A stretch of 42,268 nt of DNA from Pseudolabrys sp. GTDB taxonomy: Bacteria; Pseudomonadota; Alphaproteobacteria; Rhizobiales; Xanthobacteraceae. Location: NCBI GenBank assembly GCA_019635575.1, contig JAHBZF010000017.1:1-42268 (forward strand). The letters run 5' to 3'. Both the position numbers and the translations under genes were made by a program. Below the pieces are notes generated by a model. The model was not told where the DNA came from. It ran no database searches and saw nothing but the letters and a program-made list of their open reading frames with translations. Each line of letters opens with the position of its first letter. Position 1 is the first letter of the stretch. This document shows positions 1 through 42,268 of the stretch, piece by piece.

Positions 1-83
1 GCTCGCCATAGCGCGACGCGCCGATGGCGATGCCCTCACCATGAGGCTTCGAGAGAGATGTCGCTGGCAACTCTTCTGGTGGA

Positions 84-650
84 TCAGCTCGGCGTGAAGA
101 TGGTCCGGCCGAGGTGGTTGTTGCCCTCGATCAGCCGCAGCAGCGTGCTGATCAGCACCTTGCGCTCGGCGGGGGGGAGAGGCTGCAACAGGCGCTCCTG
201 CGCGCGCTGCATCGCCTTGTACATCTCGTCGGTGACTTCCTGACCGGCCGGGGTGAGGCGGGCGAGCACCATGCGCTTGTCGAGCTTGGAGCGATGCCGC
301 TCCACCAGCCCGCGCCGCGCCAGACGCGCCAGCACGTCGGCGACATTGGTGCGATCGATGCCGAGTTCGCGGCAGAGTGAATTCTGGTCGAGATCGGGGT
401 TGAGCGACAGCGTCGTCAGCAGACCGTATTGCACCGGCGTGATGTCGAACGCGGCGCATTCCTCGAAAAACAGCGCGTAGTGAATCTGATGCAGGCGGCG
501 GATCAGGAAACCGGGGCGCGCCCAGAGCGGCATGTCGGGCGATTGCGGGCCGTTGGCGAATTTAATGCGCTGCGGAAACGCGGCGCGCGATTTCGACGGC
601 GTGCGAGAAGGCGATTTGGGCTTGCTCTTGAGCGTGGGACGCGAGGGCAT
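84..650 (-). CDS. MarR-family transcriptional regulator
   Basis: 188-aa protein with a winged-helix MarR core from about residue 45 to the end. The recognition region (about 92-112) reads NSLCRELGIDRTNVADVLARL and is followed by a wing with RSKLDKRMVLARLTPAG, the usual MarR pattern. The first 40 residues are a Lys/Arg/Ser-rich extension longer than in most MarR proteins, so a later start is possible, although no better ATG is evident. The gene is divergent from the ABC importer at 895, with a 244-bp intergenic region holding the TCAGTATA-N4-CATAT motif. By analogy with other MarR proteins next to catabolic genes it is probably a ligand-released repressor of Block A. The ligand is unknown. The 83 bases beyond its stop hold no gene I can support. 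Confidence 0.9.
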   Translation of the reverse strand: MPSRPTLKSKPKSPSRTPSKSRAAFPQRIKFANGPQSPDMPLWARPGFLIRRLHQIHYALFFEECAAFDITPVQYGLLTTLSLNPDLDQNSLCRELGIDRTNVADVLARLARRGLVERHRSKLDKRMVLARLTPAGQEVTDEMYKAMQRAQERLLQPLPPAERKVLISTLLRLIEGNNHLGRTIFTPS

Positions 651-800
651 TGTCAGGTCTTGGTTGCTGCGGCCGATACGGCCTTCTGGTTGTTGCGCTC
701 GGTGGATTCGCGCCGTTCCGCTGCAAATTACAGGATGGCCGTCGCAAAGCCAGTCCCGCGCGAGCCGTTCTGCCCTGCATTCGCGACAGGCAGCGGCCGC

Positions 801-828
801 GGAAAAATTAGTCAGTATACAGGCATAT
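801..828 (+). promoter_or_regulatory. Candidate MarR operator, copy 1
   Basis: TCAGTATA at 812-819 is followed after 4 bases by CATAT at 824-828, with GGAAAAATTA just before it (801-810). The same arrangement, with identical spacing and a similar A/T-rich lead-in, recurs at 3553-3579 upstream of the next transcription unit. Within it TAT-N6-ATA is a weak dyad. It lies about 67 bp before the ABC importer start, between that gene and the divergent marR. Function as a MarR-binding site is inference. Confidence 0.45.
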
Positions 829-894
829 CTTGCGCCAGTTTGGAATCCTGCTAGTCTTTTTGATGCCGGTCAAAAAAACCCTATCGAGGATGTC

Positions 895-1923
895 ATGAAC
901 CATCTCCGTCGCTGGGCATTGGGTGTCGGTTTCGCAGTCGTCGCCACGTTGAGCGTCCCGCACTTCGCGCGTGCGGCGGATACGATCAGGGTGCGGCTCG
1001 ACTGGACGCCGTGGGGTAATCAGGTGCCGTTCTTCCTCGCGCAGGAAAAGGGCCTGTTCAAGAAATATGGTCTCGACGTCAGCATCGACGACGGCAACGG
1101 GTCCGTCGCCACGGTGCAGATCGTCGGTAATGGCGAATACGATGTCGGCCACGCCTCGTTGGCGCCGATGGCCATCGCCCGCTCGAAGGGACTGCCGGTG
1201 AAAGCGATCGCCGGTTTCATCCAGAAAAACGATATCGGTCTGCTGGTGCCGGCCGACAGCGGCATCAAGACGCCGGCGGATCTCAAGGGCAAGAAGATCG
1301 CCTTCACCGCCGGTTCGCTGGAAGCGCCGTTCATCGACCGCTTCCTCGCCGCGGGCAAGTTGAAGCGCAGCGACGTCGAGCTGCTCAATGTCGATGCAGC
1401 GGGCAAGGCGGGCATGTACATGACCGGCGGCACCGACGCGGCGTTCTCCTCGGCGCCGTTCTTCCTCGCCGTGGTCGCCAGCAAGCGTCCGTCGAACGCG
1501 GTGCGGTTTGCCGACTATGGTCTGAACTTCCCGAGCTTCGGTCTGTTCGCCACGGAAAAGACCATCGCGACGAAGAAGGACGCGCTCAAGCGCTTCGTCA
1601 GCGTGGTGGCCGGCACCTGGGCTTACATTTTCCTGGAAGGGCACGAGGATGAAGGCGTGAAGGCCATCATCGCCGCGCGGCCGCAGTCCAAGCTCGATCC
1701 CAAGGTGCTGCGTCAGCAGGTCGATACGCTGAAGGACTACGCGCAGACCGATGCGGTGAAGTCGCTGCCGTTCGGCTCGCAGGCCCTGTCGGATTGGGAA
1801 GGCGCCATCAAGACGCTGTCGGAGGGCGGCCTGCTCGGACAGAAGATCGAGGCGAAGGATACCTTCACCAACGACTTCATCGACCCCAAGATCGTCGCCG
1901 ACGTTCGCGCCGGCTCGAAATAG
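895..1923 (+). CDS. NMT1/THI5-like ABC substrate-binding protein
   Basis: 342-aa exported binding protein of the NMT1/THI5 (SsuA/TauA-like) family. An N-terminal Sec signal peptide is visible: NHLRR, then a hydrophobic run, with cleavage likely after FARA or FARAA at residues 27-28. The mature protein begins with IRVRLDWTPWGNQVPFFLAQEKG, the typical NMT1 opening, and later has KTPADLKGKKIAFTAGS. The ATG at 895 was chosen because the signal peptide starts there; the reading frame stays open upstream without sense. It ends 9 bp before the ATPase gene, so the two are co-transcribed. The family captures sulfonates, pyrimidine precursors, phthalates and other small organic acids, so the ligand cannot be assigned. 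Confidence 0.92.
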   Translation: MNHLRRWALGVGFAVVATLSVPHFARAADTIRVRLDWTPWGNQVPFFLAQEKGLFKKYGLDVSIDDGNGSVATVQIVGNGEYDVGHASLAPMAIARSKGLPVKAIAGFIQKNDIGLLVPADSGIKTPADLKGKKIAFTAGSLEAPFIDRFLAAGKLKRSDVELLNVDAAGKAGMYMTGGTDAAFSSAPFFLAVVASKRPSNAVRFADYGLNFPSFGLFATEKTIATKKDALKRFVSVVAGTWAYIFLEGHEDEGVKAIIAARPQSKLDPKVLRQQVDTLKDYAQTDAVKSLPFGSQALSDWEGAIKTLSEGGLLGQKIEAKDTFTNDFIDPKIVADVRAGSK

Positions 1924-1932
1924 CGCTCGCCG

Positions 1933-2694
1933 ATGATCGTCGCGCGGGACGTTGCCAAGCGGTTCGGGGGCGAAACCGGCGTCACGGCCATCGAGGGCAT
2001 CTCGCTCTCGATCGCCGAGGGCGAGTTCGTCAGCCTTCTGGGGCCGAGCGGCTGTGGCAAGAGCACGTTTCTGCGGTGTCTCGCCGGTCTCGAAACCATC
2101 ACCGGCGGATCGCTGACCATCGAAGGCAAGCCGGTCGACGGACCGCCGGAGCGCCTCGGCATGGCGTTCCAGCGCGACGCGCTGCTCGACTGGTACAACG
2201 TGCTCGACAACGTGCTGCTGCCGGCCGATTTTCACGGCGAGCGACGCGCCGCTTTTGAGCCGCGTGCGCACGAATTGCTGAAGATGGCCGGACTGACGAG
2301 CTTCGCGAAAGCCTATCCGCGCGCGCTGTCGGGCGGCATGCGTCAGCGCGTGGCGATGTGCCGGTCGCTGTTGCTCGATCCGCGATTGTTGCTGATGGAC
2401 GAGCCGTTCGGCGCGCTCGACGCGCTGACCCGCGACCAGCTCAATGTCGATCTGCATCGCCTCTGGGAGCGCCAGCGCATGACGGTGCTGTTCGTCACCC
2501 ACAGCATCAGCGAGGCGGTGTTCCTGTCGAGCCGGATCGTGGTGTTCAGCCCGCGCCCCGGCAAGGTGATCGAGGACATCAAGGTCGAGCTGCCGGGCGA
2601 GCGCAAGCTGTCGGTGCGCGACAGCGCCGAGTTCGGCCAGTACACCCGTCATATCCGTGGGCTGTTCGAATCCATGGGGCTGCTGCATGACTGA
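1933..2694 (+). CDS. ABC importer ATP-binding protein (SsuB/TauB type)
   Basis: 253-aa nucleotide-binding subunit. Walker A GPSGCGKST is at about residues 37-45, the Q-loop in AFQRDALLDWYNV near 78, the signature LSGGMRQR near 136, Walker B LLLMDEPFGALD near 155, and the switch histidine in VTHSISEA near 192. All motifs are intact, so it should be active. It belongs to the nitrate/sulfonate/taurine-type branch that pairs with NMT1-like binding proteins. It overlaps the permease gene by 8 bp, which suggests coupled translation. It is not closely similar to the second such ATPase at 24613-25407, so the two systems are separate importers. Confidence 0.93.
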   Translation: MIVARDVAKRFGGETGVTAIEGISLSIAEGEFVSLLGPSGCGKSTFLRCLAGLETITGGSLTIEGKPVDGPPERLGMAFQRDALLDWYNVLDNVLLPADFHGERRAAFEPRAHELLKMAGLTSFAKAYPRALSGGMRQRVAMCRSLLLDPRLLLMDEPFGALDALTRDQLNVDLHRLWERQRMTVLFVTHSISEAVFLSSRIVVFSPRPGKVIEDIKVELPGERKLSVRDSAEFGQYTRHIRGLFESMGLLHD

Positions 2695-3484
2695 TGCTCG
2701 CACCGCCGCCTGGATGACGCGGCTCCGCCGCCGCTCCATGCCCTTCATCGGCGCGGCGATCTTCATCGTGCTGTGGGAATTGTTCTGCCAGCTCTATCAC
2801 GTGCGGCCGGTGCTGCTGCCGCCGCCGTCGTTGATCCTACAGGAGCTGTCGCTGGCGCCGCTGTGGTTCGCGGAGCAGGCGATGTACACGCTCGGCATCA
2901 CGCTGGCGGGCTTCGCGGTCGCCGCCATTCTCGGCGTTCTGTTCGCGGTGCTGATCACCGAGTGGAAAGTGCTCGACCGGCTGCTGTTCCCGCTGTTCGT
3001 CGCGCTCAACAGCGTGCCCAAGGTGGCGCTGGCGCCGCTTTGCATCATCTGGTTCGGCACCGGCGCCGAGCCGAAGATCGCCATCGCCTTCCTGATCGCG
3101 GTGTTCGCGGTGGTGATCGATACGATCCTCGGGCTGCGCTCGGTGCCGCCGGATACCATCGATCTCGCCCGCACGCTGCGCGGCTCGCGCTGGAAGGTGC
3201 TGACCCGGATCAAGCTTTATTGTGCATTGCCGCACCTGTTCGCGGGACTGAAGGTCGCGATGTCGCTCGCCTTGGTCGGTGCCATCGTCGGCGAGTTCGT
3301 CTCGTCGCAGCGTGGCCTCGGCTACGTGATCCTGAGCGCGCAGGGCATGTTCGATACACCGCGCGTGTTCGCGGCGATTACCATCCTGGCGGTGATGGGC
3401 GTGGTGCTGATCGAGGCGGTGAGCGTCGCCGAGCGTCTTGCGTTGCCATGGCACCATAGCGCGGAGCGGCCGGCGGGCCACTGA
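2687..3484 (+). CDS. ABC importer permease (SsuC/TauC type)
   Basis: 265-aa inner-membrane permease with about six hydrophobic segments. The cytoplasmic EAA-type loop reads DLARTLRGSRWKVLTRIKL and is followed by LPHLFAGLKVAMSLALVGAI, typical of the BPD-transport (SsuC/TauC) family. The start ATG at 2687 overlaps the ATPase stop; an upstream in-frame start at 2657 would lie well inside the ATPase gene and is less likely. It completes the SBP-ATPase-permease trio 895-3484. About 260 bp without a gene follow, containing the promoter and motif of the next unit. Confidence 0.92.
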   Translation: MTDARTAAWMTRLRRRSMPFIGAAIFIVLWELFCQLYHVRPVLLPPPSLILQELSLAPLWFAEQAMYTLGITLAGFAVAAILGVLFAVLITEWKVLDRLLFPLFVALNSVPKVALAPLCIIWFGTGAEPKIAIAFLIAVFAVVIDTILGLRSVPPDTIDLARTLRGSRWKVLTRIKLYCALPHLFAGLKVAMSLALVGAIVGEFVSSQRGLGYVILSAQGMFDTPRVFAAITILAVMGVVLIEAVSVAERLALPWHHSAERPAGH

Positions 3485-3540
3485 TCGCGCTTGTTGCCTG
3501 CCGGACGCGCATGATTGCGCGCGAATTGCGCAGCCACGAT

Positions 3541-3579
3541 TTGACAGGTTTTGGATTTTTAATCAGTATAACCTCATAT
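3541..3579 (+). promoter_or_regulatory. Promoter-like region with candidate MarR operator, copy 2
   Basis: A perfect TTGACA -35 hexamer (3541-3546) is followed by TATAAC (3567-3572) at a long 20-bp spacing. Overlapping the -10 is TCAGTATA-N4-CATAT (3563-3579), the same motif and spacing as at 812-828, again preceded by GGA and an A/T run. It lies about 165 bp upstream of the TRAP binding protein gene. The rest of 3485-3743 shows nothing else I can support. A site over the -10 would suit a repressor. Confidence 0.5.
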
Positions 3580-3743
3580 TTCGCGAGCAGGGCTCAAGGA
3601 TCGAAGAAGACGCATGGTCCGGTACGAAACGGCAGCCGCAACATCAGGCCGTCGATCGCGATGGGGAACGCGATCCCGCCGCTCTGTGCCGCCGTCGCGA
3701 TAATCGACATCGACGCAACCGCATTCATCCAGGGAGGATCGAC

Positions 3744-4829
3744 ATGAAGAGGCGTGCATTTCTGAAATCGGCGGCGGCTGGCGCCGTCACCGCGGCCATC
3801 GCCAGCCCGGCGATCGCGCAGACGGCCGGCCAGGTGAACTGGCGCATGACGACGAGCTGGCCGAAGAGCCTCGATACGATCTATGGCTCGGTCGAACTGA
3901 TGTGCAAGCGCATTGGTGAACTCACCGACGGCAAGTTCAAGGTCACTCCGTTCGCGGGCGGCGAGATCGTCCCGGCGACGCAAGCCATGGACGCGGTGAC
4001 GAAAAACACGGTCGAATGCGGGCATACGCTGACGACGTTCTATTTTGGCAAGAACCCGGTCTATGCCTTCGATTCTGGCGTCGCCTTCGGCGGTAATACG
4101 CGTCAGCAGGCGGCCTGGCTCTATTACGGCGGCGGGCTCGAATTGCTGCGTGAAATCTTCCGCAAGGAGGACGTGCTGAACTTCCCCTGCGGCAACGTCG
4201 GCGTGCAGATGGGCGGTTGGTTCCGTAAGGAGATCAAGACCGTCGACGACCTCAAGGGCTTGCGCATGCGCATCGGCGGCCTTGGCGGCACGGTGATGCA
4301 GAAGCTCGGCGTCGTGCCGACGCAGATTGCGCCGGGCGATATTTATCCGTCGCTGGAACGCGGCACCATCGACGCCGCGGAATGGATCGGCCCCGCCGAC
4401 GACGAGAAGCTCGGCTTCGCCAAGGTGGCGAAGTACTACTACACGCCGGGCTGGTGGGAAGGCTCGGCGATGATCACCACGCTGGTCAACGCCAAGGCGT
4501 GGGAGGCGCTGTCGCCGTCGTTCAAGGCGGCGTTCGAGACCGCCGCGAACGAGCAGCATCTGCTGATGCAGGCGCGTTATGACGCCGCCAACCCGCCGGC
4601 GCTGCGGCGGCTGATCGCCGGCGGCACCGAACTGCGCGCTTTCTCGCAGCCGGTGCTCGAGGCCTGCCACAAGGCGACGGTGGAAACGTTCGACGAATTG
4701 TCCGCCAAGAACGCCGATTTCAAGAAGGTCTATGAGCACTGGAAAGCGTTCATGAACCTCTCGAACCAGTGGTTCCGCGTGGCCGAATACCGGCTCGACG
4801 CCTTCCGCTACGGCGCGGGTAACTGGTAA
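3744..4829 (+). CDS. TRAP transporter substrate-binding protein (DctP/TakP type), Tat-exported
   Basis: 361-aa periplasmic binding protein of the TRAP (DctP) family. The N-terminus KRRAFLKSAAAGAVTAAIASPAIAQ is a Tat signal with the RRxFLK motif and cleavage after AIA or AIAQ. Later segments such as TTSWPKSLDTIYGSVE, WFRKEIKTVDDLKGLRMRIGGL, and LERGTIDAAEWIGPADDEKLGF match the TakP-like (2-oxo acid) branch. The start is set by a strong AGGGAGG at 3731-3737, 6 bp before the ATG. No DctQ or DctM membrane subunit is in the window, so it is an orphan binding protein. A strong intrinsic terminator follows directly. The ligand is probably a carboxylic acid; this is inference. Confidence 0.92.
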   Translation: MKRRAFLKSAAAGAVTAAIASPAIAQTAGQVNWRMTTSWPKSLDTIYGSVELMCKRIGELTDGKFKVTPFAGGEIVPATQAMDAVTKNTVECGHTLTTFYFGKNPVYAFDSGVAFGGNTRQQAAWLYYGGGLELLREIFRKEDVLNFPCGNVGVQMGGWFRKEIKTVDDLKGLRMRIGGLGGTVMQKLGVVPTQIAPGDIYPSLERGTIDAAEWIGPADDEKLGFAKVAKYYYTPGWWEGSAMITTLVNAKAWEALSPSFKAAFETAANEQHLLMQARYDAANPPALRRLIAGGTELRAFSQPVLEACHKATVETFDELSAKNADFKKVYEHWKAFMNLSNQWFRVAEYRLDAFRYGAGNW

Positions 4830-4835
4830 CATTCG

Positions 4836-4874
4836 AGGCGCCGGTGCGCGTGACGTGCCGGCGCCTTTTCTTTT
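4836..4874 (+). terminator. Rho-independent terminator/attenuator between TRAP SBP and molybdenum hydroxylase
   Basis: GGCGCCGG (4837-4844) pairs perfectly with CCGGCGCC (4858-4865) around a 13-nt loop and is followed by TTTTCTTTT (4866-4874). It begins 7 bp after the stop of the TRAP binding protein and ends 16 bp before the ATG of the next gene. There is no space for a normal promoter in between, so the downstream genes depend on read-through, or on a promoter inside the TRAP gene. Confidence 0.8.
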
Positions 4875-4890
4875 GACGATCGAGTCCGGG

Positions 4891-7257
4891 ATGGAAGATC
4901 AGGTTAAAGGCCAAAGCTCGGATCAAGGTATCGGCGCGCGCGTGCCGCGCAAGGAAGACGCGCGGCTGATGCGGGGCCGTGGCAACTACGTCTCCGACAT
5001 TATCCTGCCGAACCAGAGCGAAGTCGCATTCCTGCGCAGTCCGCTGGCACATGCGGTGCTGCGCGGCATCACCAAGCCGCAAGGGCTGGAAGCATCGGTC
5101 TATGTCGCTGCCGATCTGGCCGGCGTGAAGCCGATCGAGGCGCCATGCACGGTGCCGAACTACAAGATTTCGGTGCAGCACCCACTCGCGCACGGCAAGG
5201 TGCGCTTCGTCGGCGAGCTGGTGGCGATGGCGGTCGCGCCGACGCGCGCCGCGGCGGAAGACATCTGCGAACGGATCGAGGTCGATCTCGACGAGCTTCC
5301 GGCGCTGGTGGATGCGCACGAGGCACGGCGCTCGGCGACCCGCGTGCACGATGCGTGGGACGACAATCTTTATCTGACCTTGAATTACGACAACGGGTTC
5401 GACGAACACGCGCGCAACGCGCCGGTCGTTGTCGAGCGCGAAATCAACATGTCGCGACAGGCGATGGTGCCGCTGGAAGGCAAGGCCATCGTCGCCGACT
5501 GGGATCACCGTGCCGACCAGCTCGTGGTCTATACCTCGACGCAGGTGCCGCATGTGATCCGCATCGGTCTTGCCGAGATGCTCGGCCTCGGCGAAGGCCA
5601 GATCCGCGTCATCGCGCCGGATGTCGGCGGCGGCTTCGGCTACAAATGCGTGCTGCAGCCGGAAGAGGTTTGCGTCGCCTGGCTGGCGCTCACCCACAAG
5701 CGGCCGTTCCGTTATGTCGAGGATCGGCGCGAGCATCTGATCGCCGGCGCCAACAGCCGCCAGCACAATTACAAGCTGAAAGCCTATGCCGACGAGCGCG
5801 GCCGCCTGCTGGCGCTCGACGCGGAAGTGACCATCGACGGCGGCGCCTATTCCAACTGGCCGTTCACGGTGGCGCTGGAGCCGGGACAGGCGACCGGCAA
5901 TCTGCCGGGGCCTTATGATTTCCGCGGCTACCGCTGCAAGACCTACTGCGTCGCCACCAACAAGCCCGGCTTCCTGCCGTATCGCGGCGTGGCGCGCACC
6001 AGCGTCTGTTTCGCCATCGAACTGATGATCGATGCGATTGCGCGCAGGGTCGGCCGAGAGCCGTGGGAGGTGCGCAACGAGAACCTCGTGCAGCCGCAGG
6101 CGATGCCGTACAACAACGTGGCGCGCAAGCACTACGACAGCGGCGATTATCCGAAGAGCCTGCTGGCGGTGCGCCAGGACATCGATTTCGACAAGTGGCG
6201 CGCGCGTCAGAAGCAGGGCGAGCCGGACGGCCGCCGCATCGGTATCGGTTTCGCGACTTATTGCGAGCAGTCGGCGCACGGCACCAGCGTGTTCGCCGCG
6301 TGGGGCCTGCCGCTCATTCCCGGCTACGATCAGGCGACGGTGCGACTGCTGCCGGACGGCAGCCTCGAAGTCCGCGTCGGCATCCACTCGCATGGGCAGG
6401 GCATGGAAACGACGCTCGCCCAGATCGCGCACGAAATTCTCGGCGTCGATATTGCCCGCATTCGCGTGGTGCACGGCGACACCGGACAGACGCCGTTCTC
6501 GACCGGCACTTATGCCTCGCGCAGCATCGTCATGACCGGCGGCGCGGTGGCCAAGACCTGCGAGGCACTGGTGCCGCGACTGCTGGCGATCGGCGCGCAT
6601 CTGATGCAATGCGCGTCCAACACCGTGTCGATGATGCCGGGCCGCGTGGTCGGCCCGCAGTCGTCGGTATCGCTGAAGGACATCGCCGAGGCGTGGTATC
6701 GCCGGCCGCAACTGTTGCCGCCGGACGTTGATGTGAACGGCCTTGAGGCGACGGTCGGCTATCGGCCGCAGGTCGATACCGGCGTGTTCAGTTATGCCTC
6801 GCATGCGGCCGTGGTCGCGGTCGATCCGGAGGTCGGCGACATCGAAATTCTCGACTATGTGATCGCCGAGGATTGCGGGCGCATGGTCAATCCGATGGTG
6901 GTCGACGGCCAGACCATGGGCGGCGCGACGCAAGGCATCGGCACGGCCTTGTTCGAGGAAAGCCCTTACGACGCGAACGGCCAGCCGCTGGCCTCGACGT
7001 TCATGGATTATCTGTTGCCTGGCCCGACCGAGGTGCCGAAATTCCGCATCCGCCACAGCGAAACGCTGTCGCCTTACACGGCGTTCGGCATCAAGGGCAT
7101 GGGCGAGGGCGGCGCCATCGCGCCGCCGGCCGTGCTGTTCAATGCCGTCAACGACGCGTTGCGCGGCCTCGGCGTCGAGGTCGCGGAAACGCCGCTGACG
7201 CCGCGCCGTCTGCTCGCCGCCATCGAGGGTGCGCGGGCGAAGGAGCCGCAGCCATGA
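4891..7257 (+). CDS. Molybdenum hydroxylase large subunit (xanthine dehydrogenase family)
   Basis: 788-aa molybdopterin cytosine dinucleotide-type large subunit. It opens with the family signature GIGARVPRKEDARLMRGRGNYVSDI, contains DVGGGFGYK, and ends with GIKGMGEGGAIAPPA, whose Glu (about residue 739) is the usual catalytic base. The active-site loop near residues 363-371 reads PYRGVARTS, not the AYxCSFR of form-I CO dehydrogenase. It is therefore a hydroxylase of an organic, often N-heteroaromatic, substrate rather than a CO dehydrogenase. The ATG at 4891 is preferred over a GTG at 4855 because the latter lies inside the terminator hairpin. It overlaps the FAD subunit by 4 bp (ATGA). Confidence 0.92.
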   Translation: MEDQVKGQSSDQGIGARVPRKEDARLMRGRGNYVSDIILPNQSEVAFLRSPLAHAVLRGITKPQGLEASVYVAADLAGVKPIEAPCTVPNYKISVQHPLAHGKVRFVGELVAMAVAPTRAAAEDICERIEVDLDELPALVDAHEARRSATRVHDAWDDNLYLTLNYDNGFDEHARNAPVVVEREINMSRQAMVPLEGKAIVADWDHRADQLVVYTSTQVPHVIRIGLAEMLGLGEGQIRVIAPDVGGGFGYKCVLQPEEVCVAWLALTHKRPFRYVEDRREHLIAGANSRQHNYKLKAYADERGRLLALDAEVTIDGGAYSNWPFTVALEPGQATGNLPGPYDFRGYRCKTYCVATNKPGFLPYRGVARTSVCFAIELMIDAIARRVGREPWEVRNENLVQPQAMPYNNVARKHYDSGDYPKSLLAVRQDIDFDKWRARQKQGEPDGRRIGIGFATYCEQSAHGTSVFAAWGLPLIPGYDQATVRLLPDGSLEVRVGIHSHGQGMETTLAQIAHEILGVDIARIRVVHGDTGQTPFSTGTYASRSIVMTGGAVAKTCEALVPRLLAIGAHLMQCASNTVSMMPGRVVGPQSSVSLKDIAEAWYRRPQLLPPDVDVNGLEATVGYRPQVDTGVFSYASHAAVVAVDPEVGDIEILDYVIAEDCGRMVNPMVVDGQTMGGATQGIGTALFEESPYDANGQPLASTFMDYLLPGPTEVPKFRIRHSETLSPYTAFGIKGMGEGGAIAPPAVLFNAVNDALRGLGVEVAETPLTPRRLLAAIEGARAKEPQP

Positions 7258-8075
7258 AAGCTCCTGCATTCGATTATCAGCGGCCGCGCGATCTCGCAGC
7301 CGCGGCCGCGGTGTTGCGCGGCGCGTCCGGCAACGCCAAGCTCCTGGCCGGCGGTCAATCGCTGCTGCCGATGCTCAATCTCCGCCTCGCGCGACCCGGC
7401 ATCCTCGTCGATATTTCGCGGATCGAGGAGCTGCGCGGCATCGAGGATCGCGGCGATGCGCTGCGGATCGGCGCGGCCGTCACCCATGCCGAGCTCGAGG
7501 ACCGTCCTCTCGCCGGCGGCGCGATGCTGCGCGAGGTCGCGCACGGCATCGCCTATCGTTCGGTGCGCAATCGCGGCACCATTGCCGGCAGCATGGCGCA
7601 CGCGGACCCGGCCGCGGACTGGCCGCTGGCTTTGGCGGTGCTCGGCGCAACGCTCATCGTCGATGGCGCGCAGGGCCGCCGGACAATGCCGGCCGGCGAT
7701 TTCATGCAGGGGCCGTTCACGACGCGGCTCGCGGACGGAGACATCATCGTCGCCGTCGATGTGCCGAAGCTCTCGCGCGGCGCGCGGTTCGGCTACTACA
7801 AGTTCTGCCGCAAGACCGGCGAGTTTCCGGAAGCGAGCGCGGCGGCCGTATTCGATCCGGAGACGAAGCAGGCGCGGCTCTATGTCGGTGCGCTGCCCGG
7901 TGCACCGCAGCCGCTCGACGACCTCGCCTACGACATCGCGGAGCACGGCCTGCCGGCGCTGACCGAGGCTGCCGTGGACCGCGCGGTGGCGCAGCTTCCC
8001 AATCTCGAGCCGATCGCGCGGCGCATGCAGCGCGCGGCGGTGACGCGCGCCGTCAGACAGGCTTTCGCAGCATGA
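7254..8075 (+). CDS. Molybdenum hydroxylase FAD-binding subunit (CoxM type)
   Basis: 273-aa medium subunit with the FAD-binding fold of the CoxM/XdhB family. AGGQSLLPMLNLRLARP (about residues 32-48) is the classic first FAD motif and TIAGSMAHADPAADWP (about 109-124) the second. KTGEFPEASAAAVF near 187 fits the C-terminal CO-dehydrogenase flavoprotein domain. The usual family length is about 270-290 residues, so it is complete. ATGA overlaps on both sides (7254-7257 and 8072-8075) indicate tight translational coupling and equal stoichiometry within the heterotrimer. It passes electrons from the 2Fe-2S subunit to FAD. Confidence 0.93.
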   Translation: MKAPAFDYQRPRDLAAAAAVLRGASGNAKLLAGGQSLLPMLNLRLARPGILVDISRIEELRGIEDRGDALRIGAAVTHAELEDRPLAGGAMLREVAHGIAYRSVRNRGTIAGSMAHADPAADWPLALAVLGATLIVDGAQGRRTMPAGDFMQGPFTTRLADGDIIVAVDVPKLSRGARFGYYKFCRKTGEFPEASAAAVFDPETKQARLYVGALPGAPQPLDDLAYDIAEHGLPALTEAAVDRAVAQLPNLEPIARRMQRAAVTRAVRQAFAA

Positions 8076-9214
8076 CCAGCATCGCTTTCACCGTGAATGG
8101 CAGCCGTGTCGAGGCCGATATCGCGCCACGCACGCATCTTGGCGACTTCCTGCGCGACACGCGCCGGCTGTCCGGCACGCATCTCGGCTGTGAGCACGGC
8201 ATCTGCGGCGCCTGCACCGTGCTGATCGACGGCAAACCGGCGCGTTCCTGCATCACGCTGGCGGTTGCCTGCGAGGGGCGCGAGATCACCACCATCGAGG
8301 GGTTCGACGACGATGCGGTGATGGGTGAATTGCGCGAAGCCTTCACCCGCGAGCACGGACTTCAGTGCGGATTCTGCACGCCGGGCATGCTGATCGCCTC
8401 GCGCGATATCGTCATGCGGCTTCCGGGAGCCGACGAGCAGCGCATCCGCGAGGAGCTGTCCGGCAATCTGTGCCGCTGCACCGGCTATGTCGGCATCGTC
8501 AATGCGGTCAGCTCGGTGGCGGCGAAGCGTTCGGCGCCGGTGGCGGAGACGGTTGCGCGGCCGGCGCTATCGACGTTCACGCCGCAGCGTCGCGCGGCAA
8601 CCGCTACGGTGGTGGCCGAGTCAAAGCCCGCGGCCGAGACCGGCGCGCGGCAGGGCTGGACCCAATTCGACGAGACCTTCACCATCCATCAGCCGCGCGA
8701 CAAGGTCTGGGCGCTGTTCGGCGATATTCCCGCCGTGGCGGACTGTCTGCCCGGCGCGGAGGTTCTGTCGCATGACGAGCGCGCCGTGAAAGGCCGCATG
8801 ACCGCCAAACTCGGCCCGATTGCCGCGACCTTCGCCGGGTCGGCAGCGATCACGCGCGATCCGCAAACGTGGAGCGGCACGATTGCCGGCGCGGGCAGCG
8901 ACGGCGGCTCCGGCTCGCGGACGCGCGGCGAGATCGTCTATCGGCTGGAAGACGCGAAGGACGACGCGGCGACACGCGTGGCGGTGACGGTGCTCTACAA
9001 TCTGCAAGGGCCGCTGGCGCAGTTCTCTCGTTCGTCGATCGCGCAGGAGTTCGGCCGTCACTTGGTCAGCCAGTTCGCGGCCAATCTCAATGCGAAGCTG
9101 GGTGGCGCTCCGGTTGCGGGAACCGTCGCATCAGCCGCCGGTTCGCTCAATCTCGGCCAGCTCGTCTGGGCGGTGGTGAAGGCGCAATTCCGCAAGCTGT
9201 TCGGCGGCCGGTAA
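8072..9214 (+). CDS. 2Fe-2S subunit (CoxS type) fused to a CoxG/SRPBCC domain
   Basis: 380-aa fusion. Residues 1-155 are a complete CoxS-like small subunit with cysteines C40, C45, C48, C60 (plant-ferredoxin cluster) and C99, C102, C134, C136 (second cluster). A Pro/Ala/Thr-rich linker (about 155-195) leads to a CoxG-like SRPBCC domain (about 197-345: FDETFTIHQPRDKVWALFGDI, VADCLPGAE, GRMTAKLGPIAATF). The C-terminus, LGQLVWAVVKAQFRKLFGGR, is the amphipathic tail by which CoxG proteins are thought to touch the membrane. The two parts are usually separate genes. The fusion suggests that the hydroxylase is tethered to the membrane, presumably near its electron acceptor. It is the last gene of the plus-strand unit. 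Confidence 0.9.
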   Translation: MTSIAFTVNGSRVEADIAPRTHLGDFLRDTRRLSGTHLGCEHGICGACTVLIDGKPARSCITLAVACEGREITTIEGFDDDAVMGELREAFTREHGLQCGFCTPGMLIASRDIVMRLPGADEQRIREELSGNLCRCTGYVGIVNAVSSVAAKRSAPVAETVARPALSTFTPQRRAATATVVAESKPAAETGARQGWTQFDETFTIHQPRDKVWALFGDIPAVADCLPGAEVLSHDERAVKGRMTAKLGPIAATFAGSAAITRDPQTWSGTIAGAGSDGGSGSRTRGEIVYRLEDAKDDAATRVAVTVLYNLQGPLAQFSRSSIAQEFGRHLVSQFAANLNAKLGGAPVAGTVASAAGSLNLGQLVWAVVKAQFRKLFGGR

Positions 9215-9221
9215 GCCGCCG
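9202..9221. terminator. Candidate bidirectional terminator between convergent genes
   Basis: CGGCGGC (9202-9208) pairs with GCCGCCG (9215-9221) around CGGTAA. It straddles the stop codon of the CoxS-CoxG fusion and lies just before the convergent Bug-type gene ends. There is no T-run, so this is a weak call based on position and the perfect 7-bp stem. Confidence 0.3.
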
Positions 9222-9232
9222 ATCGGTCGGCC

Positions 9233-10219
9233 TTATTGCAGCGGAATATTCCGGCTCTTGATCACACCGGCCCAGAGCGCCGTTTCACGGCGGATGCGTT
9301 CGGCGAATTGCGCCGGCGGTTCCAGAACCACTGTCAGACCTTGCGCCTTCAGCTTGTCCTGAACGGCCGGAGTCGAGAGGATATCCTTCGTCACCGTGAA
9401 GATCGCGTCGCGAACGTCGTTTGGCACGGCGCGCGGGGCGAGCAAGCCATACCAGGACGTGACGTCGATCCCGTCGATGCCCGACTCTTTCAGTGTCGGC
9501 ACGTCGGGGAGTTGGGGGCTGCGTTCCGCCGTGGTCATGGCCAGCGGCACCACGGTCTTGCCCTGCAGCGCCGGAAGCGCGGCGGTGACATTGGTGGCGA
9601 GCAGATCGATGTGATCGCCCAGAAGATCGTTCAGCGCTTGCGTCGAGCCGCGATAGGGGACATGCAGCAGGTCGATGCCGGCTTTTTCCTTGAGCAATTC
9701 CATCGCCAGATGCAACTGGCTGCCGACGCCGGGCGAGCCGTAGGAGATCTTGCGGGTCTTGGCGAGCGCGATCAGGTCGGCGATGGTTTTCACGCCGAGC
9801 TTCGGCGAGGCGATGATGATGTTCGGCGCGCTGGCCAGCAGCGTGATCGGCGCGAAATCGCGCTCGACGTCGAACGACAGGCTCTTCATCAATGTCGGAT
9901 TGATGGTGAGATTGCCGGCCGGGATCAGCAGCAGCGTCGTTCCATCCGGCGCGGCCTTGCGCACGAAGTCGATGCCGATATTGCCGGCGCCGCCGGTCTT
10001 GTTCTCGACGGTGGCAGCATGGCCGCTGCGCGTCTGATAGTCCTGCGCCAGCAACCGGCCGAGCACATCGACCGGTCCGCCGGCGCTGAACGGAACGATC
10101 AGCGTCAGGGGTTTCTGCGGAAAGGCAGCCGGCACGCTTTGCGCAAATGCGACGCGCGAAAAAGCCGTGCAGGCCAGCGCCGCGGTGAAGCCGCGGCGCG
10201 TCAGATGGTGTGCCGTCAT
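9233..10219 (-). CDS. Bug/TctC-type tripartite tricarboxylate binding protein, Tat-like signal
   Basis: 328-aa extracytoplasmic binding protein of the Bug (TctC) family. The N-terminus has TRRGFTAALACTAFSRVAFAQ, a Tat-like signal with cleavage after AFA or AFAQ. Family hallmarks are FPQKPLTLIVPFSAGGPVDVLGR, ENKTGGAGNIGIDFVRKAAPDGTTLL, and SPGVGSQLHLAMELLK. No TctA or TctB membrane gene accompanies it. Proteobacteria often carry dozens of orphan Bug genes that share a few membrane partners or act as sensors. It lies 19 bp after the Rieske gene and is the last gene of the long minus-strand operon. The ligand is probably an aromatic or aliphatic carboxylate (inference). Confidence 0.92.
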   Translation of the reverse strand: MTAHHLTRRGFTAALACTAFSRVAFAQSVPAAFPQKPLTLIVPFSAGGPVDVLGRLLAQDYQTRSGHAATVENKTGGAGNIGIDFVRKAAPDGTTLLLIPAGNLTINPTLMKSLSFDVERDFAPITLLASAPNIIIASPKLGVKTIADLIALAKTRKISYGSPGVGSQLHLAMELLKEKAGIDLLHVPYRGSTQALNDLLGDHIDLLATNVTAALPALQGKTVVPLAMTTAERSPQLPDVPTLKESGIDGIDVTSWYGLLAPRAVPNDVRDAIFTVTKDILSTPAVQDKLKAQGLTVVLEPPAQFAERIRRETALWAGVIKSRNIPLQ

Positions 10220-10238
10220 ATCCTGTTGCTTCCCGCGA

Positions 10239-11321
10239 TCAGAGCTTGTTGGCCGCAGCCAGATCGGCGAGCTGTTTGCGCGCCTGCTGCGCCAGATAGC
10301 GGCGCAGGCGGATCACGCCGGCGTCGTGCTGGTACAGCATCTCGAACTTTTCCAGGCCGGGCTTGAGGCCGGCGAGGATCGTGCGATCCTGTTCCAGCAC
10401 GTCCCAGTGACGCGGCTCGAGATTGGTCTTGTAGAGGAAGCGCCAGGTGTCGCGCTGCCAGCCCTCGACCTTGCGCACGCGCCAGAAGAACACGGCCATG
10501 CGATCCTCGTCGATCGGTGTCGCGAAGCCGACGATGGCGAAGTTGCCGCCCGGACCGCCCGACGGCGGATAGGGGATTTCGAGTCGGACATAGAGCGCAC
10601 CGTCATCGACCAGTTCGCTCCAGTCGAAGTTGACGTCGCGCTGGCCTTCCTTCTCGAAGAAGAAGCCCTTGGGCGTGTCGCGGGTGACGAAGTGCGCCTG
10701 CGTGTCGCCCTGATACATGGTGTGGGAATTCGCATGCAGGAACGTGCCGTGCATGGGATCCATCAGGTTATCGTAGCAATAGCGCCACGGGGCTTCCCAG
10801 TCCGCATAGCAGAGGAAGTGCGAGTGTTCCGGCGCGGCGAGCTGTTCCGGCGGCACGAACTCGGGTGCCTCCTCGTGCAAGGCGTCGCCGAACCAGACGA
10901 AGATCGCCCCGGCGATGTCGCGCGCCGGATAGGTCTTCACGGCTTTCTTGCCTTCGAGCGGGCAGCCCGGCTGGCCCGGCACGTTGAGTACGGTGCCGTC
11001 GGGACCGACTTCGACGCCGTGATAGTTGCAGCGCAGCCGGTAGCCTTCATTGATGCCGCGCGACAGCGGCACCGCGCGATGCGGGCAGCGGTCCGCCTGC
11101 ACATGGATTTCGCCGGCCGCGTCGCGCCAGAGCACCAGCGCCTCGCCCATGCGGGTGAGGCCGAGCGGCTTGCCGCCAGTTTCAACAAAACGAGAGGGCA
11201 GAATCGGCCACCAGCGATTGCGCAGGCCGGTGCGCAGATAGGCTTGCACCTGCTGATCGGTCGGGCCGGTTGCGCCGGTGGTGCGGGGACGTTCGAGGGT
11301 CGTCACGCTTGCGGGGGTCAT
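10239..11321 (-). CDS. Rieske non-heme iron oxygenase, phthalate-dioxygenase-like (copy 1)
   Basis: 360-aa oxygenase alpha subunit. The Rieske cluster ligands are C79-x-H81 and C98-x2-H101 in RCPHRAVPLSRG and CNYHGVEVG. The mononuclear iron site is D188, H191 and H196 in MDPMHGTFLH, so both metal centres look intact. The C-terminal catalytic domain is of the phthalate/vanillate (alpha-only, trimeric) class and no beta subunit gene is present. By eye it is roughly three-quarters identical to the second copy at 12072-13151, with divergence mainly at the N-terminus, around residues 150-170 and at the C-terminus. Electrons should come from the reductase at 14770. The two copies may be alternative oxygenases or partners in a heteromer. 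Confidence 0.93.
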   Translation of the reverse strand: MTPASVTTLERPRTTGATGPTDQQVQAYLRTGLRNRWWPILPSRFVETGGKPLGLTRMGEALVLWRDAAGEIHVQADRCPHRAVPLSRGINEGYRLRCNYHGVEVGPDGTVLNVPGQPGCPLEGKKAVKTYPARDIAGAIFVWFGDALHEEAPEFVPPEQLAAPEHSHFLCYADWEAPWRYCYDNLMDPMHGTFLHANSHTMYQGDTQAHFVTRDTPKGFFFEKEGQRDVNFDWSELVDDGALYVRLEIPYPPSGGPGGNFAIVGFATPIDEDRMAVFFWRVRKVEGWQRDTWRFLYKTNLEPRHWDVLEQDRTILAGLKPGLEKFEMLYQHDAGVIRLRRYLAQQARKQLADLAAANKL

Positions 11322-11338
11322 GGCTCAGGCTCCGGTTC

Positions 11339-11566
11339 TCAGGCGCCAAGTTCGCGCATCAATGCAGTGAAATTCTCTTCGGTCCAGGCGCCGCCCGATG
11401 GCGGTCGCACGCGGGACGCATTCAGGCCGGCGACGACTTCGTCGAGCTCGCGCGCGCCCTTGCTGAACACGCCCTCGATCGCGTTGGCGAGTTCCTGCTG
11501 CCATGCCGTCGGCTCGCCGTCGCGAGTCTGGCGGGGGGTGAGATAAGGATATTGATAGTCGCTCAT
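11339..11566 (-). CDS. Small recombinase-like HTH protein (copy 1)
   Basis: 75-aa protein that opens SDYQYPYLTPRQTRDGEPTA and ends with LNASRVRPPSGGAWTEENF and a few more residues. That last part resembles the small helix-turn-helix of large serine recombinases (pattern LNxxGIxxxxGxxWT followed by a helix). There is no catalytic domain, and such short proteins are found beside Rieske oxygenase genes. It is paired with Rieske copy 1 (17 bp gap) exactly as copy 2 at 13167 is with Rieske copy 2. The start follows GGGAGAAAATAAC. Whether it binds DNA, or instead acts as a small oxygenase accessory subunit, cannot be told from sequence. Confidence 0.75.
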   Translation of the reverse strand: MSDYQYPYLTPRQTRDGEPTAWQQELANAIEGVFSKGARELDEVVAGLNASRVRPPSGGAWTEENFTALMRELGA

Positions 11567-11583
11567 GTTATTTTCTCCCGTAG

Positions 11584-11615
11584 CGAGCCTACCGATATTC
11601 GAGCCTGCCGATACT
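11584..11615. repeat. 16-bp imperfect tandem repeat upstream of the small HTH gene
   Basis: CGAGCCTACCGATATT (11584-11599) is followed directly by CGAGCCTGCCGATACT (11600-11615), 14 of 16 identical. It lies in the 89-bp gap between ridA-like 11656 and the small HTH protein start at 11566, the only sizeable gap in this part of the operon. It could be a slippage product or a regulatory repeat; no promoter is obvious. Confidence 0.5.
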
Positions 11616-11655
11616 TAAGACCGCGCGTGAATTCCACGCCGGATGTCGGTGTCGG

Positions 11656-12075
11656 CTAGGGCTCCGTTCTTCGCCCGCCGTGGCCGATGACCGCGACGGC
11701 TTCGATTTCGACCAGCAAGTCAGGGTTGACCAGCGACGACACGCCGACCAATGTCGAGCACGGCATCGGCTCGGCGAAGACTTCGCGGCGTGCGGCACTG
11801 ACATCTGCCCGGCGGCTCATGTCGCACAGATAGACGTTCAATTTCACAACATCGTTTGCGCTGCCGCCAGCCGCTTTGATCAGGATCAAGACCCGGCGCA
11901 GCGCCTCGCGGCTCTGTTCCAATACCGAATTACCGCCGACCGCGCCTTGCGGCGTTCCGGCATGTTGGCCGGAGACGTGAATCGTATCGCCGACCACGAG
12001 GCAGTTCGAATACAGGCCGGGTGGCGGCTCTGGCACGTCCGGCGCGCGGACAGGTCGGATCGAACGGGCGGTCAT
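11656..12075 (-). CDS. RidA/YjgF-family protein without the catalytic arginine
   Basis: 139-aa single-domain RidA-family protein, somewhat longer than the usual 125-130 residues. GLYSNCLVVGDTIHVSGQ and LVEIEAVAVIG are the family landmarks. In active enamine/imine deaminases the segment before the last strand contains an Arg (E. coli RidA PARSCVEV); here it reads PCSTLVGV, so the arginine is absent. It is therefore probably a non-deaminating or differently acting subgroup (inference). It lies between the two Rieske modules, and its ATG overlaps the stop of Rieske copy 2 by 4 bp. Members of this family in aromatic operons can act on imine or aminomuconate-type intermediates, which would fit an N-containing substrate. 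Confidence 0.88.
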   Translation of the reverse strand: MTARSIRPVRAPDVPEPPPGLYSNCLVVGDTIHVSGQHAGTPQGAVGGNSVLEQSREALRRVLILIKAAGGSANDVVKLNVYLCDMSRRADVSAARREVFAEPMPCSTLVGVSSLVNPDLLVEIEAVAVIGHGGRRTEP

Positions 12076-13151
12076 GGCGCTTTCCCGGCGGCGTCGAGCG
12101 CGGCAAGCTGGCGCGATGCTTCCTGTGCCAGATAGCGGCGCAGGCGGATCACGCCGGCGTCATGCTGGTAAAGCATTTCATGCTTCTCGATGCCGGGCTG
12201 GCAACCTTCGAGGATTTCGCGATCCTGCTCCAACACCGCCCAATGGCGCTCTTCGATTTTGGTGCGATAGAGAAAACGCCAGGTGTCGCGTTGCCAGCCT
12301 TCGACCTTCCGCACACGCCAGAAGAAAGCGGCCGTATGCTTGTCGTCGATCGGCGTGCCGAACGAAATGATGGCGAAGTTGCCGCCTGGGCCGGCTGATG
12401 GTGGATAGGGGATTTCAAGGCGAACATACAGTGCGTGGTCGTCGACCAGTTCGCTCCAGTCAAAGTTGACGTCGCGCTGGTCGGATTTCTCAAAGAAAAA
12501 TCCGGTCGGCGTGTCGCGCGTGACGAAGTGGGCCTTGGTGTCGCCCGTATACATGGTGTGGGAGTTGGCATGCAGGAACGTGCCGTGCATGGGGTCCATG
12601 TTGTTGTCGTAGAGGAACCGCCAATGGGTCTCCCAGTCTGCATAGCAGAGGATGCGGGAGTAATCGTCATGCACGAGCTGCGGCGGCGGCTTAAGCGCGG
12701 CCGGTTCTTCGTGCAGCGCATCGCCGAACCAGACAAAGATTGCATCGGCGATCTCACGGGCGGGGTAGGTCTTGACCGCTTTCTTGCCTTCGAGCGGGCA
12801 TCCCGGCTGGCCGGGGACTTTCAGCACGGTTCCGTCCGGGCCGACTTCGACGCCGTGATAGTTGCAACGAATACGGTCGCCTTCGTTGATGCCGCGTGAC
12901 AGCGGTACGGCACGATGCGGACAGCGATCGGTCTGAACGTGGATGCTCCCCGAGGAGTCGCGCCACAATAGCAGCGGCTCACCGAGACGAGTGATGCCAA
13001 GCGGCTTTCCGCCGGTTTCGACGAAGCGCGACGGAAGGATCGGCCACCAGCGATTGCGCAAGCCGGTGCGAAGATAATGCTGAACGGCCTGATCGCCGGG
13101 AGCGTTGCCGGCGGCAGCGATGCGCGGACGGACGACAGCGGCTTGTGTCAT
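12072..13151 (-). CDS. Rieske non-heme iron oxygenase, phthalate-dioxygenase-like (copy 2)
   Basis: 359-aa paralogue of the oxygenase at 10239-11321. Rieske ligands are C77, H79, C96 and H99, and the mononuclear iron ligands are D186, H189 and H194 within MDPMHGTFLH. All are conserved, so it is not a decaying copy. Long blocks are identical to copy 1 (for example LRTGLRNRWWPILPSRFVET and DTWRFLY), while residues 148-168, which lie before the catalytic domain, and the last 15 differ. It follows its own small HTH gene by 15 bp and overlaps the RidA gene by 4 bp. The tandem arrangement implies duplication of a two-gene module followed by divergence. Confidence 0.93.
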   Translation of the reverse strand: MTQAAVVRPRIAAAGNAPGDQAVQHYLRTGLRNRWWPILPSRFVETGGKPLGITRLGEPLLLWRDSSGSIHVQTDRCPHRAVPLSRGINEGDRIRCNYHGVEVGPDGTVLKVPGQPGCPLEGKKAVKTYPAREIADAIFVWFGDALHEEPAALKPPPQLVHDDYSRILCYADWETHWRFLYDNNMDPMHGTFLHANSHTMYTGDTKAHFVTRDTPTGFFFEKSDQRDVNFDWSELVDDHALYVRLEIPYPPSAGPGGNFAIISFGTPIDDKHTAAFFWRVRKVEGWQRDTWRFLYRTKIEERHWAVLEQDREILEGCQPGIEKHEMLYQHDAGVIRLRRYLAQEASRQLAALDAAGKAP

Positions 13152-13166
13152 GGCGTACCCTCTCTT

Positions 13167-13391
13167 TTATGCATCGAGATCGCGCATCAACTTCGTATAT
13201 TTGTCGGCAGTCCAGGCGCCACCGTCGAGTGGCCGCACACGTGAGGCATTCAAGCCATCAATCAGCTCGTCGAGAGTCTGCGCGCCTTTGGCAAAGATGC
13301 TTTCGATGGCTGATGCGAGTTCCATTTGCCACTGCGTCGGCTCTTGCCGGCGCGATTGATGCGGGCTGAGATAAGGATAGTCGTAGCTCAT
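13167..13391 (-). CDS. Small recombinase-like HTH protein (copy 2)
   Basis: 74-aa paralogue of 11339-11566: SYDYPYLSPHQSRRQEPTQW at the N-terminus and LNASRVRPLDGGAWTADKYT near the C-terminus. The start at 13391 is chosen because the ATG overlaps the stop of the preceding gene as ATGA and because the protein then aligns end to end with copy 1. A longer reading from 13418 would intrude into the upstream gene. It precedes Rieske copy 2. The conserved pairing with an oxygenase gene in both modules suggests a function tied to the oxygenase or its expression rather than site-specific recombination. Confidence 0.72.
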   Translation of the reverse strand: MSYDYPYLSPHQSRRQEPTQWQMELASAIESIFAKGAQTLDELIDGLNASRVRPLDGGAWTADKYTKLMRDLDA

Positions 13392-13720
13392 GTCTGCCGG
13401 CCCTTTTTCGCTTGCCATTCCCGCTTCAGGCGCTCGCGCACCGGCACAAAATCATAAGTCGGAAAGAATTCGGTCGAGAACACGCCCCACGCGCTGCGTT
13501 CAATCTCGATATTGATGATGTTGAGCAACCGCGGCGGGAACCGCAGTGTCACGATCTGGCCGACACCCATCGCGACGGTCCAGCTCACGATCTCGCAGCC
13601 TTCGGGTGGAAACCGATCCCACCAGGCACGGTCGGCGAGCTTGCCCTGGATCTGATCGATGTTCTGCGACTGGTCATGTTTGAGGAAAATCGTCAGCATG
13701 ATCTTTTCTTCATCAGCCAT
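13388..13720 (-). CDS. Conserved small protein of unknown function in the Rieske operon
   Basis: 110-aa protein starting MADEEKIMLTIFLKHDQSQN. I do not recognise the family. It lacks a signal peptide, membrane segment and cysteine motif (one Cys only). The pattern of a beta strand at 7-13, a helix with DQIQGKLADRAWWDRF, then strands IVSWTVAMGVGQIVTLRF and a helix would suit a ferredoxin-like alpha/beta-barrel protein, but this is a guess from pattern. The ATG at 13720 follows GGGAGGAAAAACG; a TTG or other start 21 bp upstream is unlikely. It overlaps the downstream small HTH gene by 4 bp. The invariant linkage suggests an accessory role for the oxygenase step. Confidence 0.7.
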   Translation of the reverse strand: MADEEKIMLTIFLKHDQSQNIDQIQGKLADRAWWDRFPPEGCEIVSWTVAMGVGQIVTLRFPPRLLNIINIEIERSAWGVFSTEFFPTYDFVPVRERLKREWQAKKGRQT

Positions 13721-13770
13721 CGTTTTTCCTCCCAATGTCACTCAAACCCGGCTTGGACAGGCTATTCGAT

Positions 13771-14760
13771 TCATTCGTCAACAGTCGGCTTGTCGCCGAT
13801 GGTAATCTTCATCAGGTCACGGCCGACCTGCAGCGGTCCGTCATAGACGGCGCGCGTCCGTGCCACGAGATCGTCCACGGTCGCCCCGCCATTGAGGCCG
13901 ATATGGCTGTAGACGGCGAGCTTCGGCCGCGCCTCCTTGAACACGCGCGCCGCGTCTTCCGGCGCGGAAAGGTGCTGCAGGATCGCGTTGTAGGCCGGAA
14001 TTTTCTTCAGCAGGTCGTCGGGGATCACCGTGACGCAATGAACCAGCAGATCCGCGCCCTTGGCTTGCGCGACGACCTCGGGACTGTAGCGGGTATCGCC
14101 CGACAGCACGACGACATGGCCGTTGTACTCGATCCTGTAGCCGTAGGATGGCGTCACCAGCTTGCCGTGGTCGTTGTTGAATGCGGTGACTTTCACGCCG
14201 CCGGCCTCGTAGACGACGCCGGGTGCACTCTCGTGCACATCGAACGCGATGCCTTCCGGCGGGTCGTGCTCGTCCTCGCCGCGGATTTCGATGTCGCGGC
14301 TGAATGCGTCGGTCAGGCCCTTGGTGAGCTTGGCGATGCCGGGCGGCCCATAGAGCGCAAACTTCTGATTACGCTGGCCGTAGGGCGGACGCAGCCATCC
14401 GGTCAGCCACAGATCGGGCAGGCCGTTGAGATGGTCGGAATGAAAATGCGTCAGGAAATGCGCGTTGATCTTGCCGAACGGAATGCGCAGTTGCGCAAGG
14501 CGGATGGTGACGCCGCGGCCGAAGTCGAACACCAGTTTCTGGTCCCCCGCTTCGATCAGCGTGCTGGGGCCGAAGCGCTCGGCGGAGGGCACCGGCGTTC
14601 CGGTGCCGAGCAGGGTGACGCGGAAGGGGCCATCGGCGGCCGATGCCGTCACGGCCGTGAGCGGCGCCAAAGCCAATGCCGCGAGCGCAGTCGCCATGCT
14701 CCAGCGCAGCAGGGATCGGCGGTTGGGGTTCATCTGCGCGCTGGTGTGTTTCTGCATCAT
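13771..14760 (-). CDS. Exported metallo-beta-lactamase-fold hydrolase
   Basis: 329-aa protein with an N-terminal Tat-like signal (NRRSLLRWSMATALAALALAP, cleavage near ASA/AD at 41-42). The MBL zinc motif HFHSDH is at 105-110 in FLTHFHSDHLNGLPD, with GDTRY and a late YSHIGL supplying further ligands. It looks like the RNase Z/arylsulfatase-like branch of the fold and not a class B lactamase. In this operon it probably hydrolyses a periplasmic ester, lactone or sulfate-type substrate; this is inference. A short gap of about 50 bp separates it from the unknown 110-aa gene downstream. Confidence 0.88.
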   Translation of the reverse strand: MMQKHTSAQMNPNRRSLLRWSMATALAALALAPLTAVTASAADGPFRVTLLGTGTPVPSAERFGPSTLIEAGDQKLVFDFGRGVTIRLAQLRIPFGKINAHFLTHFHSDHLNGLPDLWLTGWLRPPYGQRNQKFALYGPPGIAKLTKGLTDAFSRDIEIRGEDEHDPPEGIAFDVHESAPGVVYEAGGVKVTAFNNDHGKLVTPSYGYRIEYNGHVVVLSGDTRYSPEVVAQAKGADLLVHCVTVIPDDLLKKIPAYNAILQHLSAPEDAARVFKEARPKLAVYSHIGLNGGATVDDLVARTRAVYDGPLQVGRDLMKITIGDKPTVDE

Positions 14761-14769
14761 CGTTGCCTC

Positions 14770-15759
14770 TCAAATGTCCAGCACCAGCCGCGCGCCTTTG
14801 GCCCGCGACACGCAGGTCATCATGGTCTGGTTGGCGGCGCGCTCCGACGACGACAGGATGCTGTCGCGGTGGTCGACCTCGCCGTCGATCACACGCACCT
14901 CGCAGGTGCCGCAGATGCCCTGCTGGCACGAGCAAGGGATTGGGATGCCGGCGTCGTTGAGCGCTTCCAGCACTGTTTTCTCCGGCGGAACGGCAACGGT
15001 AATGCCGGTCTGTTCGCATACGACATCGAAACTGCCGGAAACTTCATCGGCAGGGCGGCTGCGTGGCGTGAACCATTCGAAGCGCACCGTATCGGCCGGC
15101 CACGCGGCGGTCGCTTCCTCGACCGCTGTCATCAATCCTTCGGGGCCGCAGCAATAGACCACGGTGTTTTCTTCGACCGGGCCGAGCCGCTGCTGCACGT
15201 CGAGCCGCGTCCCGGCTTGCGAACTGTGCAGCGACAGGTTGCCGCCGAGCGCGCGGATTTCGTCGAGGAACGGCGCGTCCGCATCCCGCTTGTTGCAGTA
15301 GAGCAGCGTCCACGGCTTGTTGCGGGCGCTCGCCGCCTGCATCATCGGAATGAGCGGCGTGACGCCGATGCCGCCCGCGACGAACAGATAACGGTCGGCA
15401 TCGATCAACGGAAAATTGTTGCGCGGCGTACTGATCTTGAGGATTTCGCCGGGCCGCAGCTTGCGGTGCACGAACTGCGACGACTGCCCGCCGCTCACCG
15501 AGCGGATGCCGACGCGGTAGCGCGACGTATCGCTGGGATCGCCGCATAGCGAGTATTGCCGCATGATGCCGCCGGGCAGATGCAGGTCCACATGCGCGCC
15601 CGGCTCGAACGGCGGCAGCGGTTTGCCGTTGGTCGGCGCCAGTTCGAGCGACAGCACGCCCGGCGCTTCGTAGCGCAGCGCCCGCACGATCACTTCGTGC
15701 ATGTCGGGTGTGGCGCGGCCCGCTTCCGGTTTGGTCAGTTCGGCGACGTCGTTCGCCAT
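14770..15759 (-). CDS. Flavin/2Fe-2S oxygenase reductase (VanB/phthalate dioxygenase reductase type)
   Basis: 329-aa reductase for the Rieske oxygenases. An N-terminal flavin-binding barrel has RQYSL at 67-71, the NAD(P) domain has GGIGVTP at 129-135, and a C-terminal plant-type ferredoxin domain carries C278, C283, C286 and C316 (C-x4-C-x2-C-x29-C). This domain order defines the class IA (VanB/PDR) reductases that serve alpha-only Rieske oxygenases, in agreement with the two oxygenases downstream. The start ATG at 15759 follows AGAGGA; the frame is open further upstream inside the aldehyde dehydrogenase gene but lacks homology there. A single reductase apparently supplies both oxygenase copies. 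Confidence 0.94.
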   Translation of the reverse strand: MANDVAELTKPEAGRATPDMHEVIVRALRYEAPGVLSLELAPTNGKPLPPFEPGAHVDLHLPGGIMRQYSLCGDPSDTSRYRVGIRSVSGGQSSQFVHRKLRPGEILKISTPRNNFPLIDADRYLFVAGGIGVTPLIPMMQAASARNKPWTLLYCNKRDADAPFLDEIRALGGNLSLHSSQAGTRLDVQQRLGPVEENTVVYCCGPEGLMTAVEEATAAWPADTVRFEWFTPRSRPADEVSGSFDVVCEQTGITVAVPPEKTVLEALNDAGIPIPCSCQQGICGTCEVRVIDGEVDHRDSILSSSERAANQTMMTCVSRAKGARLVLDI

Positions 15760-15773
15760 ATCCGTTGGTCCTC

Positions 15774-17264
15774 TTACGCCGTCAGCCCGGCCCACGGATG
15801 GGGCTGGCTGCTGAGATCGCAATAGATCGACTTCTGCGCCATCCAGGCGCGGATGCCTTCGCGGCCTTTCTCGCGACCGAGGCCGGAGTCCTTGACGCCG
15901 CCGAACGGCGTCGAGATCGAGAACTGCTTGTAGGTGTTGATCCACACCGTGCCGGATTCGATGCCGCGCGCGACGCGCCACGCTTTCGGGAAGTCGCGGG
16001 TATAGATGCCGCAGGCGAGCCCGTAGGTATTGTCGTTGCCCTGGCGGATCACGTCCGCTTCCGTGTCGAACGGCAGCACGGCCAGCACCGGGCCGAATAC
16101 TTCGTCGCGGCACAGACGGCTTTCGTTGTCGAGACCGGCGATAATGGTCGGCCGGTAATAAGTGCCGCCGGCATAGTCGCTACCGCCCGGCCGCTCGCCG
16201 CCGGTGAGCACCGTGCCGCCGTCCTCGCGGGCGCGCGTCACATGGCCTTCCACCTCGTCGCGATGGCGCGGGCGGATCAGCGGCGCCACCTGCGTCGTCT
16301 TTTCGAACGGATGCCCGATGCGCAGCCGTTCGGTGGCGGCAACGAGCTTCTTGACGAAGGTGTCGTAGATGCTGCGCTCGACGAACAGACGCGAGCCGGC
16401 GATGCAGGACTGGCCGGTCGAGGAAAACACGCCGAACATCACGCCGGCGCAGGCGACATCGAGGTCGGCGTCGGCGAAGACGATGGTCGGCGACTTGCCG
16501 CCGAGTTCGAGCGAGACCGGCATCAGCTTTTCCGCGGCCTTGCGGGCGATGTCGCGGCCGGTTTCGGTGCCTCCGGTGAACGACACTTTCTTGATGGCCG
16601 GATGCGTGACGAGACGTTCGCCGACGATTGATCCCGCGCCCGGCAGCGTCGAGAACAGGCCGGGCGGCAGGCCGGCGGCTTCGATCACGCGCGCCAGTTC
16701 GAGGCAGACCAGTGGGCTCCACGACGACGGCTTGAGCAGCACGGCATTGCCGGCGGCGAGCGCCGGCGCGATCTTCTGCGCGTCGGAGGCGATTGGCGAA
16801 TTCCACGGCGTGATCGCCGCGGTGACGCCGAGCGGCTCATACACCGACATGGTGAGGTAGTTGCCGCGCGACGGCGTCAAGGCATCTTCCGTCGTCTCCA
16901 GCGTCGCCGCCATGTAGCGGAACGTGCCGGCGGCGCTCAGCGCCAGCGCGCGCGTTTCGGTCAGCGTCTTGCCGGTGTCGCGCGACTGCACATGCGAGAT
17001 GCGGTCGGCATTCTGCGCGATGCCGTCGGCGATACGGTAGAGATAGGCCGCACGTTCATGCGGCAGCAGCTTGCGCCACGCCGGATCGTTCGCTGCGTCC
17101 TGCGCGCGCTCGATGGCAAGATCGACGTCTTCCAGCGAAGCACCGGCGAGGTTGGCGTTGAGCGAGCCATCGGCCGGGAAATTCGACGCGATGTCCGCGC
17201 CGCGACCGCGGCGCCATTCGCCGCCGATATACAATTTGTCCTGAGGCGTGACGGCTTGGTCCAT
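15774..17264 (-). CDS. NAD(P)-dependent aldehyde dehydrogenase
   Basis: 496-aa member of the aldehyde dehydrogenase superfamily. N155 in TPWNSP, E253 in LELGGKSP and the catalytic C287 in GQSCIAGSR are all present, and the length is standard. It oxidises an aldehyde to the acid, with the precise substrate unknown. It follows the ThDP enzyme (27 bp), so it may oxidise the aldehyde released by that enzyme's decarboxylation, as in benzoylformate-type pathways. It lies 14 bp before the reductase gene, in the same operon. By sequence style it resembles betaine/aromatic (ALDH) dehydrogenases and not the CoA-acylating methylmalonate-semialdehyde type. Confidence 0.93.
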   Translation of the reverse strand: MDQAVTPQDKLYIGGEWRRGRGADIASNFPADGSLNANLAGASLEDVDLAIERAQDAANDPAWRKLLPHERAAYLYRIADGIAQNADRISHVQSRDTGKTLTETRALALSAAGTFRYMAATLETTEDALTPSRGNYLTMSVYEPLGVTAAITPWNSPIASDAQKIAPALAAGNAVLLKPSSWSPLVCLELARVIEAAGLPPGLFSTLPGAGSIVGERLVTHPAIKKVSFTGGTETGRDIARKAAEKLMPVSLELGGKSPTIVFADADLDVACAGVMFGVFSSTGQSCIAGSRLFVERSIYDTFVKKLVAATERLRIGHPFEKTTQVAPLIRPRHRDEVEGHVTRAREDGGTVLTGGERPGGSDYAGGTYYRPTIIAGLDNESRLCRDEVFGPVLAVLPFDTEADVIRQGNDNTYGLACGIYTRDFPKAWRVARGIESGTVWINTYKQFSISTPFGGVKDSGLGREKGREGIRAWMAQKSIYCDLSSQPHPWAGLTA

Positions 17265-17291
17265 CAGACGCTCCTTAACGCGATACGAGGG

Positions 17292-19004
17292 TCAGGTCGG
17301 CTTGCCGGCAGCGCCGGCCGGCGGACCGGCGAAGCTGTGGCTGAACGGACCAATGGCAACCATGTCGATTTCGATCAGACGCGGGCCGCGCGTCTTGAGC
17401 GCGCGGTCGAACACGGCGTCGAAATCCTCGATCTTGCCGATTTTCTCGTGCGGCAGTCCGACCGACTGGCACACCAGCGAGAAATCCGGCGTCAGGATGT
17501 TGGAATAAACGTGACGGCTGCCGTATTGCGCGTCCTGGATGTTGCGGATCACGCCGTAGCCGCGGTCGTTCATCAGCAGGAACACGATGTCGGCTTCGCT
17601 TTCCACCGCGGTGGCGAATTCGCCGATCATGAGCTGCGAGCCGCCGTCGCCGAGCAGCGTGACGGTCTTTGCCGTATTGGCGGTCATGGCAGCGCCGATG
17701 CCCATGGCGATGCCCTGGCCGATACCGCCGCCGAGCGCATGCACGCCGAGATGCGGCGCGGCCAGCCGCACGTCGCGATTGCCGAACGTGCTGTTGGAGA
17801 TGGTGACGTCGCGCACCCACGGATGGGCACCGGCCTGCACGCGACGGCTCACCGTCGCCGCCATCGCGATGTAGGGGCCGAGATTTTTGCGCAAGGCCGC
17901 TTCGGAAGCTTCGCGCGCCGGCTGGATCGCCTTGAGGAAGCCGGCGTCGGTGTCGAGGGTCTGCGGCAGGCGCGCCAGCAATCCTTCAAGCGCGAGTTGC
18001 GCGTCGGCGGCGATGAACATCTCGACCGGATAGTTGCGGCCGCCTTGCGACGGATCGGCATCGATCTGCACGATCGGCGGCAGCTTCATGCGGTTGTTGT
18101 GGGTTTCGTTGCCGCGCAGCCGCGAGCCGACGACGATCATCAGGTCGGCGCGGGCATAAAGAGCCTCTGCCTCCTTCGTCATGTTGAAGGCGCCGAGATT
18201 GCGCGGGTGGCCTTCCGGCACCGCGGCGCGGCCGTTGGTGCTGGTGACGGCGGCAAAGCCACGCTCCACCAGCGCTGTCGCAGCGTCAGCCGCGCCACGC
18301 GCGCCGCCGCCGAGCCAGAGCATCGGCCGCTTCGCCTTGCGCACGCGCGCGGCCAGTGCATCGAGATGCGCGGCGTCGGGCGCGCGGCGCGGAATTTCCG
18401 GCATGCCGGGGAGGGCGCGCGCGGGCACCATCACGCGCTGCACGTCGACGGGGATTTCCAGCGTCACCGGGCCGGTCGGCGCGGTGAGGGCCTGAACCGC
18501 TGCATCCACCAGGGTGTCGATGGCGCTGCACGGCTCCCAGATGCGCAGATAGCTTTTGCTGATCGCCTTGAGCATATCCGGCTGGCGCGGAACGTCATGG
18601 ATCGCGGCGCGATCACGATCGACGAATTCGCGGTCGACCTGGGTGGTGATGTGCAGCACCGGCGAGCCGGCGGTGAGCGCCTCGACCTGCGATCCGGCGG
18701 CGTTGCCGGCGGCGGTCCCGGTCGAGGTGATGCAGACGCCGAGCGAGCGCGACACGCGCGCATAAGCGTCCGCCATGTTCATGGCGCCGGCTTCGCCACG
18801 CGCCGGGACGAAGCGGATGCGTCCTTGCCGGGCGATGGCGTCGAGGATCGGCATGTTGTGGATCGAGATCACGCCGAACGCCGTGGTCACGCCGAGATCG
18901 GCCAGCGCGCGTGCGATGGCGTCGCCCACGGTTTCCTCGACGGGAAGATTGGTTGCCTGCACCTTTGTCGAACCGTGGGTGGCAGAAGCGACTGAGATGT
19001 TCAT
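17292..19004 (-). CDS. Thiamine diphosphate-dependent enzyme (acetolactate synthase/benzoylformate decarboxylase-like)
   Basis: 570-aa ThDP enzyme with the three usual domains. The cofactor-activating Glu is E71 in ARGEAGAMNMADAYAR. The ThDP/Mg motif is GDGGSQ at 452 with the closing Asn at 479 (MND). The middle domain has IVVGSRLRG and IVQIDADPSQ. It belongs to the broad IlvB-like group, which includes acetolactate synthases, benzoylformate decarboxylases and lyases, and no regulatory subunit gene is nearby, so a catabolic 2-oxo-acid decarboxylase or lyase is more likely than isoleucine/valine biosynthesis. The ATG at 19004 is taken; a TTG 12 bp upstream is possible. The aldehyde dehydrogenase downstream is the expected next step. 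Confidence 0.9.
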   Translation of the reverse strand: MNISVASATHGSTKVQATNLPVEETVGDAIARALADLGVTTAFGVISIHNMPILDAIARQGRIRFVPARGEAGAMNMADAYARVSRSLGVCITSTGTAAGNAAGSQVEALTAGSPVLHITTQVDREFVDRDRAAIHDVPRQPDMLKAISKSYLRIWEPCSAIDTLVDAAVQALTAPTGPVTLEIPVDVQRVMVPARALPGMPEIPRRAPDAAHLDALAARVRKAKRPMLWLGGGARGAADAATALVERGFAAVTSTNGRAAVPEGHPRNLGAFNMTKEAEALYARADLMIVVGSRLRGNETHNNRMKLPPIVQIDADPSQGGRNYPVEMFIAADAQLALEGLLARLPQTLDTDAGFLKAIQPAREASEAALRKNLGPYIAMAATVSRRVQAGAHPWVRDVTISNSTFGNRDVRLAAPHLGVHALGGGIGQGIAMGIGAAMTANTAKTVTLLGDGGSQLMIGEFATAVESEADIVFLLMNDRGYGVIRNIQDAQYGSRHVYSNILTPDFSLVCQSVGLPHEKIGKIEDFDAVFDRALKTRGPRLIEIDMVAIGPFSHSFAGPPAGAAGKPT

Positions 19005-19019
19005 CGGGATATCCAATCT

Positions 19020-19805
19020 TCAGATATGACGCGAGACGCCGCCGGAGATTTCGAGGCTGGCGCCATTGATGTAGCTGGCGGCCGGGGAGCCGAGGAAGAT
19101 GATCGCCTTGGCGGCTTCCTCGGGCTGGCCCAACCGGCCGAGCGGAATGTGCTTCTGGAAGGCGAGGGAGGCGAACCAGTCATCGCGCGACTGACTCTTG
19201 TCGGTGCGTGCCTCGAAACGGCGCTGCCATTGCCCGGAATCGACGAGGCCGAGCAGCACCGTATTGACGCGAATGCGTGGCGCGAATTCCGTGGCGAGCG
19301 ACTTGAGCAGGTTCTGCACGCCGGCGCGCGCCGCCGAGGTGCAGACCATATGCGGCTCGGGCTGGACCGACAGCAGCGAATTGACGCCAACAATCGCCGG
19401 CGCGTCGCTTTTCTCGAGCAGCGATCGGAACGCACGGATCGGCAGGATCTGGCTGAAGAATTTCAGCTCTAACTCGTCGCGCCATTGCTGGTCGCTGGTG
19501 TCGCCGAAGGTCGAGACGCGGCCCTGGCCGGCATTATTGACGAGCAGGTCGATGTGACCGTCGCCCCAGGCGGCAACCTTGTCGGCAAAAGCTTTCACGG
19601 CGGCGGCATCGAGCACGTCGCAGCGCACGACCAGCAGCTTGTCGCTGTTGCCAAGCTGGGATTTGGCGGTGGCGAGGCGCGCCTCGTCCCGGCCGCAAAT
19701 AGCGACCCGTGCGCCATCGGCGAGCAACAGGCGGGCGGTGGCGAGGCCAATGCCGGAGCTGCCTCCGGTGACGACGACGATGCGATTTTTCAGTCCAAGG
19801 TCCAC
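19020..19805 (-). CDS. SDR-family protein with altered catalytic motif
   Basis: 261-aa Rossmann-fold protein of the short-chain dehydrogenase family: cofactor motif TGGSSGIG near residue 12, NNAG near 90, and a C-terminal INGASLEISGGVS. The usual YxxxK reads TxxxR in HMVCTSAARAGVQNLLKSLA, so both catalytic residues are replaced, although the upstream Ser (VNSLLS) remains. SDR proteins with SAARAG in this position form a recognisable divergent group whose chemistry is unclear to me. The GTG start at 19805 follows GAAGGAT and fits the first strand of the fold; a longer N-terminus would overlap the IclR gene. It sits between iclR and the ThDP enzyme gene. Confidence 0.88.
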   Translation of the reverse strand: MDLGLKNRIVVVTGGSSGIGLATARLLLADGARVAICGRDEARLATAKSQLGNSDKLLVVRCDVLDAAAVKAFADKVAAWGDGHIDLLVNNAGQGRVSTFGDTSDQQWRDELELKFFSQILPIRAFRSLLEKSDAPAIVGVNSLLSVQPEPHMVCTSAARAGVQNLLKSLATEFAPRIRVNTVLLGLVDSGQWQRRFEARTDKSQSRDDWFASLAFQKHIPLGRLGQPEEAAKAIIFLGSPAASYINGASLEISGGVSRHI

Positions 19806-19815
19806 GGTGTATCCT

Positions 19816-20664
19816 TCACCCTGCTGCGCGCGTTGTGCCGTTCGGCAGGCCCTTGTCCGGCCCGTGCCATCCCAGCCGCTGCGAAATGTCATGCGCCGCA
19901 TTCTTGATGCCGGCAGCGATCTGCGAGCGCCGGGCGGCGCCGGCGAAATCGGCGCTGAGGCCGGTGACATTCAGCGCGGCCACCGGCGTGCCGGTGGCAT
20001 CGAACACTGCCGCGGCAACGGAACTGATGCCGGCTTCGAAGTTGCCGTCGCTCCAGGCGAGACCGGCGGCGCGATCCGCCGAAATCTGCGCATGCAATTG
20101 CGACGGCGTGACGGCGGTATGCGCGGTCACGGGTTTGAGCACCGTGTCGGCATAGAGCGCATCCACCCGCGCCGGCGGCAGATAGGCGAGAATGATGCGG
20201 CCCATATTGGTCGCGTGCGCGGGCAGGCGGCTGCCGATCCGGATATTGCTGGTCAGCACGTGGTTCGGTACGCGGCGCACCAGGTAGACGACTTCCGCGC
20301 CGTCGAGGACGCCGAGATGTGCCGACAGGCGCAGCGAATCCGCAAGCCGCGTCAGCACCGGCACCGAGGTCTGCACCAGATCCTCGGAGAAGAACGCCTG
20401 CGCGGTCAGCCCGATCAGGCCCACACCGATGCGCCAGCCCTTGCCTTCGCCCAGCGGCTCGATGAAGCGTTCGCTTTCCAGAGCGTGCAGCAACCGCAAC
20501 AGCGTGGTGCGGTTGATGCCGAGCTGCCGCGCGCTGCGCGACATATTGGTAACCGGGTCGCCTTCGGCGATGTGCCGCAGCAGGCGCGCCGCGCGTTGCA
20601 CCGGCGGTGAGCCGTAAAGCTGCTGGCTGGTGTCGTCGTCGACCGGTTCGTCTGTCTTAGACAT
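19816..20664 (-). CDS. IclR-family transcriptional regulator (operon-internal)
   Basis: 282-aa IclR protein. The N-terminal winged helix (about residues 20-80) contains VQRAARLLRHIAEG and SRSARQLGINRTTLLRLLHALESE; the C-terminal effector domain has SVPVLTRLADSLRLSAHLGVLDG and GRIILAYLPPARV. The ATG at 20664 overlaps the end of the alpha/beta hydrolase gene by 8 bp, so it is transcribed inside the long operon rather than from its own promoter. A second IclR gene lies at 25694 at the divergent promoter. The two may respond to different intermediates or act at different promoters. No operator is obvious next to this copy. Confidence 0.9.
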   Translation of the reverse strand: MSKTDEPVDDDTSQQLYGSPPVQRAARLLRHIAEGDPVTNMSRSARQLGINRTTLLRLLHALESERFIEPLGEGKGWRIGVGLIGLTAQAFFSEDLVQTSVPVLTRLADSLRLSAHLGVLDGAEVVYLVRRVPNHVLTSNIRIGSRLPAHATNMGRIILAYLPPARVDALYADTVLKPVTAHTAVTPSQLHAQISADRAAGLAWSDGNFEAGISSVAAAVFDATGTPVAALNVTGLSADFAGAARRSQIAAGIKNAAHDISQRLGWHGPDKGLPNGTTRAAG

Positions 20665-21487
20665 GGACAGCATCCTCGAACAACGGGGCGAGAAGGGTTG
20701 CGACCGCTTGCGGCGCTTCCTGCGGCAGGGCGTGGCCGGCATCGTCGATCAGATGGAAACGGCTGCCGGAGAGCGCCGCATGGGCTTGCCGCGCATTGTC
20801 CGGCGGGGTGATGACGTCCTGCGCGCCGACCGCGACCAGCGCCGGCGCCTTGATGTGACGCGCATCGGCGAGAAGGTCGCCGCGGCCGAGAGCCTGCACC
20901 GCCTGCGCGTATCCGGCGGGATCGACAGCCGCCATGGCATCCTCGACCGCCTGCGCGATCTCCGGCTTGCGCTCTGGCTGATAGACCAGCCGATGCGCCC
21001 GCGCTTTCGCGAAGTCCGCGGGGCCGAGCTTTTTAAGATCGTCGATGCGCGCCTGCACCTTCGCCGGCAGTGCTTCGCCGGGGGCGACGCGATAGCCGAG
21101 CGCCGGCGACAGCAACGCGAGCGCATTGACGCGGCCGGCATGATGCGCGGCGAAGCTCGCCGCGAACAAGGCGCCCAGCGAATGGCCGACCAGCACGACA
21201 CGGTCGAGGCGCAGCCGGTCGAGGAGCCCGGCGAGGGCATCGGCGTAATCACGCGGCGCCGGTGTCGGGTTATCGAGCGGCCGCGAGCCGCCGTAACCCG
21301 GCGCGTCCCAGGCGATGACATCGACATCGTTCGGCAGGGCCGCCATCAAGGCCGCGAAACTTTGTCCGCGGCTGCCGATACCGTGCAGCAGCATCAGCGG
21401 CGTCGCCGTCCGTCCGCGCCGCCGCCACAGGCGAAGCCCGGCGGATTCGGAGCGTTCCAGTGCGGCGATGGTGGCCGTTGCGGTCAT
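20657..21487 (-). CDS. Alpha/beta-hydrolase
   Basis: 276-aa alpha/beta-hydrolase with an intact triad: nucleophile S103 in VGHSLGA, acid D224 in GAQDVITPP and H252 in DDAGHALPQ. LLHGIGSRGQSF near residue 34 supplies the oxyanion hole. The family includes meta-cleavage product (C-C bond) hydrolases, esterases and enol-lactonases. The extradiol-type VOC protein encoded divergently at 27240 makes a C-C hydrolase role attractive, but no family-specific residue proves it. It lies between the ABC permease and the IclR gene, 9 bp after the permease stop. Confidence 0.9.
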   Translation of the reverse strand: MTATATIAALERSESAGLRLWRRRGRTATPLMLLHGIGSRGQSFAALMAALPNDVDVIAWDAPGYGGSRPLDNPTPAPRDYADALAGLLDRLRLDRVVLVGHSLGALFAASFAAHHAGRVNALALLSPALGYRVAPGEALPAKVQARIDDLKKLGPADFAKARAHRLVYQPERKPEIAQAVEDAMAAVDPAGYAQAVQALGRGDLLADARHIKAPALVAVGAQDVITPPDNARQAHAALSGSRFHLIDDAGHALPQEAPQAVATLLAPLFEDAVHV

Positions 21488-21496
21488 AGGCCGGTG

Positions 21497-22354
21497 CTAC
21501 GGGTTGGCGGTTGGAGGTGCGTCGAGCGCGCGCGGCACATAGTGCAGAACGCGGGTTTCGATGCTGGTCACGGCCCAGTACATGACGATGCCGATGATCG
21601 TGAGCAGGATGATGGCGTCGAACACCATGGCTGTATTGGCCTGGCCCTGACCGAAACTGATGAGATAGCCGAGCCCGATCTCGCCGCCGACCAGTTCGCC
21701 GACGGTGATGCCGATGACGGCGAGCGTCGCGCCGATGCGCAGGCCCGCCAGCAGGTTCGGCATCGAGAACGGCACCATGATCTTCCAGAAGATCTTGCTA
21801 CGGCTCATGTTGTAGGCGCGCGCGAGGTTGATCATGTCGCGATCCATCACGCGCATCGCCTGCAGCACGTTGACGAGGATCGGGAAGAACACGACGAGGA
21901 TCGTGACGATCAGCTTGGGCCAGGCGTTGTAACCGAACCAGAGAATGAACAGCGGGGCGAACGCCACCTTCGGCGCGATCTGCAGCGCCAGAATGTAGGG
22001 GGACAGCACCTTTTCCCAGGTCGGCAGCAGGCCCAGCGCATAACCGGAGACCGCGCCGAGCAGGCCGCCCAGGATGAAGCCGAGGATCGACATCGATGCG
22101 GTTGAGATGAAGTGGGTCAGCAGGTTTTCCTGCTGCCACATGCGCACGAATTCCGCGCCGAGTTCGCTGACGCGCGGAATGATGTATTTCGGGACGCCGA
22201 ACAGCGGTGGAAGATACTGCCAGGCGACGAGGACGACGACGGCGAGCGCGAGGCTCGCCGCCGGCGCTGCGTAGCCGCCGGTCCAGGATGTGCGCGCCGG
22301 CGCTTCACGCGGAGGCGTGGAACGTTCGGCAGGAGTGGTGGCCTGGTCCGTCAT
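21497..22354 (-). CDS. ABC importer permease (SsuC/TauC type), second system
   Basis: 285-aa inner-membrane protein. A polar, Pro/Thr-rich N-terminus of about 30 residues precedes about six membrane segments. The EAA-like loop reads INLARAYNMSRSKIFWKIMVPFSMPNLLAGLRIG, the diagnostic region of this permease class. It pairs with the binding protein at 22371 and the ATPase at 24613, with the FAD monooxygenase gene inserted between them. It is 16 bp downstream of the binding protein gene. It differs clearly from the permease at 2687. Confidence 0.92.
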   Translation of the reverse strand: MTDQATTPAERSTPPREAPARTSWTGGYAAPAASLALAVVVLVAWQYLPPLFGVPKYIIPRVSELGAEFVRMWQQENLLTHFISTASMSILGFILGGLLGAVSGYALGLLPTWEKVLSPYILALQIAPKVAFAPLFILWFGYNAWPKLIVTILVVFFPILVNVLQAMRVMDRDMINLARAYNMSRSKIFWKIMVPFSMPNLLAGLRIGATLAVIGITVGELVGGEIGLGYLISFGQGQANTAMVFDAIILLTIIGIVMYWAVTSIETRVLHYVPRALDAPPTANP

Positions 22355-22370
22355 CGCTGGCTCCGTTTGT

Positions 22371-23348
22371 TCAGCTCACGAACTGGTTGGTGTAGAGGTC
22401 TTCGATCGGAACCGCGCTCTGAATGATCTGGTTCTCGACGTAGAATTTCTGCACCGTCTTCAGCCGTTCCGGATCGAACTTGCCGAGCGCCGAGGCCGGC
22501 TCGGTCGCATAGACCTGCGTCACATAGCGGCGCAGGATGCGCTCCATGTCCTTTTCCTTGCCGGCATGCTGCGGAACGGCGGCGACGAAGTCGCGCGCGG
22601 CGGCAGCCGGATCGGCCATGCAATCGCGCACGGCCTGCATCACCGCCTTGACGAAGCCGCCGACAGCCGCCGGGCGCTCCTTGATCATCTTGTCGGAGGA
22701 GAGGATCGCCTGCGCCATCACCGGGAAGATCTTTTCGACCGGGTAGTAATCGAGCGCCACGCCGGCCTGTTCGATCGTGTCGGCCCATTCCGGGGTTGCC
22801 ATGATGCCGTCGAGCGACTTCGCGATCATGAGCTGGGTCACGCCGGCGGGGCCGACTGCCTGCACTTCGAGATCCGAGCGCTTCAGACCTGTCGCGGCGA
22901 GCACGGCGAGCAGCGCGTAATAGCCGGTGTCCTGATAGCCGATCACGCCGAGCTTCTTGCCGCGCAACTCGTTGAGCGACTTGATGTTGCTTTCCTTGCG
23001 GGTGACGAGCTGGAACAGCGGATGCGAACCGAGCTGTGCGACGGCGCGAACCGGAAGATCGTTCGGCCGCACGATCATCGAGGTCTCACCGAGGCCGCCG
23101 CCGAGATCGGCGTTGCCGACGCCGACCTGCTTGGCGACATCGGCGCCGCCGCGGCCGGTCTGGAACGTCACTTCGAGATTGTTCTTCGTGTAGTAGCCGC
23201 GCTTCATGGCGATGTGGAACGGCATGAAGGCCGGCAGGAACGAGGGCGCCGGAAACAGATACGTCACCTTTTCCGGAGCGGCGAAAGCCGGCCGGAACGC
23301 CGCGGTGGCCATCAGGCCGCCCAGTGCCGCGCGTCGTGAAATCCTCAT
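22371..23348 (-). CDS. NMT1-type ABC substrate-binding protein, second system
   Basis: 325-aa exported binding protein. The N-terminus RISRRAALGGLMATAAFRPAFAA is a Tat-like signal with cleavage after AFA or AFAA. The mature part opens KVTYLFPAPSFLPAFMPFHIAMKRGYY and contains LNELRGKKLGVIGYQDTGYYALLA, a pattern of the NMT1/SsuA/TauA superfamily. It is followed by its permease. A 79-bp gap separates it from the FAD monooxygenase gene upstream. The neighbouring catabolic genes suggest an aromatic or heteroaromatic acid as ligand (inference). Confidence 0.91.
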   Translation of the reverse strand: MRISRRAALGGLMATAAFRPAFAAPEKVTYLFPAPSFLPAFMPFHIAMKRGYYTKNNLEVTFQTGRGGADVAKQVGVGNADLGGGLGETSMIVRPNDLPVRAVAQLGSHPLFQLVTRKESNIKSLNELRGKKLGVIGYQDTGYYALLAVLAATGLKRSDLEVQAVGPAGVTQLMIAKSLDGIMATPEWADTIEQAGVALDYYPVEKIFPVMAQAILSSDKMIKERPAAVGGFVKAVMQAVRDCMADPAAAARDFVAAVPQHAGKEKDMERILRRYVTQVYATEPASALGKFDPERLKTVQKFYVENQIIQSAVPIEDLYTNQFVS

Positions 23349-23427
23349 GTCAGTGTCTCCCCTTTGTTAAAGGTCCGAACGCGGCGAGGCGTCGGCCCGT
23401 TGCGAAAACGAACGAATGGCGTCGCGG

Positions 23428-24582
23428 TTACGCAGGCTCCGCGATCCGTTGATAAAAGCGATCGACATCACGCTGCGCGGTCTCGCGCATGCGAGCATCG
23501 CGGGTGTCCCGGCTCGACCCATCCTCGGCGGCGCCGGCTTCGCCGACACGACGCGATGCGTCCTGCACGAATTTGCAGCGCTCGAAGCGGCGCGCGCTGA
23601 ACTGCTCCAGCACCGCAGGAAGGTCGGTGGCGCCGTCGAGCATATCGGCGAGAATAACGCCGTCTTCCAGCGCCATCGCTCCGCCTTGTCCCATGAAGGG
23701 CGACGAGGAATGCGCGGCGTCGCCGATCAGCAGGACGCGGCCACGATTCCAGGGCAGAGGCAGATGGACCTCTTCGACCGAGGTATAAAAGACGTTCTTG
23801 CTGTCGTCGATTTCGGCGAGCAGAGCGGCTGCAGGGCCGGCGAACGCCGCGAATTTGCGGCGCATTTCGGCGGCCCAGTTTTCGCGCGGATAGAACGGCT
23901 TGCCGGGCTCGCGCGTGGTTCCGAACATATAGAGTTCGTCGCGGCTGGTCGGCATGATGCCGAGCCGGGTGCCGGTCCCCATCATCATGATCTTGGTATC
24001 GATGCTGGCGGGCTTCGCGTGGGTGCTGCGCCAGACGCCGAACCCGGTATAGACGGGCTCGATCGCGCCGAAGAGATGCGTGCGGATCTGCGAGCGGATG
24101 CCATCGGCGCCGATCAGCACATCCGCCGTGAGCGTTGTCCCGTCGGAGAGGGTCAGGATGACCGGCCGACGCGGGTCGGTGTCGTCGATAGCCGTGATCG
24201 TCACACCGAGGCGGACATCGACGCCGAGTTGCTCGACAGCTCCGGCCAGCACGCGATGCAGTTCGACGCGGCGCATGCCGACAATGGCCGGGACGTGTGC
24301 GTTGCCGCGCGGATAGACGGTGTGGGTAATCGTGCTGCCGTCTTCCGACAGATAGAGATTGCCACCGTCCGGGCTGACCCAGCCGCTGGCGCAGATATCA
24401 TCGAGCACGCCAAGCTGGTCGAGCGCCATCAAGCCGTTGCAATAGATGAAGATGCCCGAACTGGCCGGGGTCCAGCGGTTTTCGCGCTCGATCAGCGTGA
24501 CCGGGATGTGGCGGCGCGCCAGCGCGATCGACAGCGCCGATCCCGCTATGCCTCCGCCGACAATCACGACCCGGTTCAACAT
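23428..24582 (-). CDS. FAD-dependent aromatic-type monooxygenase
   Basis: 384-aa class A flavoprotein hydroxylase. The dinucleotide-binding motif GGGIAGSALSIALARR begins near residue 8, the DG motif is LIGADGIRSQIR near 160, and the GD motif is LLIGDAAHSSSPFMGQGGAMALEDG near 285. The length is standard, and the C-terminus is short and charged with no thioredoxin-like domain. The ATG at 24582 lies 8 bp after AGAGGA; two TTG codons directly upstream are less likely. It sits between the ABC ATPase and the binding protein, so the imported compound or an early product may be its substrate. Close relatives include salicylate- and urate-hydroxylase-like enzymes; I cannot choose between them. Confidence 0.9.
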   Translation of the reverse strand: MLNRVVIVGGGIAGSALSIALARRHIPVTLIERENRWTPASSGIFIYCNGLMALDQLGVLDDICASGWVSPDGGNLYLSEDGSTITHTVYPRGNAHVPAIVGMRRVELHRVLAGAVEQLGVDVRLGVTITAIDDTDPRRPVILTLSDGTTLTADVLIGADGIRSQIRTHLFGAIEPVYTGFGVWRSTHAKPASIDTKIMMMGTGTRLGIMPTSRDELYMFGTTREPGKPFYPRENWAAEMRRKFAAFAGPAAALLAEIDDSKNVFYTSVEEVHLPLPWNRGRVLLIGDAAHSSSPFMGQGGAMALEDGVILADMLDGATDLPAVLEQFSARRFERCKFVQDASRRVGEAGAAEDGSSRDTRDARMRETAQRDVDRFYQRIAEPA

Positions 24583-24612
24583 CAACAACGTCCTCTGCAG
24601 CGCGGGCTGCGA

Positions 24613-25407
24613 TTATGCGTCGAGACGATCTTCGATATGCAGCGCATGGAACAGATGCGCGACGATTTCGCTGGCGCGCTGCGTGGCGACGCGGGCGATC
24701 GGATTGTCGCGATCGGGCAGGCCGACGTCGATTTCCTCGACGATGCGGCCGGGGCCGTCGCTCATGACGAGAATCCGATCCGACATCGCCACCGCCTCCG
24801 ACAGATCGTGCGTGATCAGCAGCGCGGTGAGCCCGGAGCTGACGATGGTTTCGGCGAAGCTCTTTTGCAGCACCAGCTTGGTTTGCGCATCGAGCGCGGA
24901 GAACGGCTCATCGAGCAGCACGACATCGGGCTCGATCGCCAGCGTGCGCGCCAGCGCCGCGCGCTGCCGCTGCCCGCCGGAAATCTGATAGGGGTAACGG
25001 TCGGCGAATTCGGTGAGCCGGCAGCGTTTGAGTTCGCGCATGGCGCGCTCGCGCCGCTCGGCCGCGCTCAGATTGCGCGCCTCCAGGCCGAATTCGACAT
25101 TGTGCAACACGGTCCGCCACGGCAGCAGCAGGTCTTTCTGCAGCATGAAGCCGACGCTGGAATTGGGGCCGGAGACTTCCACGCCGTGCAGCGACACCGT
25201 GCCCTCGCTCGGCCGATCGAGGCCAGCGACGAGATTGAGCAGGGTGCTCTTGCCGCAGCCGGAGGGGCCGACGATCGAGACGAACTCGCCCTGATTGACG
25301 TCAAAGCTGAGGTTTCGGACGGCGGTGAAAGGCGGGGCGCCTGGCGTGCGGTTTGGAAAACGCCGCGCGACATCTTCCAGTTTGAGGACGTTGGAGGCTT
25401 CTGTCAT
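24613..25407 (-). CDS. ABC importer ATP-binding protein (SsuB/TauB type), second system
   Basis: 264-aa nucleotide-binding subunit. Walker A GPSGCGKST is near residue 46, the Q-loop is in FMLQKDLLLPWRTV, the signature ISGGQRQR is near 139, Walker B VVLLDEPFSALD is near 157, and the switch histidine is in ITHDLSEA. The ATG at 25407 follows GGAAG at 5-bp spacing; the ATG at 25419 is an alternative adding four residues. This is the first gene of the long minus-strand operon, just downstream of a good promoter and two palindromes. Confidence 0.92.
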   Translation of the reverse strand: MTEASNVLKLEDVARRFPNRTPGAPPFTAVRNLSFDVNQGEFVSIVGPSGCGKSTLLNLVAGLDRPSEGTVSLHGVEVSGPNSSVGFMLQKDLLLPWRTVLHNVEFGLEARNLSAAERRERAMRELKRCRLTEFADRYPYQISGGQRQRAALARTLAIEPDVVLLDEPFSALDAQTKLVLQKSFAETIVSSGLTALLITHDLSEAVAMSDRILVMSDGPGRIVEEIDVGLPDRDNPIARVATQRASEIVAHLFHALHIEDRLDA

Positions 25408-25428
25408 CACAGCTTCCATCTCTTAAAT

Positions 25429-25493
25429 CGTTCAAATATGAACGAAGAGTTCGTCGTATAGACAGATTAGAGCGACTCCGAGCAAGGAGTCAA
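25429..25493 (-). promoter_or_regulatory. Promoter and operator palindromes of the long minus-strand operon
   Basis: On the minus strand TTGACT (25493-25488) and TAATCT (25469-25464) are separated by 18 bp. Directly downstream, around and after the expected start of transcription, are two palindromes: ACGAA-GAG-TTCGT (25442-25454, perfect 5-bp arms) and CGTTCA-AATA-TGAACG (25429-25444, perfect 6-bp arms), which overlap by three bases. This placement fits repression by the divergent IclR protein or by the operon-encoded one. Promoter strength and binding are inferred. Confidence 0.6.
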
Positions 25494-25575
25494 CCCGCCT
25501 CATCAGGGCGAAATTGGCAGCGGCATGCGGTGGACATTGCCAGCAAGCATTGTGGCATCGCAGCAAAATCAATTT

Positions 25576-25596
25576 GCAATGCAGGGCGCGCATTGC
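25576..25596. promoter_or_regulatory. Inverted repeat in the divergent IclR/operon intergenic region
   Basis: GCAATGC (25576-25582) and GCATTGC (25590-25596) are perfect 7-bp arms separated by 7 bp. The dyad lies midway between the minus-strand promoter near 25480 and the plus-strand promoter near 25640, so it could be an activator site for either. The sequence differs from the other palindromes in this region. Confidence 0.4.
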
Positions 25597-25621
25597 TGGC
25601 GAGCATGAGCCCGCTTCACGC

Positions 25622-25650
25622 TTGCTGACGTATGTTTTATATGATATACA
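25622..25650 (+). promoter_or_regulatory. Promoter with overlapping palindrome upstream of iclR-cupin operon
   Basis: TTGCTG (25622-25627) and TATACA (25645-25650) are separated by exactly 17 bp. Overlying the spacer and -10 is a 20-bp imperfect palindrome at 25630-25649, with perfect GTAT/ATAC outer arms and a central TATA. This arrangement is typical for autorepression, here presumably by the IclR protein encoded 44 bp downstream. Confidence 0.55.
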
Positions 25651-25693
25651 GAGTTTTATTACCCAAACATAATTGTTGTCGGGTCAATCGGGA

Positions 25694-26572
25694 ATGTCCA
25701 ACGCAAACGGCATCGCAAGTGCGAAAACCGCTACCGATCAACCTCAAGCTGCGGGTGCGCCGCTGCGCGGCGCGGTGGATGAGCGTTACCTTGTTCCGGC
25801 GCTGATCCGTGGCCTGGAAATCCTGCAAACGATGTCCGGCGAGCGGCGCAAATTCACGCTGACGGAAGTCGCGGCGTCGCTTGGTGTCACCCGTTCCTCG
25901 GCCTATCGGCTGCTCTATACGCTCGGTCATCTCGGCTTCGTCGATTACGACGCGGATCAGAAAAGCTATTCGCTCGGGTCGCAGGTGCTGCGGCTCGGCT
26001 ATGGCTATCTCGCCTCGCGCGATCTTGTTGAGGTCGCGATGCCGCACCTGATACGGCTGCGGGACCGGACCGGCTGGTCCGCGCATCTCGGCGAACTCCA
26101 CGGTCGCGATGTGGTCTATCTGGCGCGGGTTGCGACGCGGCGCTCGATCGCGAGCACGGTGCATGTCGGCACGCGCTTGCCTGCGCGGACCACGACCATG
26201 GGTCGGGTGTTGCTGTCGGGGTTGCGCGATCACGATCTGCGCGAACTCTATCGCGATGAAAGGTTCGAAGCGGGGAAGGCCGCCAGTTCGCTGTCGGAGC
26301 TGGTCGAGCAGATCGGGAACGATCGTGCGATGGGCGCCGTGGTGCAGAACTCGGTCTATGAGCCCGGTGTCGCCAGCGTTGCAGCGCCGATCCGCGACGT
26401 CACCAACCGCATCGTTGCAGCGATCAATATTTCCATTGTCGCGCTGTTCACCAACGATGCCGAGCTCAACGGCACGCTGAAAGATGAAGTGGTCGCGACC
26501 GCGCATGCGATTTCGCGCGATCTCGGCCGCCAGATCGATACCGGCGGCGCGCAGGCGTCACACGCCGGATAG
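25694..26572 (+). CDS. IclR-family transcriptional regulator (divergent)
   Basis: 292-aa IclR protein. The winged-helix part has FTLTEVAASLGVTRSSAYRLL (about residues 53-73), and the effector domain has SRDLVEVAMPHLIRLRDRTGWSAHLGELHG and VGTRLPARTTTMGRVLLSGL. The first 35 residues are an unstructured Ala/Gln-rich lead. The ATG at 25694 is preceded by a modest TCGGGA; a TTG at 25673 is possible but weaker. It is the first gene of the plus-strand operon and is divergent from the long minus-strand operon. Its position between two palindrome-bearing promoters makes it the probable master regulator of Blocks B and C. Confidence 0.92.
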   Translation: MSNANGIASAKTATDQPQAAGAPLRGAVDERYLVPALIRGLEILQTMSGERRKFTLTEVAASLGVTRSSAYRLLYTLGHLGFVDYDADQKSYSLGSQVLRLGYGYLASRDLVEVAMPHLIRLRDRTGWSAHLGELHGRDVVYLARVATRRSIASTVHVGTRLPARTTTMGRVLLSGLRDHDLRELYRDERFEAGKAASSLSELVEQIGNDRAMGAVVQNSVYEPGVASVAAPIRDVTNRIVAAINISIVALFTNDAELNGTLKDEVVATAHAISRDLGRQIDTGGAQASHAG

Positions 26573-26610
26573 ACCAGATACCTTCCAGATTAACCGCAAG
26601 GAGATCAGCC

Positions 26611-27141
26611 ATGGATGATGTGACCCAGCAGAAGCGCTCGTGGGACCGCCCGACCGGCGCGTCTTTCGACGACTGGATGAAGACCCGCGTCGCCCGCGTC
26701 GCGGAGCGTAACTATGACTGGAACGCGCTCAAGTTTCAGGCCGACTACGATCCCAAGTACCGCCGCGCGCAGAAGCGCTTCATTGGCACCGGCGGCACCG
26801 GCGTGGCGACGGACAAGAATGTGATCCCGTCCGAGCACTTCACGCTGTCGAACATGATCTTGCCGGTCGGCGCGGAAGGTCCAATGCACCTGCATACCGA
26901 CGCCGAGGAAGTGTTTTTCGTGCTGCGCGGCAAGGTCAAGTTCATGACCGAATTGAACGGTGAACGGTTTGAGGCCGTGCTGGGCGAGCGCGACTGCATC
27001 TCCGTTCCTCCCGGTTTGTATCGCGGCGAGATCAATGTCGGCGACGAAGAAGCCGTGATCATGGTGATGATCGGTTCGCCGAAGCCGGTGACGCCGACCT
27101 ATCCGCCCGAGCATCCGCTGTCCAAAGTCAAGCGGAACTGA
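26611..27141 (+). CDS. Cupin-domain protein with incomplete metal motif
   Basis: 176-aa single-cupin protein. The first cupin motif is present (G90-PMHLHTDAEEVFFVLRG: H93, H95 and E100). In the second motif, PPGLYRGEIN (133-142), the usual histidine is R138, so one metal ligand is lost. The N-terminal 60 residues are rich in charged and aromatic residues and do not resemble a signal. It has a strong AAGGAGAT ribosome-binding site. It is the second gene of the iclR-led operon and precedes the VOC dioxygenase-like protein. It could be a cupin isomerase or hydrolase, or a ring-cleaving enzyme with an altered centre; no function is claimed. Confidence 0.85.
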   Translation: MDDVTQQKRSWDRPTGASFDDWMKTRVARVAERNYDWNALKFQADYDPKYRRAQKRFIGTGGTGVATDKNVIPSEHFTLSNMILPVGAEGPMHLHTDAEEVFFVLRGKVKFMTELNGERFEAVLGERDCISVPPGLYRGEINVGDEEAVIMVMIGSPKPVTPTYPPEHPLSKVKRN

Positions 27142-27154
27142 CGCTGTCGCCAGC

Positions 27155-27180
27155 CGGGCCGCGTTTGCCGACGCGGCCCG
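27155..27180 (+). terminator. Strong hairpin between the cupin and VOC genes
   Basis: CGGGCCGCGT (27155-27164) and ACGCGGCCCG (27171-27180) form a perfect 10-bp stem with a 6-nt loop, 13 bp after the cupin stop. No T-run follows (the next bases are CGGTCTATAA), so it may be a partial terminator, an mRNA-stabilising hairpin or a processing site that sets expression of the downstream genes. Confidence 0.45.
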
Positions 27181-27239
27181 CGGTCTATAAATCGAATGGT
27201 GGTCCGCGCAACGAGACCGCCCTGCAGGGAGTGTGCGAG

Positions 27240-28190
27240 ATGGCACTGAAGGGTATCGATGCCGTCGTGTTCGGCGTCGCCGACATGGCCGAGGCCAAGC
27301 GGTTTCTCGACGACTGGGGCGTCACGGAAGTTTCGGTCAGCGACGACAAGCTGGTCTATCGAACCCGCGATAACGCGCAGGTGATCGTGCGTCCGCGCGA
27401 TGCCAAGGATTTGCCGCCGGCGATCGAGGATCGCAACACGGTGCGCGAAGTGGTCTGGGGCGCGGCCAACGAAAAGGAACTGGAAGAAACCCTGAGCCGG
27501 ATTCGCGGGCTGCCGGGCTTCCATGTCGGCGCCGACGGAATGCCGCGCATCACCGACCCGAATGGCTTGAGTCTCGCCTTCCGCGTCAGCCAGCGCACGC
27601 CGATCGTCGTCAAGCCGACCCTGCCGAACGCGCCGGGCACGCATCAGCGCATCAACCAGCGTTCGCCGGTGCACGAGCGCGCTTATCCGATCAATATCGG
27701 TCACGTCGTGATGTTCGCCGCCGATTTCCAGGCGATGCGCGCGTTCTACACCGAGACGCTCGGCTTCCATATCAGCGACGAATATCCGGGTCACGGTGTG
27801 TTCACGCGCTGCCAGAAGGTCGGGGACCATCACAACCTGTTCATGCTGAATCGTCCGGGCAAGGCTGGCGTGAATCATGTCGCCTTCACCGTCACCGACA
27901 TTCATGAACTGATCGGCGGCGGGATCGCCATGGCGAAGAAGGGTTGGAAAACGGAAATCGGTCCCGGCCGGCATCCGATCTCATCGGCCTATTTCTGGTA
28001 TTTCGAAAATCCGCTGGCTCCGCCGCTCGAATACTACGCGGACGAAGACTATTGCACCGAAGACTGGAAACCGAGCACGTTCGAGCGCAAGCCCGAGCTG
28101 TTCGCGGAATGGGCAATCGCCGGTGGCATCGACGGCAAGACGCGCCGCCAGTCACCGCTCGAGGACAAGAGCGGCCGCGGTCACGCCTGA
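27240..28190 (+). CDS. Two-domain VOC protein, extradiol dioxygenase-like
   Basis: 316-aa protein with two vicinal-oxygen-chelate modules (about residues 4-117 and 150-270), the layout of type I extradiol dioxygenases. The catalytic C-terminal module has the 2-His-1-carboxylate set: H155 (INIGHVVMF), H213 (VNHVAFTV) and E264 (PPLEYYAD), all present, so ring-cleaving activity is plausible. The C-terminal 45 residues (DYCTEDWKPSTFERKPELFAEW) are typical of the long, biphenyl/catechol-like subgroup. The ATG at 27240 follows AGGGAG. It probably cleaves a catechol or hydroxypyridine-type diol generated by the monooxygenases or the Rieske system (inference). Confidence 0.9.
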   Translation: MALKGIDAVVFGVADMAEAKRFLDDWGVTEVSVSDDKLVYRTRDNAQVIVRPRDAKDLPPAIEDRNTVREVVWGAANEKELEETLSRIRGLPGFHVGADGMPRITDPNGLSLAFRVSQRTPIVVKPTLPNAPGTHQRINQRSPVHERAYPINIGHVVMFAADFQAMRAFYTETLGFHISDEYPGHGVFTRCQKVGDHHNLFMLNRPGKAGVNHVAFTVTDIHELIGGGIAMAKKGWKTEIGPGRHPISSAYFWYFENPLAPPLEYYADEDYCTEDWKPSTFERKPELFAEWAIAGGIDGKTRRQSPLEDKSGRGHA

Positions 28191-28220
28191 GCGCGGCTTT
28201 TCAACATCCGGGAACGCGCC

Positions 28221-28586
28221 ATGCAGCCCGATATTCGACGCATCATTATTGTCGACGCGCATCGACGCCGCTCCGGACGCTGTCCGGTGCTGGTCCATTC
28301 GCTCGGTACCGGTGAATCGTTCGAGATCAAGCCGACGGCGGAGGGCTTTGTCGATCTCGCGTCCGGCCTCACCGTGCGCGTGGCCGCTGGCCAGATCCTG
28401 CTGCCAGAGACCCGCGAGACGATCGATATTCATATGAATGGCGACGTGACGTTCGACGGCTTCGATCACGCGAGCCGTGAATCGTTTTCGGGCCGGGCAG
28501 GCGGTGGGGCGTCGGTGACGCTCTACGATGCGGGCCGGGTCAACTATTTCCAGTATGCGGTCGTCGTCGAGGGCGATCACCTGTAA
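28221..28586 (+). CDS. Unknown 121-aa protein in the VOC/SDR operon
   Basis: I do not recognise this protein. It starts MQPDIRRIIIVDAHRR, has an all-beta-looking centre (EGFVDLASGLTVRVAAGQILLP) and a glycine-rich turn RAGGGASVTL near the end, and lacks a signal peptide, membrane segment and metal motif (one Cys only, at about residue 21). The ORF is in phase with an operon (30 bp after the VOC gene, 11 bp before the SDR gene) and its codon use resembles its neighbours, so it is very likely real. A small accessory or subunit protein of a nearby enzyme is possible. Confidence 0.65.
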   Translation: MQPDIRRIIIVDAHRRRSGRCPVLVHSLGTGESFEIKPTAEGFVDLASGLTVRVAAGQILLPETRETIDIHMNGDVTFDGFDHASRESFSGRAGGGASVTLYDAGRVNYFQYAVVVEGDHL

Positions 28587-28597
28587 GGAACACGAGG

Positions 28598-29347
28598 ATG
28601 GCGGGGCGGTTTGCGGGCAAACGGATCGTCATTACCGGCTCCGGCCGGGGATTGGGCTTTGCGTTCGCGGAACGCGTGGCGCGAGAGGGCGCAAGTGTTG
28701 TCATCGCCGAGATCGATGCGGCATCAGGTCAAGATGCTGCGCGCAAGCTGACAGCCCAGGGTCTCAGCGCGAGCTTTGTCGAAACCGATATTTCGTCCGA
28801 AACGTCGATGCAGGCCCTCGCAAAGCAATTGGCCGGCGGCGGCGCCGTGCACGGCGTGGTCGCCAATGCCGGCTGGGCCAACAATGTCGGCGGCAAGACC
28901 TTCGACGAGATCGCGCCCGATGTCTGGGACAGGATGATGGCAATCAATGTGCGCGGCACCTGGCTCACGGTGCGGGCGCTGGTGCCGCTGATGCAGGCTG
29001 GCGGCTCGATCGTCACGGTGTCGTCCGATACGATCTATTGGGGCGCGCCGCGGCTGCTGCACTATGTCACCAGCAAGTCGGCCATCGTCGGCATGACGCG
29101 CTCGCTGGCGCGCGAACTTGGCGACCGCAACATCCGCGTCAACTGCCTGCTGCCCGGCCTGACCTATGGCGAGGCAACCAAGGAAATCCCCGCGCAGCGC
29201 TGGAACGATTACGCGGAACGCCAGATTCTCAAGCGGCGCGCCGAGTCCGACGACATCGACGGCGTTGTCGCGTTCCTGCTCTCCGACGATTCCAAGTTCA
29301 TGACCGGCCAGACGCTTGCCGTGGACGGCGGCTTCTCGCTGCATTGA
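28598..29347 (+). CDS. Short-chain dehydrogenase/reductase
   Basis: 249-aa classical SDR. The cofactor motif TGSGRGLGFAFAERVA is near residues 14-29, ANAG near 91, the catalytic Ser in VSSD near 140 and YVTSK near 153, all intact, and the C-terminal GQTLAVDGGFSLH is typical of FabG-like SDRs. It is NAD(P)-dependent and should oxidise or reduce a small alcohol/ketone or a cis-dihydrodiol. In this operon the substrate is likely a ring-derived intermediate; cis-diol dehydrogenation after the Rieske oxygenases is a reasonable guess. AGGAACACGAGG precedes the ATG. It ends 28 bp before the monooxygenase gene. Confidence 0.92.
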   Translation: MAGRFAGKRIVITGSGRGLGFAFAERVAREGASVVIAEIDAASGQDAARKLTAQGLSASFVETDISSETSMQALAKQLAGGGAVHGVVANAGWANNVGGKTFDEIAPDVWDRMMAINVRGTWLTVRALVPLMQAGGSIVTVSSDTIYWGAPRLLHYVTSKSAIVGMTRSLARELGDRNIRVNCLLPGLTYGEATKEIPAQRWNDYAERQILKRRAESDDIDGVVAFLLSDDSKFMTGQTLAVDGGFSLH

Positions 29348-29375
29348 TGACACAACACAACGACGGATTTGTATC

Positions 29376-30506
29376 ATGGCGGGACTGAAGATCGGCATCA
29401 ACGGCGGCGGCGTCGGGGGCATGGCGGTGGCGATCGCGCTGCGCCAGTCCGGACATGATGTGACAGTGTTCGAGCAAGCGCCGTCGTTCCAGCGGGTTGG
29501 CGCGGATATCAATCTGACGCCGAATTCGGTGCGCGCGCTCGACGGCCTCGGCATTGTTCCGGCGTTGAAGCAGACCGCCGCGCGGCCTACGTATCGCATC
29601 AGCCGGACCTGGGACACCGGCGAAGAAACCTCGCGTCTGGAAATGGCCGACGCCGCAGAGCGCAGCTACGGCGCGCCGCAGCTCACCATCCATCGCGCCG
29701 ATCTGCTCAACGCGTTGCGCGACCGGCTTCCGGCCGAGGTGATCAAGCTCGGGACCAAAGTCACCGGCGTCACGCCGGGCGCTGACAATGCGGTCGTGAC
29801 GTTCGCCGACGGCAGCACGCAGACCTTCGACGTCGTGATCGGCGCCGACGGTATCCACTCGCCGACGCGTACGGCTCTGTTCGGGCCGGAGCATCCAACG
29901 TTCTCCGGCCTCGTCTCCTATCGCAGCGTCGTCGACCGCAACAAGCTGTCGATCCCCAATCTCGATGCCTTCACCAAATGGTGGGGTCCGACCTCGGACC
30001 TGCAGATCGTCACGTTCCCGCTCAACCGCGGCAGCGAGACCTTCGTGTTCGCGACCACGTCGCAGCCGGACTGGACCGCCGAATCCTGGACCATGCCCGG
30101 TGATGTGAACGAGCTTCGCCATGCCTATCGCAACTTCCACCCGGAGGCGCGGGCGCTTCTCGATGCCTGCACCGAGACGATGAAATCCGCGCTTTATGTG
30201 CGCGATCCGCTGCCGCAGTGGTCGGTGGGACATGTCACGTTGCTCGGCGATGCCTGCCATCCGATGACGCCGTTCATGGCGCAGGGCGCGGCGATGGCGA
30301 TCGAGGATGCGGTGCTGCTCGGCCGTTCGCTGAAGGGTATCGACAAGGCCGGCGTGCCGGCCGCGCTCAAGCGCTATGAAGAGGCGCGCAAGGGCCGCAC
30401 TGCGCGGGTGCAGGTCGACTCGCGCAGCAACGAATGGCTCAAGCAGGGCGGGACGGCTGACTGGGTCTACGGCTACGATTCCTGGGCGGTGCCGCTGCCG
30501 GCCTGA
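29376..30506 (+). CDS. FAD-dependent monooxygenase, NicC/salicylate-hydroxylase-like
   Basis: 376-aa flavin hydroxylase. GGGVGG (10-15), the DG motif GADGIHS (156-162) and the GD motif GDACHP (291-296) are in place. Several stretches, such as YGAPQLTIHRADL, FMAQGAAMAIEDA and the ending WVYGYDSWAVPL, recall 6-hydroxynicotinate 3-monooxygenase (NicC). From memory of the P. putida enzyme, however, its active-site His47, Cys202 and His211 appear here as Asn46, Phe199 and Asp208, so the substrate is probably different. The ATG at 29376 begins the conserved Rossmann strand. The gene ends tail to tail with the next gene, with adjacent stop codons. Confidence 0.9.
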   Translation: MAGLKIGINGGGVGGMAVAIALRQSGHDVTVFEQAPSFQRVGADINLTPNSVRALDGLGIVPALKQTAARPTYRISRTWDTGEETSRLEMADAAERSYGAPQLTIHRADLLNALRDRLPAEVIKLGTKVTGVTPGADNAVVTFADGSTQTFDVVIGADGIHSPTRTALFGPEHPTFSGLVSYRSVVDRNKLSIPNLDAFTKWWGPTSDLQIVTFPLNRGSETFVFATTSQPDWTAESWTMPGDVNELRHAYRNFHPEARALLDACTETMKSALYVRDPLPQWSVGHVTLLGDACHPMTPFMAQGAAMAIEDAVLLGRSLKGIDKAGVPAALKRYEEARKGRTARVQVDSRSNEWLKQGGTADWVYGYDSWAVPLPA

Positions 30507-30731
30507 TCAATCGGCCAACGCGTAACGGCGGCGGAGATCGTCGCAGATCGCGTCGAGCTTCGGTTCGTAGGCGGCGACCACGTCTTCGCTGCCGTTCATC
30601 TCGGCGGACCAGTCGCCGTTGTTGCCGTCGGGCCGAACCGCGACATAGTAGGCGGGAACGTCGCCGAGACGCTCGGCGATCAACAAAGCAAGGGCGGCTG
30701 CAGATTTTTGCTCGCGGGCGTCGCTGGTCAT
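30507..30731 (-). CDS. Small conserved hypothetical protein
   Basis: 74-aa protein of unknown function: TSDAREQKSAAALALLIAERLGDVPAYYVAV at the N-terminus and a helical C-terminus EPKLDAICDDLRRRYALAD. It has no signal peptide, membrane segment or known motif. The ATG at 30731 is chosen because the conserved-looking region begins there; an upstream ATG at 30773 would add 14 residues and is a possible alternative. It stops immediately next to the monooxygenase stop on the other strand, with no gap, so no terminator fits between them. It lies next to a tRNA gene, which transcribes in the opposite direction. Confidence 0.6.
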   Translation of the reverse strand: MTSDAREQKSAAALALLIAERLGDVPAYYVAVRPDGNNGDWSAEMNGSEDVVAAYEPKLDAICDDLRRRYALAD

Positions 30732-30813
30732 CGCCTGAACAAAACACGAGACAGCAAAAGGTTCCCGGCGCATGGCGTCTGTGCTAGACGCAGCATTGCG
30801 TCACGCGACGCCC

Positions 30814-30890
30814 GCGCCGGTAGCTCAGCTGGATAGAGCACCAGACTTCGAATCTGGGGGTCAGGGGTTCGAATCCCTTCCGGCGCGCCA
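30814..30890 (+). tRNA. tRNA-Arg (anticodon TCG)
   Basis: 77-nt complete cloverleaf. The 5' acceptor GCGCCGG pairs with 3' CCGGCGC, the anticodon stem CCAGA/TCTGG encloses CTTCGAA (anticodon TCG, Arg CGA), and the T-loop TTCGAAT is standard; discriminator G is followed by a genomically encoded CCA. It separates Block C from Block D. I see no integrase gene beside it and no duplicate of its 3' end, so there is no evidence of an island insertion here. Confidence 0.96.
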
Positions 30891-30990
30891 TGGCACAGTA
30901 TCCTCCGGAATCCTACCAAGCTCTCCTCGGTCCGGGATATTGACAACCGCGGCGCCAATCCGTCTGCATGTGATAGATTGGACAGGATCA

Positions 30991-31010
30991 CGGTCTGACG
31001 CCCCAGACCG
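30991..31010. promoter_or_regulatory. Inverted repeat before the TetR gene
   Basis: CGGTCTG (30991-30997) and CAGACCG (31004-31010) are perfect 7-bp arms around ACGCCC, 28 bp upstream of the TetR start. It could be an autoregulatory site or a tRNA-transcript terminator without a T-run. It is not related to the AGTAAGA palindromes found further down. Confidence 0.35.
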
Positions 31011-31037
31011 GGCTTCCTGTCCCGTTTCACTGCGGAA

Positions 31038-31808
31038 ATGCCGATCATGACCGAACGGACGACGTCGCCAAAGACCAGTTCCCGCGCACGGCGCGGCCCG
31101 CGGCGGCGGGATTCGGCCCTGACGAAGGAATCGATCCTGCGTGCGGCGACCTATGAGTTTTGCCGGAACGGTCTCGGCGGGGCGCGGGTTGAAGCGATCG
31201 CGCAGCGCGCCAAAGCCAATATGCGTCTGCTGTATGCCTATTTCGGGGACAAGAGCGGGCTTTACATCGCGGTTCTGGAGCACGTCTACACCGAGATCCG
31301 CTCGGCGGAGCAACAACTCAACCTGGATAATCTTGATCCTGCTGCCGCCATGCGTGAACTGGTGAATTTCACCTTCACGTTTTTCGGCGAGCACCCGGAC
31401 TATATCGCGCTCATCAATACCGAGAACCTGCAGCGTGCGCAGAACATGCGGAAATCCCGCAAGATCGCGAAATTGACGCTGCCGCTGGTGACGAGCATCG
31501 AGGATATCTTGCGGCGCGGGTCTGCAGCAGACGTATTCCGGAAGGATATCGATCCAATCAATCTCTATATTTCGATCACGGCACTGAGTTATTTCCACGT
31601 GTCCAACCGTTACACACTGTCGGCCATGTTCGGGAAGGATCTCGGCGAGCCCGAATGGCTGAAAGGCCGCCGTGAGCATGCGCAGGAAATGATTTTTGCC
31701 TGGCTGACGACGGACGGGATGCAGAATCTCGTCAAGAAAGAAATGATCCGTCCGAAGGGCGAATCCCGCCGGAATGCCGTTCCGGATTTCGCGCGGAATA
31801 ACTCGTAG
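31038..31808 (+). CDS. TetR-family transcriptional regulator
   Basis: 256-aa TetR protein. A basic, low-complexity N-terminus (residues 1-28) precedes the HTH (about 33-80: ILRAATYEFCRNGLGGARVEAIAQRAK and LLYAYFGDKSGLYIAVLEHV). The C-terminal region with FTFFGEHPDYIALINTENLQRA is typical of the RutR/TetR_C group that senses small nitrogenous or aromatic compounds. It lies 28 bp upstream of the AllH-like gene, so probably the same transcript. Its likely operator is AGTAAGA-N4-TCTTACT at 32890-32907 and 37956-37973 (inference). An ATG 9 bp downstream (31047) is an alternative start. Confidence 0.9.
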   Translation: MPIMTERTTSPKTSSRARRGPRRRDSALTKESILRAATYEFCRNGLGGARVEAIAQRAKANMRLLYAYFGDKSGLYIAVLEHVYTEIRSAEQQLNLDNLDPAAAMRELVNFTFTFFGEHPDYIALINTENLQRAQNMRKSRKIAKLTLPLVTSIEDILRRGSAADVFRKDIDPINLYISITALSYFHVSNRYTLSAMFGKDLGEPEWLKGRREHAQEMIFAWLTTDGMQNLVKKEMIRPKGESRRNAVPDFARNNS

Positions 31809-31836
31809 ATCGCGGCGGCATGCCGCGTTTTGCGTG

Positions 31837-32784
31837 ATGTGGTCCGACATGCTGGAGAAGCGCCGTCACGATCGCCTGCCGCCGTCGCACGGCATCGCGA
31901 GGCATGTGACCGAGGTCGGGCTGCTTGCCCGGTCAGTGCTGCAGAGTGGCAGCGACGGTGTGGTCATGGCCGCGTTCCAGCGATGTTTCTATGCGGCGTT
32001 CGGCGACCACCTGATTTGCGTGGGTTCGCATACGCTCGGCTCCGGGCCACTGCATGTTCTCTGTGATCGCTGGCAGGACGATCTCGTCGGTGTCGGTCAG
32101 CCGATCGCGATTGAGGGGACCGCGCTCCGTGTCGATGGCGCTGTGCTGGCGGATTTTGAAATTGCGCCGACATGGCGGCCCGATCCGGCGCCCCGTTGGT
32201 CGCTGGCGAGCCTGACGGCCGGCTTGCAGGCGACCGATGCGATCTGGCGCATGACGTTCGGTGGCGAAGCGTTGGTGCCGGGTGAAGAACTGGTATCAGG
32301 CCGGTCTTCCCATCTGATCGCGGCGGCGCGGCCGGGAGTGGATGCGCTTGCCCGGATCGTCGGGGATGGATTGCGGGATTCCAGGCCTGACGCGACCGCT
32401 GGCGCCGACGTGATCGGGCTGATTGGTCTCGGGCCGGGGCTGACGCCATCGGGCGACGACGTCCTCCTCGGTGCTCTTGTTGCGCTGGGCGCGCTCGAAT
32501 TGCCGCAGGTGCGGGACACGCTTTGGCGTCAATGCCAACCCTCCCTCGATCGCACCAATGCTATCAGCCGGGCGCATCTTGAAGCAGCGGCCGGTGGCTA
32601 TGGCGCTGCGGTCTTGCACGCGGCCATTCACGCCACGATCGCTGGCCGGGTCGCGGAGCTTGATCGGGTGCTGGCGGCGGTGTCCGAGGTGGGTGAGACC
32701 TCGGGCCGCGACGCTTTCACCGGCGCGCTGGTCGCCCTGCGGACGGTGAGACGGCACGTCGCCGCTGCCGCCCGGACGCCCTGA
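31837..32784 (+). CDS. allH: AllH-like protein (DUF2877), oxamate carbamoyltransferase subunit candidate
   Basis: 315-aa protein of the DUF2877 family, whose E. coli member AllH (YlbF) has been assigned with AllF and AllG to oxamate carbamoyltransferase. The family landmark GLIGLGPGLTPSGDDVLLGALVAL is present near residue 190, and SRAHLEAAAGGYG later. It occurs here with AllG- and AllF-like proteins and a carbamate kinase, as in the E. coli all cluster, although allH is separated from the others by a 155-bp promoter region. The ATG at 31837 is preferred; 31849 is possible. No ribosome-binding site is strong. Substrate specificity (oxamate or another oxamoyl/ureide) is not provable from sequence. 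Confidence 0.82.
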   Translation: MWSDMLEKRRHDRLPPSHGIARHVTEVGLLARSVLQSGSDGVVMAAFQRCFYAAFGDHLICVGSHTLGSGPLHVLCDRWQDDLVGVGQPIAIEGTALRVDGAVLADFEIAPTWRPDPAPRWSLASLTAGLQATDAIWRMTFGGEALVPGEELVSGRSSHLIAAARPGVDALARIVGDGLRDSRPDATAGADVIGLIGLGPGLTPSGDDVLLGALVALGALELPQVRDTLWRQCQPSLDRTNAISRAHLEAAAGGYGAAVLHAAIHATIAGRVAELDRVLAAVSEVGETSGRDAFTGALVALRTVRRHVAAAARTP

Positions 32785-32882
32785 ATCGCGGCCTTCATTG
32801 CCGGAATCCCGCGGTGCGGCCGCCGGACCCTTGGCGCTGACAGCCGGAATTATCGCGCCTGTCCGAAGCCCACAGCTTTGAT

Positions 32883-32912
32883 TTGACCAAGTAAGACGTT
32901 TCTTACTAATAT
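32883..32912 (+). promoter_or_regulatory. Promoter with embedded TetR-type operator (AllG/AllF/kinase operon)
   Basis: TTGACC (32883-32888) and TAATAT (32907-32912) are separated by 18 bp. The spacer is filled by AGTAAGA-CGTT-TCTTACT (32890-32907), an 18-bp palindrome with perfect 7-bp arms. It begins one base after the -35 hexamer, so occupancy would block RNA polymerase. The same palindrome lies at 37956-37973. The rest of 32785-32939 has no other feature. Confidence 0.7.
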
Positions 32913-32939
32913 TTCGTGCCGAACAAGGAGGATACGCTG

Positions 32940-33131
32940 GTGTCGGAGAAGCGGGAACAGACCAAGTGCCAGGCGCTGCTGACGAACGACCTGACGGTGG
33001 TGAATGTCGGGCTGGAGGGCTTCGTCAAGGATCTTCAGGATTGCGGCATCGCGGTCGTGCATGTCGACTGGTCACCCCCCGCTGGCGGAGATCCGAAAAT
33101 GGCCGCGCTGCTCGCGAAACTCGGCGTGTGA
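32940..33131 (+). CDS. Small stand-alone domain protein of the FdrA/YlbE system
   Basis: 63-aa protein (GTG start) preceded by AAGGAGG 8 bp upstream. Its core NDLTVVNVGLEGFVKDLQDCG-, IAVVHVDWSPPAGGDPK resembles a short segment that, as I remember, occurs attached to FdrA- or YlbE-type proteins in other genomes. Here it is encoded separately, and AllF at 510 aa is shorter than E. coli FdrA (about 555), which would agree with a split. It is the first gene after the operator-containing promoter and ends 9 bp before allG. It could contribute a carbamoyl- or nucleotide-binding loop to the complex; its function is not established. Confidence 0.7.
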   Translation: MSEKREQTKCQALLTNDLTVVNVGLEGFVKDLQDCGIAVVHVDWSPPAGGDPKMAALLAKLGV

Positions 33132-33140
33132 GGGCAGGTC

Positions 33141-34391
33141 ATGAAACTGATCGAGGAAGCCAACAAGAAGGCGCTTTCCATCATCCTGGAAGGTGAGCCG
33201 AAGCTGATCGACATCGTCCCGGCCAAGGACGTGCTCAAGGGATTGAAGGAGCGCATGATCCTTCATGCCGGTCCACCGATCACCTGGGACCGGATGTGTG
33301 GCCCGATGCGCGGCGCCGTTGCCGGCGCCATCGTGTTCGAGGGGTGGGCTCCGGATCTGGAAGCCGCCACCAAGCTCGCGGCCGGCGGTGGCGTCGAATT
33401 CCATCCCAATCATCATTTCGGCGCGGTCGGCCCGATGACGGGCATGACGACGCTGTCGATGCCGCTGTTCGTCGTCGAGAACACGCGCTTCGGCAATCGC
33501 GCCTACTGCGCGATCAACGAAGGTCTCGGCAAGGTGATGCGCTTCGGCGGCAACGACGCCAGCGTGCTCAAGCGCCTGGCGTGGCTGCGCGATGTGTTCG
33601 GCCCGGTTCTGGGGAAAGCCATCCGTGCCAAGGGCGGCGTCGATCTCAAGGCGATCATCGCGCGCGGCCTGTCGATGGGCGACGAGATGCACCAGCGCAA
33701 TCTCGCCTGTTCGAGCATCTTCCTCCGGGAAGTCGGGCCATCGCTGGCGCGGACCTCCGACAATAACGAGATCCTTGCGGAGTGCATCGCGTTCATCGCG
33801 CAGAACGACCAGTTCTTTCTCAACATCGCCATGGCGATGGGCAAGGCGATGACCGATCCGGCCAAGGGGATTCGCGGATCGACGATCGTCACCGTGATGT
33901 CCCGCAACGGCACCGATTTCGGCGTGCGCGTCAGCGGTCTTGGCGACCGCTGGTTCACGGCGCCGGTGGAAATGCCCGAGGGTCTCTATTTCGCGGGCTT
34001 CTCGCGCAAGGATGCCAATCCGGATATGGGCGATTCCGCGATTGTCGAGACGGTCGGGCTCGGCGGATTTGCGATGGGCGCGGCCCCCGCGGTCGCCGGC
34101 TTCATCGGTGCCGGTTCGCCGTCGGCGGCGGGCGATTTCACCCGCGCCATGGGCGAGATCACCGTCGGTCAGAATCCCGAATGGACGATCCCCGCGCTCG
34201 ACTTCGCCGGCGTGCCGACCGGCATCGACGTCCGGCTCGTGGTCGAAACCGGTCTCGCCCCGGTCATCAATACCGGCATCGCGCATCGTGAGCCCGGCAT
34301 CGGCCAGGTCGGCGCCGGCGTGGTGCGCGCTCCGCTCGCCTGCTTCCAGCAGGCTGTCCTCGCCATTGCCGAAGATCTGGGGGTCTCATGA
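33141..34391 (+). CDS. allG: AllG-like protein (DUF1116, YlbE), oxamate carbamoyltransferase subunit candidate
   Basis: 416-aa protein of the DUF1116 family. The landmark ILHAGPPITWDRMCGPMRG is near residue 40, followed by GAIVFEGWA, GVEFHPNHHFGAVGPMTGMT and ENTRFGNRAYCAINEGLG; later MGEITVGQNPEWTIPALDF and GIAHREPGIGQVGAG complete the pattern. The E. coli homologue YlbE (AllG) belongs to the oxamate carbamoyltransferase set. The start follows GAGGGCAGG. The stop overlaps the next ATG by 4 bp. The many conserved His and Asp residues imply an enzyme; its detailed mechanism is not known to me. Confidence 0.88.
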   Translation: MKLIEEANKKALSIILEGEPKLIDIVPAKDVLKGLKERMILHAGPPITWDRMCGPMRGAVAGAIVFEGWAPDLEAATKLAAGGGVEFHPNHHFGAVGPMTGMTTLSMPLFVVENTRFGNRAYCAINEGLGKVMRFGGNDASVLKRLAWLRDVFGPVLGKAIRAKGGVDLKAIIARGLSMGDEMHQRNLACSSIFLREVGPSLARTSDNNEILAECIAFIAQNDQFFLNIAMAMGKAMTDPAKGIRGSTIVTVMSRNGTDFGVRVSGLGDRWFTAPVEMPEGLYFAGFSRKDANPDMGDSAIVETVGLGGFAMGAAPAVAGFIGAGSPSAAGDFTRAMGEITVGQNPEWTIPALDFAGVPTGIDVRLVVETGLAPVINTGIAHREPGIGQVGAGVVRAPLACFQQAVLAIAEDLGVS

Positions 34392-35920
34392 CCGGAGTTG
34401 TCCTGAACGAAGTCCGCAAGGGCTTCTATCTCGATTCAGTCGCGTTGATGCGGTTGTCCCGCGAGATCGCGGCGATGCCCGGCGTCGTTGAAGCGGCGCT
34501 GATGATGGGGACGCCGTCGAACCTGGCGATCATGCGCAACGCCGGCCTCCTGTCCGGCGATATCAGCACGCAAGGCAGCGATCTCATTCTGGCGGTCAAG
34601 GCCGAAACCGAACAGGCGGCGCGCACGGCGCTCGACGATGCGCTCAAGGCGCTCGACAAGCCGAAGTCGCAAGCGGGCGGAAAAAGCGAATGGCGTCCGC
34701 GCAGCATCGCCTCGGCGGTGGCGGCGACGCCCGACGCCAATATCGCGCTGATCTCGGTGCCCGGTGAATTCGCCGCGGCCGAAGCGCGCAAGGCGCTCAA
34801 TCGCGGTCTGCATGTGCTGATGTTCAGCGACAATGTCTCGATTGCCGACGAACTTTCGCTGAAGCAGCAGGCCCGCGAGGCCGGGCTGTTGATGATGGGG
34901 CCGGACTGCGGAACGGCGATCATCAATGGCGCGCCGCTCGCTTTCGCGAACAAACTCAAGCGCGGCAGCGTCGGCATCATCGGCGCGTCGGGAACCGGTA
35001 CGCAGGAAATTTCCTGTCTGGTGTCCGAGGCGGGCGTCGGCATCTCGCATGCCATCGGCGTCGGGGGGCGCGATCTCAAGAAGGATATCGGTGGCATCAC
35101 CACTTTGATGGCAATCGATGCGCTCGATGCCGATCCAGCCACCGAGCGTGTGGTGCTGGTGTCGAAGCCGCCGCATCCGGATGTAGCGAAGGCTGTCGTC
35201 GCGCGCATCGCTAGAAGTCCGAAGGCCTATACCGTCTGCTTCATCGGCGCGGCCTCGGCCGAGCTTCCGAAGAACGCCGGCTTCGCCGCGACCTTGAAGC
35301 AAGCAGCCGAACACGCGCTGGGTGGAAAGAAGATCGGAGCCGGTTTCGATCCGGCGGTTGTCGGCGCGCGCCTGTCGCGCCGGAAGGGCGCGGGGCGTAT
35401 TGAGGGACTGTTCGCCGGCGGGACGCTGTGTGCCGAAGCACAGGTGGTGTTGACCGCCGGTGGACGAAAGGTCGTGTCGAACGCGCCGATTCCAGGCGTT
35501 GCGTCGCTCGACGGCAAGGACAGCGCCGGCTGCGACCGGATGATCGACCTCGGCGCCGATGAATACACGCAGGGCCGGCCGCATCCGATGATCGATCCGT
35601 CGGTGCGTGACGACGCGCTGCGGGCCGCGCTTGTCAATCCGGATATTGCCGTCGTTCTGCTTGATCTGGTGATCGGCTACGGCGCGCACTCCGATCCTGC
35701 GTCGCATCTTGCGGGCGTCGTCGACAAGCGTGCCGCAAATGCCCCGGTGCTGATCGCGTCGGTGACGGGCACCGAACTCGATCCGCAGGTGCGTTCCGCG
35801 CAGATCAAACGCTTGGAATCAGCCGGCATCATCGTTGCGCCATCGAACGAACAGGCTTGTGAACTCGCTCTTAGCGTCATCAATGCAGACGCCAAGGTGA
35901 ATCGCCATGCGAACGCTTGA
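34388..35920 (+). CDS. allF: AllF/FdrA-like protein (succinyl-CoA synthetase alpha fold)
   Basis: 510-aa FdrA-family protein. The centre (about 195-225) has SVGIIGASGTGTQEISCLVSEAGVGISHAIGVG-, the CoA-ligase alpha-subunit fold, after a CoA-binding-like half (ANIALISVPGEFAAAEARKAL). The phospho-histidine motif of succinyl-CoA synthetase is not evident, in line with a carbamoyltransferase role instead of a ligase. E. coli FdrA (AllF) is grouped with AllG and AllH as oxamate carbamoyltransferase, which makes carbamoyl phosphate plus oxamate from oxalurate. The gene overlaps allG by 4 bp and the carbamate kinase by 14 bp. It is about 45 residues shorter than E. coli FdrA. Confidence 0.88.
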   Translation: MTGVVLNEVRKGFYLDSVALMRLSREIAAMPGVVEAALMMGTPSNLAIMRNAGLLSGDISTQGSDLILAVKAETEQAARTALDDALKALDKPKSQAGGKSEWRPRSIASAVAATPDANIALISVPGEFAAAEARKALNRGLHVLMFSDNVSIADELSLKQQAREAGLLMMGPDCGTAIINGAPLAFANKLKRGSVGIIGASGTGTQEISCLVSEAGVGISHAIGVGGRDLKKDIGGITTLMAIDALDADPATERVVLVSKPPHPDVAKAVVARIARSPKAYTVCFIGAASAELPKNAGFAATLKQAAEHALGGKKIGAGFDPAVVGARLSRRKGAGRIEGLFAGGTLCAEAQVVLTAGGRKVVSNAPIPGVASLDGKDSAGCDRMIDLGADEYTQGRPHPMIDPSVRDDALRAALVNPDIAVVLLDLVIGYGAHSDPASHLAGVVDKRAANAPVLIASVTGTELDPQVRSAQIKRLESAGIIVAPSNEQACELALSVINADAKVNRHANA

Positions 35921-36887
35921 TGAGGTTCCCCGCCGTCTGGTGATCGCGATCGGCGGAAACGCCGTTCACCCGGAGGATATCAGCGGCACCTCTGACGAGC
36001 AGAAGGTGATCGCGCAGCAGACCGCCGAGGCTTTGCTGCCGCTGGCCGAGCTCGACAATGATCTGGTGATTACGCACGGCAACGGCCCGGTGGTCGGCAA
36101 GATCATGATGCGCCAGATGCTGACCATGGATCGCATCCCGCCGATGTCGATGGACATTTGCGTGGCGCACAGCCAGGGGGGCATCGCCTATCTGCTCATG
36201 CAGGCGATGGAGAATGCGTTGCGCGAACGGGGCAATCCGCGCCATGTCGCGAGCCTGCTCACGCAGGTGGAGGTTGATCCCAACGATCCGGCCTTCACCA
36301 ATCCGACCAAGTTCGTCGGGCCGTTCTTCTCCGAGGAAGAAGCGAAACGGATCGGCGCCGAGCTCAACTGGAAGATGCGCGAAGACTCCGGGCGTGGCTG
36401 GCGTCATGTGGTGCCGTCGCCGAAGCCGAAGCATATCTGCGACATCTCGCTGGTCGATGCCCTGCTCAAGCGCGGGACCATTGTCATCGCCGGTGGCGGT
36501 GGTGGCGTGCCGGTGATCCGCGGTCCGAAAGGCACCCGCACCGGCGTGCCGGCGGTGATCGACAAGGATCTCACCTCGGCGCATATGGCGAATGTTCTCG
36601 GCATCGAGGAGTTGCTGATTTTGACGGCGGTGCCGCGCGTCGCCGTGAACTTCGGAAAGCCGAACAAGAAGGAACTGGATCAGGTCTCGCTCGACGAGAT
36701 CAAAGCTTATCACCGCGAGGGACATTTTCCGCCGGGCAGCATGGGTCCGAAGGTCGATGCGGCGATCCGATTCCTGGAAGGGGGCGGAAAGCGCGCGATC
36801 ATCAGCCACCTCGATTGCGCGATGGCTGCTTTGCGCGGCGAAACCGGCACCCATATCGTCCACGCCACGCCAGCGGCGTCATCGTGA
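35907..36887 (+). CDS. arcC: Carbamate kinase
   Basis: 326-aa amino-acid-kinase-family enzyme with an N-terminal AIGGNAVHPED (GGN at 16-18), THGNGPVVG at 56-64, AGGGGGVPVI near 196 and DKDLTSAHMANVLG near 217: the complete carbamate kinase set. It converts carbamoyl phosphate and ADP to ATP, ammonia and CO2. Downstream of AllG/AllF it would recover ATP from the carbamoyl phosphate of the transferase reaction; the E. coli equivalent in the all cluster is AllK (YbcF). The start overlaps allF by 14 bp. At 326 residues it is slightly longer than arginine-deiminase-pathway ArcC (about 310), with an insertion around 128-165, and no arginine deiminase gene is nearby. Confidence 0.93.
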   Translation: MRTLDEVPRRLVIAIGGNAVHPEDISGTSDEQKVIAQQTAEALLPLAELDNDLVITHGNGPVVGKIMMRQMLTMDRIPPMSMDICVAHSQGGIAYLLMQAMENALRERGNPRHVASLLTQVEVDPNDPAFTNPTKFVGPFFSEEEAKRIGAELNWKMREDSGRGWRHVVPSPKPKHICDISLVDALLKRGTIVIAGGGGGVPVIRGPKGTRTGVPAVIDKDLTSAHMANVLGIEELLILTAVPRVAVNFGKPNKKELDQVSLDEIKAYHREGHFPPGSMGPKVDAAIRFLEGGGKRAIISHLDCAMAALRGETGTHIVHATPAASS

Positions 36888-36898
36888 CAGGCTACCCG

Positions 36899-36918
36899 CG
36901 CGCCCGATTTTGGGCGCG
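36899..36918. terminator. Candidate bidirectional hairpin between convergent genes
   Basis: CGCGCCC (36899-36905) and GGGCGCG (36912-36918) pair around GATTTT in the 40-bp gap between the carbamate kinase and the PuuE-like gene. A perfect 7-bp GC-only stem is present, but no T-run, so this is a low-confidence terminator for either strand. Confidence 0.4.
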
Positions 36919-36927
36919 GGCTTCAGT

Positions 36928-37905
36928 TCACGGGATCGTGCCGTCCGGCAGCGTCCGGACATGCCGGGCAATCTCGCCGGCGGTGGTGATCCAGATGTCG
37001 TCGCGGCGTGCAACGATGGCCTGTAGCGCGCGCCGCAAGTGGCGCATGCGATAAGGCTGCCCCACCAGATAGGGGTGCAGCGCAATTCCCATGACGAGGG
37101 ACTGCTTCCTGGATTGCAGCAGCATCTCCTCGAAATTGTCGATGATCATGTCGGCGAACTGATCGGCGGAATCCTTCCGTCCGGCGATGGAGGGAATGTC
37201 GTTGAGTTCCTGCGGATAAGGCACGGACAGAATACGCTTGCCGTTGCGCGTCGCGAACCAGATCGGCTGATCGTCCATGCACCAGTCGAGCAGATACTCA
37301 TAGCCGGCCTCGGCCAGCAGATCGGGGGTGAGGGGGGATTGCGAAATCCAGGGGCCGAGCCAGCCGGTCGGCCGCTTCCCCTCGGCCTGAATGATGGTAT
37401 CGGTTGATTCTTTGATGAGGTCGCGTTCTTCCGCTTCCGAGAGTTGTCCCTGCCGCTCGGAATTGGTGCGGCCGTGACCGACGATTTCACAGCCGCGCTC
37501 GCGAAACGCGTCCATCACCTCGGGGCAGTAGTGATAGATGCTGCTGTTCACCAGCACCGAAACCGGCAGCGACAACTCGTCGAACAGATCGATCAGGCGC
37601 CAGACGCCCACGCGGTTGCCGTAGTCGCGCCAGGAGAAATTCAGCACGTCCGGATGCGGGCCGCCGGGCGCCAATTCGGCTCCCAAGCCTTCGCCGAAGG
37701 CAAAATGCTCAAGGTTGAGGCCGATATAAACGGCAAGCTGCTTGTTCCCCGGCCAGACGAAGTGGGGGCGGCGGGTGATCGCGGAATAATGGTAGCGCCC
37801 ATGGTGCTTCAGGAGGAGGCGAATGTCTTTCGCTGTCGCGTTGTCCACGCGCGTCCCATGAGCGGTTGTTTCACCGGTGGTCCGCGCGTTCGTCTTGTCG
37901 TTCAT
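36928..37905 (-). CDS. puuE: PuuE-like cofactor-independent allantoinase family protein (polysaccharide deacetylase fold)
   Basis: 325-aa NodB-fold protein. RYHYSAITRRPHFVWPG and LAVYIGLNLEHFAFGEGLG are signatures of the PuuE allantoinase subgroup. The first NodB motif, normally carrying the metal-binding Asp, reads NLEHF, and HGRTNSE lies at 144-150; a metal-free or altered site agrees with the cofactor-independent PuuE enzymes. It could hydrolyse allantoin or a related cyclic ureide. It is convergent with the all-type operon and its upstream region carries the same palindrome, so it is probably co-regulated. The ATG at 37905 follows GAAGGAAAA. Substrate assignment is by family and context only. 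Confidence 0.82.
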   Translation of the reverse strand: MNDKTNARTTGETTAHGTRVDNATAKDIRLLLKHHGRYHYSAITRRPHFVWPGNKQLAVYIGLNLEHFAFGEGLGAELAPGGPHPDVLNFSWRDYGNRVGVWRLIDLFDELSLPVSVLVNSSIYHYCPEVMDAFRERGCEIVGHGRTNSERQGQLSEAEERDLIKESTDTIIQAEGKRPTGWLGPWISQSPLTPDLLAEAGYEYLLDWCMDDQPIWFATRNGKRILSVPYPQELNDIPSIAGRKDSADQFADMIIDNFEEMLLQSRKQSLVMGIALHPYLVGQPYRMRHLRRALQAIVARRDDIWITTAGEIARHVRTLPDGTIP

Positions 37906-37949
37906 CGTGATTTTCCTTCGCCAGATCGTTCTGGCCGCTTGACTTTCGT

Positions 37950-37981
37950 ATAATGTTGAAGAGACTTCTTACTTCCGTCAA
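37950..37981 (-). promoter_or_regulatory. Promoter region with second TetR-type operator (PuuE-like gene)
   Basis: Read on the minus strand: TTGACG (37981-37976), then AGTAAGA-AGTC-TCTTCAA (37973-37956), then CATTAT (37955-37950). The -35, palindrome and -10-like hexamer follow in the same order as at 32883-32912. The first arm matches perfectly and the second in 4 of 7 positions. The -35/-10 spacing is 20 bp, longer than ideal. A TATAAT on the plus strand (37949-37954) could also serve the divergent liv operon. Confidence 0.6.
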
Positions 37982-38015
37982 GTTCGCGAACAAGCGACAG
38001 CGGAGGAATGCCGGA

Positions 38016-38036
38016 TGTTGCCACCTGAGGGCAACA
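38016..38036. promoter_or_regulatory. Inverted repeat between puuE-like gene and liv operon
   Basis: TGTTGCC (38016-38022) and GGCAACA (38030-38036) are perfect 7-bp arms with a 7-bp spacer, about 160 bp upstream of livH. A perfect 10-bp palindrome GTTCGCGAAC (37982-37991) lies nearby. Both are candidate regulator sites; neither matches the AGTAAGA operator. Confidence 0.35.
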
Positions 38037-38068
38037 CCAGCAATGGGAGGAGCGGCTGCGTGACAATG

Positions 38069-38088
38069 AAAAAACCGCCGAGTGGCGG
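38069..38088 (-). terminator. Small intrinsic terminator on the minus strand
   Basis: On the minus strand CCGCC-ACTC-GGCGG (38088-38075) is followed by TTTTTT (38074-38069). It lies upstream of the PuuE-like promoter, so it would stop antisense transcripts from the liv side and insulate that promoter. The stem is short (5 bp, all GC). Confidence 0.4.
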
Positions 38089-38163
38089 AACAGTGAATTT
38101 CGTTCCCCGATGCGCACCGAGCGTGCGATGATCGCGAACGACTAAGAACGTTCACAGACAGCC

Positions 38164-38193
38164 AAGGGCGAGCAAGGCAAGGGCGAGCAAGGT
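38164..38193. repeat. 15-bp tandem repeat directly before the livH start codon
   Basis: AAGGGCGAGCAAGGC (38164-38178) and AAGGGCGAGCAAGGT (38179-38193) are 14 of 15 identical and end exactly at the ATG. Each copy carries AAGGG and AAGG elements, so the ribosome-binding site of livH is duplicated. Confidence 0.6.
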
Positions 38194-39069
38194 ATGTCTC
38201 TGCTTCCGGCAATTCTGACAGGACTGGCGCTTGGCAGCATGTATGGGCTGCTTGCGCTGGGCTTTCACGTCACCTTCGCGGTGTCCGGCACGGTGAACTT
38301 TTCTCAGGGCAGTTCGATGACCCTGGGTGCCGTTGTCGGATACTTTGTCCTCATTGCGTGGGGATGGCCGACCGCATTGGGCATCCCCGTGGTCCTTTTC
38401 GCCTGCGCGATCTACGGGCTGGTCATCGAGCGTTACGCCGTGCGTCCCTTCGTGGCACGCGGTTCGGACAACTGGCTGATGGCGACGGTCGCGGTCGGCA
38501 TCATCGTCGACAATCTGATGCTGTTCGTGTTCGGCAAGGAGCCGCGCGGCTTCCCGTCGTCGCTCGCCGTCACGCCGATCCAGATCGTCGAAGGCGCCGG
38601 TGTTTATCCGCTGCAGCTCGTGATTCCGGTGATCGGGTTGCTGCTTGCGGCGGGTCTGCATCTGTTCACCCAGCGCACGCGTCATGGCGTGGCGATGCTG
38701 GCGGTGGTGCAGAATCCAAGTGCGGCAAAGCTGATGGGGATCGACGTCGGCCGGGTGATCGCCGTCAGCTACGCGGTGTCCGCGGTGCTGGCCGGGATCG
38801 CCGCGCTGCTGATCGCGCCGTTGTTCAACGTCTCGTCGGAGATGGGGACGCTGTTCGGCATCAAGGCCTTCGCCGCCGCCATCATCGGCGGTCTCGGCAG
38901 TGCCTGGGGCGTGATGCTGGCTGGTCTTTGCCTTGGCCTCATCGAAGTCCTGGCGACCGCCTATCTCGGGTCGGTCTACACCCAGATCATCACATTCGCG
39001 TCCGTCATCCTGATCCTGGTCGTCATGCCCTATGGGTTGCTCGGCCGTGCTGGAGTGAAAAAGGTTTGA
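38194..39069 (+). CDS. livH: Branched-chain-type ABC permease (LivH family)
   Basis: 291-aa inner-membrane protein with about eight hydrophobic segments. GLALGSMYGLLALGFHVTFAVSGTVNFSQG at the N-terminus, GIDVGRVIAVSYAVSAVLAGIAALL in the middle and GGLGSAWGVMLAGLCLGLIE near 237 are standard LivH landmarks. The stop codon overlaps the start of the LivM-LivG-LivF fusion by one base (TGATG). The family carries branched amino acids, urea, amides and aromatic acids; in this setting a ureide, oxamate or amide would be plausible. No periplasmic binding protein for it is in the window. Confidence 0.93.
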   Translation: MSLLPAILTGLALGSMYGLLALGFHVTFAVSGTVNFSQGSSMTLGAVVGYFVLIAWGWPTALGIPVVLFACAIYGLVIERYAVRPFVARGSDNWLMATVAVGIIVDNLMLFVFGKEPRGFPSSLAVTPIQIVEGAGVYPLQLVIPVIGLLLAAGLHLFTQRTRHGVAMLAVVQNPSAAKLMGIDVGRVIAVSYAVSAVLAGIAALLIAPLFNVSSEMGTLFGIKAFAAAIIGGLGSAWGVMLAGLCLGLIEVLATAYLGSVYTQIITFASVILILVVMPYGLLGRAGVKKV

Positions 39070-41567
39070 TGTCCCGCTCAACTCTCCTTGCAGGCGTCGT
39101 CGCTCTGGCGGTTGTGCTGGCCTATGCCTCGGTCGCGGACAGCTATTCGGTTTTTCTCATCGCGACGGTCGCGCTGACGTCCATCGCCTGTATCGGTCTC
39201 AACGTTCTGCTGGGCCTCGCCGGCCAGATTTCGCTTGGCCATGTCGGGTTCATGGCGATCGGCGCCTATACGACCGTGCTGCTCATGGAGCGGATGGGTT
39301 GGCCGTACTGGGCTGCCGCGGGCGCGGGAATCGTTCTCGTCAGCGTGGTCGGCGCGTTGCTGGCGATGCCGGCGCTGCGCGTCCGGGGGCCTTATCTCGC
39401 GATGGTCACCATCGCGTTCGGCTTCATCGTCGAGCACGTCGCCGTCGAATGGAAGGATCTCACCGGCGGCGGCAACGGCCTGATCATCTCGACACCGCCC
39501 AGCTTTGCCGGATTTACTCTGTCGGAGCGCAGCCTCGCCATGATCGGCGTGGTGCTGGTCGCTCTCTCCACCTGGCTGTTTGTTCGCCTGAAGAACAGCG
39601 GGTGGGGTTACGCGATGCGCGCGGCGCGCGATTCCGAGGTTGCGTCCCGGTCGGTGGGTATCGATCTCGTCAGCGTCCGGACCGTCGCATTCATGGTGTC
39701 GGCCGCGATGATGGCCATTGCCGGTGCGCTGTTCGCGCCGTTGCAGGGTTATATCAGCCCGAGTTCGTTCCCGTTCATTCAGTCGATCCTGCTGCTGTTC
39801 GCTGTCATGATCGGCGGCGCGGGTTCGGCCATCGGCCCGATCATCGGTGCTTTGCTGGTGGTGTTGTTGCCGGAGCTGCTTGCCGACCTCGCGGAATATC
39901 GGCTGCTCGTGTTCGGGCTGCTGCTGTTCGCGGTGTTGCGGATCGCGCCGGAAGGCGTGGCAGGTCTGATCGGCGCCCTGATCAGGAAGATCTTGCCACG
40001 GTCGTCGAAGCAGGCCGTCGTGGCCGGCGTCGACGCCGATCCGCAATCGCGCCTGCGGATCGCCGATAGCAATGCGCTCGATGTCAGCGATCTCTCTATT
40101 TCCTTCGGCGGCGTGAAAGCCGTCCAGCATGTTACGTTCACCGCCCAGCCGGGCCACGTCACCAGCGTGATCGGCCCGAACGGCGCCGGCAAAACCAGCG
40201 CGCTGAACCTGCTCTGTGGCTTCTACAAGCCGAGCACCGGCACGGTGAAGCTCGGATCGCGCGACCTCACCGGCATGGCGTCGCATGCGCTGGCGCGGCT
40301 CGGTGTGTCGCGAACCTTCCAGACGACCCAGTTGTTCGGGTCGTTGAGCGTTGTCGAGAATGTGCTGCTCGCGGAAACGGCGGGCAAGCTCGGCGGAATT
40401 GTCACCCCGCTGCGGAATGCCGACAGCGAGGAGTTCGCGCGGGGATTGCTGCGGTTCGCCGGCGTGGAAGGCGGTCTCGATCGTCAGGCGGATTCCCTTC
40501 CGCATGGCGAGAAACGACTGGTCGAGATCGCCCGCTCGCTGGCGTTGCGACCCAAGGTGTTGTTGCTCGACGAGCCCGCCGCGGGTCTCTCGAAGGGAGA
40601 CAAACAGAGGCTGGCGGCGTTGTTGCGCCGGATCGCCGAACTCGGCATCGCCGTTATCATCGTCGAGCACGACATGCCGATGATCATGGCGTTGAGCGAC
40701 CACATCGTGGTGCTCGACGGTGGCAAACGCATTGCCGTCGGCGATCCCGCGACCATTCGCAACGATCCGCTGGTGCGCAAGGCGTATCTCGGTGACGTCG
40801 CCGTCGGCGAGAAGGTCCGCGTATCGCGCGAGGTCAAGCAGGATGCCATCCTCGAGATCAAGGGGCTCGGCGCGTTCTACGGGCTGTCGCAATCCCTCAC
40901 GGACATCAACGTCGTGGTGGCGAACGGCGAAGCGGTCGCCGTGCTCGGTGCCAACGGCGCCGGCAAGACGACACTGATGCGCTCCATTGCCGGCCTGACG
41001 CCACCGCGGGTGAAGGGCGAGATCAGGCTTTCCGGCAACCGCATAGACAACATTCCGGCGCATCAGCGCGCTCGCGCGGGCGTGGTGCTGGTGCCGGAAG
41101 GCCGTCAGGTGTTTCCGGAGTTGACGGTGCGGCAGAATCTCGAAATCGGCGCCTATGCGCGCAAGGACGCCGACCTCGAGAAGAACGTTGAAGCCATGTT
41201 CCTGCGTTTCCCGAAGCTCAGGGAGCGTAGCGCCCAGCGAGCCGGTCTGTTGTCCGGCGGCGAACAGCAGATGCTGGCCGTCGCACGCGGTCTGCTGACA
41301 GGTCCGCGCGTGCTGATGCTGGACGAGCCGTCGCTCGGTCTTGCGCCGCTGGTGGTCGATGAGCTGTTCGCCTCCTTCGAGGCGTTGCGCGCCGAGGGCA
41401 TGACGCTGATGGTGGTCGATCAGATGGCCGGGCAGGCGCTGGCGCTGGCCGACAGAGCCTATCTGCTGGAGACAGGCGCTATCGTGAAGAGCGGGACTGC
41501 TTCCGCCATCGCGAAAGACCCGTCGCTCGAAGCGGCTTATCTCGGCGGCGAAACTCCGGGCGCATAG
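39069..41567 (+). CDS. livM/livG/livF: Fused LivM permease - LivG ATPase - LivF ATPase (832 aa)
   Basis: One uninterrupted 832-aa protein. Residues 1-308 are a LivM permease (GLNVLLGLAGQISLGHVGF, GGAGSAIGPIIGA). After a short linker, residues 335-580 are LivG: Walker A GPNGAGKT at 369, signature LPHGEKR near 477, Walker B VLLLDEP at 497, switch His534. Residues 592-832 are LivF: Walker A GANGAGKTT at 627, signature LSGGEQQ near 728, Walker B VLMLDEP at 748, with Q in place of the switch His (VVDQM), as often in LivF. LivM-LivG fusions are known, but all three in one chain is unusual. With LivH it would form a two-chain transporter. Reading-frame continuity across both junctions argues against a sequencing artefact. 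Confidence 0.92.
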   Translation: MSRSTLLAGVVALAVVLAYASVADSYSVFLIATVALTSIACIGLNVLLGLAGQISLGHVGFMAIGAYTTVLLMERMGWPYWAAAGAGIVLVSVVGALLAMPALRVRGPYLAMVTIAFGFIVEHVAVEWKDLTGGGNGLIISTPPSFAGFTLSERSLAMIGVVLVALSTWLFVRLKNSGWGYAMRAARDSEVASRSVGIDLVSVRTVAFMVSAAMMAIAGALFAPLQGYISPSSFPFIQSILLLFAVMIGGAGSAIGPIIGALLVVLLPELLADLAEYRLLVFGLLLFAVLRIAPEGVAGLIGALIRKILPRSSKQAVVAGVDADPQSRLRIADSNALDVSDLSISFGGVKAVQHVTFTAQPGHVTSVIGPNGAGKTSALNLLCGFYKPSTGTVKLGSRDLTGMASHALARLGVSRTFQTTQLFGSLSVVENVLLAETAGKLGGIVTPLRNADSEEFARGLLRFAGVEGGLDRQADSLPHGEKRLVEIARSLALRPKVLLLDEPAAGLSKGDKQRLAALLRRIAELGIAVIIVEHDMPMIMALSDHIVVLDGGKRIAVGDPATIRNDPLVRKAYLGDVAVGEKVRVSREVKQDAILEIKGLGAFYGLSQSLTDINVVVANGEAVAVLGANGAGKTTLMRSIAGLTPPRVKGEIRLSGNRIDNIPAHQRARAGVVLVPEGRQVFPELTVRQNLEIGAYARKDADLEKNVEAMFLRFPKLRERSAQRAGLLSGGEQQMLAVARGLLTGPRVLMLDEPSLGLAPLVVDELFASFEALRAEGMTLMVVDQMAGQALALADRAYLLETGAIVKSGTASAIAKDPSLEAAYLGGETPGA

Positions 41568-41595
41568 CGGACCCGGCAATATCCTGGGCTTGGCG

Positions 41596-41647
41596 ATTGA
41601 GGTCGCGCGGTTATATTGAGGTCGCGCGATTATGAAGTGGCGCGACC
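41596..41647 (+). repeat. 2 x 19-bp tandem repeat with competing hairpin arms upstream of acyl-CoA dehydrogenase
   Basis: ATTGAGGTCGCGCGGTTAT (41596-41614) is repeated as ATTGAGGTCGCGCGATTAT (41615-41633), 18 of 19 identical. Each contains GGTCGCGC, and one complementary GCGCGACC lies at 41640-41647. Either repeat can pair with it, so two mutually exclusive hairpins are possible 12 bp before the next start codon. The remaining gap sequence (41568-41595) shows nothing. Confidence 0.55.
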
Positions 41648-41659
41648 AGGGATAGCAGC

Positions 41660-42268
41660 ATGCAAACCATCGCCGGCGATCAGCATCAGGATATTCGTGA
41701 AGCGGTGCGGGCGCTGTGCGCGGAATTTCCGGCCGAATACCATCGCAAGGTCGATGAGCAGCGCGGCTACCCGGAAGAATTCGTCGATGCGCTGACTAAG
41801 GCCGGCTGGATGGCGGCGCTGATCCCCGAGGAGTACGGCGGCTCCGGCCTCGGTCTCACCGAGGCGTCGATCATCATGGAGGAGATCAACCGGGCCGGCG
41901 GCAATTCCGGTGCCTGCCACGGGCAGATGTACAACATGAATACGCTGATCCGGCACGGTTCGGAGGAGCAGCGCAAGCACTATCTGCCGAAGATCGCCAC
42001 GGGAGAACTGCGGTTGCAGTCCATGGGCGTCACTGAGCCGACCACCGGCACCGATACGACCAAGATCAAGACCACGGCGGTGAAGAAGGGTGACCGCTAC
42101 GTCATCAATGGCCAGAAGGTCTGGATCTCGCGGATCCAGCATTCCGACTTGATGATTCTGCTGGCACGCACGACGCCGCTCGATCAGGTGAAGAAGAAGT
42201 CGGAAGGGCTGTCGATCTTCCTGGTCGATCTGAAAGAAGCGATCGGCAAGGGCATGACCGTGCGGCCG
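41660..42268 (+). CDS. Acyl-CoA dehydrogenase, 3'-truncated by the window end
   Basis: First 203 residues of an acyl-CoA dehydrogenase, running off the right edge with no stop. The N-terminal helical domain (IREAVRALCAEFPAEYHRKVDEQ, ALIPEEYGGSGLGLTEASIIMEE) is followed by the flavin-binding beta domain (SMGVTEPTTGTDTTKIKTTA and YVINGQKVWISRIQHSDLMILLART). The catalytic Glu would lie beyond the window. A start at 41660 is set by the homology, with a weak GGGATAG upstream. It could oxidise a CoA thioester from the catabolism of the imported compound, or belong to an unrelated unit; the 92-bp gap with the repeat suggests separate control. Confidence 0.9.
   Translation, partial: MQTIAGDQHQDIREAVRALCAEFPAEYHRKVDEQRGYPEEFVDALTKAGWMAALIPEEYGGSGLGLTEASIIMEEINRAGGNSGACHGQMYNMNTLIRHGSEEQRKHYLPKIATGELRLQSMGVTEPTTGTDTTKIKTTAVKKGDRYVINGQKVWISRIQHSDLMILLARTTPLDQVKKKSEGLSIFLVDLKEAIGKGMTVRP

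Follow-up and report, generated by a model that had tools for sequence, protein, structure and literature searches.

A palindrome inside the promoter of an oxamate-carbamoyltransferase cluster of Pseudolabrys sp. is the probable operator of a neighbouring TetR-family protein

In the 42,268-nucleotide stretch of Pseudolabrys sp. DNA analysed here (the window), a perfect palindrome, termed O1, lies within the promoter of a fdrC-allG-allF-carbamate kinase operon. Judged from its sequence and conservation, O1 is very probably the operator of the TetR-family protein encoded nearby at 31038-31808, which would repress from within the promoter. As a kind, a local TetR repressor is ordinary; operator, regulon and a putative one-residue recognition code appear to be new, so far as the literature searched tells. 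The following features were identified:

31038..31808, plus strand: tetR, TetR family, TetR_C_29, RutR-like fold (domain models and predicted structure)
31221..31223, plus strand: codon of Met62, the residue tracking operator base 6 (alignment of TetRs)
31774..32784, plus strand: allH, oxamate carbamoyltransferase subunit (PF11392)
32883..32888, plus strand: -35 hexamer TTGACC of the O1 promoter (promoter scan)
32890..32907, plus strand: operator O1, AGTAAGACGTTTCTTACT, perfect dyad (26.3 bits, top score in the window)
32907..32912, plus strand: -10 hexamer TAATAT of the O1 promoter (promoter scan; 18-nt spacer)
32940..33131, plus strand: 63-aa ORF, detached FdrA/AllF C-terminal segment, first gene behind O1 (NF004760, 498-554 of 555)
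33141..34391, plus strand: allG (PF06545)
34388..35920, plus strand: allF, FdrA minus the C-terminal segment (NF004760, positions 6-501)
35907..36887, plus strand: carbamate kinase (TIGR00746, 360.9 bits against a cut-off of 358.25)
36928..37905, minus strand: PuuE-like hydrolase, polysaccharide-deacetylase family (below the PuuE cut-off)
37939..37944, plus strand: divergent -35-like TTGACT facing livH (GTCAA counterpart in 13 of 14 aligned rows, not in L035)
37956..37973, minus strand: operator O2, asymmetric, with the minus-strand sequence AGTAAGAAGTCTCTTCAA, preceding the PuuE-like gene (9.2 bits)
37976..37981, minus strand: -35-like TTGACG of the PuuE-like gene (read from sequence; TTGAC in 14 of 14 aligned rows)
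38194..39069, plus strand: LivH-type permease, first gene across the O2 intergenic region (PF02653)

The order is tetR, allH, O1, 63-aa ORF, allG, allF and carbamate kinase, with the PuuE-like gene opposite and livH behind it; the true start of allH may lie downstream of the tetR stop. AllF, AllG, AllH and carbamate kinase are encoded together, AllF being split into two ORFs. Since the 63-aa ORF and allF match positions 498-554 and 6-501 of one model, FdrA is divided here, with its small part heading the operon. The initial annotation had taken AllG for the first gene of the operon, a place that belongs to this detached segment, which is matched in 79 of 80 loci (the best 80 of 277 allG relatives). 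The PuuE-like protein scores 131 bits with the PuuE allantoinase model, below the cut-off of 424.6 bits, and its closest solved structure is PuuE (3cl6, 99.1 bits). Gene content of the cluster suggests ureide uptake and breakdown via oxalurate and oxamate.

O1 reads AGTAAGA-CGTT-TCTTACT at 32890-32907, both arms being free of mismatches, and occupies the spacer between TTGACC and TAATAT. These hexamers, 18 nt apart, are the sole promoter-like pair found by promoter scan in 32700-33100 (shuffled sequences gave a mean of 0.0). The palindrome had been pointed out in the initial annotation, and that observation is confirmed: AGTAAGA-N4-TCTTACT is exact, and the scan finds the same pair. With up to three mismatches the pattern occurs twice in the window against 0.13 expected, a number reached in none of 100 shuffles. 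The search of the host genome proposed at that time was also run; in the assembly (3.83 Mb, 83.6% complete) the core AGTAA-N8-TTACT occurs without mismatch once, as O1 itself.

The protein encoded at 31038-31808 contains a TetR_N helix-turn-helix domain (PF00440, 33.8 bits against a cut-off of 24) and a TetR-type C-terminal ligand-binding domain (PF17938, 144.4 bits against 26.2). Residues 26-232 of its predicted model align to the TetR structure 3npi, and the recognition helix of the model comprises residues 62-69. In the site scan of the window, no operator of its own was found upstream of this tetR.

Sites, their conservation and co-occurrence with TetR, their position in promoters and the predicted fold were all obtained by computation. 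Regarding binding, repression and inducer, we infer the following scheme. A TetR dimer would bind AGTAA-N8-TTACT inside the core promoter and bar RNA polymerase from the fdrC-allG-allF-carbamate kinase operon. O2, the weaker asymmetric copy, would play the same part in the gap separating the PuuE-like gene from liv, as would a third site, on another contig, in front of a gene for an NCS1 (cytosine-permease-like) protein. The repressor would leave the DNA in response to an inducer, which is probably a ureide that these proteins make or import. The first residue of the recognition helix, Met62, may help to set the base accepted 4 bp from the dyad centre.

For O2, the initial annotation described the same order of elements on the minus strand at 37981-37950. 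This strand reads TTGACG, then G-AAGTAAGA-AGTC-TCTTCAACAT. TTGAC and the AGTAAGA arm are indeed present; O2 is asymmetric, departing from AGTAAGA-N4-TCTTACT by three mismatches, all within one arm (the other end being CTTCAA), and no promoter-like pair at O2 passed the promoter scan. Taken alone, O2 is a weak site, its 9.2 bits being equalled by 14 of 399,299 background positions from 25 loci without the TetR.

With such a score and one arm broken, O2 might be a relic, the TetR controlling the all operon alone. This is unlikely given the conservation of the deviating arm: the 1.13 Mb of allG loci contain AGTAA-N7-CTTCA 19 times, and 17 of these occurrences precede puuE homologues. It is found upstream of 17 of the 18 puuE homologues (counted as matches above 200 bits) and across differing gene orders; the one exception, L035, has a full site of 24.7 bits instead. 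Because its form recurs before nearly all puuE homologues and only twice elsewhere in these loci, O2 is probably functional. The two remaining occurrences are sites in L011 and L055, loci that contain no PuuE match and yet keep the O2 form.

In 13 of the 14 upstream regions that were aligned (two of them are near-identical), CTTGAC flanks one side and GTCAAG the opposite one. The O2 intergenic region probably holds a second promoter, directed at liv, whose -35 element would be TTGACT at 37939-37944. The earlier suggestion that liv is perhaps controlled as well gains support from other loci: puuE and a gene for a liv-type binding protein diverge in the Afipia (L006) and Bradyrhizobium (L031) loci examined, with the puuE site between them, and the site is also kept in L011 and L055. 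In the latter two loci an amidohydrolase-like ORF (judged by eye) is located across the site from a liv-type binding-protein gene.

To follow TetR and site through other genomes, 277 allG relatives were collected in one scan and the best 80 loci retained; sites were called at 17 bits or more. Among these best 80 of 277, 29 loci have a site no more than 420 bp ahead of allG, seven have one only elsewhere and 44 have none. The TetR gene occurs in 18 loci, each of which also has a site; it is absent from all 44 site-less ones. A further 18 site loci lack the TetR in the fetched stretch; seven of these were searched genome-wide and an ortholog (70-75% identity) was found in all seven. In L038, L042 and L050 site-like stretches score 19.5-22.0 bits, and the DNA fetched for them contains no TetR. 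Four site-less loci were searched genome-wide, and one of them, L033, has a TetR of the clade elsewhere, with a site at its own promoter; the all operon of L033 is without a site despite this TetR in the same genome. Since many loci are close relatives, these counts do not represent independent events.

A site upstream of its own regulator gene is the usual mark of autoregulation, and 10 of the 80 loci (again the best 80 of 277) have a site 42-197 bp ahead of tetR. In Afipia (L006) tetR is located behind puuE on the same strand, in L035 directly behind it, so that the puuE site could serve tetR in both. TetRs linked to sites fall in one clade of the tree, in which labels are uneven, L135-L141 having been called site-bearing from allG loci of the same genome and not from within 1.5 kb. 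Together with the conserved puuE site, the co-occurrence, the sites upstream of tetR and the single clade speak for the earlier proposal that one TetR controls both the AllG/AllF/kinase operon and the PuuE-like gene.

Could another transcription factor, unlinked or of a different family, own the palindrome, with TetR as a mere neighbour? The association counts are confounded by relatedness, and TetR is only among the families most associated with site loci (18/36 vs 0/44), other gene families of the cluster being as strongly associated. However, TetR and site travel together through different gene orders, a perfect core lies near 36 of 114 TetR genes (control pattern: none), and one operator base varies with the recognition helix (see below), which makes such an owner very unlikely. 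Against the TetR reading, one of 36 genomes (G039) contains an exact AGTAAG-N6-CTTACT, yet its best TetR match has an E value of merely 1.8e-8.

Position of the sites within promoters was examined in 70 contexts, a number inflated by near-identical relatives and by a few shifted readings (at least two, L025 and L145, of one site); L038, L042 and L050 had been excluded beforehand and 15 non-allG loci added by choice. TTGAC directed at the palindrome is present within 25 nt in 59 of the 70, against 0.034 expected per site. Its offset to the palindrome spans -6 to -19, the commonest being -7 and others -12, -13 and -16 to -19. Repression by occupancy is favoured because the palindrome may either overlie the spacer or sit nearer to the -10 hexamer. 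MerR sites typically fill the promoter spacer, as the O1 palindrome does, but an activator of this type, which would bend DNA in the 18-19 nt spacer and realign -35 and -10, is set aside as very unlikely, because the register varies in a way that fits occlusion, the sites precede tetR itself, and it is the TetR family, alongside other cluster genes, that is tied to site loci.

We wondered if the operator also occurs outside the cluster. The initial annotation had raised the possibility that the palindrome is common elsewhere and unlinked to the cluster. In the host genome this is not so, the one perfect copy being at the cluster; over 13 related genomes, where the exact 14-base pattern is too strict and the relaxed core AGTAA-N8-TTACT was used, the bare core occurs 22 times, exactly as often as the reversed control. 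By our count, 15 of the 22 lie within all or tetR neighbourhoods and the other seven may be chance; away from TetR and cluster, its frequency does not exceed that of the control. With one mismatch allowed, three occurrences are found in the host genome against 23 of the reversed control pattern, and the third own-genome match, AGTAACCCCGCCGTTAAT (L103), was set down as chance.

The sole other match to the 14-base pattern in the host genome (up to two mismatches, 24.3 bits) lies 140 bp before a gene for an NCS1 permease, whose closest solved structure is the cytosine permease 7qoa. Eighteen other genomes were searched; one has an ortholog (88%), and some 210 bp ahead of that gene lies a site of 26.4 bits. 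Since the site is conserved in this second genome, the NCS1 gene is likely to represent at least one target outside the cluster. Inside clusters of other genomes, sites also precede TRAP transporter genes (L022, L027), allH (L006) and a gamma-glutamyltranspeptidase-family (GGT) gene, whose best solved match is 5hft, which we take to be Klebsiella HpxW, oxamate amidohydrolase. The nearest GGT-family protein of the host genome (50%, L194) has no site at its gene. A RidA-type gene (L121, L122), ABC genes (L125-L127), a TRAP gene (L124) and a TAXI-like gene (L128) are not claimed as targets, core counts being equal to the reversed control.

If the proposed control is correct, alphaproteobacterial oxamate-carbamoyltransferase genes, including many of Bradyrhizobium, gain a local candidate regulator whose operator is defined, and with it a way towards the substrate of these clusters. 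The candidate co-regulated set would comprise the PuuE-like hydrolase, the GGT-family Ntn hydrolase, liv or TRAP importers and the NCS1 permease. E. coli allFGHK employs the activators AllS, which is of the LysR type, and ArcA, whereas here a TetR-type repressor is predicted. AllS and ArcA are described as activating that operon (PMC12535856), and the reaction of AllFGH has been described in E. coli (PMC11326118). Enzymes are the same in both systems and control is likewise local (PMC12535856, PMC11326118). AllR is local there as well. In nitrifier clusters, AllFGHK is linked to a codB cytosine permease and a bmpA-nupABC nucleoside ABC transporter; a figure legend there names a gntR-family regulator, and the word TetR is absent from the main text (PMC12625717). 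Among the titles and abstract openings listed in the literature searches, no account of this TetR regulator or operator was recognised.

E. coli RutR, a uracil-responsive member of the TetR family, is 26% identical to the window TetR, which scores 52.2 bits with the RutR equivalog model (cut-off 368). Unlike RutR, the window TetR has a different operator and is linked to all, puuE and liv; no rut genes are present among the neighbours scanned (allH, allG, allF, kinase, puuE-like, liv).

Alignment of TetRs revealed a difference directly after Asn61, at residue 62, the first residue of the recognition helix in the structure model. All 28 TetRs of the clade have M, I, P or V here, and 36 of 37 outside it have lysine. 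Among 114 distinct TetRs, with the core sought within 1.5 kb, a perfect AGTAA-N8-TTACT lies near 18 of 35 with hydrophobic residue 62, 18 of 72 with Lys62 and none of seven others (reversed control 0/114). Base 6 of Lys62 half-sites is C in 36 of 36; in hydrophobic-62 (M/I/V/P) half-sites it is G in 22, T in 18, A in five and C in one (non-C in 45 of 46), the single C stemming from an overlapping register in L224. When up to one mismatch is allowed and each row is counted by its best class, C is seen in all of 29 Lys62 rows and in none of 22 hydrophobic ones, with one mixed row in each group. No such core was found within 1.5 kb in 12 of 35 hydrophobic-62 and 42 of 72 Lys62 rows, the control being near 3/114.

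Two predictions were made from this pattern. Before the first, on 20 new TetR loci, the M/I/P/V pattern had been recorded and the rule was not yet fixed: read as M/I/V/P/L, a site is present in both hydrophobic loci and in none of 18 others, L174 not being blind because its site had appeared earlier; under the loose rule as printed ("not Lys"), seven were predicted and two observed, with five misses (R, R, R, Q, D). In the second, on 29 loci with the rule fixed beforehand, a site was found in two of three predicted (L200 failed) and in none of 26 others, "no site" meaning none of the window's type.

From these alignments we consider the chances slightly better than even that an alphaproteobacterial TetR subfamily reads AGTAA-N8-TTACT and that residue 62 determines which base is read 4 bp from the dyad centre, lysine reading C and hydrophobic residues excluding it. 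Because the hydrophobic state arose essentially once on the tree, leaving one independent contrast pair, the pairing is a lead and not a proof. It offers a simple DNA-specificity hypothesis for a large regulator family; if true, a one-residue switch separates ureide-nitrogen regulons from those of the paralogues, and regulons could be predicted from protein sequence alone.

The RutR operator consensus has one match, with three mismatches, in the E. coli rutA-rutR gap, and this RutR-like sequence carries C in either half at that same distance; since 32 of 200 shuffles also gave a match, it is merely consistent with the code. Met62 aligns with a lysine of RutR, Lys52 by our count. This lysine is reported to contact a base, and its acetylation to abolish binding (PMC10891134). 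The Lys62 paralogues of Alphaproteobacteria share the core with the window TetR and differ from it in base 6; their own palindrome, AGTAAC-N6-GTTACT, was first seen as weak matches. Two Lys62 neighbourhoods were scanned, and they contain a GFO/IDH oxidoreductase gene (L085) and PhyH and DHDPS-family genes (L212).

Palindromes related to the candidate operator (core AGTAA-N8-TTACT) also adjoin genes for Lys62 paralogues, i.e. TetRs with lysine as the first recognition-helix residue, a position occupied by Met62 in the TetR of the window. In one tetR neighbourhood (L085, position 1816), the sequence AGTAAC-N6-GTTACT separates tetR from a GFO/IDH oxidoreductase gene; in another (L212, position 1486), it separates tetR from a PhyH gene, behind which comes a gene of the DHDPS family. 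Lys62 paralogues with this palindrome would represent a second regulon type.

Loci L033 and L145 belong to one genome, in which the all operon is devoid of the site; a TetR of the same clade as the window's protein is located elsewhere and carries a 29-bit site in its own promoter. In two loci from Rhodospirillaceae MAGs, a distant PuuE-like match (29% identity) is preceded, at a distance of 129 bp, by AATAAAAAAGTTATTACA (22.0 bits; L038 5472 and L050 4842), and TetR was not found within the locus DNA compared. An exact AGTAAG-N6-CTTACT occurs in a genome of the same order without a close TetR ortholog (G039, contig C3 438363-438380).

In the window, the interval from the PuuE-like gene to livH (37906-38193) contains no gene for a liv-type substrate-binding protein; such a gene is present at the corresponding place in the Afipia and Bradyrhizobium loci examined. 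Bradyrhizobium loci, including L010 (11958-14977), also possess a distant second allF/allG pair after the first one (about 41 and 48% identity).

The separate 63-aa ORF that precedes allG (32940-33131) corresponds to an FdrA/AllF C-terminal segment, matched in 79 of 80 allG loci (the best 80 of 277 allG relatives). Further upstream, the tetR 3' end is overlapped by the allH ORF as called (31774-31838). The true start of allH may be situated further downstream, and both genes may share a single transcript.
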